From an uncultured Desulfocapsa sp. (GTDB lineage Bacteria > Desulfobacterota > Desulfobulbia > Desulfobulbales > Desulfocapsaceae): a stretch of 46,072 nt of DNA. A program made the position numbers and the translations under genes. This document shows positions 1 to 46,072 of the stretch, one piece after another; position 1 is the stretch's first letter, and each line of letters opens with the position of its first letter. The stretch spans positions 1-46,072 of the forward strand of contig CAMZKT010000002.1 in assembly GCA_947311435.1 (NCBI GenBank). The letters run 5' to 3'. Under the pieces are notes generated by a model. That model had not been told where the DNA came from. It ran no database searches and saw only the letters and a list, made by a program, of their open reading frames with translations.

Positions 1-931
1 TACCTGTGGTCTTTCGTTCAACACCAAGGAGGTTTTTCTGTTCTTCGCCAAAGCGTGCCAGCACCTTTCCTTGTAGGGGAGCAGGGTGCTTTCCTTTTCC
101 CATTACGAATCCCTGAGCAAACAACTTGTCTTTTTTCTTAAGAGCTTTAAGGGAATTCCGCAGATTCTTTGCAGCCTTTTCCATTTCTTTTATAGCTTGC
201 TGGTGCAATGCCTTTTGGGTGCTTATTTGATGTAAAAGGGCTTCCTTTTCTTTTTTTATTGTGCTGGTGGTGGCCTGTTCCTTTTTGACGGCAGCGATGA
301 AATCATCAAGGACGGTTTTTTCCAGAATCAGTGTGTTTTGGACACGTTCCAAGGTGTTAATTGATTGTCGATACTCAATAAGAATTACCTTGTCATAGTC
401 TAAGAGGTTGGAAAATGAATCCCTGAACTGCAACATTTGGGGCAGGTTTTTGGTCGAAAATGCTACATTGGCAATGCCAATTTTCCCCATTTTATAATAT
501 GCTTTGATTCGCTTCTGAAGATGATCCTGAATGCTTTGTTTCGAAGCTTTAAAGATGTGCAGCTCAAGTTCTTTTTTGTTTATCAGCTTTTCCTGTCTGG
601 CAACTTGATCTTCGAGGTGGAGAAGCTTTTTTAGTTGGGCTAAGAGTCGTGTGTCGATGGCCTCCAGTTCTTTGAGAAGACTTTTCTGCTGTAGCTCAGA
701 GGATTGAAGTTTGTCTTTTTGCAGGGATATGCCATTTTGTAGCTTGTGGATATTTATACGGTGTTTTCTGATACTTGTTCTGATTTGCTGCTTCTTGGCT
801 TCTGGGTCTGTTTTTGCCGAGCCTGTGGAAGGGATTGCTAATAAGACGCAGAGCAGGAAACAAAAGTAGAGAGGGAAGTACTCCCGACGATGGCATGAAA
901 AGTAGCGACTGTTGGTAACAGAAAGGCCCAT
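1..931 (-). CDS. envC: EnvC-like murein hydrolase activator, 3' part outside window
   Basis: The open frame starts at ATG 931 and runs off the left edge, so about 310 N-terminal residues are visible. It opens with a hydrophobic signal-like segment (about residues 20-40). Lysine- and glutamine-rich coiled coils follow to about residue 270, and then the beginning of an M23-type domain (a PLQGKVLARFGE stretch). This is the EnvC/NlpD-type layout, in which a degenerate LytM domain activates periplasmic amidases under control of FtsEX. The gene starts 6 bp after the ftsX stop, which supports the same operon and the same job. Whether the M23 zinc ligands are kept cannot be seen because the domain is cut by the window edge. 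Confidence 0.85.
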   Translation of the reverse strand, partial: MGLSVTNSRYFSCHRREYFPLYFCFLLCVLLAIPSTGSAKTDPEAKKQQIRTSIRKHRINIHKLQNGISLQKDKLQSSELQQKSLLKELEAIDTRLLAQLKKLLHLEDQVARQEKLINKKELELHIFKASKQSIQDHLQKRIKAYYKMGKIGIANVAFSTKNLPQMLQFRDSFSNLLDYDKVILIEYRQSINTLERVQNTLILEKTVLDDFIAAVKKEQATTSTIKKEKEALLHQISTQKALHQQAIKEMEKAAKNLRNSLKALKKKDKLFAQGFVMGKGKHPAPLQGKVLARFGEEQKNLLGVERKTTG

Positions 932-937
932 GTTTCG

Positions 938-1825
938 TTAAAACTTGAGAAATTTTCGTATGGATGAGTAGCTGCCGAGGCTACAAAGAGCAATGGAACC
1001 AGAAACAATTATTAATACCTCACTGAAGGGTAAAAAGGTAAATTGAAAAAGGTTCAATGGCCCAGGGCCTTCAAAATGAAGACTGATCCATCGAAACAAT
1101 GCATACAGAGCAGAAAGACCAATGATGGATCCCGTCAGCCCCTGTAAAATGCCCTCAATGAGAAATGGAGCACGTATATAACTGTTGGTAGCACCTACGA
1201 GTTTCAACAGTTCCAACTCATCTCTACGTCCCATGATGGTAAGTCTGATGGTGTATGCAACCATAAAGGTGGCGGTGAGGATGAGAAGCGTCCCGCTGAG
1301 GATAACAACGATGGTGAGCAGGCGGGTAAAATAATAGAATCGCTCAACCCACTCCTGACCATATTGAACTTTTTCCGCACCTGGAAGACTTTTCAGGTAC
1401 TCAGAGAAAAGTTTTATCTTATTGTATCCACGAAGACTTTGAAGTGGTACGACTTCTATCGATGGTGGAAGAAAGTCCTTTGGCATGTCAGTTAGAACAT
1501 CGGAATTCTCACCAAGTTGTGTGGCAAAACGTTCATATGCTTCAGCCCGTGAAACAAAGAGTATTTTTTCTACATCATCAAAATTGTTTATCTTTTGACG
1601 GAGCTGTTGTTGCATTTCGGGACCGGGATCTTCTTCGAGGTAGACGATGAGGCGTAGATCATCGCTCAGTCTGTCTCCGGCACCAAGCATATTGGTATAA
1701 ATAAGATAAAAGAAAGCAAAGATAAGGACAGAGAGACTGACAGTAAGGAATGTCATCAACTGGGATGTCCATGTCTGATGAAGGTTTCGTCCTACCTGTC
1801 TGAAGACGGCAAGCCAGAAATTCAT
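938..1825 (-). CDS. ftsX: Cell division ABC transporter permease FtsX
   Basis: The 295-residue product has the FtsX layout: a cytoplasmic N-terminus, a first membrane helix (about residues 25-45), a periplasmic domain of roughly 120 residues with the family's DLRLIVYLEE-like opening, then three more helices in the C-terminal half. The loop GRRDELELLKLVGA is typical of the FtsX/MacB permease fold. FtsX couples FtsE ATP hydrolysis to periplasmic peptidoglycan hydrolase activation at the septum. Its ATG overlaps the ftsE stop (ATGA), indicating translational coupling, and envC follows directly downstream. Confidence 0.93.
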   Translation of the reverse strand: MNFWLAVFRQVGRNLHQTWTSQLMTFLTVSLSVLIFAFFYLIYTNMLGAGDRLSDDLRLIVYLEEDPGPEMQQQLRQKINNFDDVEKILFVSRAEAYERFATQLGENSDVLTDMPKDFLPPSIEVVPLQSLRGYNKIKLFSEYLKSLPGAEKVQYGQEWVERFYYFTRLLTIVVILSGTLLILTATFMVAYTIRLTIMGRRDELELLKLVGATNSYIRAPFLIEGILQGLTGSIIGLSALYALFRWISLHFEGPGPLNLFQFTFLPFSEVLIIVSGSIALCSLGSYSSIRKFLKF

Positions 1826-2526
1826 GGTTGATCCCCCTCGGTCAGGGAATGAATAGTACCATTGCGCAACTCCAGAACCCGGTGTTTACTTTGCCTGTAC
1901 AGGGAGGAATCGTGGGTTGCAATGACAATGGTTGCTCCTGCAAGTCTGCTTCGGTTAAGAAGTTCCATAACCTGCTCGGTGGTGGAGGCATCGAGGTTAC
2001 CCGTCGGTTCATCTACCAGGATTAAACGTGGAGAATTGGCAACTGCACGAGCCAGAGCGATACGTTGCTGCTCGCCACGAGATAACTCGTTGGTGATGGT
2101 GTTGTGTTTTTCCACTAGCTGCAACTGTTCGAGGAGATCCTTGACCCGTTGTTTAATCGCTCTCGGTTTTTTATAGGAAACTTCCATGGCAATAGCAATA
2201 TTTTCCGCTACTGTCCTGTCGCCGAGAAGCTTGAAGTCCTGATAGGCAACCCCTATTTTTTGTCTCAGGTGCGCTAGGTCGTTTCCTTTAAGCTGGTTTA
2301 TATCGTAACCTGCAACCTCAATAAGGCCTTTTGAGGGAACCTCCATGTTGCAGATGAGCTTGAGGAGGGTGGTTTTTCCGGCACCGCTTCTCCCGATAAG
2401 GAAAAACATTTCTCCGGTACCAACAGAAAGGGAAATGTCTGAAAGAGCAGTGATGTTCGGTTCATAAATGCGGCTCACCTTGATCATTTCGATCATGGTG
2501 TTTTCCGTGTTCTCGTTTTCTGCCAT
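1822..2526 (-). CDS. ftsE: Cell division ATP-binding protein FtsE
   Basis: This 234-residue ABC ATPase shows Walker A GRSGAGKT (residues 45-52), the signature LSRGEQQR, and Walker [13 protein letters not shown]. The DEPTGNLD form is characteristic of FtsE/LolD-type ATPases. The immediate partner ftsX overlaps its stop, so the assignment to FtsE rather than LolD is secure. The complex acts at the inner face of the divisome. It is preceded by cooC with a gap of 27 bp, probably co-transcribed. Confidence 0.94.
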
Positions 2527-2553
2527 GGTTTTGTTTACTGTATATCCTTGCTG

Positions 2554-3312
2554 TCAGGAAAAAATGCCATCAAAAATTTCATTCACGGTGAGTATAATGT
2601 CATCTGTGTCCTTAAGATTCAGGTAGGACTCTCCGCTGAGCTCCTGATTGATAAGTACATCACTCGAAGGGATAATGCCACCGAGCGTCATGCCTGAATC
2701 GGCAATCGCTTCGTCAATTTTTCCCTGAAGAGCAGGAGGGACAGGCTGAGGGGCACGATTAACAAGAAGGTACTGATTCTTGACTTCAAGGCCCAATGGT
2801 TCCGTGATATCTGAAATTCGTTTTGCCGTAAGAATTCCTCTGGCGGATGGGTCGGAGGTGACCAGGAGGTAGTCAACGGAACGTATATTCATACGGCTCA
2901 GATGTTCCATTCCAGCCTCGTTATCCACCAGAATGAATTTGTAGTTGGGGGAAAGTTTGTCCATGGTCATGGCAAGATATTGATTGGCTGCGCAGTAGCA
3001 TCCGGGGCCATCGGGTTGCCCCATGACAAGAAGATCAAAACCAGTGTCTTCGATAAGAGCCTGATGAATTTTCATTTCCATGAATTGATCTCGGGTCACA
3101 TTGGGGGGCAATTCACTTTTTAATTCTTTTCGTATCTGGCCGAGGGTGACATCCACCTCAAGGTTAAGCAGTTCGTTGAGGTTGGCGTTAGCATCGGCGT
3201 CAACAAGGAGGAAGGGTGTTAATTTGTTTTTGAGTAAATATCTTGTTAACAGAGCGGATGTTGTTGTTTTGCCCGTTCCACCCTTACCGGCCATGGCAAT
3301 AATTTTAGTCAT
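2554..3312 (-). CDS. cooC: CooC-like nickel-insertion ATPase (CO dehydrogenase maturation)
   Basis: The 252-residue protein is a MinD/ParA-type deviant Walker A ATPase with GKGGTGKT at residues 9-16. It also carries a CxC pair (C105 and C107 in the context GPGCYCAAN). In CooC proteins this pair lies at the dimer interface and binds a metal ion. CooC uses ATP to insert nickel into the C-cluster of carbon monoxide dehydrogenase. No CODH gene is visible here, so the target must be encoded elsewhere. It is the first gene of the ftsEX-envC operon, an unexpected neighbour. A ParA/MinD-like role in division cannot be excluded, but the CxC motif favours CooC. Confidence 0.82.
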   Translation of the reverse strand: MTKIIAMAGKGGTGKTTTSALLTRYLLKNKLTPFLLVDADANANLNELLNLEVDVTLGQIRKELKSELPPNVTRDQFMEMKIHQALIEDTGFDLLVMGQPDGPGCYCAANQYLAMTMDKLSPNYKFILVDNEAGMEHLSRMNIRSVDYLLVTSDPSARGILTAKRISDITEPLGLEVKNQYLLVNRAPQPVPPALQGKIDEAIADSGMTLGGIIPSSDVLINQELSGESYLNLKDTDDIILTVNEIFDGIFS

Positions 3313-3754
3313 GAAGACTCTCTATAGTGTATGGATTAGAGAAAAGGTAATTGTTCACGGGGATTACATCATTGCGGGGGCTCATTCCTCGCTTATTTGC
3401 CCGGTCATGCTGATTTGCGTATGACTAATACGCAGATCTAGCCCGCCTGCGAAAAGCTGCGGCACCCTGTGATCAGTTACAAAAAAAGGGGACTCTCCAG
3501 AAACAGCCCTGTGTCAGTGCTGCTCAGAAAAAAGAAGATGTCCCGTCCAGTTGAATTTTCACAAAATAAGTAAATATTTGGTCTCTTTATTGTAATTAAG
3601 CAAAGTACTCTTGTCAAATTTAAAGCCGGTTGCGTGGATTTTTACCATTTTCCCTTGCATCTTCACCCTCAGTTGGTATTTTCAGAGGTTTCACATTTTA
3701 AAGAGTAGGTGTCGCAGGCAATGGTGCTTATATAAGTATACGAAGGAGAGAGTT
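3313..3754. other. Divergent intergenic region between cooC and ileS
   Basis: This 442-bp gap separates the minus-strand cooC operon from the plus-strand ileS-bio operon and should hold both promoters. I see no convincing coding frame. An upstream in-frame extension of ileS exists from 3611, but it lacks a Shine-Dalgarno sequence and does not resemble IleRS. The clearest structure is the imperfect palindrome at 3412-3438. No T-box was recognised, and no sigma70 promoter stands out for ileS; TTGCAT at 3655 with TATTTT at 3677 is the best weak candidate. Confidence 0.6.
3412..3438. promoter_or_regulatory. Imperfect palindrome, possible operator
   Basis: Arms GATTTGCGTA and TACGCAGATC pair over 10 positions with a single T-G wobble, around a 7-nt centre. 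The site lies about 100 bp upstream of cooC and 320 bp upstream of ileS. It could be a dimeric regulator site or an RNA hairpin in the cooC leader. No regulator is identified. Confidence 0.35.
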
Positions 3755-6577
3755 ATGGATTACAGGGATACCCTGAATCTACCGCAGACCAAGTTTAAGA
3801 TGAAGGCCAACCTGAACCAAAAGGAGCCGCAATACCTTAAACGCTGGGAGAATGAGGACTTGTATGGAATGTTGCAGGAGCATGCGGAGGGGAAACCTTT
3901 GTTTGTTCTCCACGACGGACCTCCCTATGCCAACGGTCATATTCATCTGGGCACAGCTTTTAATAAGATTTTAAAGGATATTATCCTGAAGTCTCGTCGT
4001 ATGGCAGGGTTTAAAGCACCCTATATCCCAGGCTGGGATTGTCATGGCCTGCCCATTGAACACAATGTGGATCAGGAACTTGGAGAAAAAAAGAATACTA
4101 TTCCAAAGCTTTCCAAAAGATCTGCCTGTCGGAAGTACGCAGAGAAGTGGATTAAAATCCAGAAGGATGAGTTCAAACGTTTAGGCGTCCTTGGAGATTG
4201 GGATGCTCCCTATCTCACGATGAACTACGAGTATGAGGCAATTATTGCACGGCAATTTAACGAGTTTCTGTTGTCAGCTTCTGTTCTTCGCAATAAAAAA
4301 CCTGTGTATTGGTGTTCCACATGTACCACAGCCCTTGCCGAAGCTGAGGTTGAATATTACGATCATAGTTCCCCTTCAATTTATGTGAAATTCCCTGTCC
4401 TGGAGGATATCTCCGACATAGATGCCGTGTTTGCTGATGAGAAGGTCTCCATACTTATCTGGACAACCACTCCCTGGACACTTCCAGCAAATTTAGCCGT
4501 GGCTTTTCATCCTGATTTTGAATATGCGGCGGTGGCAATACCTGGAGAGATACTGATTCTTGCTAAAGAAATGGTTGCAGGTGTTATGGAATCCATGGGG
4601 ATTAGTGACTATTCAATAGCCGCCACTTTCTCAGCAAAAGGACTGGAAAGACGTCAGTGCCGCCACCCCTTTATGGATCGGGATTCCTTACTGGTGCTTG
4701 CTGATTATGTGACTCTGGAGGCTGGAACCGGTTGTGTGCACACAGCCCCCGGGCATGGTGCAGATGATTATTTGACAGGGCTTCGCTATGCGCTTGAAAT
4801 TCTCTCTCCGGTGGACAGCGAAGGCTGCTATACCGCCGAGGCAGGAAAGTATGCCGGCAAGAGAGTCCCTGCTGTAAATAAAGAAATCAATAAAGATATG
4901 GCCGCAAGTGGAGCTTTACTTCACGAGGATGTCATACATCATAGCTATCCACATTGCTGGCGGTGCAAAAAACCAGTCATGTACAGAGCCACGCCGCAAT
5001 GGTTTATTTCCATGGAGATAAATGATCTTCGGGAAAAGGCCTTGGCCGAAATTAGTAATGTTCAATGGATGCCTTCCTGGGGAATGCAGCGTATTCATTC
5101 CATGGTCGAGAATCGGCCCGATTGGTGTCTGTCCCGTCAGCGAACATGGGGTGTTCCCATTACCGTTATCAGTTGCAGGCATTGCGGTGAGGTTGTGAAG
5201 AGTGAGGTCTTGGTGGAAAGAATTGATGAGCTGTTTCGCAAGGAAGGCGCAGATGCCTGGTTCCGTCATGAACTATCTGAATTTCTTGAGGATGGATATG
5301 CTTGCGTATCCTGTGGTGGAAATGAGTTTGAAAAAGAAGAGGATATTCTGGATGTCTGGTTTGATTCCGGAAGCTCTCACGCGGCTGTTGTAGAAGCTCG
5401 CGAAGAATTACGCTTCCCGGCTGATCTTTATCTTGAAGGGAGTGATCAACATCGTGGCTGGTTTCAAAGTTCTCTTCTCACCTCTGTTGGAACCCGTGGC
5501 CATGCACCTTACAAGGGGGTGCTGACACATGGCTATGTGGTGGACGGACAAGGAAAGAAGATGTCTAAATCCATCGGAAACGTGGTCGCCCCCGGTGAAG
5601 TAATTAAGAAATTTGGTGCAGAGATTCTGCGGCTCTGGGTATCGAGTGAAGATTATCGTGATGATGTAAAGGTTTCCGATGAGATTCTCAAACAGGTGGC
5701 GGACAGTTATAGGAAAATTCGGAATACCATTCGTTATATGCTCGGGAATATAACGGATTTTGATCCTTCGTCGAATGCGGTCGAATTTGAGAAGATGGAG
5801 GAAATTGATCGCTGGGCACTGGGGAAATTTGAAGAGTTGCGGGAGAAAATAACCACGGCCTATGAAAATTATGAATTCCATCCCATTCATCAGGCATTGA
5901 ACTATTTTTGCGGAACAACTATGAGTTCATTCTACCTGGATATCTTAAAGGACAGGCTGTATTGTTCTGGAACCGACTCGCATTTACGGCGTTCAGCTCA
6001 GACTGTGTTGTATGAAATCCTGGGTGGCTTGTTGCAGTTAATGAGTCCTGTACTAACTTTTACCACAACCGAGGCCTGGGAACACTTTAAGCAGCTTGAT
6101 GAAAAGGCGGATCTGAAAAAAAGCATATTCTTTACCGAATTTCCGTCTGCTGCCCCAGCCAGACGGGATGCCGTACAGGAAGAGCGTTGGGAAAAACTGA
6201 TTCTGGTCCGTTCTGCCATTACCAGAGCTCTGGAAGCTGCGCGACGTGAAAAACGTATCGGGCACCCGCTTGAAGCCGAGGTCTTGGTTGAAATGAGTGG
6301 TGAATGGGCAACTTTTATCGAGAACGAGTGGGAGCAGGTAAAGGATGTGTGTATCATCTCCGTGTTGACTCGTTGTGAAGACAGAAGCAGTTGCGGAGAA
6401 CTTGAATTTTTTGTCAGTGAGGAGATACCTGAACTTGCCGTTGCCGTTCGGGCCGCAACTGGAGAAAAATGCGAGCGTTGCTGGACAAGGGATACCTTTG
6501 TAGGCAGCCACACAGATCATCCACAACTTTGCGAGCGCTGCCTGAACGTGGTGCTCACACTGAACGAAAAGGAGTAG
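3755..6577 (+). CDS. ileS: Isoleucyl-tRNA synthetase
   Basis: The product of 940 residues charges tRNA-Ile in the cytoplasm. It shows the class I HIGH-equivalent GHIHLG (residues 61-66) and the KMSKS loop (residues 602-606, context KKMSKSIGN). A C-terminal zinc-ribbon has two Cys-x2-Cys pairs (CERC near residue 908, CERC again 22 residues on). The editing-domain region lies between. I chose ATG 3755 because a Shine-Dalgarno stretch (AAGGAGAG) ends 4 bp upstream and the sequence then matches the usual bacterial N-terminus; the in-frame extension from 3611 is not supported. lspA follows after 6 bp, the common ileS-lspA pairing. Confidence 0.97.
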   Translation: MDYRDTLNLPQTKFKMKANLNQKEPQYLKRWENEDLYGMLQEHAEGKPLFVLHDGPPYANGHIHLGTAFNKILKDIILKSRRMAGFKAPYIPGWDCHGLPIEHNVDQELGEKKNTIPKLSKRSACRKYAEKWIKIQKDEFKRLGVLGDWDAPYLTMNYEYEAIIARQFNEFLLSASVLRNKKPVYWCSTCTTALAEAEVEYYDHSSPSIYVKFPVLEDISDIDAVFADEKVSILIWTTTPWTLPANLAVAFHPDFEYAAVAIPGEILILAKEMVAGVMESMGISDYSIAATFSAKGLERRQCRHPFMDRDSLLVLADYVTLEAGTGCVHTAPGHGADDYLTGLRYALEILSPVDSEGCYTAEAGKYAGKRVPAVNKEINKDMAASGALLHEDVIHHSYPHCWRCKKPVMYRATPQWFISMEINDLREKALAEISNVQWMPSWGMQRIHSMVENRPDWCLSRQRTWGVPITVISCRHCGEVVKSEVLVERIDELFRKEGADAWFRHELSEFLEDGYACVSCGGNEFEKEEDILDVWFDSGSSHAAVVEAREELRFPADLYLEGSDQHRGWFQSSLLTSVGTRGHAPYKGVLTHGYVVDGQGKKMSKSIGNVVAPGEVIKKFGAEILRLWVSSEDYRDDVKVSDEILKQVADSYRKIRNTIRYMLGNITDFDPSSNAVEFEKMEEIDRWALGKFEELREKITTAYENYEFHPIHQALNYFCGTTMSSFYLDILKDRLYCSGTDSHLRRSAQTVLYEILGGLLQLMSPVLTFTTTEAWEHFKQLDEKADLKKSIFFTEFPSAAPARRDAVQEERWEKLILVRSAITRALEAARREKRIGHPLEAEVLVEMSGEWATFIENEWEQVKDVCIISVLTRCEDRSSCGELEFFVSEEIPELAVAVRAATGEKCERCWTRDTFVGSHTDHPQLCERCLNVVLTLNEKE

Positions 6578-6583
6578 CGGGAT

Positions 6584-7078
6584 TTGTTTGTCTCAATAAT
6601 TTTGGTGCTTTTGGTTGTGGTGGTTGATCAGTTGACGAAACTCTGGGTTGTACAGAGTTTTCGACTCTATGAGTCCATGGAGGTTATTCCAAATTTTTTC
6701 AACCTTACCTACCTTACCAATAAAGGCGCAGCTTTCGGCTTTCTTGCGGGAGTGACATCGGCCTGGAGACATTATTTCTTTCTGATATTGGTCTCAGTTG
6801 CTTTGGCATTGCTTTGTCTTGCATGGTTTCGGATGAGGAAGGATCATCGTTTTTACGGCCCTGCTCTTGCATTGATTGCAGGAGGTGCCATCGGCAACCT
6901 GATAGATCGTGTCAGGTTTGGTAAGGTTGTGGATTTTTTGGATTTTTATGTGGCCGGATACCATTGGCCTGCGTTTAATGTTGCCGATTCAGCAATTACT
7001 GTTGGGGTGATTCTTTTTCTCGTGGCAAATTTCCTTGAAGAACGACAAAAGAAACGGATAAAGGAACAAATATTATGA
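6584..7078 (+). CDS. lspA: Prolipoprotein signal peptidase (signal peptidase II)
   Basis: The 164-residue protein has four predicted membrane helices and the LspA signature blocks: DQLTK near residue 15, GNLIDR near 104, VVDF with D117, and FNVAD with D135. D117 and D135 are the expected aspartyl catalytic dyad. It cleaves signal peptides from diacylglyceryl-modified prolipoproteins in the inner membrane. Translation appears to start at TTG 6584, with an AAGGAG sequence 9 bp upstream that lies inside the end of ileS. Its last codon overlaps the fabD start. Confidence 0.95.
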   Translation: MFVSIILVLLVVVVDQLTKLWVVQSFRLYESMEVIPNFFNLTYLTNKGAAFGFLAGVTSAWRHYFFLILVSVALALLCLAWFRMRKDHRFYGPALALIAGGAIGNLIDRVRFGKVVDFLDFYVAGYHWPAFNVADSAITVGVILFLVANFLEERQKKRIKEQIL

Positions 7079-8019
7079 AAATTGCAGTACTTTTTCCCGG
7101 CCAGGGATCACAGTTTCTGGGAATGGGACGTGAATTTATTGATTCAGACAGTGAATGTGCAGCGATTATGGGACTTGCCGATTCTGTCTGTGACTTTCCA
7201 CTGGAAAAACTCTGTCAGGATGGACCCATGGAGGAGCTGACACGGGCTATTCATCTCCAGCCAGCCATCACCGTGACAAATCTTATCTGTTACCAGGCCC
7301 TGAAGAAGGCTAGGGGGAATACCTTGTCGGCTGCCTGTTTTGCCGGGCATAGTTTGGGGGAATATTCAGCCCTCTGTGCAGCGGGCGTTGTAAGTGTGGA
7401 AGATACTATCCGACTTGTGACCAAGCGTGGAGCTTTAATGGAGCGTGAAGGCAAATTAAATCCTGGCGGGATGCGTGCAGTGCTGGGAAAAAGTATTGAA
7501 GAGGTTGAAACTCTCATAGCAGACTGCCGTGATGCAGGAATTGTTACTGCCGCAAACCATAATACAGAGTTACAAATCGTTATTTCAGGCTCTCTTCCCG
7601 GGCTTGATGCTGTGGAAAAGCGTGCTGTTGAAGATGGTGCCAGAGTGATACCTCTTGCAGTAAGTGTTGCTAATCACAGCCCGCTGGTGGCCAATGCAGT
7701 TCCTGACTTTGCTGCTTTTATGGAGGGGGTTGAGTTTAAGGTACCTGCGACTCCAGTCTACTTGAATGTTTCTGCTGCTACAGAGCAGAACACAGAAAAA
7801 ATCAAAGAGATGATGGCTCGGCAAATTGCTTCCCGTGTCCGCTGGTTTGAAATTATCAGGAGCATGATTGACTCGGGTGTGGACACGTTTATCGAAGTTG
7901 GCCCCAAAACAGTACTTAAAGGAATGATGCGGAAGATTGCTCCAAAAGGCTATAAATATAAGGCACTGCAGTTTGATACTCCCGAAGGCCTGGCAAAATG
8001 TATGGAAAAACTTGCGTGA
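7075..8019 (+). CDS. fabD: Malonyl-CoA:ACP transacylase
   Basis: The 314-residue enzyme has the FabD fold markers FPGQGSQ at the N-terminus, the nucleophile elbow GHSLGE with Ser93, and the general base His201 in VANHSPL. It transfers malonyl from CoA to acyl carrier protein for fatty acid synthesis. The position directly before bioB-bioA-bioF-bioG-bioC-bioD is suggestive, because malonyl-ACP is the substrate that BioC methylates to begin pimelate synthesis. The ATG overlaps the lspA stop by 4 bp. No other fatty acid synthesis gene is nearby. Confidence 0.95.
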   Translation: MKIAVLFPGQGSQFLGMGREFIDSDSECAAIMGLADSVCDFPLEKLCQDGPMEELTRAIHLQPAITVTNLICYQALKKARGNTLSAACFAGHSLGEYSALCAAGVVSVEDTIRLVTKRGALMEREGKLNPGGMRAVLGKSIEEVETLIADCRDAGIVTAANHNTELQIVISGSLPGLDAVEKRAVEDGARVIPLAVSVANHSPLVANAVPDFAAFMEGVEFKVPATPVYLNVSAATEQNTEKIKEMMARQIASRVRWFEIIRSMIDSGVDTFIEVGPKTVLKGMMRKIAPKGYKYKALQFDTPEGLAKCMEKLA

Positions 8020-8032
8020 GTCGTTCCTGTAA

Positions 8033-9001
8033 ATGATAGAACACTGCACACAAGTTATACGAAACGGCGGAACACTTGATTTCGATCAAGCCATGGAGCT
8101 TGCACAAGGGACAGAGATCGACAACCTGTGTCGTGCTGCTGATAGACTTTGCCGTGATTTTCATGGTACAGGCTTTGATCTCTGTTCCATCATTAATGCC
8201 CGTTCCGGGAAATGCTCGGAAGATTGTCGTTATTGTGCACAGTCTGTTCACCATAATGCCAATATAAAGGTATATGAAGAGATTAAGCCCCATGCGGCCA
8301 TAACTCAGGCCAAAGAAAACGATGCTTATGGTGTGTCGCGTTTATCTCTGGTGACGGCAGCCAGGAGTCTCAGCAGCACTCAAATGAATGTCATGGGGAA
8401 GTTGTATTCTGTCATGAAAGCAGAGACAAGGCTTCGTTTTTGTGCCTCCATGGGTTTTCTCACCGAAGAAACAGCAAGAAAACTTGTTTCCTTTGGTGTT
8501 CGTCGCTATCATTGCAATCTGGAAACCTGTCGTGATTTTTTTCCTTCCATATGCACGACGCACACATGGGAGAATAAAGTGGAAACACTTCACATTGCAC
8601 GAGCGGCTGGAATGGATCTTTGTTCCGGGGGCATCATCGGGATGGGGGAAACTATGGAGAATCGTGTACAACTCGCCTTCGAGTTAAGAGATTTGGGTGT
8701 ACTTTCCATCCCGATTAATATTCTCAGTCCCATTGAGTCCACTCCGCTTGCTGACATGGAACCTGTTTCGCTGGAAGAAGTTCTGCGTTGTGTTGCAATT
8801 TTCCGCTTTGTCAATCCCCATGCCGTAATCCGTATTGCAGGAGGGCGTGGCAGATTCGGGAAGGGGCAATACAGGTTGTTTTCTGCCGGGGCCAATGGCG
8901 CGATTGTTGGGGATTATCTTACCACTGCCGGCGCAGGTGTGGCTGAAGATCTTACTGCGTTTCACAGGCTTGGATTTGATGTGCCGGGAAACACAAGATG
9001 A
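8033..9001 (+). CDS. bioB: Biotin synthase
   Basis: This 322-residue radical SAM enzyme inserts sulfur into dethiobiotin in the last step of biotin synthesis. The radical SAM cluster ligands are C61, C65 and C68 (context GKCSEDCRYCAQS), exactly the BioB pattern. The conserved NLET and later arginine-containing ligand regions for the auxiliary [2Fe-2S] cluster are also present. It follows fabD after 13 bp and overlaps bioA by 4 bp. The start at ATG 8033 has only a weak ribosome-binding site. Confidence 0.97.
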   Translation: MIEHCTQVIRNGGTLDFDQAMELAQGTEIDNLCRAADRLCRDFHGTGFDLCSIINARSGKCSEDCRYCAQSVHHNANIKVYEEIKPHAAITQAKENDAYGVSRLSLVTAARSLSSTQMNVMGKLYSVMKAETRLRFCASMGFLTEETARKLVSFGVRRYHCNLETCRDFFPSICTTHTWENKVETLHIARAAGMDLCSGGIIGMGETMENRVQLAFELRDLGVLSIPINILSPIESTPLADMEPVSLEEVLRCVAIFRFVNPHAVIRIAGGRGRFGKGQYRLFSAGANGAIVGDYLTTAGAGVAEDLTAFHRLGFDVPGNTR

Positions 9002-10287
9002 CCTTCGATGAGCTTCTGGCCTTTGACAAACAACATATCTGGCACCCCTATTCTTCCCTAACAAATCCTCTCGCCACCTATCCTGTGGAGTCAGCATCGG
9101 GTGTTCGCATTCGTCTAATGGATGGAAGAGAGCTGATTGACGGGATGGCTTCCTGGTGGTCTGTGATTCACGGCTATGCTCACCCAGTGCTGATAGATGC
9201 CATTCAGCAGCAGGCAGCTAAACTTTCCCATGTGATGTTTGGCGGGTTGACCCATGAACCTGCTGTGCAGCTTGCCCGGACTCTTGTCGAAATCACACCA
9301 GATCCACTTGATCTTGTTTTCTTTGCAGATTCGGGGTCTGTTTCGGTGGAAGTTGCCATGAAAATGGCTATCCAATATTATTATGCAATCGGGAGAAAGG
9401 AGAAACAAGGATTTCTCACTATTCGCTCGGGATATCATGGGGATGTGTTTCATTGCATGTCAGTGTGTGATCCGGTAAATGGGATGCATCATATTTTTAA
9501 GGGAATCCTGCCCGAATACCTTTTTGCGGATAGACCGGAATGTGGTTTTTATGACGAATGGGATGAATTGGATTTTCTTTCCTTTCAAAAGTTAATTGAA
9601 AAACACCATCCTTCCCTGTGTGCAGTAATCCTTGAACCAATCGTTCAGGGAGCTGGGGGGATGCGCTTTTATCATCCTCAGTATTTATGTAAAGTCCGGG
9701 AACTTTGTGATCGCTATGATCTCCTGTTGATTGCCGATGAGATAGCGACTGGTTTTGGGAGAAGTGGGAAGCTGTTTGCCTGTGAACATGCCAGGATTGT
9801 TCCGGATCTTCTCTGTGTGGGAAAGGCGCTTACCGGCGGGTATATGACTCTTGCTGCAGTTCTGGCCGGTGGCCGAATCGGAGAGTTTATTTCACAGGGT
9901 GATCCCGGTGTGTTCATGCATGGTCCGACTTTTATGGCCAATCCTCTTGCCTGTGCCGTGGCCAATGCCTCTGTCAGGTTGCTGCTTGAGTCAGAGTGGC
10001 AGAAAAATGTTCTTGCCCTGGAGAAGGGCTTGAAGCTAGGACTTGCTCCCTGTAGAGATCTTGAAAGCGTTGCCGATGTTCGGGTTTTGGGTGGTGTTGG
10101 TGTGGTTGAGATGAAGGAGGCCGTTGATATGAAACGTGTTCAACCAGCATTTGTCAGCAAGGGTGTGTGGGTTCGACCCTTTGCTAAACTTGTATATGTG
10201 ATGCCGCCCTATTGCATTGAGCAGGAAGATCTGGCGAGTTTGACCACAGCAATTTGTGAGGTGCTTGCAGAGGAAGAAAGTCGGTGA
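8998..10287 (+). CDS. bioA: Adenosylmethionine--8-amino-7-oxononanoate aminotransferase
   Basis: The 429-residue protein is a class III PLP aminotransferase. It opens with the BioA hallmark HIWHPYSSL, which helps to shape the SAM/KAPA site. The predicted PLP-lysine is K276 in GKALTGGYM, preceded by the ADEIATGFGR block. It converts KAPA to DAPA using SAM as the amino donor. Its start overlaps the bioB stop and its stop overlaps the GTG start of bioF, so the chain is translationally coupled. Confidence 0.96.
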   Translation: MTFDELLAFDKQHIWHPYSSLTNPLATYPVESASGVRIRLMDGRELIDGMASWWSVIHGYAHPVLIDAIQQQAAKLSHVMFGGLTHEPAVQLARTLVEITPDPLDLVFFADSGSVSVEVAMKMAIQYYYAIGRKEKQGFLTIRSGYHGDVFHCMSVCDPVNGMHHIFKGILPEYLFADRPECGFYDEWDELDFLSFQKLIEKHHPSLCAVILEPIVQGAGGMRFYHPQYLCKVRELCDRYDLLLIADEIATGFGRSGKLFACEHARIVPDLLCVGKALTGGYMTLAAVLAGGRIGEFISQGDPGVFMHGPTFMANPLACAVANASVRLLLESEWQKNVLALEKGLKLGLAPCRDLESVADVRVLGGVGVVEMKEAVDMKRVQPAFVSKGVWVRPFAKLVYVMPPYCIEQEDLASLTTAICEVLAEEESR

Positions 10288-11483
10288 ATATAAAATATGA
10301 AAAAAAGCTTAATGAACTGAGAAGGAAGGGGCGTTTGCGGGAGCTGGTGCCCTTCCAACAGGCAGGGCTGCCGGGGAGTGGCCCAAGTGTGAGATATAAG
10401 GGCAGGAGTCTTCTCAATCTCAGCTCAAATGATTATTTGGGCTTGGGGCAGGATGAGGCTTTTCGTCAACAATTTTTGACGGATCTGGATGTTACTGACA
10501 GCACAAAATCTGGATTTGCAGCAGCCTCCTCAAGACTGCTTACAGGGGATTCCCCTCTGGCTCATCACCTGGAAGATGAAATCGCCCGTGTATACAACAG
10601 TGAATCAGCCCTGATTTTTAACTCCGGCTATCATGCAAATATAGGTATTCTACCCGCTTTGTTCGGCAGGGGAGACCTGATCCTCTCCGATAAACTGAAC
10701 CACGCATCAATTCATGACGGCCTGCAACTCAGCAGGGCTGACTGTAAACGTTTTCGCCATGGTGATTATGAGCAGTTGTGGGGGATGCTCAGAAAATATA
10801 GGAAACAGTATCAGCAGGTGGTGATTGTTTCTGAGTCAGTTTTCAGTATGGATGGGGATGAGGCCGATCTGGATCGTTTGCTTGAATTGAAATATGAGTT
10901 CGATGCCAGCTTGTATCTTGATGAAGCTCACGCCCTCGGGGTTTATGGGAGGCAGGGGCTGGGAAAAGCAGAAAAAAAAGGATTGCTTCAGGATGTGGAT
11001 TTCCTGGTGGGAACCTTTGGTAAAGCTTTGGCGTCCGTGGGTGCTTTCGTCTGTTGTTCAGGGGAAATACGTGATTATCTGGTGAATCACAGCAGGTCTT
11101 TAATGTATACCACTGCGCTTCCTCCAGTGATCTTGCACTGGAACCTGTATGTTTTTCAACACATGCTCACGATGAATAGAGAGAGACGTCACCTTCAGCA
11201 GATTTCAACGCAGTTACGTCGCGAATTTGCTGAAAAAGAGTTTGCAAACCTTGGGACTACTCATATCATTCCCGTTTTAGTGGGTGATGACAGACGTGTT
11301 CTTGAGCAGTCAGGCAGGATGCAGGAACATGGTTTTCTGGTACTTCCTGTTCGTCCACCAACGGTACCTGAAGGGACAGCCCGTTTTCGTTTTTCAATCT
11401 GCGCCAATATGCAATGGGAAGATATACAGCAGCTCCCTTCCTGCATGGCAGGAATCGCGGTGGGGGCCAACGGTGAAAAGTAA
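10284..11483 (+). CDS. bioF: 8-amino-7-oxononanoate synthase
   Basis: This 399-residue alpha-oxoamine synthase condenses pimeloyl-ACP (or -CoA) with alanine to give KAPA. Family blocks seen are LSSNDYLGLG, the DEAHALGVYG aspartate loop that contacts PLP, and the PLP-lysine K247 in GTFGKALAS. Translation starts at GTG 10284, which overlaps the bioA TGA. The bioG start lies within its last codons. Confidence 0.95.
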   Translation: MNIKYEKKLNELRRKGRLRELVPFQQAGLPGSGPSVRYKGRSLLNLSSNDYLGLGQDEAFRQQFLTDLDVTDSTKSGFAAASSRLLTGDSPLAHHLEDEIARVYNSESALIFNSGYHANIGILPALFGRGDLILSDKLNHASIHDGLQLSRADCKRFRHGDYEQLWGMLRKYRKQYQQVVIVSESVFSMDGDEADLDRLLELKYEFDASLYLDEAHALGVYGRQGLGKAEKKGLLQDVDFLVGTFGKALASVGAFVCCSGEIRDYLVNHSRSLMYTTALPPVILHWNLYVFQHMLTMNRERRHLQQISTQLRREFAEKEFANLGTTHIIPVLVGDDRRVLEQSGRMQEHGFLVLPVRPPTVPEGTARFRFSICANMQWEDIQQLPSCMAGIAVGANGEK

Positions 11484-12174
11484 ATGGCTTCACTGGGGAA
11501 AGAGGGGCGATCTGCTTGTTTTTTGTAACGGCTGGGGGATGGATGAATACCCTTTCAGAGTACTGGCAAGCCATCAATGGAATGTCCTTATGTTCTATGA
11601 CTATCGTGATCTCAGTGTTGATCAGGATTTAGATTGGTTGATGGGTGAGTATAATAACGTTGCTTTGCTGGGCTGGTCCATGGGAGTGTGGGCGGGGCAG
11701 CAGATGTTTGAAGGGTTTTCGGAAAGGATCAGTACAGCAATTGCCATCAATGGAAGTCTGTGTCCCATAGACGATCACCATGGAATACCTTTGGAAAGAG
11801 TTCAGGCAACATACACCTCCCTTGACGAAAAACAGCGACTGAAGTTTTACGCAAGAATGTGTAAAGATCGTTCTTTGTATCGACAATTCCTTATGAATCA
11901 ACCACGGAGAAAAGTTGAAAGCCAGAAAAAAGAACTCGGAGTTTTACTGGAGAGTGCTGTGGTGAGAAAATCCAGACAGAATTCCATTTATGATTGCGCC
12001 GTTGTCGCAAGCCATGACTCCATTGTGCCAACTCGAAACCAGTTGCGGTTTTGGCCCGAGAAAATAGTTCGTCAGGTCGCGGGGAGTCATTTCCTGTTTT
12101 ACTCGTATAAGAGTTGGGATGAAATTGTTGAGACGTTGAGTTCCAGGATAGACAATGGCTTTACAACTCGATAA
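11473..12174 (+). CDS. bioG: BioG-type pimeloyl-ACP methyl ester esterase
   Basis: The 233-residue protein is a small alpha/beta hydrolase resembling the BioG (DUF452) family. It has an N-terminal FCNGWGMD block, a nucleophile elbow GWSMG with Ser69, an acidic residue in ASHDSIVP, and a late His206 in GSHFLF, giving a plausible Ser-Asp-His triad. BioG releases pimeloyl-ACP from its methyl ester, ending the BioC-dependent masking cycle. I chose GTG 11473, overlapping bioF by 11 bp, because the homologous region begins immediately after it; a longer in-frame extension from 11284 lies entirely within bioF. It overlaps bioC by 20 bp. Confidence 0.88.
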   Translation: MKSKWLHWGKRGDLLVFCNGWGMDEYPFRVLASHQWNVLMFYDYRDLSVDQDLDWLMGEYNNVALLGWSMGVWAGQQMFEGFSERISTAIAINGSLCPIDDHHGIPLERVQATYTSLDEKQRLKFYARMCKDRSLYRQFLMNQPRRKVESQKKELGVLLESAVVRKSRQNSIYDCAVVASHDSIVPTRNQLRFWPEKIVRQVAGSHFLFYSYKSWDEIVETLSSRIDNGFTTR

Positions 12175-12925
12175 AAAAAGAATAGCCCAATGCTTTCGAC
12201 GTAGCTTGCCGACCTACGACAAGACCGCACTTGTACAGAATGCGCTGGCCGTGAGATTAGATGAAATGCTTGCCGGTTTGCCGGATAGAGCTTTTCATCG
12301 CGTGCTTGAGATCGGTTGTTGTACGGGTGGTTTGAGTGAACTGGTCTGTTATAACCATCCCCTGAAAACACTTTTTTTGAATGATCTGGTTCCAGAATTT
12401 GAAGAGCTTGTTTTTCGTCGATTAGCCATGTGTTGTGCTACTCGGTTGATACCATTTTTTGGTGACATAGAAGCCATGACGTTACCATCTGAGCTTTCCC
12501 TGATTGTCTCTGGTGCGACCTTTCAATGGCTCACTGATTTACCCTCTTTTCTTCATCGTCTTGGGGCTGGGCTTCAATCCGGTGCTTTTCTGGGATTTTC
12601 AGTGTTTGGGCGCGGGACATTGAAAGAATTTTCCAGTTTGACTTCTGTTGCTTTACAGTATCATTCAGAGCAGGAAATAAGAACTTTTCTTAAAAAACAG
12701 TTTGTTGTGGAGTCCTGTGAACATTACGAGGATCAACTTTTTTTCCCCTCCATTCATGATATCTTCAGCCATATTCGCAGTACTGGAGTTGGAGGTGTGA
12801 GTGAATACCAGTGGAATAAAGAAAGACTTCATCTTTTTAAAGAGCGTTACTTTACAGAATATGCCTGCGAGAAGGGTTTACCCGTGAGCTATCATTCTTC
12901 CTGTTATGTCGCGAGGAAGCGATGA
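12155..12925 (+). CDS. bioC: Malonyl-ACP O-methyltransferase BioC
   Basis: The 256-residue class I methyltransferase begins with the BioC-typical KKRIAQCFRRSLPTYDK segment. It carries the SAM-binding motif VLEIGCCTGG at residues 50-59, and a later GATFQWL block is typical of the family. It methylates the free carboxyl of malonyl-ACP so that it can enter fatty acid elongation as a disguised primer. It overlaps bioG upstream and bioD by 4 bp downstream. The methyl donor product is SAH, which the downstream mtaD-like enzyme could in principle handle. Confidence 0.92.
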   Translation: MALQLDKKRIAQCFRRSLPTYDKTALVQNALAVRLDEMLAGLPDRAFHRVLEIGCCTGGLSELVCYNHPLKTLFLNDLVPEFEELVFRRLAMCCATRLIPFFGDIEAMTLPSELSLIVSGATFQWLTDLPSFLHRLGAGLQSGAFLGFSVFGRGTLKEFSSLTSVALQYHSEQEIRTFLKKQFVVESCEHYEDQLFFPSIHDIFSHIRSTGVGGVSEYQWNKERLHLFKERYFTEYACEKGLPVSYHSSCYVARKR

Positions 12926-13623
12926 GGGGAAAGGTAATTTGTATAAGCGGAATTGATACGGATATTGGAAAGACTGTCGCCACGGGTCTTATGGCCAAAA
13001 CCCTTTTGCTGGAGGGATATTCCGTGATAACCCAGAAAATTGCACAAACTGGATGTACGGGGATTGCAGAGGATATATTGGCACACCGCCGGTTGATGGG
13101 GCTTAAGCTTTTCCCTGAGGACAAGGATGGAACAACTTGCCCCTTTGTTTTTAGTAAGGCCTGTTCTCCGCACCTTGCAGCAGCGCTCGAACATACTGTA
13201 ATTGATACAAAAATGATAACACGAATTACGCAGTCTTTAAGAGAAAAATATGATTATGTGCTGCTGGAAGGGGCCGGGGGGCTGATGGTTCCACTCAAGC
13301 GTGAAACAACCTTTCTTGATTATGTTGAGGAGCAGGGGTATTCTTTAATATTGGTTTCAAGTCCGAGACTTGGTTCGATTAATCACACTTTGTCAGCCCT
13401 GGAGCTTGCACAGAACAGGGGAATAGAAATAAAAGGTATTGTCTATAACTGCCATAATGTAAGTGATCAAACAATCTGTGCCGATACTAGAGAATTGTTC
13501 TGCAGGTTTTTACAAAAGTATGCTTTTCCCTCAGTTGTTGTCGACTTACTGACAGAAAAACATTATTTCAAGTCAGAGACTTCGTTTGAGTGTTTAGGCT
13601 TGTTTGGAAAAGGGATGTCATGA
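12922..13623 (+). CDS. bioD: Dethiobiotin synthetase
   Basis: This 233-residue ATPase has the BioD P-loop SGIDTDIGKT (residues 9-18), the KIAQTG substrate loop and the EGAGGLMVPL block. It closes the ureido ring of dethiobiotin from DAPA, CO2 and ATP. The ATG overlaps the bioC stop, and its own TGA overlaps the start of a small cysteine-containing gene. This completes the set bioB-A-F-G-C-D on one transcript. Confidence 0.95.
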   Translation: MRGKVICISGIDTDIGKTVATGLMAKTLLLEGYSVITQKIAQTGCTGIAEDILAHRRLMGLKLFPEDKDGTTCPFVFSKACSPHLAAALEHTVIDTKMITRITQSLREKYDYVLLEGAGGLMVPLKRETTFLDYVEEQGYSLILVSSPRLGSINHTLSALELAQNRGIEIKGIVYNCHNVSDQTICADTRELFCRFLQKYAFPSVVVDLLTEKHYFKSETSFECLGLFGKGMS

Positions 13624-13832
13624 TCTATCTACAGAAAAAAAATTGTTTAAGTTGTCGGAAGTTTCGATTGGAAGACCCTTATTCGGGGATTTGCAGAACG
13701 GATAAAAGTGTCGAGCAGTATCCCATAAAGACCACAGAAGAAACCTGTGAAGAATGGGAGGACGGTGGACAACAGTATAATATACGCCTCGGTTGGATTA
13801 GGAAGACATTGGAATTGCGAGGAAATCGATAG
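13620..13832 (+). CDS. Small four-cysteine protein, function unknown
   Basis: The 70-residue protein starts at ATG 13620, overlapping the bioD stop (ATGA), so it is translationally coupled to the biotin operon. It has four cysteines: C9 and C12 (CLSC), C25 (GIC) and C43 (TCEEW). The spacing C-x2-C-x12-C-x17-C, with an aromatic after the first pair and a tryptophan after the last cysteine, suggests a small zinc or [4Fe-4S] site. It recalls the small HiPIP-like subunits of some glycyl radical enzymes, but that is only a pattern likeness. I do not recognise a family. An iron-sulfur role for BioB is one speculative option. Confidence 0.7.
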   Translation: MIYLQKKNCLSCRKFRLEDPYSGICRTDKSVEQYPIKTTEETCEEWEDGGQQYNIRLGWIRKTLELRGNR

Positions 13833-13899
13833 TACCCTGTCAGCAGTTAGCAATTCAGGGGGACTCGAATATGAGTTGTTTGTCCCGGTGAACAGTTAC

Positions 13900-13919
13900 G
13901 GCAGGAGGTGTCTCCTGCC
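13900..13919. terminator. Hairpin between convergent bio operon and rhodanese gene
   Basis: A perfect 8-bp stem GGCAGGAG/CTCCTGCC closes a GTGT loop, midway between the convergent genes ending at 13832 and 13960. There is no run of T on either side, so it may act as a 3'-end stabiliser or Rho-assisted stop rather than a classical intrinsic terminator. Confidence 0.45.
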
Positions 13920-13925
13920 TGTGTT

Positions 13926-13973
13926 GTCCAAAAACTTAATTTTTCACTTGTCCAAAAACTTAATTTTTCACTT
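13926..13973. repeat. Perfect 24-bp tandem duplication spanning a stop codon
   Basis: Two identical, directly abutting 24-bp units (13926-13949 and 13950-13973) begin GTCCAAAAAC and end in TTTTTCACTT. The minus-strand rhodanese gene stops inside the second unit (TAA at 13962-13960), so the last few codons and the stop are repeated downstream. It looks like a recent slippage or recombination duplication. Confidence 0.9.
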
Positions 13974-14493
13974 TTGCAACATCGTATCCGGCACCTTTCC
14001 ATGCAAATATTCCACCGGAATAGCGGTACACGTTTTTGTACCCCAGTTTTTTGGCCCACAAGGCACCATTGTGACTACGGGTACATTTGACAAAACCGCA
14101 GTATATAATGATTTCCTTCTCTTTGTCACTTCCCAGCAAAGCCCTGAAGTCAGCTTCTGATTTGCCATCTGTTTCTGCACTGTTCCATTCTTTCATTGGT
14201 TCTATCGGAAACAGAAACTGAACAGCACCGGGTATATGTGCTTTTTTGTATGATGCTTTGTATGGCATTGTGTCCACAATGAGAATGTCCTGGCCGGATT
14301 CCAGTAGCTTTTTTAATTCTGAGGTTGTTATGAGGTCATATCCTCCTTCAAGTACTTCTCTTGTGAGTTTTACTGCGGATGCCTCCACCTCGACTTCCTT
14401 TTTAAATTTTGAGTTACCAAAGCCATAAGAGTTGGCACTGGTAGTTAGTATCAGTAACAGCAGGGCAGCACTACATTTTTTCCACATTCTCAT
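13960..14493 (-). CDS. Exported rhodanese-like sulfurtransferase
   Basis: The 177-residue protein has a signal peptide (residues 1-22) and a single rhodanese domain (about 50-170). The domain includes ILIVDTM and the end block YKNVYRYSGGIFAWKGAGY. The active-site region reads YCGFVKCTRSHNGA with C132, C137 and R139. Compared with the usual C-x4-R-S loop, the arginine-serine pair is displaced two residues from C132, so the loop is longer and has a second cysteine. It may move sulfane sulfur in the periplasm or be redox active. The MauE/DoxX-like membrane gene lies 17 bp upstream and is probably co-transcribed. Confidence 0.85.
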   Translation of the reverse strand: MRMWKKCSAALLLLILTTSANSYGFGNSKFKKEVEVEASAVKLTREVLEGGYDLITTSELKKLLESGQDILIVDTMPYKASYKKAHIPGAVQFLFPIEPMKEWNSAETDGKSEADFRALLGSDKEKEIIIYCGFVKCTRSHNGALWAKKLGYKNVYRYSGGIFAWKGAGYDVAKVKN

Positions 14494-14510
14494 TTTGTTC
14501 TCCAGTTAAG

Positions 14511-14948
14511 TTAAAGTTGTTGAACGGTTTTTCTAGACACCCAAAACAGGAAAAACAGCGGAATCAAAAAGACAATGTCTCTATAGAGTGCCGCTCTTAG
14601 TCCCGAAAACGCCTCATGTTCTGGATCTCCGGTACTGAAACATCCGCAATCAATATCAAGACCAATCAGGATTCCATAGGAAAGGACGAAGATAAAGAGA
14701 GCGTATAAAAATAATGTGCTCATTAAGCTCCATCGTCTCCCCATGACCAAACCGATGGCTGTAATAATTTCAAACAGAGGGAGTATGAGAGCGAAAGAAT
14801 TGACGAGTTGGTCGGGCAACAGACCATAGGCGCCAACGACCCGTGAAAAATTGTCAAGGTTAAATAATTTTGGAATTCCCCCATAGAGGAAGATGCCTGC
14901 AAGAAAGAATCTGCTTACAACTACCCAGGTATCAATGGTATTCTTCAT
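14511..14948 (-). CDS. MauE/DoxX-family redox-associated membrane protein
   Basis: The 145-residue protein has four predicted transmembrane helices and a DCGCF motif (C101 and C103) between the third and fourth. This layout is typical of the MauE/DoxX superfamily, which supports disulfide formation or electron transfer to quinone. It starts the two-gene unit with the exported rhodanese, suggesting a periplasmic sulfur or thiol redox pair. Its start codon lies only 23 bp from a palindromic mobile element (14972-15121), so that element may affect its promoter. Confidence 0.82.
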   Translation of the reverse strand: MKNTIDTWVVVSRFFLAGIFLYGGIPKLFNLDNFSRVVGAYGLLPDQLVNSFALILPLFEIITAIGLVMGRRWSLMSTLFLYALFIFVLSYGILIGLDIDCGCFSTGDPEHEAFSGLRAALYRDIVFLIPLFFLFWVSRKTVQQL

Positions 14949-14971
14949 GTTTTTCTTGACTAATCAATTTT

Positions 14972-15121
14972 GACAGCGTCGTAAAAACTCTTCATCTTCT
15001 TCGTTGCTGTATTTTTTGTTTGATTACGACGTATCTTAGTACGTCGAAATCAAACAAAAAATACGCCCCTCGTATCTGAAGTTTTTTACTTACCCATCTC
15101 TCAATTGACCTTTTTACGAGT
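14972..15121. mobile_element. MITE-like palindromic element, copy 1
   Basis: This 150-bp element has a long internal hairpin with arms at 15009-15033 and 15040-15064, matching at 24 of 25 positions with a 6-nt loop. Short outer inverted repeats TCGTAAAAA (14979-14987) and TTTTTACGA (15111-15119) flank it. The 8-bp direct repeat TCAATTTT borders it on both sides (14964-14971 and 15122-15129), which looks like a target-site duplication. It is about 92% identical, without gaps, to copy 2 at 26425-26576. It encodes no protein, so it would need a transposase supplied elsewhere. Confidence 0.82.
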
Positions 15122-15129
15122 TCAATTTT

Positions 15130-15535
15130 ACGTGTGCTTCATTTATATTTGAGCACCTAAAATACATTTCATGGAGCTATATTGCAAATAGGAAAATATG
15201 ATACTTGTGGACGGCGGTATGGTATTTTTGTGGGACAGGGAGAGATTGTACCGGCATTCAGGAACTGAGTTGCGGAAAGTGTGAAGAAAAGAAAGCTTGT
15301 TCCCTGAACCCCGCTGGGAAAAGAAAATGGGGGGATATATACTTGTTCATATGGTGAATAAACGAGTTCAGCGAAGAATACATAAAGAATTGAAATAAGG
15401 TAGGAAACTTTTTTAATTTGTTGAAGTGCAGAATTTCGGTTAAAGAGTATCATCAAGAAACATTGCAGTTTGTTGTCTCGGAATGTACCGGGAAATTCAA
15501 CGTGAGTATGTCATAAGCAAAGGAGTTATGAAGTT
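15130..15535. other. Intergenic region with possible cysteine-rich remnant
   Basis: About 400 bp separate the mobile element from the CxxCH protein gene. Two short plus-strand frames look protein-like. One (15182-15268) encodes CGRRYGIFVGQGEIVPAF. The other (15205-15357), in a different frame, has five cysteines including CGKC and a further AC. Together they could be a frameshifted remnant of a small metal-binding protein. A minus-strand frame at 15169-15456 is not supported by any recognisable feature. Confidence 0.35.
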
Positions 15536-15853
15536 ATGAAGAAATTACTTTTTGTAGTGTCTCTATGTGTTCTTGCCGGGCCTGCTTTTGCAGAAACTAC
15601 TCTTGACGCACCAGCAGCACAGTGTCGTGAGCTCTTGGTGAAACGCTGTCAGTCTTGTCATTACCTTGAACGTGTCTGCAGTAAGGTGGGGAAAAAGTCA
15701 GAACGTGGGTGGAAGGCTACGGTGAAGCGAATGGTTAAACGACGTGGCGCCAAATTAGATGCGAGCGAACAGTCGACTTTGGTTGAATGTCTGGCAACAC
15801 CTACACCATCGGTTCTTGAAGAGTGCAAGGTAAGTGGTGGCGGTCGGCCGTAA
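15536..15853 (+). CDS. Periplasmic c-type cytochrome-like protein (CxxCH)
   Basis: The 105-residue protein has a clear signal peptide (residues 1-19, cleaved near AFA-E) and one haem c motif CQSCH at residues 38-42. A helix with GWKATVKRM follows; a methionine there could be the distal haem ligand. The mature protein of about 86 residues fits a small monohaem cytochrome. I chose ATG 15536 with AAAGGAG about 10 bp upstream. A three-codon frame (ATG 15528, Met-Lys-Leu-stop) ends across this start and might couple translation. The gene stands alone between minus-strand units. Confidence 0.75.
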   Translation: MKKLLFVVSLCVLAGPAFAETTLDAPAAQCRELLVKRCQSCHYLERVCSKVGKKSERGWKATVKRMVKRRGAKLDASEQSTLVECLATPTPSVLEECKVSGGGRP

Positions 15854-15882
15854 TAACCAGGTAAATATGTGAAAAATATGGC

Positions 15883-16194
15883 TCAACTGCGGAGTGTTCT
15901 TATGAATTGGTAATAAATAGCGTTGACTTTCAGGAACCGACAACCCACGCCGTCATCATCGCGATACATGATGTTCGCGTAAATTTCTGCCGTCAGGTCT
16001 TTATTTTCCTCGTCAAGTGTGATCTGGATGTTGCATTCGGTTCCTTCAAGTAACTCGATATCTGCTTCGTATTCAATATAGGCTCCTCCAACACTCATAT
16101 TACGTGTTTGTCCTTCTATGGTTGTACCGTTCTTTAGCTTGAGGAGCGCAAACTTTTTCAGAAGAACCCGTTCATTGTCACGATAGTTTTTCAT
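15883..16194 (-). CDS. PilZ domain protein, likely c-di-GMP binding
   Basis: The 103-residue protein is a single PilZ domain. It has the RxxxR motif (RDNER, R5 and R9) near the start and the N-x-S-x-x-G motif NMSVGG near residue 33, followed by GAYIE. Both halves of the c-di-GMP signature are intact, so ligand binding is likely. No output domain is attached, so it should act as a stand-alone adaptor. It is probably monocistronic; its target is not evident from the neighbours. Confidence 0.85.
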   Translation of the reverse strand: MKNYRDNERVLLKKFALLKLKNGTTIEGQTRNMSVGGAYIEYEADIELLEGTECNIQITLDEENKDLTAEIYANIMYRDDDGVGCRFLKVNAIYYQFIRTLRS

Positions 16195-16379
16195 TAGGAA
16201 GCCTTTTGTTTGAGGAGGAGGAAACGAGTAGGAATGTTATTCTTGATTTAAGGATATGACAAATACAAAGAATTTGTCAAGGGCACTTGTGGGATGGTAA
16301 CTAAGAGGGGGGAAGAGGGAGGATTTATCTAAAGTCCCCCTCTTTTTACTTATGGGATGTTTTGTTAGTGGGGCGGGGC

Positions 16380-16625
16380 TTATTTAATAATTTTCCCAAT
16401 ATCTTTTACTGCGTCAACCTTCTCTTTTATTTCGGAAACTTCTTTTACACCAGGTACATCATCCATGATTTTTTTTCCGCCCTCCTCAATATCATTTATG
16501 CCATTTTTGAAGGATGATATGGCTTTGCCGAGGCCAGAACCAATCTCAGGCAGCTTTTTCCCGCCAAAAACAAGTACCGCAATTCCTAAGATGACAATCA
16601 ATTCAGGGGTTCCTAGTCCAAACAT
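16380..16625 (-). CDS. tatA: Twin-arginine translocase TatA-family protein
   Basis: The 81-residue protein has the TatA/E layout: FGLGTPELIVILGIAVLVFG membrane segment, the [17 protein letters not shown] hinge and amphipathic helix, then a charged tail. TatA oligomers form the protein-conducting element of the Tat pathway for folded exported proteins. A second, shorter paralogue lies just upstream on the same strand. No tatC is visible nearby. The tail carries an unusual repeat of VKEV/IKEK-type charged residues. Confidence 0.9.
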   Translation of the reverse strand: MFGLGTPELIVILGIAVLVFGGKKLPEIGSGLGKAISSFKNGINDIEEGGKKIMDDVPGVKEVSEIKEKVDAVKDIGKIIK

Positions 16626-16674
16626 GGTGGGGCTCCAATAGTGGGTTCAGTAAGTTATTAGCCGAGGAAGTGAC

Positions 16675-16860
16675 TTAGGCCTGGTTATCGTCTTTATTGT
16701 CGTCATCAAGTTTTTTTGCTTCTTCCTTCTTGGTGGCATCTTTAAAGTTTTTGATCCCCTTGCCAATTCCTGATCCTATTTCAGGAAGTTTACCAGCTCC
16801 AAAAATAATAACGATAATGACAAGAATTACGATTAACTCCGGCATACCAAGTCCAAACAT
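16675..16860 (-). CDS. tatA: Twin-arginine translocase TatA-family protein, second copy
   Basis: The 61-residue protein has the same start MFGLG and [23 protein letters not shown] hinge as its neighbour (shown here only in part), with a short acidic Asp/Lys-rich tail. The two genes share a strand and are 49 bp apart, so they likely arose by duplication and are co-transcribed. The short form resembles TatA/TatE proteins of deltaproteobacteria. Division of labour between the two is unknown. Confidence 0.9.
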
Positions 16861-16920
16861 ACTAATACCTCGAATATTTATATAAGTTACGTATATTGCG
16901 TGATGTTAAGAAAACTATAA

Positions 16921-16958
16921 TGATACTTTTTCAGGTGAACTTGAATTCACCAGTATCA
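16921..16958 (-). terminator. Composite inverted repeat after mtaD, possible terminator
   Basis: Outer arms TGATACT and AGTATCA enclose a second stem GGTGAA/TTCACC with an asymmetric internal loop. It lies about 50 bp past the mtaD stop on the minus strand and is followed there by a T-rich stretch, so it may end the topB-mtaD transcript. It could equally be an operator for the tatA genes' surroundings. Confidence 0.35.
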
Positions 16959-17006
16959 GTAGCTTCCATTTTAGAAGCCCAAGTGTAGAGCAGTACGAAC
17001 AGAATG

Positions 17007-18332
17007 TCAATCCTTTCGATACTTGCTAAGCTTTTGTCCAAGCTCACGCATTTGAGCAAGAATCCTATCCTCGTCAAGAGTTCTTAATTTTCTCGCCTCC
17101 ATGACAACAGTTCCATTGATGATAGAGTGGATAACATCAGCACCACGGGCAGCATACACCAGGTGTGAGGGAATGTTGTACAGTGGTGTGAGGTGAGGCT
17201 GATTCATATTCAATACTATCATGTCAGCTTTTTTCCCGACTTCAAGCGAGCCGGTTTGTCCTGAAGCATGAAGGGACTTTGCTCCTCCAAGGGTTGCGGC
17301 ATGAAGCGTCTGGCTGGCACTCATTGCAGTCGGATCCATCCCTGCAACTTTATGAATGTTAGAAACAGTGTTCATTTCTCCAAACATGTCCACATCGTTG
17401 TTTGAGGCTGCCCCATCTGTACCTATGCTGACGGTGACACCAGCAGCCAACATCGAAACAATTGGCGCAGTACCAGAGGCAAGTTTCATGTTTGATTCCG
17501 GGCAGTGTGAAACCTTTACCTGCCTTTCGGCAAGAATCTCGATTTCCGAATCATCGAGTACCACACAGTGCGCAGCAAGAGTTTTAGGGCCAAGAAGTCC
17601 GAGATTGTCAAGGTGTTCGACCGGACTGGAATTGTAACGGGCTTTACAGGTTTTAACTTCAGCGTGATTTTCAGAGAGGTGAGTCACATAGAGGGAATCA
17701 TAGTCTTGTGCAACCTGACCAAGTCGCGTGAGTAACTCAGGTGAGCAGGTATACACCGCATGAGGGGCAGCAGTTATTGAAATGAGAGGATGATTTCTGT
17801 AGTGAGCAAAAAGCTCGTGGATGTATAAAAAACCATTGTTGAGTTCCCCATAGCACGGGGATGGAAAATCATAAAGTACCTCACCAATCCAGGCGCGCAT
17901 TCCGGATTCTTCGGTGGCTCGCGCGACCTCCTTTGAAAAGAGATACATATCACAAAAACTGGTGCTGCCGGATTTGATCATTTCTGCCAGGGAGAGCAGC
18001 GTCGACTGGTAAACCATCTCTGGTGTCCAGCGGGTTTCCACTGGGAAAATGTGTTCTTCAAGCCAGGTCATGAGTGGCAAATCGTCAGCAAGCCCGCGAA
18101 AACAGGACATGGCGGCATGAGTATGAGTGTTGATAAGGCCTGGCATGATAAGCCCGTGCTCAGTGTGGATGTGCTGACGAGTATTGTACTTATCAAGGAT
18201 CGTTTCTTTTTTATCGATTTCTATGATAGAGTCACCAGTTATGGCAACAGCACCGTTATCAATAAGACTATTCTGGTCGGGATCAGGGAGGACATACTTC
18301 CCTGAGACAATAAGATCGGCTGTCTGCTTCAT
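17007..18332 (-). CDS. mtaD: 5-methylthioadenosine/S-adenosylhomocysteine deaminase
   Basis: The 441-residue amidohydrolase has the metal-binding HTH pair (H70 and H72 in GLINTHTHAAM), a later HLSENHAEV block, and the GTDGAASNN aspartate motif. This is the MtaD/SsnA-like branch acting on MTA, SAH and 5'-deoxyadenosine. It removes the 6-amino group of the adenine. It is the last gene of the topB-rsfS-thrC-PNP operon, 24 bp after a purine nucleoside phosphorylase that could cleave the deaminated nucleoside. Substrate preference cannot be read from sequence alone. Confidence 0.88.
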   Translation of the reverse strand: MKQTADLIVSGKYVLPDPDQNSLIDNGAVAITGDSIIEIDKKETILDKYNTRQHIHTEHGLIMPGLINTHTHAAMSCFRGLADDLPLMTWLEEHIFPVETRWTPEMVYQSTLLSLAEMIKSGSTSFCDMYLFSKEVARATEESGMRAWIGEVLYDFPSPCYGELNNGFLYIHELFAHYRNHPLISITAAPHAVYTCSPELLTRLGQVAQDYDSLYVTHLSENHAEVKTCKARYNSSPVEHLDNLGLLGPKTLAAHCVVLDDSEIEILAERQVKVSHCPESNMKLASGTAPIVSMLAAGVTVSIGTDGAASNNDVDMFGEMNTVSNIHKVAGMDPTAMSASQTLHAATLGGAKSLHASGQTGSLEVGKKADMIVLNMNQPHLTPLYNIPSHLVYAARGADVIHSIINGTVVMEARKLRTLDEDRILAQMRELGQKLSKYRKD

Positions 18333-18356
18333 AGTGCTAAGGGGGAAGGAATCGAT

Positions 18357-19214
18357 TTATACTCTTGCTGTAATCTCCAACAGCAATTTCTCAAGTTGTT
18401 TTTCCATGGTTCCAGCCATGGCGATGATATCTTCCAGAAGAATCGGTTGAAAGTTGTCAGGATCGTTTACGTTGGAAACAACGGACAAACCAAGAACATC
18501 CATGCCGGCATGTTTTGCTACGATTGTTTCAGGAATAGACGACATACCTACGGCATCGGCACCACATTCACGCAACCATCTGGTTTCCGCTGGTGTTTCG
18601 AGGCTTGGGCCTGGAATACAGACATAGATACCGCTGATTACATTTTGTATCTTGCAATGGCTTGCGCTATCAAGTGCAAGCTTTATCAGTCCAGGATTAT
18701 AAGGTGTTGAAAAGTCGGGAAAACGCGGCCCCCAGCTTTCAACATTTGGCCCTCGCAGAGGGTTTTCTCCAAGAAAGTTGAGGTGATCTCGCATGACCAT
18801 GATAGAGCCTGGAAGAAAAAGTGGGTTCAATCCGCCCGCCGCATTTGTAAGAATCAGTGTTTTTGCTCCCAGCAGAGAAAGCACCCTGATGGGAAAAGAA
18901 ACCTCTTTCGTGGAATAGCCTTCATAAAAATGGAATCTTCCCTGAAGGATCGCAACCTTTTTTCCAGAAAGATGCCCCAGAATAAGGTTGCCTTTATGAC
19001 TGTCTACGGTGGATTGGGGAAAATGGGGGAGAGCGCTGTAAGGAAGACTGATAGCCTTATCCACAGTGTCACCAAAGCGACCAAGGCCTGTCCCAAGCTG
19101 TATGATGATGTCAGGACAAAAAGGGGAAACATCGCGAAGATAAGTAACACATTCTTCGACCTGGCGCTGGTGCTCTCCCATCTTCTGCGAATGTATGTTA
19201 TCCCTGCTTTGCAT
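18357..19214 (-). CDS. Purine nucleoside phosphorylase
   Basis: The roughly 285-residue enzyme belongs to the trimeric PNP/MTAP family: LGTGLGRFG phosphate loop, GRFHFYEGY, LTNAAGGLNP, the substrate loop GPSLETPAE and GADAVGMSS. The late SNVND keeps the Asn expected for 6-oxopurine nucleosides, so inosine-type substrates fit better than adenosine-type. Next to mtaD it may cleave methylthioinosine to hypoxanthine and methylthioribose-1-phosphate. I chose ATG 19214, overlapping thrC by 17 bp with AGGAG 13 bp upstream; ATG 19181 is an alternative, and the in-frame extension to 19265 lies within thrC. Confidence 0.88.
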   Translation of the reverse strand: MQSRDNIHSQKMGEHQRQVEECVTYLRDVSPFCPDIIIQLGTGLGRFGDTVDKAISLPYSALPHFPQSTVDSHKGNLILGHLSGKKVAILQGRFHFYEGYSTKEVSFPIRVLSLLGAKTLILTNAAGGLNPLFLPGSIMVMRDHLNFLGENPLRGPNVESWGPRFPDFSTPYNPGLIKLALDSASHCKIQNVISGIYVCIPGPSLETPAETRWLRECGADAVGMSSIPETIVAKHAGMDVLGLSVVSNVNDPDNFQPILLEDIIAMAGTMEKQLEKLLLEITARV

Positions 19215-20595
19215 GGTTTTTGACAAACTCCTGGATAAGATTTCTGTCCGCATCCATGAGTTCACAACGAGATTCCTTGTCAGCCAGGTTGCGCATGGAT
19301 CTAGGTAGGTCTATGAGCTTGTCAATGGCATCTTCAACGGTGTCTCCAAACTTCCCTGGGTGGGCAGTGGAGAGGCAGCAAATCGGGACACCTTTACTCT
19401 GATGTTTCAGGGCACAGTGTACCCCCACGGCTGTGTGGGGATCCAAAATATATCCGTACTCTTTGTAAAATTCAGCGATACAGTTTGTAACATCACTCTC
19501 CGTTGCTTTTTCTGCAACAAAATCTCTCTGAATGTGGTCTTGAAAGGATGAAAGGTTGATTGTCCCGGTTTCTGCAAACTGGATCATGGTCTGATTGGTG
19601 CGCCCAGGCTCCTCGTCATGTAAATAGTACAAATAACGTTCAAAATTTGAGGCAGACTGGATATCCATCGAGGGGCTTGAAGTGGGAACAACTTCGCTGA
19701 GAGAGTAGTCGCCTTGTTGAACCATTCGTGAAAGGATGTCATTGGAATTTGTTGCCAGGAGAAGTTTGCGGACAGTGCCTTCTGGAAGCATTCGTTTTGC
19801 AATGTATCCAGCAAAGATATCACCAAAATTTCCAGTGGGTACTGAGAAATCCACCGTCTTGTCGTTTTCATGACTGGAAATGTGCAGACAGGCGTGTACA
19901 TAGTAGACCACCTGTGCAAGAACCCGCGCCCAGTTTATGGAATTAATGGCACCAAGATGTTGTGTTCCTTTAAAATCAAGGTCATTAAAAATTGATTTAA
20001 CGATGGCCTGAGCATCGTCAAATGTACCACGGATAGCAATGTTAAACACATTGCTATCCGTGACGGTGGTCATCTGTTGTTCCTGAACCTTGCTTACCCG
20101 TCCATGTGGGTGGAGGATGAAAATATTAATTCGCTCTTTACCACGAACACCGTAGATTGCTGCACTTCCGGTATCTCCCGAGGTCGCGCCAAGGATATTC
20201 ATCACCGAATTGTTTTTTTCAAGGAGATATTCAAAAATATTCCCCAGAAACTGTAAGGCCACATCTTTGAAGGCAAGAGTCGGGCCATGGAAAAGCTCCA
20301 TGATGTGCAGTGAGCCATGGTGAACAAGAGGAGCCACTTCCTTACAATCAAAGGAACTGTAGGAACGGCTGATAATATCACGGAGTTCTGCTTCCGGGAT
20401 GTCGTCAATGAAGCGGGACATTACCTCGAAGGCCAACTCCTGATAGGAGAGATCCTTCCATTCAGTATAGGTGTCGCTGCCAATCCTGGGGATGGTTCTT
20501 GGGAGAATAAGGCCACCGTCTGTGGCCAGCCCCATCAATACTGCTTCAGTGAAAGAGACAGGATCAATACCGCCTCGTGTACTTATGTATTGCAT
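19198..20595 (-). CDS. thrC: Threonine synthase
   Basis: The 465-residue PLP enzyme has the ThrC N-terminal domain beginning MQYISTRGG, the PLP-lysine K110 in HGPTLAFKDVALQFLG, and the SGDTGSAA phosphate loop. It converts O-phosphohomoserine to threonine. The length and the N-terminal segment fit the longer ThrC class found in proteobacteria and yeast. It follows rsfS with a 3-bp gap and overlaps the PNP start. No other threonine gene is nearby. Confidence 0.95.
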   Translation of the reverse strand: MQYISTRGGIDPVSFTEAVLMGLATDGGLILPRTIPRIGSDTYTEWKDLSYQELAFEVMSRFIDDIPEAELRDIISRSYSSFDCKEVAPLVHHGSLHIMELFHGPTLAFKDVALQFLGNIFEYLLEKNNSVMNILGATSGDTGSAAIYGVRGKERINIFILHPHGRVSKVQEQQMTTVTDSNVFNIAIRGTFDDAQAIVKSIFNDLDFKGTQHLGAINSINWARVLAQVVYYVHACLHISSHENDKTVDFSVPTGNFGDIFAGYIAKRMLPEGTVRKLLLATNSNDILSRMVQQGDYSLSEVVPTSSPSMDIQSASNFERYLYYLHDEEPGRTNQTMIQFAETGTINLSSFQDHIQRDFVAEKATESDVTNCIAEFYKEYGYILDPHTAVGVHCALKHQSKGVPICCLSTAHPGKFGDTVEDAIDKLIDLPRSMRNLADKESRCELMDADRNLIQEFVKNHAKQG

Positions 20596-20598
20596 CTG

Positions 20599-20976
20599 TT
20601 AGTTCCCTTTTATTTCAACTCTTGGGGCGTCGTGCCACAACCCTTCCAGATCATAAAAAGATCGCTGCTCATGATAGAAAATATGAACGACTACGTCGGC
20701 AAAGTCAAGAAGAACCCACATCCCTTCCTGAATACCTTCCGCTTTGGCGGCACTTATCCGTTTGGAGCGCATGGTTTTTTCCATGGCCTCGGCAAGGCCC
20801 TGGACATGACGGCTTGATCTGCCGCTCATGATGATAAAGTAATCGGTGAAGGATGATATTCCCTGCACATCAAGTACCACAAGGTCTTCAGCCTTGGTGT
20901 CAAGGGCTGCATTGGCGCAGATTGTTGCCAACTCCAAGCTGCTCTTGTCTTTAAGTTCTTTTTTGAGTTTTTTCAT
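20599..20976 (-). CDS. rsfS: Ribosomal silencing factor RsfS
   Basis: The 125-residue protein matches the RsfS/Iojap family: VVLDVQGISSFTDYFIIMSG, then HVQGLAEAME, GMWVLLDFADVVVHIF and the end block FYDLEGLW. It binds ribosomal protein uL14 and blocks subunit joining during starvation. It lies 25 bp after topB and 3 bp before thrC, in an operon of mixed functions. No nadD, a frequent partner of rsfS, is present. Confidence 0.94.
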   Translation of the reverse strand: MKKLKKELKDKSSLELATICANAALDTKAEDLVVLDVQGISSFTDYFIIMSGRSSRHVQGLAEAMEKTMRSKRISAAKAEGIQEGMWVLLDFADVVVHIFYHEQRSFYDLEGLWHDAPRVEIKGN

Positions 20977-21001
20977 TATGGTTGTCTAATTGTTTTCGCT
21001 G

Positions 21002-23470
21002 TCAAGCGGATTGTTTTTTCGCCTGTCCCTTTTTTTTCCGTGGCGGAAATTCAAAAGTTATCTTTCCAGACTTATTCATAAGAAGGTAGGCGTCAAACGG
21101 TCGCTTTTTCTTTGAAATAAAATTGCTTATCAATTCTGTTTTCCCATCTTTCAGGAGCTGTCTGATATGGTCTCTCGTAATAGCGCGTGCCAGTATAATT
21201 TTACTTACCTGCAAGCCTTTGTCTTTATCGCCATCAAGTTTAGAACCAGACATGTAGGCGGCTGGGGTTTCGAAAACCGGGCTTCCATCGACTGGTGAGA
21301 GGCCAAGAGGCTCACTCTTCTTGATTCCCTCAATATCGAGGTCATCAATGGAGTCTGCAAAAAGAAACTCTATTTTGTTGTTCGTTAAACGCAGAGACGC
21401 TGTGAAAGATTTGCCACGTTTACTTCTGAAGTCGCTGAATGGTCCAAGAGTTTCACCCTGTATGATTCGGACGATCTCATCCTGGCTCATTATTCTGCCG
21501 CCAAGAATTTTCCGGAGAGTGATTTTTTCATCTTCAGAAATGTAGGCTGTTGGAGTTTCAACGAAATGGATGTCACCCACGGGACTAAAGGGGGCTTTTC
21601 GGGTAACAGGAGATTTTTCAAAAGCACGAACCTGCGATATGATGTGTTCTGTTAATTCACGAATTTCACTCATGAATTTTTCCCTTGTGAACTTCCCCTG
21701 TAATATCTGATTGAGTTTGAACTCCCATTCACCAGTCATTTGAGGAGAAGCAAGAACTTCTATCTTCAAGGCTTCAAGGAGTGAAAAGAGCTCAAACGCT
21801 TTACCCGTTGGTGTAAGCTCTTTCCCTTCGCGGACAATATACTTCTCTTTTATAAGTTTTTCAATGATTGCAGCGCGCGTGGCAGGAGTTCCAAGGCCTC
21901 GATCTTTCATTGCTTCTGCAAGCTCTTCATCATCTACAAGTTTTCCTGAATGTTCCATGGAAGAGAGCAGGGTCGCCTCGTTGAAGCGTGGAGGAGGTTT
22001 GGTTTCAGACTTTTCTTTTGCAACTTTTTTACAGTGAACATCACTTCCTTTTGGGATTTCGATCAGGAGTTTGTCGTTTTCCCGGTTTCCGTTTCCTTGA
22101 TAGATTATTTTCCAGCCCGGATCTGTTTGAATCTTTCCTTCGGTGAGGAAGGTCTCGTCACTTACAATGGAAAGTCTTTTGGTATTAAGGTAACGCGCGG
22201 GTGGAAAGAAAACTGCAAGAAAGCGCTGAACGACCAAGGTGTAAATCTTCAGTTCCGGCTCACTTAAGTTGTCGGGCAGGGTGTTAGTGGGAATAATGGC
22301 ATGATGGTCTGAAATCTTTTTGTTATCAAAAATCCTTTTATCTTTTTTGATATACCCGCTTTCAAGTGCTGTTGCAGCATGGATTCCCAACTGCCAGTTT
22401 TTTTGCTGCTGAACAGTTTCTTTTACTATGGTCAGATAGTCTTCTGGAAGGTTGCGACTATCGGTACGTGGGTAGGTTAAGACTTTGTGTCGCTCATAGA
22501 GTGACTGGGCAATCGAAAGAGTGTTCTTGGCAGAGAACCCAAAACGTCCGTTAGCTTCACGTTGTAGGGTAGTAAGGTCAAAAAGTGCCGGGGCACGTTG
22601 GCTGGATTTCTTCGTGGTTTCGGTAACCTTTGCCGGCTTGTCAGTACATATGGCGATACGCTTGTCGGCATCAGCTTCTGTCCATATTCGATCTGCACGG
22701 GCATGCTCGTTCTTTGGATCTTTTTTAAAGGCAGGGTTGATCCACTTTCCAGTGTAACTGTTGCCGTTATAGGAAAAAGTTCCTGTTAAGGTGAAAAAAT
22801 CACGTGGTTGAAAGGCCAGTCGAATCTTTTCACGTTTTACAAGAAGCGATAAAGTGGGTGTTTGGACCCTTCCACAGGATGTAAGAAAGAAGCCGCCTTT
22901 TCTTGAATTAAAACCTGTGAGTGCTCGAGTTGCATTGAGTCCGATGAGCCAGTCAGACTCAGATCTGCACAATGCGGCATCTTCAAGGGCGTGCATTTCG
23001 TCGTTATCACGGAGATTGGAGAAACCTTCTTTGATGGCATCCCTTGTCATGGATTGAAGCCATAATCGCTTGAAATTCTTCCTGGCTACACTCTTGTTCC
23101 ATACATAACGCAGGATGTATTTAAAGATTAGCTCGCCCTCACGACCAGCATCGCATGCATTTACGATTTGCGTAACATCTTTCCGGCGGATTAATTTTTG
23201 TAATGCGTTGAGTTGTCCTTTGGTTCCCTGTAGACCTTTCAATGGAAAATCGTCAGGAATGATAGGCAGATTTTCAAGGGACCAGTTTTTATACTTTTGA
23301 TCTATTTCTTCAGGGTATTGAATGGCAACCAAGTGTCCAATAGCATAGGATACTATGTAAGAATCACTTTCATAGTGCGTCTTTAGCTTTTTGAATTTCC
23401 CTGGCAATACCTTGGTGAGGTCACCAGCCACACTGGGCTTTTCTGCGATGATGAGAGTTTTTTCTGTCAT
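21002..23470 (-). CDS. topB: DNA topoisomerase III (type IA)
   Basis: The 822-residue enzyme has an N-terminal Toprim domain (IIAEKPSVA, ACDAGREGE), and the active-site tyrosine Y333 in LTYPRTDSR. The C-terminal catalytic segment includes RGLGTPATRAAIIE. After about residue 620 there are two related C-terminal repeats, beginning near FVETPTAYIS and FETPAAYMSG, and a basic tail. Zinc-finger cysteines are absent. It relaxes or decatenates single-stranded-region DNA. It is the first gene of the operon leading to mtaD. Confidence 0.93.
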   Translation of the reverse strand: MTEKTLIIAEKPSVAGDLTKVLPGKFKKLKTHYESDSYIVSYAIGHLVAIQYPEEIDQKYKNWSLENLPIIPDDFPLKGLQGTKGQLNALQKLIRRKDVTQIVNACDAGREGELIFKYILRYVWNKSVARKNFKRLWLQSMTRDAIKEGFSNLRDNDEMHALEDAALCRSESDWLIGLNATRALTGFNSRKGGFFLTSCGRVQTPTLSLLVKREKIRLAFQPRDFFTLTGTFSYNGNSYTGKWINPAFKKDPKNEHARADRIWTEADADKRIAICTDKPAKVTETTKKSSQRAPALFDLTTLQREANGRFGFSAKNTLSIAQSLYERHKVLTYPRTDSRNLPEDYLTIVKETVQQQKNWQLGIHAATALESGYIKKDKRIFDNKKISDHHAIIPTNTLPDNLSEPELKIYTLVVQRFLAVFFPPARYLNTKRLSIVSDETFLTEGKIQTDPGWKIIYQGNGNRENDKLLIEIPKGSDVHCKKVAKEKSETKPPPRFNEATLLSSMEHSGKLVDDEELAEAMKDRGLGTPATRAAIIEKLIKEKYIVREGKELTPTGKAFELFSLLEALKIEVLASPQMTGEWEFKLNQILQGKFTREKFMSEIRELTEHIISQVRAFEKSPVTRKAPFSPVGDIHFVETPTAYISEDEKITLRKILGGRIMSQDEIVRIIQGETLGPFSDFRSKRGKSFTASLRLTNNKIEFLFADSIDDLDIEGIKKSEPLGLSPVDGSPVFETPAAYMSGSKLDGDKDKGLQVSKIILARAITRDHIRQLLKDGKTELISNFISKKKRPFDAYLLMNKSGKITFEFPPRKKKGQAKKQSA

Positions 23471-23828
23471 TATAACAAGTTATATTCGATTTAATAAGAC
23501 CTTGAAAACTAATGTGAAGTACGAACTGTTCAAGGTAGAAAGGTTTTTCCAAGGAACTACTGCCAAGTTGCAGAAGTTGTATTAATCCCTACACAGTTTG
23601 TCAATCGCTATTTATAAATACATGTAAGGTTTGTCTGTGAGACTGTGGCAGAAAAAGTCTGTGAACAATACAGCTTTAAAGAATGGATAGACTTTGGTTC
23701 ATCGTCATTGGATAGCACTTCGATTAAGATTTGATGTTGCCTCCTGTTTGGCATGTTTCTAAAAACACTTTTGAAACGATTGTATGATTGGTGAGCTTGC
23801 AATTGTGGGGATGGGGGGCTGCAATTTC
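23471..23828. other. Divergent intergenic region between topB and tRNA-Gly
   Basis: This stretch of about 360 bp should hold the topB promoter on the minus strand. I found no convincing gene, repeat or RNA structure in it. The minus-strand frame 23608-23997 covers the tRNA gene and is not a protein. Confidence 0.6.
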
Positions 23829-23857
23829 TTGACATGGTGTTAATTTTATGTTCTAAG
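23829..23857 (+). promoter_or_regulatory. Sigma70-type promoter of the tRNA-Gly/nusA operon
   Basis: A perfect -35 box TTGACA (23829-23834) is followed after 17 bp by TCTAAG (23852-23857), a fair -10 match. Transcription would begin about 23864, some 16 nt before the mature tRNA. Confidence 0.6.
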
Positions 23858-23879
23858 AAGAAATTGGAATGGGACGTGT

Positions 23880-23955
23880 GCGGGTGTAGCTCAGTTGGTA
23901 GAGTACAAGCTTCCCAAGCTTGGGGTCGCGAGTTCAAACCTCGTCGCCCGCTCCA
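23880..23955 (+). tRNA. tRNA-Gly (anticodon CCC)
   Basis: A full 76-nt cloverleaf with encoded CCA. The acceptor arm pairs GCGGGTG with CGCCCGC, the anticodon stem CAAGC/GCTTG holds the loop TTCCCAA with anticodon CCC, and the T arm has TTCAAAC. It reads GGG glycine codons. It stands at the head of the rimP-nusA-infB operon, where Escherichia coli has metY. Confidence 0.96.
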
Positions 23956-24029
23956 GTAGTGTCGTTTTAGGATTTGGTGTTCCTTTTCTGATGCCATACC
24001 ACAAACCTGAATGGGAGACGTGGCTATGA

Positions 24030-24053
24030 AGTGGGCTCTGCCCGCTTTTTTTT
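24030..24053 (+). terminator. Intrinsic terminator between tRNA-Gly and rimP
   Basis: Stem AGTGGGC/GCCCGCT with a TCT loop and one G-T pair is followed by eight T. It should end most tRNA transcripts; transcription of rimP would then depend on read-through, antitermination or a short promoter between 24054 and 24090. Confidence 0.75.
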
Positions 24054-24095
24054 ATGCCTGATATTTAGTGTAAGCAAGAGATATTGAAAACTGCT

Positions 24096-24551
24096 ATGAG
24101 TGACTATGTTGTAGAAAAAATACAGGAATTTGTGGAAAGCATTCTTCTGTCAATGGGTTTGGAGTTGGTGGAGGTGCAGTATCGTAAGGAAGGGGATGGT
24201 TGGGTGCTGCGACTTTTTCTTGATGGGCCCGATGGAATAGGCATTGATCAATGTGCCAGGGTAAGCCGTGAGTTAAGCTTTTTCCTTGACGTTGAGGACT
24301 TGATTCCCCATGCGTTTAACCTGGAAGTTTCTTCTCCAGGGCTTGAACGACCACTACGTACATTGGCAGACTTTAAACGTTTTGTTGGGAAAAAGGCTCG
24401 TATTAAATTGCGACATCCCATTGAGGGGCAAAAAGTGTTTGTTGGCTCGATTGGTGACTCTGATGAAAAAGGAGTGGAGTTACACTTAGATGATGGAGGG
24501 AGCGACCGTTTTTTGATGGATCAAATTAAAAAAGCCAGGTTGAGCTTGTAG
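24096..24551 (+). CDS. rimP: Ribosome maturation factor RimP
   Basis: The 151-residue protein matches RimP: an N-terminal domain with VVEKIQEFVESILLSMG and LELVEVQ, followed by the core LRLFLDGPDGIGIDQCARVSREL and EVSSPGLERPLR, and a C-terminal SH3-like domain. It assists 30S subunit assembly. ATG 24096 is preferred; TTG 24084 is in frame but has a poorer ribosome-binding site. It precedes nusA, the standard arrangement in bacteria. Confidence 0.93.
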   Translation: MSDYVVEKIQEFVESILLSMGLELVEVQYRKEGDGWVLRLFLDGPDGIGIDQCARVSRELSFFLDVEDLIPHAFNLEVSSPGLERPLRTLADFKRFVGKKARIKLRHPIEGQKVFVGSIGDSDEKGVELHLDDGGSDRFLMDQIKKARLSL

Positions 24552-24618
24552 ATTGCCTGTTACAAATAAAACAGATAGAGACAACACCAAATATACTCCA
24601 TTTTTAAATAGAAACGGA

Positions 24619-24646
24619 AAAAACAAAATTATGAATTTGTTTTTTT
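24619..24646 (+). promoter_or_regulatory. AT-rich hairpin immediately before nusA
   Basis: AAAAACAAAATT and AATTTGTTTTTTT can fold around ATG with one bulged A, ending a few bases before the GGGGA ribosome-binding site of nusA. It is AT-only apart from one pair, so it is a weak structure. It may affect nusA translation or transcription. Confidence 0.3.
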
Positions 24647-24658
24647 GTGGGGAATGAC

Positions 24659-26086
24659 ATGTTATCAGACTTAAAACGTATCATCGATCAAATATGCAGA
24701 GATCGGGGGTTTGACAAAAAGCTCCTGGTTGAGGCCATTGAAGAAGCCGTGGAATCAGCTGCTAAAAAGAAACTGGGTTCCAGGCGTGATATTGAAGTCC
24801 GCTTTAATGAAGAGTTCGGTGAGGTAGAGGTCTTTCAGTTTCGTACAGTAGTCTTGGAAGTTGAAGACGAGCAGACAGAGATTTCCCTTGAAGAAGCTCA
24901 AGTACTGGATCCGGAAGTGCAATTGACCGATGAGCTTGGCGAAAAAATGGAACATATTGAGGATCTTGGGCGTATTGCTGCCCAATCTGCGAAGCAGGTG
25001 ATTATTCATAAAATGAAGGACGCTGAGCGTGACGTTATTTTCGAGATGTTCAAAGACAGAAAAGGTGAAATTGTAAGTGGTATAGTTCAGCGCTTTGAAC
25101 GTGGAAATATGGTGGTGAATCTTGGTCGTACAGATGCTATTTTACCGCGTGATCAGCAGATTCCAAAGCGATCTTACAAACAGGGTGATCGTATCCGCGC
25201 TTACTTGGATGATGTTCGGCAAAACGCCAGGGATTCGCAACTGATCCTGTCACGTACGTGTAATGACTTCCTTGCAAAACTATTTACCATGGAAGTTCCT
25301 GAGATAGCCGAAGGTATTGTTGAGATCATGGGAGTGAGTCGTGAGCCTGGGTTCAGGGCAAAGATCGCTGTTAGTTCCATCGAAACAGATGTCGACCCCG
25401 TTGGTGCATGTGTTGGTATGAAAGGCTCAAGGGTTCAGAATGTTGTTCAGGAATTACAGGGAGAGCGGATAGATATTGTACCCTGGAGCCCAGATCCTGC
25501 AAAATATGTTTACAATGCGTTGGCTCCAGCCCATGTTTCTATGGTAATGGCTGACGAAGAAGCTAAAACCCTTCTTGTTGTTGTGCCAAATGATCAGTTA
25601 TCACTTGCAATTGGACGGCAGGGGCAAAACGTCCGCCTTGCTTCACGGCTTCTGGGGTGGCGCATTGATGTTAAAAGTGAGCAGCGATATGCAAATCTTG
25701 AGGATCCAGGCTATCAGACACTTCTTGCAATCAATGGAATAGAGGAACCCTTGGCCGATCAACTGCTTGCACGTGGTGTTTATTCTATTGAGAAGCTTGC
25801 TGAAGCAGATGTCGATGACCTCATAGTTCTTCGTTCAATCAATGAGGAGCAGGCTAAGATTCTGATTGAAAAGGCAAAGAGTTTAATTGAAGAAGGTGTG
25901 GTTACATTACCTTTGGCTAAAGAAGAAGTTCCAGGCGATGCTGATGGGAATGAGGCAACGAAGGAAGAACTGCCCGTGGAGAAAAAAGAAACTTCGGGTG
26001 TAGAAGAGATTGAGGTCGAACAGGAAGTGGCAGGCACTGAAGTTGATACTTCGGAAGTGCGTGTGGCCGGAGATGAGGAAAAATAA
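24659..26086 (+). CDS. nusA: Transcription termination/antitermination factor NusA
   Basis: The 475-residue protein shows the NusA order: N-terminal RNA polymerase-binding domain with VEAIEEAVESAAKKK, S1 domain (GEIVSGIVQRF, DAILPRDQQIP), KH1 with GACVGMKGSRVQNVV, KH2 with LAIGRQGQNVRLAS, and a helix-hairpin-helix segment. An acidic Glu-rich tail of about 50 residues follows. I chose ATG 24659, with GGGGA just upstream, over the in-frame GTG 24647. NusA modulates pausing, termination and rRNA antitermination, and may regulate this operon itself. Confidence 0.96.
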   Translation: MLSDLKRIIDQICRDRGFDKKLLVEAIEEAVESAAKKKLGSRRDIEVRFNEEFGEVEVFQFRTVVLEVEDEQTEISLEEAQVLDPEVQLTDELGEKMEHIEDLGRIAAQSAKQVIIHKMKDAERDVIFEMFKDRKGEIVSGIVQRFERGNMVVNLGRTDAILPRDQQIPKRSYKQGDRIRAYLDDVRQNARDSQLILSRTCNDFLAKLFTMEVPEIAEGIVEIMGVSREPGFRAKIAVSSIETDVDPVGACVGMKGSRVQNVVQELQGERIDIVPWSPDPAKYVYNALAPAHVSMVMADEEAKTLLVVVPNDQLSLAIGRQGQNVRLASRLLGWRIDVKSEQRYANLEDPGYQTLLAINGIEEPLADQLLARGVYSIEKLAEADVDDLIVLRSINEEQAKILIEKAKSLIEEGVVTLPLAKEEVPGDADGNEATKEELPVEKKETSGVEEIEVEQEVAGTEVDTSEVRVAGDEEK

Positions 26087-26303
26087 AAGCAAACAACCGA
26101 TTCGAACCTGCATAATATGTCGTGGACGTTTTATGAAAGAAATGCTTGAGCGATATGTGTGGAAGCGTGAGTCGGGGGGCCTGGTGTTGGATCAATTGCA
26201 CAGTATGCCAGGAAGAGGGGCGTACTGTTGCAGTGATGAGAAGTGTCGAAAAGTGTTTGTGAATTGTAAACGGGGATGGAAACGGGCTTTTCGCCTTAAT
26301 TGA
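26073..26303 (+). CDS. ylxR: YlxR/RnpM family RNA-binding protein
   Basis: The 76-residue protein matches the YlxR (DUF448) family: RTCIICRGRF near residue 11, MPGRGAYCCSDEKC, and the basic end KRGWKRAF. The family lies between nusA and infB in many bacteria and binds RNA, including RNase P RNA in Bacillus. It begins at ATG 26073 and overlaps nusA by 14 bp, so it is translationally coupled. A longer in-frame extension from 26010 lies within nusA. Confidence 0.88.
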   Translation: MRKNKSKQPIRTCIICRGRFMKEMLERYVWKRESGGLVLDQLHSMPGRGAYCCSDEKCRKVFVNCKRGWKRAFRLN

Positions 26304-26424
26304 TTTCATAGTATACGGGTAATGACGCTTAATCTACTTATTCACTTACAAATGGGTAAGCAAGTATACCATAAGAAATGCGTATTTTCGTTAAGTTTAC
26401 AAGAAACAGTATTATTTAAAGATG
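26304..26424. other. Intergenic segment after ylxR
   Basis: Together with the mobile element and the 26577-26650 segment this makes a gap of 347 bp in an otherwise compact operon. Outside the element I see only AT-rich sequence and one half of its flanking direct repeat (26416-26424). The ribosome-binding site of infB lies at the far end. Confidence 0.6.
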
Positions 26425-26576
26425 ATGGCGTCGTAAAAACTCTTCACCTGCTTCGTTGCTGTATTTTTTCTTTAATTACGACGTACACTGGTACGCCGAA
26501 ATCAAACAAAAAATACGCGCCTCGCATCTGAAGCTTTTTACTTACCCATCTCTCAATTGACCTTTTTACGAGTTTA
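26425..26576. mobile_element. MITE-like palindromic element, copy 2
   Basis: This is the second copy of the element at 14972-15121, aligning without gaps over 146 bp with about 12 differences. Its internal hairpin (arms 26461-26486 and 26491-26516) matches at 22 of 26 positions and has an ACTG loop. It is bordered by a perfect 9-bp direct repeat, TTAAAGATG, at 26416-26424 and 26577-26585, unlike the repeat at copy 1. It lies inside the nusA operon between ylxR and infB, where the hairpin could pause RNA polymerase or stabilise mRNA ends. Confidence 0.82.
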
Positions 26577-26650
26577 TTAAAGATGGCGTTTTTTTTATGA
26601 TACTATCATAGTGTGTTTCTTTACGAAACTGAGAAAGACAGGAGCAGGGA

Positions 26651-29395
26651 ATGAGCAGGGTTAGGATTTATGAGTTGGCTAAAGAGGCCGGTATGGCCAG
26701 CAAGGCTTTGGCGGAGAAACTGATTGCATTGGGCTATGATATTAAAGGCCATAGCTCAACAGTTGATGATGAGACGGCTTTGAAAATCCGTAATGAGGTG
26801 ATCCAGGCATCCAATTCTAAATTAGTTGAGAAGAGGATTGAAGGAAATGAGGGGGCTGCAGTCATCCGTCGACGGGCAACTGTGATTCGCAGGCCTGCCA
26901 AGAAACTAGTAGCAGAAGAAGCGGATGAACTTGAAGAAATAGAAAAGGTTTCTGTCCCTGTTCCCAAAAGACAAGAAGAAACTTCTGCTCAAAAAGAAGA
27001 AAAATGTATAGAAGAGGAAAACGTCGCAAGCGATGACAGTGTCCTTGAAATCCCTTCTGTGAGTGCGCCCTCTGTTGAAGAATTGATTGCCCAAGATGAG
27101 GCAGCCAAAGAACAAGCCAGAAAAATTGCTGTGGAGGCTGAACAAAAAGCTGCTTTGGAGGCTGAAAAAGAGGCTGCCAAAAAGGCCGAAACTGTACCCA
27201 AGCAGGATGTCAGGATCCCATCCAAAACAGGGATCGCGAGAGTTGTTGGAACCATTGAACTTCCTAAGGAAGAACCCTCATCCCAACCACGAAGGAAACC
27301 TGCAAGGCCAGCCTCTAGACGGCCTGCTCCCAGGCCACAGGGTGGGCAGGGACAAGTACCTGCTGCTTCTACACCTGCGACTCGTGGAAAAAAGAAGGGA
27401 CGGAAAGAGGGGGGAGATCAGGAAGAAGGTGATTCCAGAAAAGGAGGAAAAGGCGGCTGGAAAGGCGCTAAGAAGGGTCGAAAAAACGTACGTGTAACTA
27501 AGTTTGGATATGAGAACGACCGTTATGGGAAACGTGGAAAGAAAGGTAGAGGGAAGGCGAAAAGTAGTCCCCGGCAACCCGTTTCCGAGATGAAGGCCAG
27601 TAAAAAGAAGATTAAAGTCTATGAAACAATTAGTGTTGGTGACCTTGCCCATCGAATGGGTGTTAAGGCTAATGAAATAATAGGTAAATTAATGGGACTA
27701 GGTGTTATGGCCACCGTTAATCAGGCACTCGATGTTGACACTGCGGTGCTGGTTGCTTCTGACTTTGGGTATGATGTTGAGCAGGCTATTACCGAGGAGA
27801 TCGTAGTAGAACAGCTAGATAAAGACGAGGGAGGTGGAGATGCAATCCCTCGATCTCCAGTCATTACAGTTATGGGCCATGTTGATCACGGTAAAACGTC
27901 GATTCTTGATGCCATACGCAAGACTGATGTCGCAGATGGTGAGGCTGGTGGAATTACACAACATATCGGTGCATATCATGTCAAATCGGATTCAGGGAAT
28001 GTCACCTTTGTAGATACTCCCGGGCATGCGGCGTTTACTGAGATGCGTTCTCGTGGTGCTCAAATTACAGATCTTGTGATTTTGGTAGTTGCTGCTGATG
28101 ACGGTGTAATGGATCAAACCCGTGAGGCTATTCATCATGCCAAGGCAGCTGAGGTACCAATTCTTGTTGCTGTGAATAAAATTGACAAGGATAATGCTGA
28201 TCCAGAGCGAGTAAAGCGAGAGCTCGCTGAGCTTGACCTGGCTCCTGAAGAGTGGGGTGGGCAGACAATTTTTGTAGAGATTTCAGCCAAAAAAAATATC
28301 GGTATAGATACGCTCCTGGAAAATATAGAACTCATGGCCGAAATGATGGAACTTAAAGCAGATCCTAACAGAAAGGCACGAGGGCGTGTGGTTGAAGCAA
28401 AGCTGGATAAGGGACGTGGAGCTGTTGCTACTGTGCTCATTCAGGAAGGAACGCTTTGCGCGGGTGATCATTTTGTTGTAGGACATTTCAGTGGTAAAGT
28501 TCGAGCCCTGCTTAATGACAAAAGCAAGCCAATTAAAAATGCAGGGCCTTCTATGCCTGTGGAGGTACAAGGGTTAACTGGTGTCCCATCGGCAGGTGAT
28601 GAGTTTGTTGTAGTGACCAACGAAAAAATGGCGAAAAATGTTGCACAGGCGAGGACACTCAAGGTTCGTGAAAGTGAGCTTGCTGCAGGATCAAAAGTTT
28701 CACTTGATTCTCTTTTTGATAAATTAAATGAGGGTGATGTACAAGAGCTGCGAATCGTTCTTCGGGCAGATGTCCAAGGTACCTTGGAGGCATTCGCTAA
28801 AGCTGCAGAAAAACTTTCGACCAGTGAAGTGAAGGTGAAAATTCTGCATGAGGGGACAGGTACGATGACGGATTCCGATGTATTACTTGCATCAGCTTCC
28901 GAGGCCATTATCATAGGTTTTAATGTTCGTCCATCTGGTAAAGTGAAAGAGCTGGCGTTGAAAGAAGGCGTGGATATGCGCTCTTATGACGTTATTTACC
29001 ACGCTCTTGATGATATTACTGCTGCTATGGTTGGGATGCTTGCGCCGGATTCAGTAGAGGATGTCATCGGTAATGCTGAAGTTCGGGAGACTTTTCAGGC
29101 ACCAAAGGTTGGCACTATTGCCGGTTGTTCCGTGACAGATGGGAAAATTTTACGCAATGCATTGGTTCATGTCCTCCGTGATGGTGTCGTGGTGTATACA
29201 GGAAAGATCGAGTCATTGCGTCGCTTTAAGGACGATGCTAAGGAGGTTCTGTCCGGTTATGAATGTGGTATGTCAATTGAAAACTTCAATGATATTAAAG
29301 TCGGGGACAATCTTGAATGTTTTGTGATGAAAGAGGTTGCAGCGACTCTTGGTGCAACTTTGGATGAGAAGGACTCTGACGCTGATGACGTGTAA
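26651..29395 (+). CDS. infB: Translation initiation factor IF-2
   Basis: The 914-residue GTPase has an N-terminal IF2_N segment (VRIYELAKEAG) and a charged low-complexity linker rich in Glu, Lys, Arg and Gly (about residues 60-320). A second IF2_N-like segment (ETISVGDLAHRMGVKANE) follows. The G domain has G1 GHVDHGKT at residues 409-416, DTPGHAAFT and NKID. It places initiator tRNA on the 30S subunit. An AGGAG lies before ATG 26651. The gap before it carries the palindromic element. Confidence 0.97.
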   Translation: MSRVRIYELAKEAGMASKALAEKLIALGYDIKGHSSTVDDETALKIRNEVIQASNSKLVEKRIEGNEGAAVIRRRATVIRRPAKKLVAEEADELEEIEKVSVPVPKRQEETSAQKEEKCIEEENVASDDSVLEIPSVSAPSVEELIAQDEAAKEQARKIAVEAEQKAALEAEKEAAKKAETVPKQDVRIPSKTGIARVVGTIELPKEEPSSQPRRKPARPASRRPAPRPQGGQGQVPAASTPATRGKKKGRKEGGDQEEGDSRKGGKGGWKGAKKGRKNVRVTKFGYENDRYGKRGKKGRGKAKSSPRQPVSEMKASKKKIKVYETISVGDLAHRMGVKANEIIGKLMGLGVMATVNQALDVDTAVLVASDFGYDVEQAITEEIVVEQLDKDEGGGDAIPRSPVITVMGHVDHGKTSILDAIRKTDVADGEAGGITQHIGAYHVKSDSGNVTFVDTPGHAAFTEMRSRGAQITDLVILVVAADDGVMDQTREAIHHAKAAEVPILVAVNKIDKDNADPERVKRELAELDLAPEEWGGQTIFVEISAKKNIGIDTLLENIELMAEMMELKADPNRKARGRVVEAKLDKGRGAVATVLIQEGTLCAGDHFVVGHFSGKVRALLNDKSKPIKNAGPSMPVEVQGLTGVPSAGDEFVVVTNEKMAKNVAQARTLKVRESELAAGSKVSLDSLFDKLNEGDVQELRIVLRADVQGTLEAFAKAAEKLSTSEVKVKILHEGTGTMTDSDVLLASASEAIIIGFNVRPSGKVKELALKEGVDMRSYDVIYHALDDITAAMVGMLAPDSVEDVIGNAEVRETFQAPKVGTIAGCSVTDGKILRNALVHVLRDGVVVYTGKIESLRRFKDDAKEVLSGYECGMSIENFNDIKVGDNLECFVMKEVAATLGATLDEKDSDADDV

Positions 29396-29415
29396 GAACG
29401 TCAATATATAAAATT

Positions 29416-29829
29416 ATGTGGGATCCTAAACAGACTATTGATTCTGTTGGCCTTGGCAAACAGGAACGAAAGCGCTCCACGAGAGTGGCTGAGGCGATTC
29501 AGATGGAGTTGTCTCTCTTTTTTCTACAGAAGGTTCGTGATAAAAAAATAGCATGCGTATCTATTTCAAGGGTAGAAGTTACTGATGATTTGAAAAGTGC
29601 ACGTGTGTTCTATACTATTACAGGTGGAGAAAAAACACGCAGAGAAGTATCTGCTTCCTTAAAAAATGCCACCGGCTTTGTCCGCAGTCACCTTGCCAAA
29701 ATCCTAAATCTGAGGTATACGCCAGCCTTAAAATTTATTTATGATGCCAAAGCAGATAAGGTTCGAGAAATGGAGGCACTTTTGGATGAAATAGCCTCGG
29801 AAAGAGACAGGAGTGAAGGTGATACCTGA
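29416..29829 (+). CDS. rbfA: Ribosome-binding factor A
   Basis: The 137-residue protein has the RbfA KH-like domain: RSTRVAEAIQMELSLFF, then VSISRVEVTDDLKSARVFYTI and the end block LRYTPALKFIYD. It helps to mature the 16S rRNA 5' end and aids cold adaptation. It follows infB after 20 bp and overlaps nrnA by about 11 bp, as in many operons. Confidence 0.93.
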   Translation: MWDPKQTIDSVGLGKQERKRSTRVAEAIQMELSLFFLQKVRDKKIACVSISRVEVTDDLKSARVFYTITGGEKTRREVSASLKNATGFVRSHLAKILNLRYTPALKFIYDAKADKVREMEALLDEIASERDRSEGDT

Positions 29830-30811
29830 AGTTATTGTTACACACATTAAAGATGCCAGTCACGTTGTACTTGCAACTCATGTTCATCCCGATGGTGATG
29901 CTCTTGGCTCATTGTTCGGTTTAGGAAATATTCTGGAGGGGCAGGGAAAAAAGGTTTTTCGATATCTTCACGATCCCGTCTCCCACCTTTACGACTTTCT
30001 TCCTGCGAAGTCTGATATTAGTAGCGATCTAGATGCTGCGTTGCAGTTTGTTGAACAGGCAGCAAATCAAGGCGGCCATGTTGTTGCCATAGCACTGGAT
30101 TGTGGTGATGCAGAACGCTTGGGAACCGCAAAAGACACTCTCTTAACCATCTCGCCCTTCATAGTTATTGATCACCATCGCGGGCATCGTGATTTCGGTG
30201 ACCAGTTATGGCTTGAAAGTAGCTGTTCCTCAACCGGAGAAATGGTTTATGAACTTGCTTTGGTCTTAGAAGCTGAAGTTTCTCGCAGTGCAGCGTTTTG
30301 TTTATATGTAGCCATTGTTACAGATACTGGATTTTTTCGTTACGAAAGTACCAGCCCGAGAACTTTGAGAATTGCTGCCGATCTGGTGGAAATAGGAGTC
30401 CGTCCCGATGAGGTTTCCAATAAAATTTATGATAATTATACTCTTGCGCGTCTGCGTTTGATGGAGATGGTTCTTGCGACCCTTGCTGTTGTCGGTGATG
30501 GAAAGATTGGGGTGATTTGTGTAAGCGAAGATATGATTGCCCGTAGTGGTGCAAACAGTGATGATGTAGAAGGCTTTATTGATTTTCCTCGATCCTTACA
30601 GTCTGTTCAAGTGGCTGTCTTCATAAAGGAAACGGAAAAAGGTGTCATTTCCGTTAGCTTACGGGCAAAGGGGGCAGTTAATGTTGCTGCGATTGCTGCA
30701 GGGTTTAATGGGGGCGGCCATATAAATGCTGCTGGGTTTCGATTCTCTGGGAAATCCATTGAAGAAGTGAAGGCGTTGGTCCTTGATGCTGTAAACGGTG
30801 CTCTCGCTTAG
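29819..30811 (+). CDS. nrnA: DHH/DHHA1 bifunctional oligoribonuclease/PAP phosphatase NrnA
   Basis: The 330-residue phosphoesterase has the DHH-family motifs THVHPDGDALGS near residue 22, ALDCGD, and IDHHRGHRDFGD, with a C-terminal DHHA1 domain ending in FNGGGHINAAGFRF. It degrades short oligoribonucleotides and 3'-phosphoadenosine 5'-phosphate. I prefer GTG 29819, which has AGGAG 5 bp upstream; GTG 29813 is two codons longer. Its place between rbfA and truB is the common one in bacteria without orn here. Confidence 0.9.
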   Translation: MIPEVIVTHIKDASHVVLATHVHPDGDALGSLFGLGNILEGQGKKVFRYLHDPVSHLYDFLPAKSDISSDLDAALQFVEQAANQGGHVVAIALDCGDAERLGTAKDTLLTISPFIVIDHHRGHRDFGDQLWLESSCSSTGEMVYELALVLEAEVSRSAAFCLYVAIVTDTGFFRYESTSPRTLRIAADLVEIGVRPDEVSNKIYDNYTLARLRLMEMVLATLAVVGDGKIGVICVSEDMIARSGANSDDVEGFIDFPRSLQSVQVAVFIKETEKGVISVSLRAKGAVNVAAIAAGFNGGGHINAAGFRFSGKSIEEVKALVLDAVNGALA

Positions 30812-30819
30812 ATTCTTTT

Positions 30820-31557
30820 ATGGATACTGAATTCGAAGCAGGAACCTTCTTGGTTGACAAGCCAGAAGGCGCAAGTTCGTTCTACATGGTTAGAAAAGTC
30901 CGTAAGGCAATCGGTATAAAAAAGGTCGGGCATGCCGGGACTCTTGACCCTTTTGCTTCGGGTTTACTGGTTATATGTGCAGGTCGCCCAGCAACAAAAA
31001 TGATTAGTTTACTCATGGAGGGGGAAAAGGAGTATGTAGCCACTCTGCGATTAGGTATTGAAACAACCACACAAGATCCTGAGGGAGAAGTTACTTTGCG
31101 TCAATCCGTTGGGGTGATATCACCCGCAATGGTTGAAGAGTGCTTACAAAAGTTTCGTGGAGAGCAAATGCAGGTGCCACCAGCCTTTTCCGCATTAAAA
31201 CATAAGGGGAAGCCTCTCTACCATTATGCTAGGAAAGGAATAGCAATAAGAAAACCACCAAGGAATGTATATGTTCACAGCCTTGAACGAGTTACTCATG
31301 AGGAGTTAAATGATTCCTCTCCCTATCTCACTATTAGAGTAGTTTGCAGTAAAGGAACGTATATTCGGACATTGGGTGAAGATATTGGCAGAGAGTTGGG
31401 GTGTGGAGCTTATCTTACTGAGCTGAGACGTTTACGGAGTGGTTGTTTTCATGTTCGTGATGCCGTTGATGGACGTTTGTTCTCAGAAGAAAAAGCAAAA
31501 GAGAGGCTGATGAATATAGTCTTATCGGTATCTGATGTACGTAATCTGTTGCAATAA
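30820..31557 (+). CDS. truB: tRNA pseudouridine-55 synthase TruB
   Basis: The 245-residue enzyme begins with LVDKPEGASS and has the catalytic D43 in GHAGTLDPFASGLL. The Arg- and Thr-containing RVVCSKGTYIRTLGEDIG block is also present. It makes pseudouridine-55 in the T loop of tRNAs. It is shorter than the approximately 310-residue E. coli protein because the C-terminal domain is reduced. It starts 8 bp after nrnA. Confidence 0.93.
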   Translation: MDTEFEAGTFLVDKPEGASSFYMVRKVRKAIGIKKVGHAGTLDPFASGLLVICAGRPATKMISLLMEGEKEYVATLRLGIETTTQDPEGEVTLRQSVGVISPAMVEECLQKFRGEQMQVPPAFSALKHKGKPLYHYARKGIAIRKPPRNVYVHSLERVTHEELNDSSPYLTIRVVCSKGTYIRTLGEDIGRELGCGAYLTELRRLRSGCFHVRDAVDGRLFSEEKAKERLMNIVLSVSDVRNLLQ

Positions 31558-31600
31558 ATATGTGACATGGTACATGGTATTGTGAATAATTGTTTAAAAT

Positions 31601-31617
31601 GTCCCCGCCACCGGGAC
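31601..31617 (+). promoter_or_regulatory. Hairpin in the rpsO leader
   Basis: GTCCC/GGGAC forms a 5-bp stem around a 7-nt loop, about 60 nt before the rpsO start. S15 represses its own mRNA by binding a leader structure in several bacteria, and this hairpin is a candidate element. The folding beyond this hairpin was not evaluated. Confidence 0.3.
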
Positions 31618-31678
31618 TTGGATAGAATAAAGAATAAAAATTAAAAAGTTTTGTATATACAGGAACAGGAGGTTTGTC

Positions 31679-31948
31679 TTGGCACAATCAGCGATTAAAA
31701 AAAATGAAATTATAGAGAAATTTAAACTTCATAGTAATGATACTGGTTCAACAGAGGTTCAGGTTGCACTGATAACTGACAGAATTCAGTACCTCACAGA
31801 TCACTTCAAAACGCATAAAAAAGATCATCACTCCCGTCAGGGCTTGTTGAAACTTGTTGGGCAGAGAAGAAGTTTACTCGATTATTTAAGGAAAAAGGAT
31901 GTAAGTAAATACCGGGATCTCATTCAGGCACTTGGTATCCGAAAATAA
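31679..31948 (+). CDS. rpsO: 30S ribosomal protein S15
   Basis: The 89-residue protein matches uS15 over its length: [26 protein letters not shown], the conserved [22 protein letters not shown] core (shown here in part), and a final [11 protein letters not shown]. It starts at TTG 31679, six bases after a near-perfect AGGAGG. It binds 16S rRNA early in 30S assembly. It lies between truB and pnp as in E. coli. Confidence 0.97.
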
Positions 31949-31959
31949 GGTTTTTCCAA

Positions 31960-31980
31960 AGAGGATGCATTGCATCCTCT
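31960..31980 (+). promoter_or_regulatory. Strong hairpin downstream of rpsO
   Basis: A perfect 9-bp stem AGAGGATGC/GCATCCTCT closes an ATT loop 11 bp after the rpsO stop and has no T tract. It may protect the rpsO 3' end or be an RNase III-type processing site before pnp. Confidence 0.5.
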
Positions 31981-32024
31981 CATACATTGTAAATATGGCA
32001 CTTAACATGGTGCCGGTTTGCCTT

Positions 32025-32063
32025 CAGGTGTATTGTTCTTGCAATAATACACCTGTTTTTTTT
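32025..32063 (+). terminator. Terminator-like hairpin between rpsO and pnp
   Basis: Arms CAGGTGTATT (32025-32034) and AATACACCTG (32046-32055) pair perfectly around an 11-nt loop, followed by eight T. It lies 45 bp before pnp. Either it ends rpsO transcription and leaves pnp to a separate promoter or read-through, or it is an attenuator for pnp. Confidence 0.7.
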
Positions 32064-32107
32064 GGGTGAAACAACCACGCCGCAATAGGGCGGCTGGAGA
32101 ATGAATT

Positions 32108-34180
32108 ATGTTTAAAAGAGTTGAAGTTGAAGTAGGTGGAAAGATAATTTCCCTTGAAACCGGGAAAGTTGCTAAACAGGCAGATGCTGCGGTTATTATG
32201 CAAACTGGCGGTACTGTAGTTTTGGTCACCGTGGTTGCTGGTAAAGAGAACAAGCCTGAGCTTGGTTTTTTGCCACTCACCATTGAGTACCAGGAACGGA
32301 TGGCGGCGGTTGGCCGTATTCCAGGCAACTATTTTCGTAGGGAAATTGGCCGCCCTAGTGACCAGGAGGTTTTGACTTGTCGCATTATTGATCGTCCACT
32401 TCGTCCACTGTTTGCTGAAGGATATTTTTCAGAGACTCAGATCATAGCCACAGTGCTTTCAGCTGACCAGCAGAATGATCCAGATATTCTAGCATTAAAT
32501 GGTGCATCCTGTGCCCTTTCTCTTTCAGATATCCCCTTTGGCGGGCCCATTGCCGGTGGCCGTGTTGGATATGTTGATGGCGCGTATATTCTGAACCCCA
32601 CCAAAACCGAACTGGCCCAGTCTCGCATGGATATGATTGTTGCCTGCACCAGTGAAGCTGTTACCATGGTTGAAGGAAAGGCTGATACCATGAGTGAAGA
32701 TGAGATTCTTGATGCAATATTCTTTGTTTTCGATCAAGTACAACCTCTCATTGACATGCAGATAGACCTGCAGGGATCCATTGGAAGGAAAAAACGTGCC
32801 GTTGAGCCAGTTCCTGTGAATGAAGAACTGCTTGCAAAGGTTAAAGAAATAGCGGCTGATGGTATGGCTGCCGTTATTACTACCGCTGATAAGATGGAAC
32901 GTGGCAGTGCCTATGATGAGTTGAAAAAGACTGTAATTGCTAAATTAGATACTGAAGGAGAGAATTCCAAAGAAATAGGAACGCTTCTTTCAGGATATAA
33001 AAAGAAAAGCATGCGTGCCAAGATTGTTGATGAGGCAGTACGGCTGGATGGACGATCTTTCGACCAGGTTCGCCCAATAAGTACAGAAGTTAAATACCTT
33101 CCCCAGACCCATGGCTCTGCTCTCTTTACACGTGGTGAAACACAGGCACTAGTGACTGCAACTCTTGGAAGCCAACGTGATTCACAGCGTGTTGAAACTT
33201 TGCAGGGGGAACTGAATAACCGTTTCATGGTTCATTACAACTTTCCTCCTTTTTGTGTTGGTGAGGCACGTTTCCTTCGTGGTCCATCTCGTCGTGATAT
33301 TGGACATGGCACACTTGCTCTTCGTGGCCTGTCAGCAGTACTCCCCGATGAAGAAGACTTTCCTTACTCTATCCGCGTTGTTTCCGACATTATGGAATCC
33401 AACGGTTCTTCTTCCATGGCAACTGTATGTGGAGGTAGCATGGCGATGATGGATGCTGGAGTACCTCTAAAGGCTCCTGTTTCAGGTATTGCCATGGGTT
33501 TGATAAAGGAAGGGGAGAAGGTTGTTATCCTTTCGGACATACTCGGTGACGAAGATCACCTTGGTGATATGGATTTTAAAATTGTCGGAACTGAAGAAGG
33601 GATTACAGCCTTGCAGATGGATATTAAAATCGATGGGGTTGGTCGTGATATCATGGCGCGTGCTCTTGCTCAGGCCAAGGATGGGCGTGTCCATATTCTG
33701 GCTGAGATGGCTAAGGGGATTGAAGGTTCAAGGAATGATGTTGCAGAGCATGCTCCAAAGTATTTTAGTCATAAGATTAATGTTGATAAGATCCGAGATA
33801 TTATTGGGCCTGGTGGAAAGATTATTAAGGAAATGTCGGCGCACTATGATGCCACCATTGAGGTTGATGATGCAGGATTAGTGAAAATGTTTACTAAAGA
33901 CGGAAGCAATGCTGACGCTCTAATGAAAAAGATTCAGGAGATGACGGCTACTGCTGAAGTTGGAAAAGTGTATAAGGGGATTGTTAAAACCATAAAGGAT
34001 TTCGGGGCATTTGTTGAGATTCTTCCTGGTACTGATGGCCTTGTTCATATCTCAGAGCTTGCTAATGAGCGTGTTGCTAAGGTGAGCGATGTAGTGAAGG
34101 AAGGAGATGAACTTGAGGTGAAAGTGCTTGAGGTTGATTCCCGTGGCCGTATTCGCTTGAGTCGTAAAGCACTGCTGTAA
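32108..34180 (+). CDS. pnp: Polyribonucleotide nucleotidyltransferase (PNPase)
   Basis: The 690-residue enzyme has two RNase PH domains (the first with FLPLTIEYQERMAAVGRIPG, the second with SDILGDEDHLGDMDFKIVGT, here partly shown). A KH domain (IIGPGGKIIKEM) and an S1 domain (GKVYKGIVKTIKDFGAFVE) follow at the C-terminus. It degrades RNA 3' to 5' by phosphorolysis, as part of the RNA decay machinery. It closes the operon that starts with the tRNA gene; a terminator follows at 34241. Confidence 0.97.
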   Translation: MFKRVEVEVGGKIISLETGKVAKQADAAVIMQTGGTVVLVTVVAGKENKPELGFLPLTIEYQERMAAVGRIPGNYFRREIGRPSDQEVLTCRIIDRPLRPLFAEGYFSETQIIATVLSADQQNDPDILALNGASCALSLSDIPFGGPIAGGRVGYVDGAYILNPTKTELAQSRMDMIVACTSEAVTMVEGKADTMSEDEILDAIFFVFDQVQPLIDMQIDLQGSIGRKKRAVEPVPVNEELLAKVKEIAADGMAAVITTADKMERGSAYDELKKTVIAKLDTEGENSKEIGTLLSGYKKKSMRAKIVDEAVRLDGRSFDQVRPISTEVKYLPQTHGSALFTRGETQALVTATLGSQRDSQRVETLQGELNNRFMVHYNFPPFCVGEARFLRGPSRRDIGHGTLALRGLSAVLPDEEDFPYSIRVVSDIMESNGSSSMATVCGGSMAMMDAGVPLKAPVSGIAMGLIKEGEKVVILSDILGDEDHLGDMDFKIVGTEEGITALQMDIKIDGVGRDIMARALAQAKDGRVHILAEMAKGIEGSRNDVAEHAPKYFSHKINVDKIRDIIGPGGKIIKEMSAHYDATIEVDDAGLVKMFTKDGSNADALMKKIQEMTATAEVGKVYKGIVKTIKDFGAFVEILPGTDGLVHISELANERVAKVSDVVKEGDELEVKVLEVDSRGRIRLSRKALL

Positions 34181-34193
34181 TAGGTAGGATCGT

Positions 34194-34215
34194 CTAACCT
34201 GACCTGTCGGGTTAG
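34194..34215 (+). promoter_or_regulatory. Stem-loop just after pnp
   Basis: CTAACCTGA and the following GTCGGGTTAG pair over about nine positions with a CCTG loop. It has no T tract and precedes a second, T-rich hairpin. It likely stabilises the pnp 3' end. Confidence 0.4.
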
Positions 34216-34233
34216 GTAGCATTCAATATCGAG

Positions 34234-35172
34234 TTAACTTAAAAGAGTTGTTCCTTTCAGGGGCGGCTCTTTTTTTTGATCATTGGGTTCAGAATCAATG
34301 TGCGAATAAAAATCTCTAGGTATGTCAAGACTTACGTGAAAGTCGAGGGACGGGACTGTAATGGACTGTGAAAAAAGAAACATTCGTGTCATCATTTCTT
34401 TTTTCTTATCGACGTTACCATATTTCATGTCACCAACTATGGGGTGCCCAATATCAGCAAGTTGTACTCGAAGTTGATGCTTTCTACCAGTATGCAGGGT
34501 AGCTTCAAGAAGAGTACGTTCGGCCCCTGACTGAATAATTAAAAATGTGCTTAGGCTTTTTTTTGCCCCGTTAGTTTCATCAGGATGTACCCGTACGATT
34601 TTTTCTTCTGTTTTTAGGAATGTTTCGAGAGTGAACTGCCTGATTTTCATTGTTCCATGAACCAGCACGGCATATTTTTTTTTAAAATCTCGGTTCCTAA
34701 TCAGCCTGGAGAGTATTCTTGCCGTCCTTAAATTTTTTGCGGCCATAACAAGGCCTGAAGTCATTTTGTCGAGACGGTGAACGAATGTACAATTTGGATT
34801 TCCAGTATAGCTGACAAGAAGTTCAGAGAGTCCGCACTGATGATTACTACCAGTGTGCATCACCATTCCTGCAGGCTTGTTGCAGCAGATAATGTCTTTA
34901 TCTTCATAGATAACACAACGCTGCATCTGTGTTTTTAACTTATCTGAAAGAGAAGGAAAGGTCTTTTTTACAGTAGGCTGTGTGGACTCCCATACTCGGA
35001 CAGTATCACCTTCCTGGAGGCGGTAGTTTTGTTTTTTCTTTTTCCTGTTGACCTTAACATTACCTTTTCGAATCATTTTATATATTCCTGAAATTGGAAT
35101 ATCCTGATAGCTTTTTCGAATAAATGTGTCTAGCCTACTGTTGTGAAAATCTTTGTTAATCGTAAATTCCAT
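34234..35172 (-). CDS. RluA-family pseudouridine synthase (RluC-like)
   Basis: The 312-residue protein has an N-terminal S4 RNA-binding domain (about residues 10-60). The catalytic domain has D135 in VHRLDKMTSGL, followed by RTARILSRL and the TGRKHQLRVQL block. This points to RluC/RluD-type modification of 23S rRNA. Its last 13 codons contain the stem and A/T runs of the pnp terminator, so the C-terminal tail KEPPLKGTTLLS is partly dictated by that hairpin. It is convergent with pnp. Confidence 0.88.
   Translation of the reverse strand: MEFTINKDFHNSRLDTFIRKSYQDIPISGIYKMIRKGNVKVNRKKKKQNYRLQEGDTVRVWESTQPTVKKTFPSLSDKLKTQMQRCVIYEDKDIICCNKPAGMVMHTGSNHQCGLSELLVSYTGNPNCTFVHRLDKMTSGLVMAAKNLRTARILSRLIRNRDFKKKYAVLVHGTMKIRQFTLETFLKTEEKIVRVHPDETNGAKKSLSTFLIIQSGAERTLLEATLHTGRKHQLRVQLADIGHPIVGDMKYGNVDKKKEMMTRMFLFSQSITVPSLDFHVSLDIPRDFYSHIDSEPNDQKKEPPLKGTTLLS
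34241..34277. terminator. Bidirectional terminator inside the pseudouridine synthase 3' end
   Basis: AAAAGAGTTGTTCC (34241-34254) pairs with the segment 34260-34273 around a 5-nt loop, using four G-T pairs, and is followed by a run of T on the plus strand. On the minus strand the stem is followed by TTTTAAGTT. It can end pnp transcription and that of the opposing gene, whose coding end it overlaps. Confidence 0.75.
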
Positions 35173-35298
35173 GGGAAGACCCGGAGTTGTATTGAGTTAA
35201 AAGAGAGTGTGAGTATTTGTACCTTGTCGCTTGCTCGATGGCAATATTAAAGCGCTGTTTTTATGGCTACAGTAAGAAGTTTCAGGTAAGGTGCATTG

Positions 35299-35754
35299 AT
35301 GGAAAAAAAAACTGTTAAAATTTGCTGGATAAATGAAAGTTGGGGGCGGCACCTGTCGCTGCCAAGGTATCATTCTGAAATGGCGTCTGGTATGGACGTC
35401 GAAGCAGCGCTGGAGCGACCATATTTCTTGAAAGCCGGGGAGATCCATTTGTTTCACACTGGCTTTCGGCTTGCGATTCTGCCGGGTTATGAAATTCAAG
35501 TTCGACCACGAAGTGGATTGGCAGCCAAATATGGTGTCACTGTGGTGAACAGTCCGGGAACCATTGATGCAGACTATCGTGGCGAAGTAAGGATAGCACT
35601 TATAAATCTTGGTAAGAATACTTTTACAGTAAATCGTGGTGATCGCATCGCGCAGATGGTGCTAGTTCCTGTGGTACAGGCGCAATTACAACTCCACGCG
35701 GAACTGGATGAAACTGATCGTGGTATCGGTGGATTTGGTCACACCGGCCTGTAG
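35299..35754 (+). CDS. dut: Deoxyuridine 5'-triphosphate nucleotidohydrolase
   Basis: The 151-residue protein has the five trimeric dUTPase motifs: ASGMDVEA, PRSGLAAKYGV, the VNSPGTIDADYRGEV loop with the catalytic aspartate, RGDRIAQMV, and the flexible C-terminal RGIGGFGHTG. It keeps dUTP low and supplies dUMP. ATG 35299 is preferred over the TTG just before it because of AAGG about 8 bp upstream. A metallo-beta-lactamase gene follows after 10 bp. Confidence 0.95.
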   Translation: MEKKTVKICWINESWGRHLSLPRYHSEMASGMDVEAALERPYFLKAGEIHLFHTGFRLAILPGYEIQVRPRSGLAAKYGVTVVNSPGTIDADYRGEVRIALINLGKNTFTVNRGDRIAQMVLVPVVQAQLQLHAELDETDRGIGGFGHTGL

Positions 35755-35764
35755 AATCGATGAA

Positions 35765-36535
35765 ATGAAATTCTCAGTGCTTGGTTCCGGCAGTAAGGGG
35801 AACTCTCTCTATATTGAATCCGGGGCAACATCCATACTTATCGATGCCGGATTTTCCGGAAAAGAGCTAACCAGGCGCCTTGAAACCCATGACAAAAGGA
35901 TCTGCGACTTGGACGGATTGTTTCTTACCCATGAACATGGCGATCACATTCAGGGGGCAGGGGTACTTTCCAGGCGTTGTGACCTTCCTGTGTATGCCAA
36001 TGAAGGAACATTCAAGGGGGGAGATACAAAGCTGGGTAAGCTGTACAAGCGTATGGAGTTTGAAACCGGCAAGACTGTTCAACTTCAAGATCTGGAGATC
36101 CGCTCTTTCAGGATCTCTCATGACACTTTAGATCCTGTAGGATTTCTAGTCAGTAATGCGAAGGTGACAATCGCCTGTTGTACCGACATCGGTAAGGTTT
36201 CCAAGCTGGTTACCAATAGATTGACCAAATGTGATGCGCTGATCCTCGAATTCAATCACGATCCGCAAATGCTGAAGAATGGTCCCTACCCACTTTTTCT
36301 TCAGCAGCGAGTATGGTCCTCTCAGGGGCACCTTGCCAACGAAGACGCAGCATCCTTCCTCACAACACTGCTTCATGATAGCTTACAGTATGTGGTTCTA
36401 GCTCATTTAAGTGAGACTAATAACACACCGGAGCTAGCTTTGAAAAGTGCATCTTCTGTCATAAACCGTGAACATTCCTGCTTTCTGCATGTGGCAGGAC
36501 AATATCAGCCCTCTCGCTTGTTCACAATAAAGTAA
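35765..36535 (+). CDS. YycJ/WalJ-like metallo-beta-lactamase fold protein
   Basis: The 256-residue protein begins KFSVLGSGSKGNSLYI and has the metal motif THEHGDHIQG, a later SHDTLDPVGF block, and ALILEFNHD. This is the MBL branch of YycJ-type nucleases or hydrolases, several of which act in DNA repair or cell-wall signalling. Metal ligands appear intact. ATG 35765 is the homologous start; the frame extends upstream to 35708 inside dut. It is likely co-transcribed with dut. Confidence 0.87.
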   Translation: MKFSVLGSGSKGNSLYIESGATSILIDAGFSGKELTRRLETHDKRICDLDGLFLTHEHGDHIQGAGVLSRRCDLPVYANEGTFKGGDTKLGKLYKRMEFETGKTVQLQDLEIRSFRISHDTLDPVGFLVSNAKVTIACCTDIGKVSKLVTNRLTKCDALILEFNHDPQMLKNGPYPLFLQQRVWSSQGHLANEDAASFLTTLLHDSLQYVVLAHLSETNNTPELALKSASSVINREHSCFLHVAGQYQPSRLFTIK

Positions 36536-36673
36536 AGGTGTGCCGCGGCTGCTCACTAGAGAAGTTGAACAACTATTGTAAGCTCTGGCTAAAGGTGTAT
36601 TGATTGTACTTTAAATGCCCTGATTTTTGTAGGGGCTTCCTTTCACGGAGTAAGGCTGCTGATCGCAGGAGCT

Positions 36674-37015
36674 TTAAGGGAGTTGTATTTGTTTATCTTT
36701 TTCTAAGTCAGGGTTTTTCTTAAAAAGAAGAATAGTATTCCCAATAACCTGAACTAAACTGCAGGAACTCCTCGCAATCAGAAGGTCTGCTGTGTCCTGC
36801 TTGGAGGTAGGGCAACTTTTCCCCAGCTTGATCTTGATTAATTCGTGACGACTTAATTCAAGGATTGTTGCTTTGACCGTTTTTTCGCTAAATCCTTCTT
36901 TTCCAACGGTTACAACAGGAGAAATTGAGTGGCCTAAGCCTTTGAGGAACTTCTTTTGTTTGGAGGTTATCCTGGTTTCTGGGACTGTCTCATGGTCAAT
37001 CTGTGTTGCTGTCAT
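36674..37015 (-). CDS. yhbY: YhbY/CRS1 family ribosome-associated RNA-binding protein
   Basis: The 113-residue protein is a single CRM domain: LTSKQKKFLKGLGHSISPVV-like opening (here ITSKQKKFLKGLGHSISP), GKEGFSEKTVKA, and ELIKIKLGKS. CRM proteins bind RNA; YhbY associates with pre-50S particles. The N-terminus has about 15 extra residues and the end is charged. It faces the dut-MBL pair convergently, and the 138-bp gap between them shows no strong terminator. Confidence 0.88.
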   Translation of the reverse strand: MTATQIDHETVPETRITSKQKKFLKGLGHSISPVVTVGKEGFSEKTVKATILELSRHELIKIKLGKSCPTSKQDTADLLIARSSCSLVQVIGNTILLFKKNPDLEKDKQIQLP

Positions 37016-37072
37016 AGTGTTTTTCTAACCCGTAAATATGGAAGGAATTTTGTTCTTCAGTATTTTTCTAAA

Positions 37073-38269
37073 CTAACTGATCAGATTCTTGATGATTTCG
37101 TAACCGCCAACATAGGTGCCAATGGAGGAGCCAAAACCAGTGAAAAGAAACACCAAAAAGACACGTAACAGCTTGTTTTTCCACCATCCTTTCACCGTTC
37201 CGATGTCGTCCCCAACAGTTTCAAATTCTTTGACCACTGGCGGGGTTCTCATCACTTGTATAAATGCAGCTACATATCCGGCACCAATAATCGGGGTTAA
37301 ACTAGTGATTGGCGCGGCTAAAAATGCACCGATCACGGTGAAGGGGTTGGCAAAAGCAAGTATACCTCCAATAGCGGAAGGTATGCCGTTAGCGAGTACC
37401 CAATAGAGGAGATTAGCTCCGGCATCCGCCATACCTTTTTGCATCCCTATGGCAATAATTGATCCTATGATCAGCACGGGAATAGTCCACCCGAGTGTCT
37501 TCAAGACTTTTGATACTGGAGGTATGGTGGTGATGGCCTTGAGTTCTGAGCTACGATCCTGTTTGAATGTTTTTTTGATTCCGCTGACATGACCAGCTCC
37601 TACCACGGCGACAAGATGTTCGCCTTTTGCTGCTTTAATTTTTTCTGATAGATATATGTCTCGTTCGTCAATGAGTACTTTTTTTACATCGGGTAGTGCT
37701 TCTCCCATTTCACTCATCAATTCTGAAAGAACGTCTTTCTTCTTCATTTCGACAAGCTTTTCTTCGCTTATTTCGGTGGAATCAAAAAGAGAAGCAAAGA
37801 GAGTGGCGAGTAGGTAGCCTTTTTTAAAAAAAGAAGTTGATTTCCAGGCTCGCCGAAGGGTGATGCGAACGTCGCGATCACAGAGAGCAATTGGAATGTT
37901 GCTAGCTTTGGCTATGTTGGCGGCGGCAAGGAGTTCGGCTCCAGGAGTCACGCCAAGCTGTCCCCCAAGTTTTTTTTGATACGAGGCCATGAGCAGGTTG
38001 ACCATTAAAGTGGATAGCTGTTTGTCCTTAATGATTTGCTTAAGATCAAGCGATTGCCACTTCTTCTTTTCTACAAGAGAAGCGTATCGTTTCTCGTCTA
38101 GTTCTATACAAACACAATCTGGATTCTCCTGGGAGATAACTGTTTCTACAAGATCTATTGATTCCTGGGAAATATGAGCTGTACCAATCAGAAGGATCGT
38201 TTTGTTTGCATGGTTTAGGAGATGAACGTCAGAAGGGTAATCGTGTGCTGGAAAAGGTCTGTTTGGCAT
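37073..38269 (-). CDS. TraB/PrgY-family membrane protein
   Basis: The 398-residue protein has an N-terminal TraB domain with GTAHISQESID, a conserved CVCIELDEKRY, and GAGHVSGIKK. Three or four C-terminal membrane helices (about residues 255-395) end in a glycine-rich stretch. TraB/PrgY proteins resemble GumN/Tiki metalloproteases, and PrgY limits peptide pheromone signalling in Enterococcus. Here no conjugation or pheromone gene is present, so the substrate is unknown. It lies upstream of yhbY on the same strand. Confidence 0.85.
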   Translation of the reverse strand: MPNRPFPAHDYPSDVHLLNHANKTILLIGTAHISQESIDLVETVISQENPDCVCIELDEKRYASLVEKKKWQSLDLKQIIKDKQLSTLMVNLLMASYQKKLGGQLGVTPGAELLAAANIAKASNIPIALCDRDVRITLRRAWKSTSFFKKGYLLATLFASLFDSTEISEEKLVEMKKKDVLSELMSEMGEALPDVKKVLIDERDIYLSEKIKAAKGEHLVAVVGAGHVSGIKKTFKQDRSSELKAITTIPPVSKVLKTLGWTIPVLIIGSIIAIGMQKGMADAGANLLYWVLANGIPSAIGGILAFANPFTVIGAFLAAPITSLTPIIGAGYVAAFIQVMRTPPVVKEFETVGDDIGTVKGWWKNKLLRVFLVFLFTGFGSSIGTYVGGYEIIKNLIS

Positions 38270-38309
38270 AATATATTGTTAAGAAAATGTATTTAATTTG
38301 ATTAATGAG

Positions 38310-38360
38310 AAAAAAAGCTCCTCTCAGCAAAAAGACTTAAATAGCAATCGCAGAAGGAGC
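38310..38360 (-). terminator. Terminator of the LysM lytic transglycosylase gene
   Basis: On the minus strand, GCTCCT and AGGAGC pair across a loop of about 30 nt with an inner GC/GC pair, followed by seven T. It lies after the mltD stop and before the TraB gene. Confidence 0.5.
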
Positions 38361-38446
38361 ACAGGGGAGTTGAAAGAAGGAAACGGTGAGATGCAAAATC
38401 CGGTAGCACTGTTTATTTTACTATTCTGAACGAAAGAATTATACCA

Positions 38447-40165
38447 TTAAACATTCCTGATTTTCAACTTGATTCCGGGGTGGATCCGGTTGGATTTAAG
38501 TTTGTTCCAGGACTTGAGTTGTTTGGTGGAAAGGTTGAATCTTCTAGCTATTGCCCAGAGAGAGTCACCATGACGAACCTTGTACCATGTTATTCGATTT
38601 TTCTCAGGAGTCATATCGGCAACGGAGAATTTTTTCTGTTCTGCGAGAACGATAACTGGTGAAAGGGATGGATCCGTTCCCGCAGAAATCCCGGTTAGGG
38701 ATGAAACAGGTTGGTCGTTGGTGTTTGCAGTACTTTTTGTGCCACCATCTAAATAAAGAGCAAGCTGTTGACCAGCTTTGATTCTGTGAACACTTTTTAA
38801 CCTGTTCCAGCGAACAATTAAGTCGGTGGGAACATTGCAGGCTCTTGCAATCCTGGATATTGTTTCGCCGGGTTGTATTGTGTGTAGAATAAGGCCATCT
38901 GCTTCCCCATAACCTTTCGAGCCCTTTGCCAACAGGCGATACCTGGTGCTGCTGTACGGGATGCGCAGATGTTTTCCTGCAATTAATTTACTGCTTCTTA
39001 AATTATTGGTTTTAAGAAGCGTTGTTTTGTTGATCTTGTATCGTTTGCAGATCTTTGACAGTGTATCACCTTTACGAATTACGTGTGTTTTATAGCCTGT
39101 ACTGACAATACTGTTCAGGCGGGGAAGGTTGTTGGTAGCCAGTTCCTTTTTTCCAATAGGGATTTGCACATTGTAATGACTTTTATTGAGTGGCGTTCGT
39201 CCTGTTTTTAATTCCTGGTTAAGTTTTTTGATTGTGTTGCGGTCTGTGTCACAGATCATGGCAATGGCGTCAAGACTCATTCCAGGGCCCACCTTGAGTG
39301 TTTCGTAGGTAAGTGGTGCTTCGTATTTGATATTTGTAAAACCATACTTCTCTGGGTTCTTGGCAATAATAATTGCAGCAATCAACTTGGGAACATAGCG
39401 TTTTGTCTCAAGATGCAAATAAGAATGTTGAGCAAGGCTCCAGAAATTGTCAACTTTGTAACGTTTCAGACCGCGTCCAATTGTTCCCCCACCTGCGTTG
39501 TATCCGGCAACCGCCAAGTGCCAGTCTTTGAATTCTGCATAAAGATCAGAAAGGAAGGCAACAGCGGCCTTTGTGGATTTCTCAGTGTGTCGGCGTTCAT
39601 CAACATACCTGTCAATACGTAAGTTGTATTGTTTTCCTGTTCCTTTCATGAACTGCCATAAGCCTACGGCTCTTGCTCGGGAAAAAGCTCGTTGGTTAAA
39701 ACCACTTTCAATCATAGCAAGGTAAGCGAGATCTTCAGGCAGTCCGGCTTCTCTTAGTTCTTTTTTTAACATAGGAAGATACTTACCAGAGCGTGCGAGC
39801 CAGAGGGCAAAGGTTCTTTTTTGTTTATTCTGAAAAATCTCCAGATAGGCCTCAACCTGTTTATTAATAACAATAGGAAAATCGTATTGCGTTTCTAATG
39901 ATTTTCTGGAAAGTGTCGAGATACTGCTTGATTGCCAGTTGCCTGTGCGACGAAGAACTTCCAACTCCTCAGCGAGGCATTGTTCCGGTTCTGCATCCAC
40001 AAGGAGTAACTCCGGGTCTGTGGTAAGAGAACTTACGGGGGAGGCTATTAAGTCTTCTGGGAGAGATGTGCAGGCTGTCCTTTTATTTCCGGCACAGGAA
40101 GAAAGTAATAGAACAGATGCAATAAGACAAAGAGGCTTTACTGTATAAACGAAGAATCGTAGCAT
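38447..40165 (-). CDS. mltD: MltD-like lytic transglycosylase lipoprotein with LysM repeats
   Basis: The 572-residue protein starts MLRFFVYTVK and has a lipobox LLLSSC, so it should be lipidated and anchored in the outer membrane. The SLT domain follows (catalytic Glu in AMIESGFNQRA, then RAVGLWQFM and AVAGYNAGGG). Downstream are three clear LysM repeats (RKGDTLSKICKRY, QPGETISRIARAC, RHGDSLWAIARRF) and a fourth weaker one (GPGMSLDAIAMIC). It cleaves peptidoglycan glycan strands. ATG 40165 is preferred; the TTG-initiated form from 40201 would weaken the signal peptide. Confidence 0.92.
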   Translation of the reverse strand: MLRFFVYTVKPLCLIASVLLLSSCAGNKRTACTSLPEDLIASPVSSLTTDPELLLVDAEPEQCLAEELEVLRRTGNWQSSSISTLSRKSLETQYDFPIVINKQVEAYLEIFQNKQKRTFALWLARSGKYLPMLKKELREAGLPEDLAYLAMIESGFNQRAFSRARAVGLWQFMKGTGKQYNLRIDRYVDERRHTEKSTKAAVAFLSDLYAEFKDWHLAVAGYNAGGGTIGRGLKRYKVDNFWSLAQHSYLHLETKRYVPKLIAAIIIAKNPEKYGFTNIKYEAPLTYETLKVGPGMSLDAIAMICDTDRNTIKKLNQELKTGRTPLNKSHYNVQIPIGKKELATNNLPRLNSIVSTGYKTHVIRKGDTLSKICKRYKINKTTLLKTNNLRSSKLIAGKHLRIPYSSTRYRLLAKGSKGYGEADGLILHTIQPGETISRIARACNVPTDLIVRWNRLKSVHRIKAGQQLALYLDGGTKSTANTNDQPVSSLTGISAGTDPSLSPVIVLAEQKKFSVADMTPEKNRITWYKVRHGDSLWAIARRFNLSTKQLKSWNKLKSNRIHPGIKLKIRNV

Positions 40166-40287
40166 AAGATAGTTGTATCGAAAGTACCCAATGGGCAGCA
40201 ATTAAAACGTAATTGACAGAGAAACCAATGTTTTTACCAAAAGCTTTCTTGAGATATATGTCGGAAAACAGTATTATCTTGTAAAAT

Positions 40288-40316
40288 TTTACATTTAAAC
40301 CCGAAATAACTATAAA
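40288..40316 (+). promoter_or_regulatory. Sigma70-type promoter of the PBP gene
   Basis: TTTACA (40288-40293), a 17-bp spacer and TATAAA (40311-40316) form a good promoter about 110 bp before the penicillin-binding protein start. The -35 overlaps a 12-bp palindrome (GTAAAATTTTAC). Confidence 0.6.
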
Positions 40317-40423
40317 TTGCAACTATTATTCATAGTCCTGCGTATCAATAAATATTCACTTACAAAGTGTTAGCATTGGTAAGCCCTCTCAGAAAGGGTG
40401 CCTGTGTTCTACTCTGTTGCCTT

Positions 40424-43400
40424 ATGTTAAAAAAAATAATTCTTTTCCTCTTTTTAATAACTTTCCTCATGGTATTGGGGGGAACGGTTTGCCTGTATTA
40501 TTTCGTTGCTGTTCAACCTGGTAAAGAAATAACGATGGAGAATATTCAGTCTATTTTAGGGAAAGAAAGCCCTGTTCTTTACAGCGATGGTATCACGCCA
40601 TTAGGTGTGTTCTTTGATGATGCTCACAGACAGTATGTTACATGGGAACAAATCCCTTCAACCTTTGTTAATGCTCTTGTTGCATCTGAGGATAACCGGT
40701 TTTTTGATCATTATGGTTTTGATATTGTTTCTATTACTCGTGCAGCCATAAGAAACTATGAAGCAGGTCGGGTGGTTCAGGGCGGAAGTACACTTACTCA
40801 GCAGACTGCGAAAAACCTCTTCAAACGTTCGGGGAGGTCTTATGAGGCAAAGTTGAAAGAGCTCTTGTATGCTCTTCGACTTGAGTATCATTACTCTAAG
40901 CAGCAGATCCTTGAATTTTATAGCAATCAGTTTTATGTCCGAGGAAATGGACATGGCCTTGGCGTGGCTGCAAGGTATTATTTTGATAAAAATGTCGAGG
41001 AGTTATCTCTTGTTGAAAGTGCTTTTATAGCCGGTAGTGTAAAACGTCCGAACTACTACAATCCTTTTATACCGAAAACTGAGGAGGGGAAGGCTGAGGT
41101 TCTGAAAAGAATCAAAATCAGAATGGCATATGTCTTAAAACAGATGAACACTCTGGGGATGATCAACGGAAAAGAGTATGCGAAGGCGGCTGTAACGGAT
41201 ATCGTTTTTACCGAAGGACAGGTTGGTTATTCTCTGGACTATGTAATGGAGATGGTAAAAGAGGCAGTGGGCTGTCAGGAAGTGAAAGAAGCTTTGGATA
41301 GTCACGGGATTGCCAATCTGGCAACGGCAGGACTACGTGTAATCACCAGCGTAGACAAGGGGCTTCAACACAGTACTCTCTATTCACTTCGCCACGAACT
41401 GTCTCGTCTGGATGTCCGACTTCGTGGGTATGACCGTGATGAAGTGCAGAAGGAGCTGTCTAAGACAGACTATCGCGGAGATCGCGAAGTGAGAAAGGGT
41501 GCTTTTCTTTTTGGCGAGATTGTTGACGTAAAGACGAATGCAGTGAAGACCGAACCTGTACAGGTTAAAATTGATTTTGGTGGGGGGCTGGGTGAGGGAA
41601 CAATTCTAACAGGTGGTCTTGACAGAACTCTTAGAGCTCTTGTGAAATGGAAAAAAAATAGATGGAGTGAGCCGGGGAAAAAGGATTTATCTCTTCTCCT
41701 CAAAGAGTTGCAGGTTGGTGATCGTGTATGGGTTAGTGTTAAAGACTTGGGGGAGGATGGCCAGGTTCTCCTTGATCTAGAGCGCTTCCCTTTGCTTCAG
41801 GGGGGGGCGCTTATTCTACAAAATGGTATGGTTAAGGCCATGGCAGGGGGTACAGAAAACAGGTTTTACAATCGGGCTATCGCTGCGAAAAGAACTATGG
41901 GTTCCGCCTTTAAGCCGTTATTGTTTGCAGGAGCGTTGCAACTTGGCTGGAACAGTACGGACTTACTAAATAATAGTCGTGATGTGTTTCTTTTTCAGGG
42001 GCAGGCGTACTTTCCTCGGCCGGATCATAAGATAAGTACAGAAAAAGTTACCATGAGTTGGGCGGGGGTTCGCTCCGAAAATCTGGCTTCAGTCTGGCTT
42101 CTTTATCATCTTATGGATCGTTTATCCCCTGATGAGTTTAAGGAAGTTACAGCAAAAGTCGGCTTGTCTCCACGAGTCAAAAAAGGGCGCAAGGAGCCTT
42201 ACAATCTCTATATGTCAAGAATACGGGATAAGCACGGTATAGTTCTAAACCATGCAGCTCAGCAGGAGGCTGCATTCTCTCTTGCTGTACAACATCTGGA
42301 AACTGACTTTATATTTGAAGACTTAATGGATGACTATGCTGTTTTACAGAGTCTCCATTACGGTCTCAATTTCAAGCAACATCAGAAAGATATTGATGCG
42401 GCACTGGCTGTCAGGGGATTGAAACAGTTTAAGCGAAATGAATTGTATCTTCGCAAACAATTATTACGGAATAATTATCTGTCCCTTGTTGCCAGGAATA
42501 GGCAATTACAGGATTTAAAGCGTTCTTTAGAGAGTAACGGAACAGATATTTCTGACTTACAGCCGGCACGTCTTTGTTATGATAACTTTCGTAAAAAGTA
42601 TGTTCTTATAGAGAAAAAGAGACTTACGGACAGTATGTCACTTGTGGATAATCAACGATTGAAAGAATATCTTCAAAGTGAGAGTGTTGTCAACCAACGA
42701 CGATTTTGGGATAATATATTGTTGGACGCTACATTGTCCTCGAAGGCTTTAAAGCTTGTTCAAAATCAGGTAAGACAAGAGACTAAGCGTCTTTCGTCCC
42801 TTTCCCCATATAGCCTTGACGTGCTCTCCGGGGTCCGAGATTTCCGAGTCTTAGTTGGGCTCAAGTATCTTATTCAGTTGGGGCAAAAAATGGGTATAAA
42901 CAGTCATCTGGCTCCGGTACTTTCTTTTCCTTTGGGGGCTAATGTTATATCTCTTTTAGAAATGGTACGACTCTATGAGTCTCTCGTTACTGGCAGTGTA
43001 AATCTTATAGAAGCAGAGTCTGTACCTAACAGAGACTTATTGACAGTTATCGATCGGATTGAAACAGAAGACGGTGAGGTTGTGTATCGTTCACAAATGA
43101 AGAAAACAGAGTTGATTGCACCGGAACCCCGATTGGCTCTGGGGCATATCCTTGAAAACACGGTTACATTTGGTACAGGGAGGTATGCAGCGAAAAATGT
43201 TAGGCTGCCAGTGGAAACAGGGAAAGAAGGCGACAAGAAGTGGGCAAAGGATCTTGTTATTCCTCTGCTGGGTAAAACAGGTACAGCGAACAATTACACA
43301 AATGCATCATTTTTTGGATATCTTCCGTCTGTGTCACCAGGTGGCACAGGGATGGTGCTTGATGACGGCTATTCAGTTGGAGTATATGTTGGCTATGATA

Positions 43401-43765
43401 ATAACAAGGCTATGCGAAAAAAAAGTACCCGAATAGCGGGGTCTGCAGGTGCTCTTCCCGCTTGGACTGAGATGGTCAACACCATCTTGAGCGAAAGAAA
43501 ATATGCAGATAAATTGGATCCTGTTGATGTTGCATTTTATGGGCTATCCTTGCTTCGCAACGAATTAGGTCAGATAACTCTTGCTGTGGATCAAAAAAAT
43601 GGTGGGCAGTTATTAAGCCCTGCTGTGGAGAAAGACGAAAAAGATCGGACACAACCATCAATTATGACTTTCGGACAGTTGTCTAAAAACGGTAGATACA
43701 AGCCTAAAAGATTTTATAAGCCGTTTTGGGGGACTGTGGATATGTTTAGCGAGAGCACACTCTAG
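40424..43765 (+). CDS. Class A penicillin-binding protein with large insertion
   Basis: The 1113-residue protein has an N-terminal membrane anchor and a glycosyltransferase-51 domain (EDNRFFDHYGFD, GGSTLTQQTAKN, NGHGLGVAARYYF). Its transpeptidase domain has SxxK at Ser494 (GSAFKP), SxN at Ser551 (RSENLAS) and KTG at Lys951 (LLGKTGTANN). The SxN to KTG distance of 400 residues is far above the usual 120-170. The extra segment, roughly residues 600-860, is rich in Leu, Lys, Arg and Gln and looks helical. It polymerises and cross-links peptidoglycan. The ATG 40424 start gives a clean membrane anchor. All catalytic residues are kept. Confidence 0.9.
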   Translation: MLKKIILFLFLITFLMVLGGTVCLYYFVAVQPGKEITMENIQSILGKESPVLYSDGITPLGVFFDDAHRQYVTWEQIPSTFVNALVASEDNRFFDHYGFDIVSITRAAIRNYEAGRVVQGGSTLTQQTAKNLFKRSGRSYEAKLKELLYALRLEYHYSKQQILEFYSNQFYVRGNGHGLGVAARYYFDKNVEELSLVESAFIAGSVKRPNYYNPFIPKTEEGKAEVLKRIKIRMAYVLKQMNTLGMINGKEYAKAAVTDIVFTEGQVGYSLDYVMEMVKEAVGCQEVKEALDSHGIANLATAGLRVITSVDKGLQHSTLYSLRHELSRLDVRLRGYDRDEVQKELSKTDYRGDREVRKGAFLFGEIVDVKTNAVKTEPVQVKIDFGGGLGEGTILTGGLDRTLRALVKWKKNRWSEPGKKDLSLLLKELQVGDRVWVSVKDLGEDGQVLLDLERFPLLQGGALILQNGMVKAMAGGTENRFYNRAIAAKRTMGSAFKPLLFAGALQLGWNSTDLLNNSRDVFLFQGQAYFPRPDHKISTEKVTMSWAGVRSENLASVWLLYHLMDRLSPDEFKEVTAKVGLSPRVKKGRKEPYNLYMSRIRDKHGIVLNHAAQQEAAFSLAVQHLETDFIFEDLMDDYAVLQSLHYGLNFKQHQKDIDAALAVRGLKQFKRNELYLRKQLLRNNYLSLVARNRQLQDLKRSLESNGTDISDLQPARLCYDNFRKKYVLIEKKRLTDSMSLVDNQRLKEYLQSESVVNQRRFWDNILLDATLSSKALKLVQNQVRQETKRLSSLSPYSLDVLSGVRDFRVLVGLKYLIQLGQKMGINSHLAPVLSFPLGANVISLLEMVRLYESLVTGSVNLIEAESVPNRDLLTVIDRIETEDGEVVYRSQMKKTELIAPEPRLALGHILENTVTFGTGRYAAKNVRLPVETGKEGDKKWAKDLVIPLLGKTGTANNYTNASFFGYLPSVSPGGTGMVLDDGYSVGVYVGYDNNKAMRKKSTRIAGSAGALPAWTEMVNTILSERKYADKLDPVDVAFYGLSLLRNELGQITLAVDQKNGGQLLSPAVEKDEKDRTQPSIMTFGQLSKNGRYKPKRFYKPFWGTVDMFSESTL

Positions 43766-43867
43766 TTGGTATGATTTTTCTGTAGCGGTATATTCTTAGA
43801 GGAGCCTAATTTGTCTTCTGAGTGTTCCTATGATATAAGAAAGTAACTTTTGTTTTGCAAGTCTAGC

Positions 43868-43873
43868 TATAAT
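43868..43873 (+). promoter_or_regulatory. Candidate -10 box upstream of the repeat lipoprotein gene
   Basis: A perfect TATAAT lies 34 bp before the ATG at 43907, with no good -35 at the normal distance. It would give a very short leader. Confidence 0.35.
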
Positions 43874-43906
43874 TTATATTTCCTTCTCTTAAACACTAAA
43901 AAAACA

Positions 43907-45760
43907 ATGAAAATTCGATATTCTGGTATTACAGCAGCACTCTGTTGCACACTTCTCTCATTTGGTTGTGCTTATGATCAAAAACGTATTGTGACACCAG
44001 GAAACAGTACTCCTACGACCCCTGCCAGTTATGAGGCAACAGCAGATGACGTACTAATGGCAGCAGATGTTGTTCATCCGCAACCATTTGGACTCTCTGA
44101 TGAAGCACCCTCTGCTAACGAGAAAACGGGTGAAGATAACCAAAAGAAAGGGCAAGTGTTGCCCGACATTCAATATGTTAAGGATCGGATTTTCGAATAT
44201 GGGAGAAAACTTGATAGGTGGAAAGAACTTGATGATCAGGCTGTTGTTATGGATCTTGATGAGGTTGCATCTGAAGAAATGGTAAGGTGTTTCAGAGAAT
44301 TGCAGAAAGTACTGAATGGATACAATAGAATTCATGAAGAATTGTTGCGTAATAATTTTAATACCGAAAGTGGCATGGGAATCAGTAGTAAAGATATTAT
44401 GACTTTAGAGCAGCGGGATATCACTTTTCTTGAATCCAGCTGTGACAGACTGCTTAAAAGCGGTGATGACAAAGGTGAGGGGTGGGAAAAACGTGAAGAG
44501 AAGGCAAATCTACCTCAAATTGAAACTCTTATTGAGAGATATGCCAAGAATGATGAATTTGAGCAAGTTGTTCAGGCATGGAGACAAATTCCTACTCACC
44601 AAATTGACAGAGTGCACTTGAACACGCGTATATCCTATGGGAATGCTCTGATGTCACTGCACCGGGAAGGAAAGGCAGCGAAGGTGTATCAGGAGATTGT
44701 TGATTTGATGTCAGCCTCCGATGATCAGCGTACGGATATTTTGTCCTTACGGAAAATTCTTGCCGATCTATACATAGCGTCTGCCAAGTATGATAAGGCA
44801 GAGAAGCAATATCAAGCGATATCAAAAGATTATAGTGATCTTGCGAAGATTGAGGATTGGGCAACGTTACAGTTATCGATTCTGGAAAGAAGTGAACCTG
44901 GGAGCCCGGAATTGAAAGAGTATTCGTCGCTTTTACGTAACTATCTTGCCTATAATCCACAACGAGATGGATACAAACTCGTCTGGCAGTCTGATGAGTT
45001 TCTCGCAAATTATCCTTATTCTCCAGTTTCTTCAAACGTGGATATAATTAAAAGTTCAACTCTTGCCAAGGCAGACAAGTGGTTACAGGGTTTTCTTGCT
45101 GAAGTGGATCTGATGGCAGAGGAAGAACGCTTTCAAGATGCTCTCTTGCAGTTGGAAACGTTAGATGAAGATATTCTGAGTGGAGAAAAACTCGTTGAAA
45201 TCCGCAAAAAAAGCGATGATTTGATGCTTGCTGAGGCGGTAAATCGCGAAACAAAAAAAATTGAGACAATTCAGGAACAGCAGAAGCAATGGAATAATGC
45301 GCTACTTCTCGTAGATAAGGGAGAATATGATCAGGCTATTGAAATACTTACAAGCATGCTTGAGACTGGCTATGCGGAGAAAGCTGATAGGAAAATTACA
45401 GAAGTGGCTCTTCTTGCGGCTCGCGCTGAACGAAGAAAAGCTGCTGATCTATTTATTCGGTTTAAGAAAACGAACGATATGGTCTCCAAGAAAAAACTGC
45501 TTATAGAGTCTCGACGAATATTGGTTGATATTTTGATTAAATACCCGAATATTGGCATAACAGAAAAGGTCAGGGGCAATATAAAGCGGGTAGAACACGA
45601 GATGAATCTTATTGACCCCACACTTATCTCTGAATCCGAATTGGTTGGCGGTGGGGGAGAGCCGGTCAGGGAGATTCTGGATACTTCTGGAAATACTGTT
45701 CAAGGATTTGTTCCCATGGTGGATGAAGAAGTGTTGCAGGAACAGAATATTGTTGAATAA
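43907..45760 (+). CDS. Putative lipoprotein with helical repeats, function unknown
   Basis: The 617-residue protein has a signal sequence with a lipobox-like LLSFGC at residue 20, then a Thr/Pro-rich linker. The rest is mostly alpha-helical: segments such as ALMSLHREGKAAKVYQEIV and ADLYIASAKYDKAEKQY resemble tetratricopeptide repeats (about residues 205-300). Another helical stretch follows around 440-560. The lipobox is atypical (Ser at -3). It may be an outer-membrane scaffold or assembly protein next to the preceding cell-wall synthase. No specific family was recognised. It faces the rRNA operon convergently. Confidence 0.75.
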   Translation: MKIRYSGITAALCCTLLSFGCAYDQKRIVTPGNSTPTTPASYEATADDVLMAADVVHPQPFGLSDEAPSANEKTGEDNQKKGQVLPDIQYVKDRIFEYGRKLDRWKELDDQAVVMDLDEVASEEMVRCFRELQKVLNGYNRIHEELLRNNFNTESGMGISSKDIMTLEQRDITFLESSCDRLLKSGDDKGEGWEKREEKANLPQIETLIERYAKNDEFEQVVQAWRQIPTHQIDRVHLNTRISYGNALMSLHREGKAAKVYQEIVDLMSASDDQRTDILSLRKILADLYIASAKYDKAEKQYQAISKDYSDLAKIEDWATLQLSILERSEPGSPELKEYSSLLRNYLAYNPQRDGYKLVWQSDEFLANYPYSPVSSNVDIIKSSTLAKADKWLQGFLAEVDLMAEEERFQDALLQLETLDEDILSGEKLVEIRKKSDDLMLAEAVNRETKKIETIQEQQKQWNNALLLVDKGEYDQAIEILTSMLETGYAEKADRKITEVALLAARAERRKAADLFIRFKKTNDMVSKKKLLIESRRILVDILIKYPNIGITEKVRGNIKRVEHEMNLIDPTLISESELVGGGGEPVREILDTSGNTVQGFVPMVDEEVLQEQNIVE

Positions 45761-45921
45761 TGTGTATGCTGAAAGCAGTAATGTAGGTTCCTGAATTGAA
45801 AATAGAGTGTACGGAAAATCCCTGTTCAAAACAATCTGTCGCCTGTATTTTTTTTGAAGTGTAGGGGGCAAGAGGGGTGTTTATGCGGGAAGCACAATAT
45901 AATGCAATCATTATTGAAAGA

Positions 45922-45957
45922 AAAACCCCCAATCAGAGTAATCTGATTGGGGGTTTT
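45922..45957 (-). terminator. rRNA operon terminator
   Basis: A 16-bp near-perfect stem (AAAACCCCCAATCAGA with its partner) closes a GTAA loop, followed by T-rich sequence on the minus strand. It lies 13 bp beyond the 5S 3' end. It could also stop the opposing lipoprotein transcript. Confidence 0.85.
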
Positions 45958-45970
45958 AGGTAAAGAAATC

Positions 45971-46072
<102 letters not shown>

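Follow-up and report, generated by a model that had tools for sequence, protein, structure and literature searches.

MITEs are usually seen as IS remnants in which the ends alone matter. Among described systems, the MITEs of ISMac2, an IS1182-family element of Methanosarcina acetivorans, are 160 and 169 bp long with IR of 26 and 25 and DR of 4 and 0 (PMC3852290). Like the MITE analyzed here they have only their ends in common with the IS, and they differ in their archaeal host, with 14 and 7 copies, and in that the accessible part of the source reports neither a conserved fold of the interior nor a third end (PMC3852290). The bcr1 element of the Bacillus cereus group is similar in being interspersed, ∼150–170 bp long and present in many copies, with mobile features and a conserved predicted structure, but it differs in its TTTAT motif and in the site-specific-recombination-like route proposed for it, and the sections of the two accounts that we could consult place it in one species group only and name no IS partner (PMC6542083, PMC2267715). 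Chunjie of Geobacter uraniireducens, compared by its description in an excerpt, is likewise a MITE with TIRs and DRs, both conserved in 37 additional intergenic copies, but is larger at 178–235 bp (PMC10969869). IS1272 of Staphylococcus, also of the IS1182 family, shares a broad transposase family and a structure said to be relevant to transposition, but according to the available portion of that report it is proposed to replace stem-loop targets, whereas the MITE family described here makes 4–5 bp duplications (PMC5678879). REP palindromes, given as 20–40 bp in the text at hand (PMC3733652), were ruled out as the identity of a 157-bp element with duplications. No description of this MITE family was found in the literature searched, which for the most part lay outside subscription journals, and neither was a widely kept, covarying core with a three-end layout found described there.

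The window, i.e., the whole stretch of 46,072 nucleotides analyzed here from an uncultured Desulfocapsa sp., holds two copies of the element. Copy 1 occupies positions 14,971–15,124 on the plus strand, with boundaries set by alignment to other copies, and is 154 bp long against a family consensus of 157 bp; this boundary was placed by hand and differs by one base from that of our script, which gave 155 bp and a 3-bp repeat. The left end, recognized by sequence and end pattern, is TGACAGCGTCGTAAAAA (14,971–14,987, plus strand; consensus TGATGGCGTCGTAAAAA), and the outer right end, taken from aligned copies, is TTTTTACGAGTTCA (15,111–15,124, minus strand; consensus TTTTTACGAGTTTATCA), which is 3 bp short in this copy (GAGTTCA versus GAGTTTATCA). 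Between them lie the two arms of a central hairpin (15,009–15,033 and 15,040–15,064, plus strand; 25 nt each, 96% complementary) and an inner end-like site, TTTTTACTTACCCATC (15,083–15,098, minus strand), against which the left end folds in most subfamilies. The copy folds better than any of 200 shuffles, with z scores of −7.45 as RNA and −7.74 as DNA. The original prediction, of a hairpin, an inverted pair TCGTAAAAA (14,979–14,987) and TTTTTACGA (15,111–15,119), and a direct repeat TCAATTTT on both flanks (14,964–14,971 and 15,122–15,129), can be located in every part, and two of its parts needed adjustment. The outer inverted repeats are present and extend further than was noted, to TGATnnnnTCGTAAAAA on both sides. 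A target-site duplication exists as well, but it measures 4–5 bp and not 8 bp, since TCAATTTT overlaps the terminal bases of the element. At copy 1 it is ATTT (14,967–14,970 and 15,125–15,128, read against the family ends), or 6 bp with the shared A and T included; the target is itself similar to the ends of the element, and this gives rise to the 8-bp repeat. An 8-bp duplication was also rejected for the family, as no exact 6–8 bp repeat occurs in any of 90 copies with the revised boundaries.

Copy 2, which had been noted as near-identical with a different flanking repeat, lies at 26,423–26,579 (plus strand, 157 bp) in the nusA–infB gap; it is 92% identical to copy 1 and is flanked by AAGA. 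Copy 1 stands 22 bp (23 bp by the earlier count) upstream of the start of a MauE-family gene (14,511–14,948, minus strand; PF07291, E = 6.3e-25), which is followed by a rhodanese-domain gene (13,960–14,493, minus strand). A promoter effect of copy 1 on MauE, which had been raised as a possibility, is unsupported, and a scan of 14,880–15,260 found no sigma-70-like site, with 1.2 expected by chance. The MauE–rhodanese pair is kept in three relatives, and the sequence compared upstream of their MauE genes contains no end pair, in keeping with an insertion that relatives do not share at the orthologous site. A search for the empty site of copy 1 across the genus returned unlinked gene matches only. 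In another genus two genomes (G298 and G434) have the element within one intergenic gap, each at a different point, and a third (G339) has none, in surroundings too rearranged for a clean target, and no clean single-copy empty site was found.

The expectation of a transposed, non-autonomous element is borne out by copy number, duplications, an IS of this genome whose ends match, and the absence of an end pair upstream of MauE in the three relatives; the conditions named earlier as able to refute it were decided in its favor to the extent that they could be applied. The element occurs at 40 places in its own genome (2.45 Mb in 134 contigs; 52 match rows minus 12 hairpin self-matches) at 77–100% identity, and matches occur in 20 of the 36 genomes searched, the own genome included; the genus accounts for 18 of these, out of its 20 genomes. 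Aligned copies give the ends TGATGGCGTCGTAAAAA and, reversed, TGATAAACTCGTAAAAA, and the end pattern has 87 matches versus 9 for a reversed control. From 119 MITE matches, 99 with both ends, we obtained 90 full-length copies with 20-bp flanks, and an exact 4-bp repeat flanks 46 of these and a 5-bp repeat 13, one or the other being present in 58 and absent in 32, while shuffled flank pairings give means of only 0.97 and 0.57, respectively. In the own genome 20 of 31 such copies have duplications. The base that follows the 4-bp repeat is T in all 46 cases and the base that precedes it is A in 41, so that insertion targets have the form A-NNNN-T. In three copies with a last base other than A, the same base is found on both sides in two and not in the third; in three other copies the left side has G where the right side has A. 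MITEs also lie side by side with other element ends (L192, L201, L204, and L206), and such insertion of elements beside each other is expected if the target, which is TCA-NNNN-TGA-like, looks like a pair of ends that meet. A second MITE subfamily of the same genome (L118, L125, L131, and the end of L006) has another hairpin stem and right end, with ACCTTTTTACGAGGTCATCA in some copies.

The feature is a MITE, and one of an ordinary, IS1182-like kind. It is 154–157 bp long, where MITEs are smaller than 500 bp, and has no protein gene (no ORF of ≥90 aa), inverted ends, a duplication, dispersed copies and a partner with the same ends. That partner, a transposase gene with matching ends as the original prediction had asked for, is present in the same genome, with relatives elsewhere: contig C97 contains a 1.9-kb IS that is bounded by TGATGGTCTCGTAAAAA and TTTTTACGAGTCCATCA and encodes a DDE transposase of 578 aa. 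Further IS ends are found at six contig ends (C9, C49, C105, C108, C58, and C83), and the IS is therefore probably multi-copy and collapsed in the draft. The transposase matches NF033551 (IS1182; E = 1.8e-46) at 159 bits, below the equivalog cut-off of 270, and hence is filed as IS1182-like only; it carries DDE_Tnp_1/DDE_Tnp_1_6 and DUF772 domains, which we take to mark the IS1182 family. Named relatives with such IS ends include Desulfobulbus alkaliphilus and Desulfatitalea alkaliphila, and MITE copies are present in three of the seven named genomes that carry a relative of the C97 IS. An exact 4–6 bp repeat flanks 13 of 21 IS with both ends and flanks (shuffled mean 1.1), these 21 being drawn from 31 loci tried of 37, with seven partial loci left out; the C97 copy itself has no duplication. 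The MITE and the IS have only their ends in common. A close transposase (at 1e-30) is encoded in only 4 of the 36 genomes, the own genome included, and in most relatives with many MITE copies the draft shows no close transposase gene, although drafts lose repeats. On contig C97 (L116, 1–2,038) the IS adjoins a MITE copy that is without its outer end, and the left and right flanks of this IS mismatch, as if an insertion had been combined with a deletion or with recombination between ends.

The matching ends and similar duplications of the IS1182-like IS make trans-mobilization the best explanation. We consider it quite probable that the MITE is mobilized in trans by an IS1182-like transposase, with the fold serving the element while it is active and not the host. 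The transposase of the IS would cut the MITE at the left and outer right ends and insert it in trans. The fold may serve the active element by forming a cruciform or single-strand hairpin, either to promote assembly of the transposase or to let a source copy survive, with no service to the host afterwards.

What sets the fold apart is how it varies. The interior folds into a single long, imperfect hairpin, with the left end set against the inner end-like site; the hairpin arms are rewritten between subfamilies yet are still complementary. Among 20 hand-picked subfamily representatives, halves pair with their own partners at a mean of −33.2 kcal/mol versus −19.0 when swapped, and the own partner is preferred in 12 of the 20. 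Two plain MAFFT alignments of hand-picked subfamily representatives, not random samples (A1 with 13 sequences and A2 with 20), have two-sided changes at 14 of 39 and 16 of 23 pairs, respectively. In A1, 94.5% of cells are paired versus 84.0 when shuffled, with 51 two-sided cells versus 17.2, and in A2 these values are 90.7% versus 72.8 and 82 versus 23.5. In both alignments paired cells and covariation score lie above all 500 shuffles and every slid register, while the number of further pair types in A2 is not above chance (202 of 500 shuffles).

Such covariation is what would be expected if the core were a structured or regulatory RNA gene riding on transposon ends, the fold being kept for a host RNA function. 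The helices covary, the frame sequences CTGC-GCGTTGC and GCGCCTTGCAT are kept across the phylum, and the consulted part of the review that covers Chunjie describes MITE transcripts that become small RNAs (PMC10969869), but other properties make an RNA gene unlikely. On this strand G-U cells do not outnumber A-C cells (8 versus 14 in A1 and 4 versus 14 in A2, after removal of one near-constant U-G column), the element lies in both orientations to its neighbors (29 opposite and 22 same, of 79), and 10 loci gave no Rfam match at the gathering score, the nine matches in the window being all sub-threshold. Resident copies within the genomes G000 and G010 have no clear compensatory change. Own versus swapped arms pair at 0.849 and 0.843 in G000, with 250 of 2,000 shuffles as high, and at 0.922 and 0.918 in G010 (323 of 2,000), and in G000 there are 91 one-sided breaks, 37 one-sided changes that keep the pair, 7 two-sided changes that keep it and 7 that break it. 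A small own-pairing excess remains among close copies in G016 (12 of 2,000 shuffles as high). This within-genome test left out divergent rows (3 of 31 in G000 and 2 of 19 in G016), and with these included the shuffles as high number 9 of 500 in G000 and none of 500 in G016. The arms covary when subfamilies are compared, whereas in two genomes those of the resident copies decay with no compensation detected, and this difference is our main reason for assigning the function to the active element and not to the host. We infer that what keeps the fold is the spread of the element itself and not a benefit to the host. Covariation by itself does not prove a host RNA, and this serves as a warning for similar cases. 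Active subfamilies compared with decayed copies form a large natural data set with which selection acting on mobility could be told apart from that imposed by the host.

A second reading, to which we give a minor though real share of the probability, is that the hairpin is incidental, its palindromic arms rewriting themselves, by template switching or by repair from one arm to the other, while the fold is under no selection. It would account for whole arms changing together between subfamilies and for copy 1 being better paired than the family consensus, two A.C mismatches of which are pairs there. It also fits the existence of hairpin-less copies with intact duplications, several of which break in T-runs. 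Five copies of 77–87 bp are without the central hairpin (L024, L043, L060, L062, and L200), three with an exact 4-bp repeat; several break at the T-runs that flank the hairpin, and three of the 87-bp ones do so at similar T-runs, so deletion after insertion is possible. The short hairpin-less form may also move by itself, and hairpin-less copies with intact duplications speak against a strict need for the fold. Self-rewriting arms, however, leave unexplained why the arms of most resident copies remain uncorrected, why unpaired frame sequences are kept throughout the phylum and why the third end has a 28-bp spacing.

The genomic context bears on one further reading, in which transposition spread a bidirectional transcription terminator or mRNA-stabilizing palindrome that the host then retained. 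The hairpin is strong and the copies are mostly intergenic, 72 of 79 classifiable ones having no ORF overlap of >40 bp by crude ORF picking (92 copies, 13 cut by locus edges). Yet convergent gene pairs, the expected location of terminators, hold only 7 of the 79, versus 21 at divergent and 51 at co-directional pairs (raw counts with no background rate), and by this context a terminator role was ruled out. A scan found no terminator-like site, and the stems in G000 change faster than the ends (0.128 versus 0.057–0.070 per site), which leaves a host-kept palindrome of this type highly improbable.

The unpaired interior frame sequences CTGC-GCGTTGC and GCGCCTTGCAT are kept across the phylum, and a model of the core matches 122 of 395 genomes at E ≤ 1e-5 (short calibration; E-values rough). 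In 78 of the 245 sampled genera an interior with covarying helices is retained, and its distribution here is wider than that of the ends; whether a bacterial MITE has to have a folded body in order to spread thereby becomes open to test. The end pair at 105–135 bp spacing is found in 84 of the 395 genomes, versus 9 genomes with 1–3 each for the reversed control, and an exact 4–5 bp repeat flanks 18 of 32 rows of such end pairs with flanks (L260 and L263 are each counted twice). Other elements (L267–L272, L277, L278, and L281) combine these ends, and in most cases a 4-bp duplication, with quite different interiors that carry hairpins of the GTCATTCC...GGAATCCAG type, which may resemble neisserial dRS3. 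Several core-bearing genomes in turn have differing ends (AACGACTTTGTAAAAAG in G071 and CAGGCTGCTGAAAAAG in G236; G236-like genomes have ends CAGGCTGCTGAAAAA), and intermediate-looking ends exist between the end types. The ends may have been exchanged or may have drifted apart step by step.

The three-end layout is likewise retained at a distance. The distance from the inner to the outer end is 28 bp in 68 of 86 measured copies (of 92) of the family found in the window, and in the distant genome G236, where all three end-like sites differ in sequence, the third is 27–29 bp beyond the second in 17 of 17 paired cases. A YTAR-like target rule in G236 rests on 17 old copies, two with TTAG on both sides as judged by eye. 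One 30-base core pattern gave no match in viral contigs, and plasmids gave no match either. A tentative proposal, to which we give slightly less than an even chance, is that the folded core represents an ancient mobile entity found throughout the phylum, older than its ends and acquiring them or co-evolving with them. If it is true, the function of the core would be needed or tolerated by every host transposase or host cell, the element would be a structured entity in its own right and not a mere deletion remnant of one IS, and fold, frame sequences and three-end layout would persist while the ends and apparently the target rule change (A-N4-T versus YTAR-like in G236). Twenty stretches of G236 (L341–L360) contain no clear IS with its ends and no recognized transposase, and the rows listed as IS candidates there turned out to be ordinary genes between MITEs. 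This genome, a single contig, carries 108 forward end-like sites CAGGCTGCT[CG]AAAAA with at most one mismatch.

Follow-up and report, generated by a model that had tools for sequence, protein, structure and literature searches.

The window analysed here, a stretch of 46,072 nt from an uncultured Desulfocapsa sp. (contig CAMZKT010000002.1), contains nusA (24647-26086), ylxR (26073-26303, + strand), infB (26651-29395, + strand) and rbfA (from 29416), and a short repeated element lies between ylxR and infB, which is the gene context given in the initial annotation. The start codon of infB and its AGGAG-type ribosome site are intact. Within the ylxR-infB gap, the element is followed at 26590-26612 by TGATAGTATCATAAAAA on the - strand, which is probably a fossil terminal inverted repeat of an older element and is partly common to G004 and G005, the two closest relatives in which this gap is resolved. 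We considered whether the 114 bases on the upstream side (26304-26417) are another repeat and rejected this, since they have no second occurrence in the genome; part of this segment is absent from the gap of G004 and G005. Elsewhere in the window, a tRNA gene (23880-23952) lies upstream of rimP, and a 5S rRNA gene (45967-46072) is cut by the window end, which is also the contig end.

The element between ylxR and infB, hereafter copy 2, occupies 26423-26579 on the + strand (157 bp). Limits were set from an alignment of the copies in the genome together with end and flank scoring of 91 copies, and they were placed at these positions because the terminal repeats start with TGATGGCG and finish with TTATTA. 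The left terminal inverted repeat is TGATGGCGTCGTAAAAA (26423-26439, + strand), and the right one (26563-26579, - strand) has the reverse complement TAATAAACTCGTAAAAA, its usual form being TGATAAACTCGTAAAAA. Both ends follow the pattern TGAT(N4)TCGTAAAAA, the finish being an imperfect inverse of the start. AAGA flanks the element on both sides, at 26419-26422 with A26418 before it and at 26580-26583 with T26584 after it. A 9-bp flanking repeat had been described at this site, and TTAAAGATG is indeed present at 26416-26424 and 26577-26585, but the true duplication is the 4-bp AAGA; the longer repeat is apparent because the A-N4-T target preference combines with chance matches to the element ends. 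Among the 91 scored copies, the duplicated block is exactly 4 bp in 40, 5 bp in 11 and 6-9 bp in none, while an A precedes it in 68 copies and a T follows it in 73. Copy 1 lies at 14971-15124 on the + strand, with a right end that is 3 bases shorter, and its duplication, ATTT at 14967-14970 and 15125-15128, can be read directly from the sequence in the same A-N4-T context. The relatedness of the two copies, already noticed in the initial annotation, is confirmed at 91% identity over 152 ungapped bases and, by BLAST, at 92% over 147 bases.

No open reading frame of at least 80 aa is present inside 26423-26579 in the ORF list of the window, and an Rfam search gave no match for the element, reporting only the 5S rRNA and a tRNA in the window. 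The element is therefore short and transposase-less, it has terminal inverted repeats and a target duplication, its copies are dispersed with empty sites in relatives, and its ends and duplication are common to an autonomous element described below. These features identify the segment as a 157-base non-autonomous transposon (MITE), and 157 bp is also the modal length of the family. In this genome (2.45 Mb in 134 contigs, 89% complete), we found 47 matches by BLAST and 41 with a structure model, which puts the copy number at about 41, compared with 0-1 matches for reversed control patterns. Many matches are located at contig ends, suggesting that the repeat breaks draft assemblies. A survey of 54 copies showed that 46 do not overlap a called ORF, and no orientation bias was seen between co-directional genes (16 vs 12). 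Copy 2 diverges from the consensus by 3.2% and the others by 6.4-17.8% (26 copies analysed in this genome), although this comparison set was picked by similarity to copy 2, which could inflate its rank as the least diverged. Its low divergence suggests that copy 2 may be one of the most recent insertions.

The family extends well beyond this genome. Matches were found in 23 of 36 genomes searched, and the structure model, at an E value of 1e-5, matched 36 of 58 genomes, representing 24 of the 34 sampled genera of the order Desulfobulbales. Element ends and duplications of 4-5 bp can still be made out in the distant genomes, and some families of the order were consistently empty among the 58 genomes. 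The plasmid and phage collections that we searched contained no copies, and none of the papers in the library searched linked such elements to Desulfocapsa.

To find an autonomous partner, we looked for paired ends 0.3-4 kb apart around a gene and scanned the enclosed proteins for domains. This revealed one suitable transposase, an intact protein of 578 aa with DDE_Tnp_1_6 and DUF772 domains, which is encoded in the same genome (G000:C97) by an insertion sequence (IS) of 1887 bp with the ends TGATGGTCTCGTAAAAA and TGATGGACTCGTAAAAA. Paired-end candidates that enclose ordinary genes (Zn peptidase, dnaN, beta-lactamase-like, AIR synthase and others) were rejected as movers. The transposase resembles the IS1182 family in its domains and has IS1182 (NF033551) as its best NCBIfam match, but its score of 159 bits is below the cut-off of 270, and we therefore refer to the IS as IS1182-like and not as an established member of that family. 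Proteins related to this transposase are present in G011, G014 and G017, with an end of this type near the gene, and in a family-wide search G082 was found to contain three 1933-bp IS copies, in which homology ends at the terminal repeats or a few bases from them. MITE-type ends are present in the IS copies L110, L113, L146-L148, L152 and L153, and the left terminal repeat of copy 2 is identical in 17 of 17 bases to the right end of the L113 IS. Exact 4-bp duplications surround the IS copies L146, L148, L150 and L153 (CTCA, ACCT, ACTT and TAAT), each with an A before and a T after in the flank reading; L110, L113, L147 and L152 have no matching duplication. These 4-bp duplications distinguish the candidate from IS1272, an element placed in the IS1182 family that replaces stem-loops without producing a duplication (PMC5678879).

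The common ends, duplication length and target preference indicate that this ~1.9-kb IS is the likely partner that mobilises the MITE. The overlap between the two is limited to the 17-bp ends and their internal sequences are not common, indicating that the MITE did not arise from the IS by simple deletion. The IS was found in 4 of 20 genus genomes and was not found in the assemblies of the MITE-rich genomes G016, G010 and G013, which could reflect either gaps in the drafts or the use of a different transposase. When nine genomes with MITEs were searched with PF13751, the only matches were an unrelated IS1182 in G016 and the copy in G011. At L110 (1-2040, G000:C97), the candidate IS abuts a MITE and seems to sit within its right end, and the lack of a matching duplication suggests a later rearrangement. 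A separate IS1182-family element was found at 2091-3928 of L097 (Desulfocapsa TAG_MAG_00006), encoding a 502-aa transposase that scores 414.5 bits against the cut-off of 270. This IS has the ends GAGCTTGTCCGAGAA and is located inside the loop of a MITE hairpin with CTAG on both sides, so that one mobile element has targeted the palindrome of another; with these ends and this location, it was rejected as the partner.

Most of copy 2 consists of a long imperfect palindrome (26424-26551), which is predicted to fold into a hairpin at -32.7 kcal/mol as RNA of the + strand (z -3.5) and at -49.6 kcal/mol as RNA of the - strand (z -6.1). The palindrome covaries between subfamilies. In 38 diverged copies, compensatory changes occur in 23 of 39 pairs, a count that was reached in 0 of 500 shuffles, and 92.3% of the pairing cells are paired, compared with 82.7% in the shuffles. 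The covariation score is 0.285 vs 0.124 in shuffles, again with 0 of 500 reaching the observed value, and slid controls gave far lower covariation. The fixed copies of this genome (n = 26) behave differently: they contain 8 compensatory double changes vs 7.0 in column shuffles and 97 pair-breaking changes vs 97.7, which is random decay. Covariation between subfamilies together with random decay in situ indicates that the structure was kept during the spread of the element and not at individual sites. A hairpin that is kept between lineages while it decays after landing is probably of use to the element and not to the operon, and we infer that the palindromic shape aids the movement or spread of the element. 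A G-U vs A-C asymmetry had pointed to the - strand RNA as the selected molecule, but it vanished (62 vs 80) when all in-register columns were recounted with the three richest in G-U left out, and this claim was therefore dropped.

Covariation of this kind could also arise without selection if, by template switching at a quasi-palindrome, changes in one arm were copied into its partner arm. Such template-switch correction is known to act on long imperfect palindromes, and the mismatch types are strand-symmetric over all in-register columns minus the three richest in G-U, which is in keeping with this process. However, the same process should also act on the fixed copies, where there is no excess of compensatory changes, and some mismatched pairs are conserved that correction would erase: at columns 91-108, the - strand has GU in 30 copies out of 38 and UG in one more, corresponding to A-C on the + strand. 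We consider this explanation unlikely, and favor a hairpin that is maintained by selection on the spreading element.

Comparison with relatives supports the idea, put forward in the initial annotation, that copy 2 was inserted into the operon. The ylxR-infB gap is 350 bp here, compared with 52-141 bp in the genus relatives that have no intact element. G004 and G005, which are the closest relatives by NusA among those with a resolved gap, lack the element and have gaps of 141 and 135 bp; the segment is therefore not an ancient conserved spacer. Other MITEs of the wider family are found in the ylxR-infB gap of G015 and G016; they are oriented oppositely to copy 2 and lie at different positions, indicating separate insertion events. 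In addition, degenerate element ends in the gap of G004/G005 and of G013/G014 suggest older hits, and copy 2 itself adjoins the probable fossil end of an older element. The separate elements in G000, G015 and G016 and the degenerate ends in the two other pairs of genomes might be taken to mean that the gap is a specific insertion hotspot. Yet this part of the operon has its main non-coding space here, and the genomes contain dozens to hundreds of elements, so that repeated hits are expected to some degree, and a hotspot seems to us rather improbable.

What the insertion does to infB was assessed from the sequence of the gap. A strong RNA hairpin, as proposed for this site, is predicted for the element itself, whereas the fold of the whole ylxR-infB gap is not exceptional (z -1.6). 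The terminator scan of the gap gave none on the transcribed (+) strand, and a scan for sigma-70-like promoters in the gap found 0 where 0.9 were expected; the proposal that the element provides a new promoter for infB is thus not upheld. The element might still have been taken over by the operon for regulation or processing, its transcribed hairpin giving RNase III cleavage or partial attenuation as with the Correia elements of Neisseria, which are cut by RNase III in transcripts (PMC10969869), and its predicted strength on both strands is in keeping with such a role. We suspect that this is quite improbable, because the gap is without a + strand terminator and unexceptional in its overall fold, the + strand is the weaker folding orientation, in-situ copies show no compensatory maintenance of the hairpin, and other genomes of the genus cope with a gap of 52-141 bp or with elements in the opposite orientation. 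A hybrid infB promoter, made from the outward-facing TTGACC box in the right end of the element and flanking DNA, is very improbable: although the box is conserved in many copies and a -10-like hexamer lies 16-18 nt away in 9 of 42 junctions (4.6 in shuffles, maximum 10), this genome-wide excess is weak, the best -10 at the copy 2 junction matches at 3 of 6 positions, and the promoter scan of the gap was negative. The roles suggested in the initial annotation, namely polymerase pausing, attraction of NusA, transcript processing and a promoter for infB, therefore find no support in the sequence analysis, although pausing, NusA binding or RNase III cleavage may still take place, and the insertion is most likely near neutral for infB.

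Taken together, we consider it highly probable that copy 2 is a MITE moved in trans by an IS1182-like DDE transposase, that its hairpin is kept for the element, and that its presence is near neutral for infB. The DDE transposase of the ~1.9-kb IS would recognise the 17-bp terminal repeats of the MITE and integrate it with a 4-bp stagger into A-N4-T sites; here it would have inserted where the nusA-infB stretch offers its only spacious gap, beside the remnant of the older element. The hairpin would be maintained among actively spreading elements, most likely since transposition or spread needs the palindromic shape, and its use by host sites would not be what maintains it. A broader reading is that this is an order-wide, long-lived MITE family whose ~157-bp fold is conserved by compensatory change since its movement involves DNA in a single-stranded or cruciform shape; we advance this tentatively, as a possibility that we would not yet favor.

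MITEs are usually regarded as transposons with internal deletions that multiply in brief bursts confined to one lineage. Here, a single design of ~157 bp occurs in 24 of the 34 genera sampled and has only its 17-bp ends in common with the likely mover; if the broader reading is true, it would be a structured-DNA MITE that persists across genera and not a short-lived burst. The data also distinguish selection acting on the element from selection acting on the host site, and make a role of the hairpin in transposition testable. REP/REPIN sequences are likewise extragenic palindromes that occur in large numbers and are mobilised by an enzyme whose gene lies elsewhere (RAYT), but a Y1 tyrosine transposase and a lack of target duplication, which characterise that system, were not found here, the MITE having terminal inverted repeats, 4-bp target duplications and a linked DDE transposase. 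The Correia elements (CREE/NEMIS) of Neisseria, palindromic MITEs of roughly 100-150 bp that are transcribed with neighbouring genes, are similar in being short and palindromic; they differ in host group, and no promoter was found in the ylxR-infB gap. A close parallel in kind is the Chunjie MITE of Geobacter uraniireducens (178-235 bp), a short non-autonomous element with terminal and direct repeats and many intergenic copies, one of which lies in an operon (PMC10969869). Chunjie is described from one species, and the present family is set apart from it, on the basis of this description, in its length of ~157 bp, its covarying structure and its order-wide occurrence. A MITE in an operon is of an ordinary kind, with Chunjie as the precedent; what stands out here is the unusual breadth of the family and how cleanly selection on the element is separated from decay at host sites.

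Several variant arrangements of the element were also observed. Tandem arrays, with a short duplication after one element and the next element starting directly behind it, occur in L087, L089, L097, L100, L103 and L106-L109, including in G016. Elements of 77-87 bp with the same ends (L061 at 167-253, L065, L075 and L026) have apparently arisen from the 157-bp element by deletion. A second subfamily, which ends in ...TTTTTGACCTTTTTACGAGG(TCATCA), is found repeatedly where contigs stop (L066, L068, L069 and L070). Finally, elements in L091, L092, L093, L097 and L102 have a right-end terminus (TGATAAACTCGTAAAAAGGTCAATTGAGAGATGG) on each side, making these copies near-perfect palindromes.
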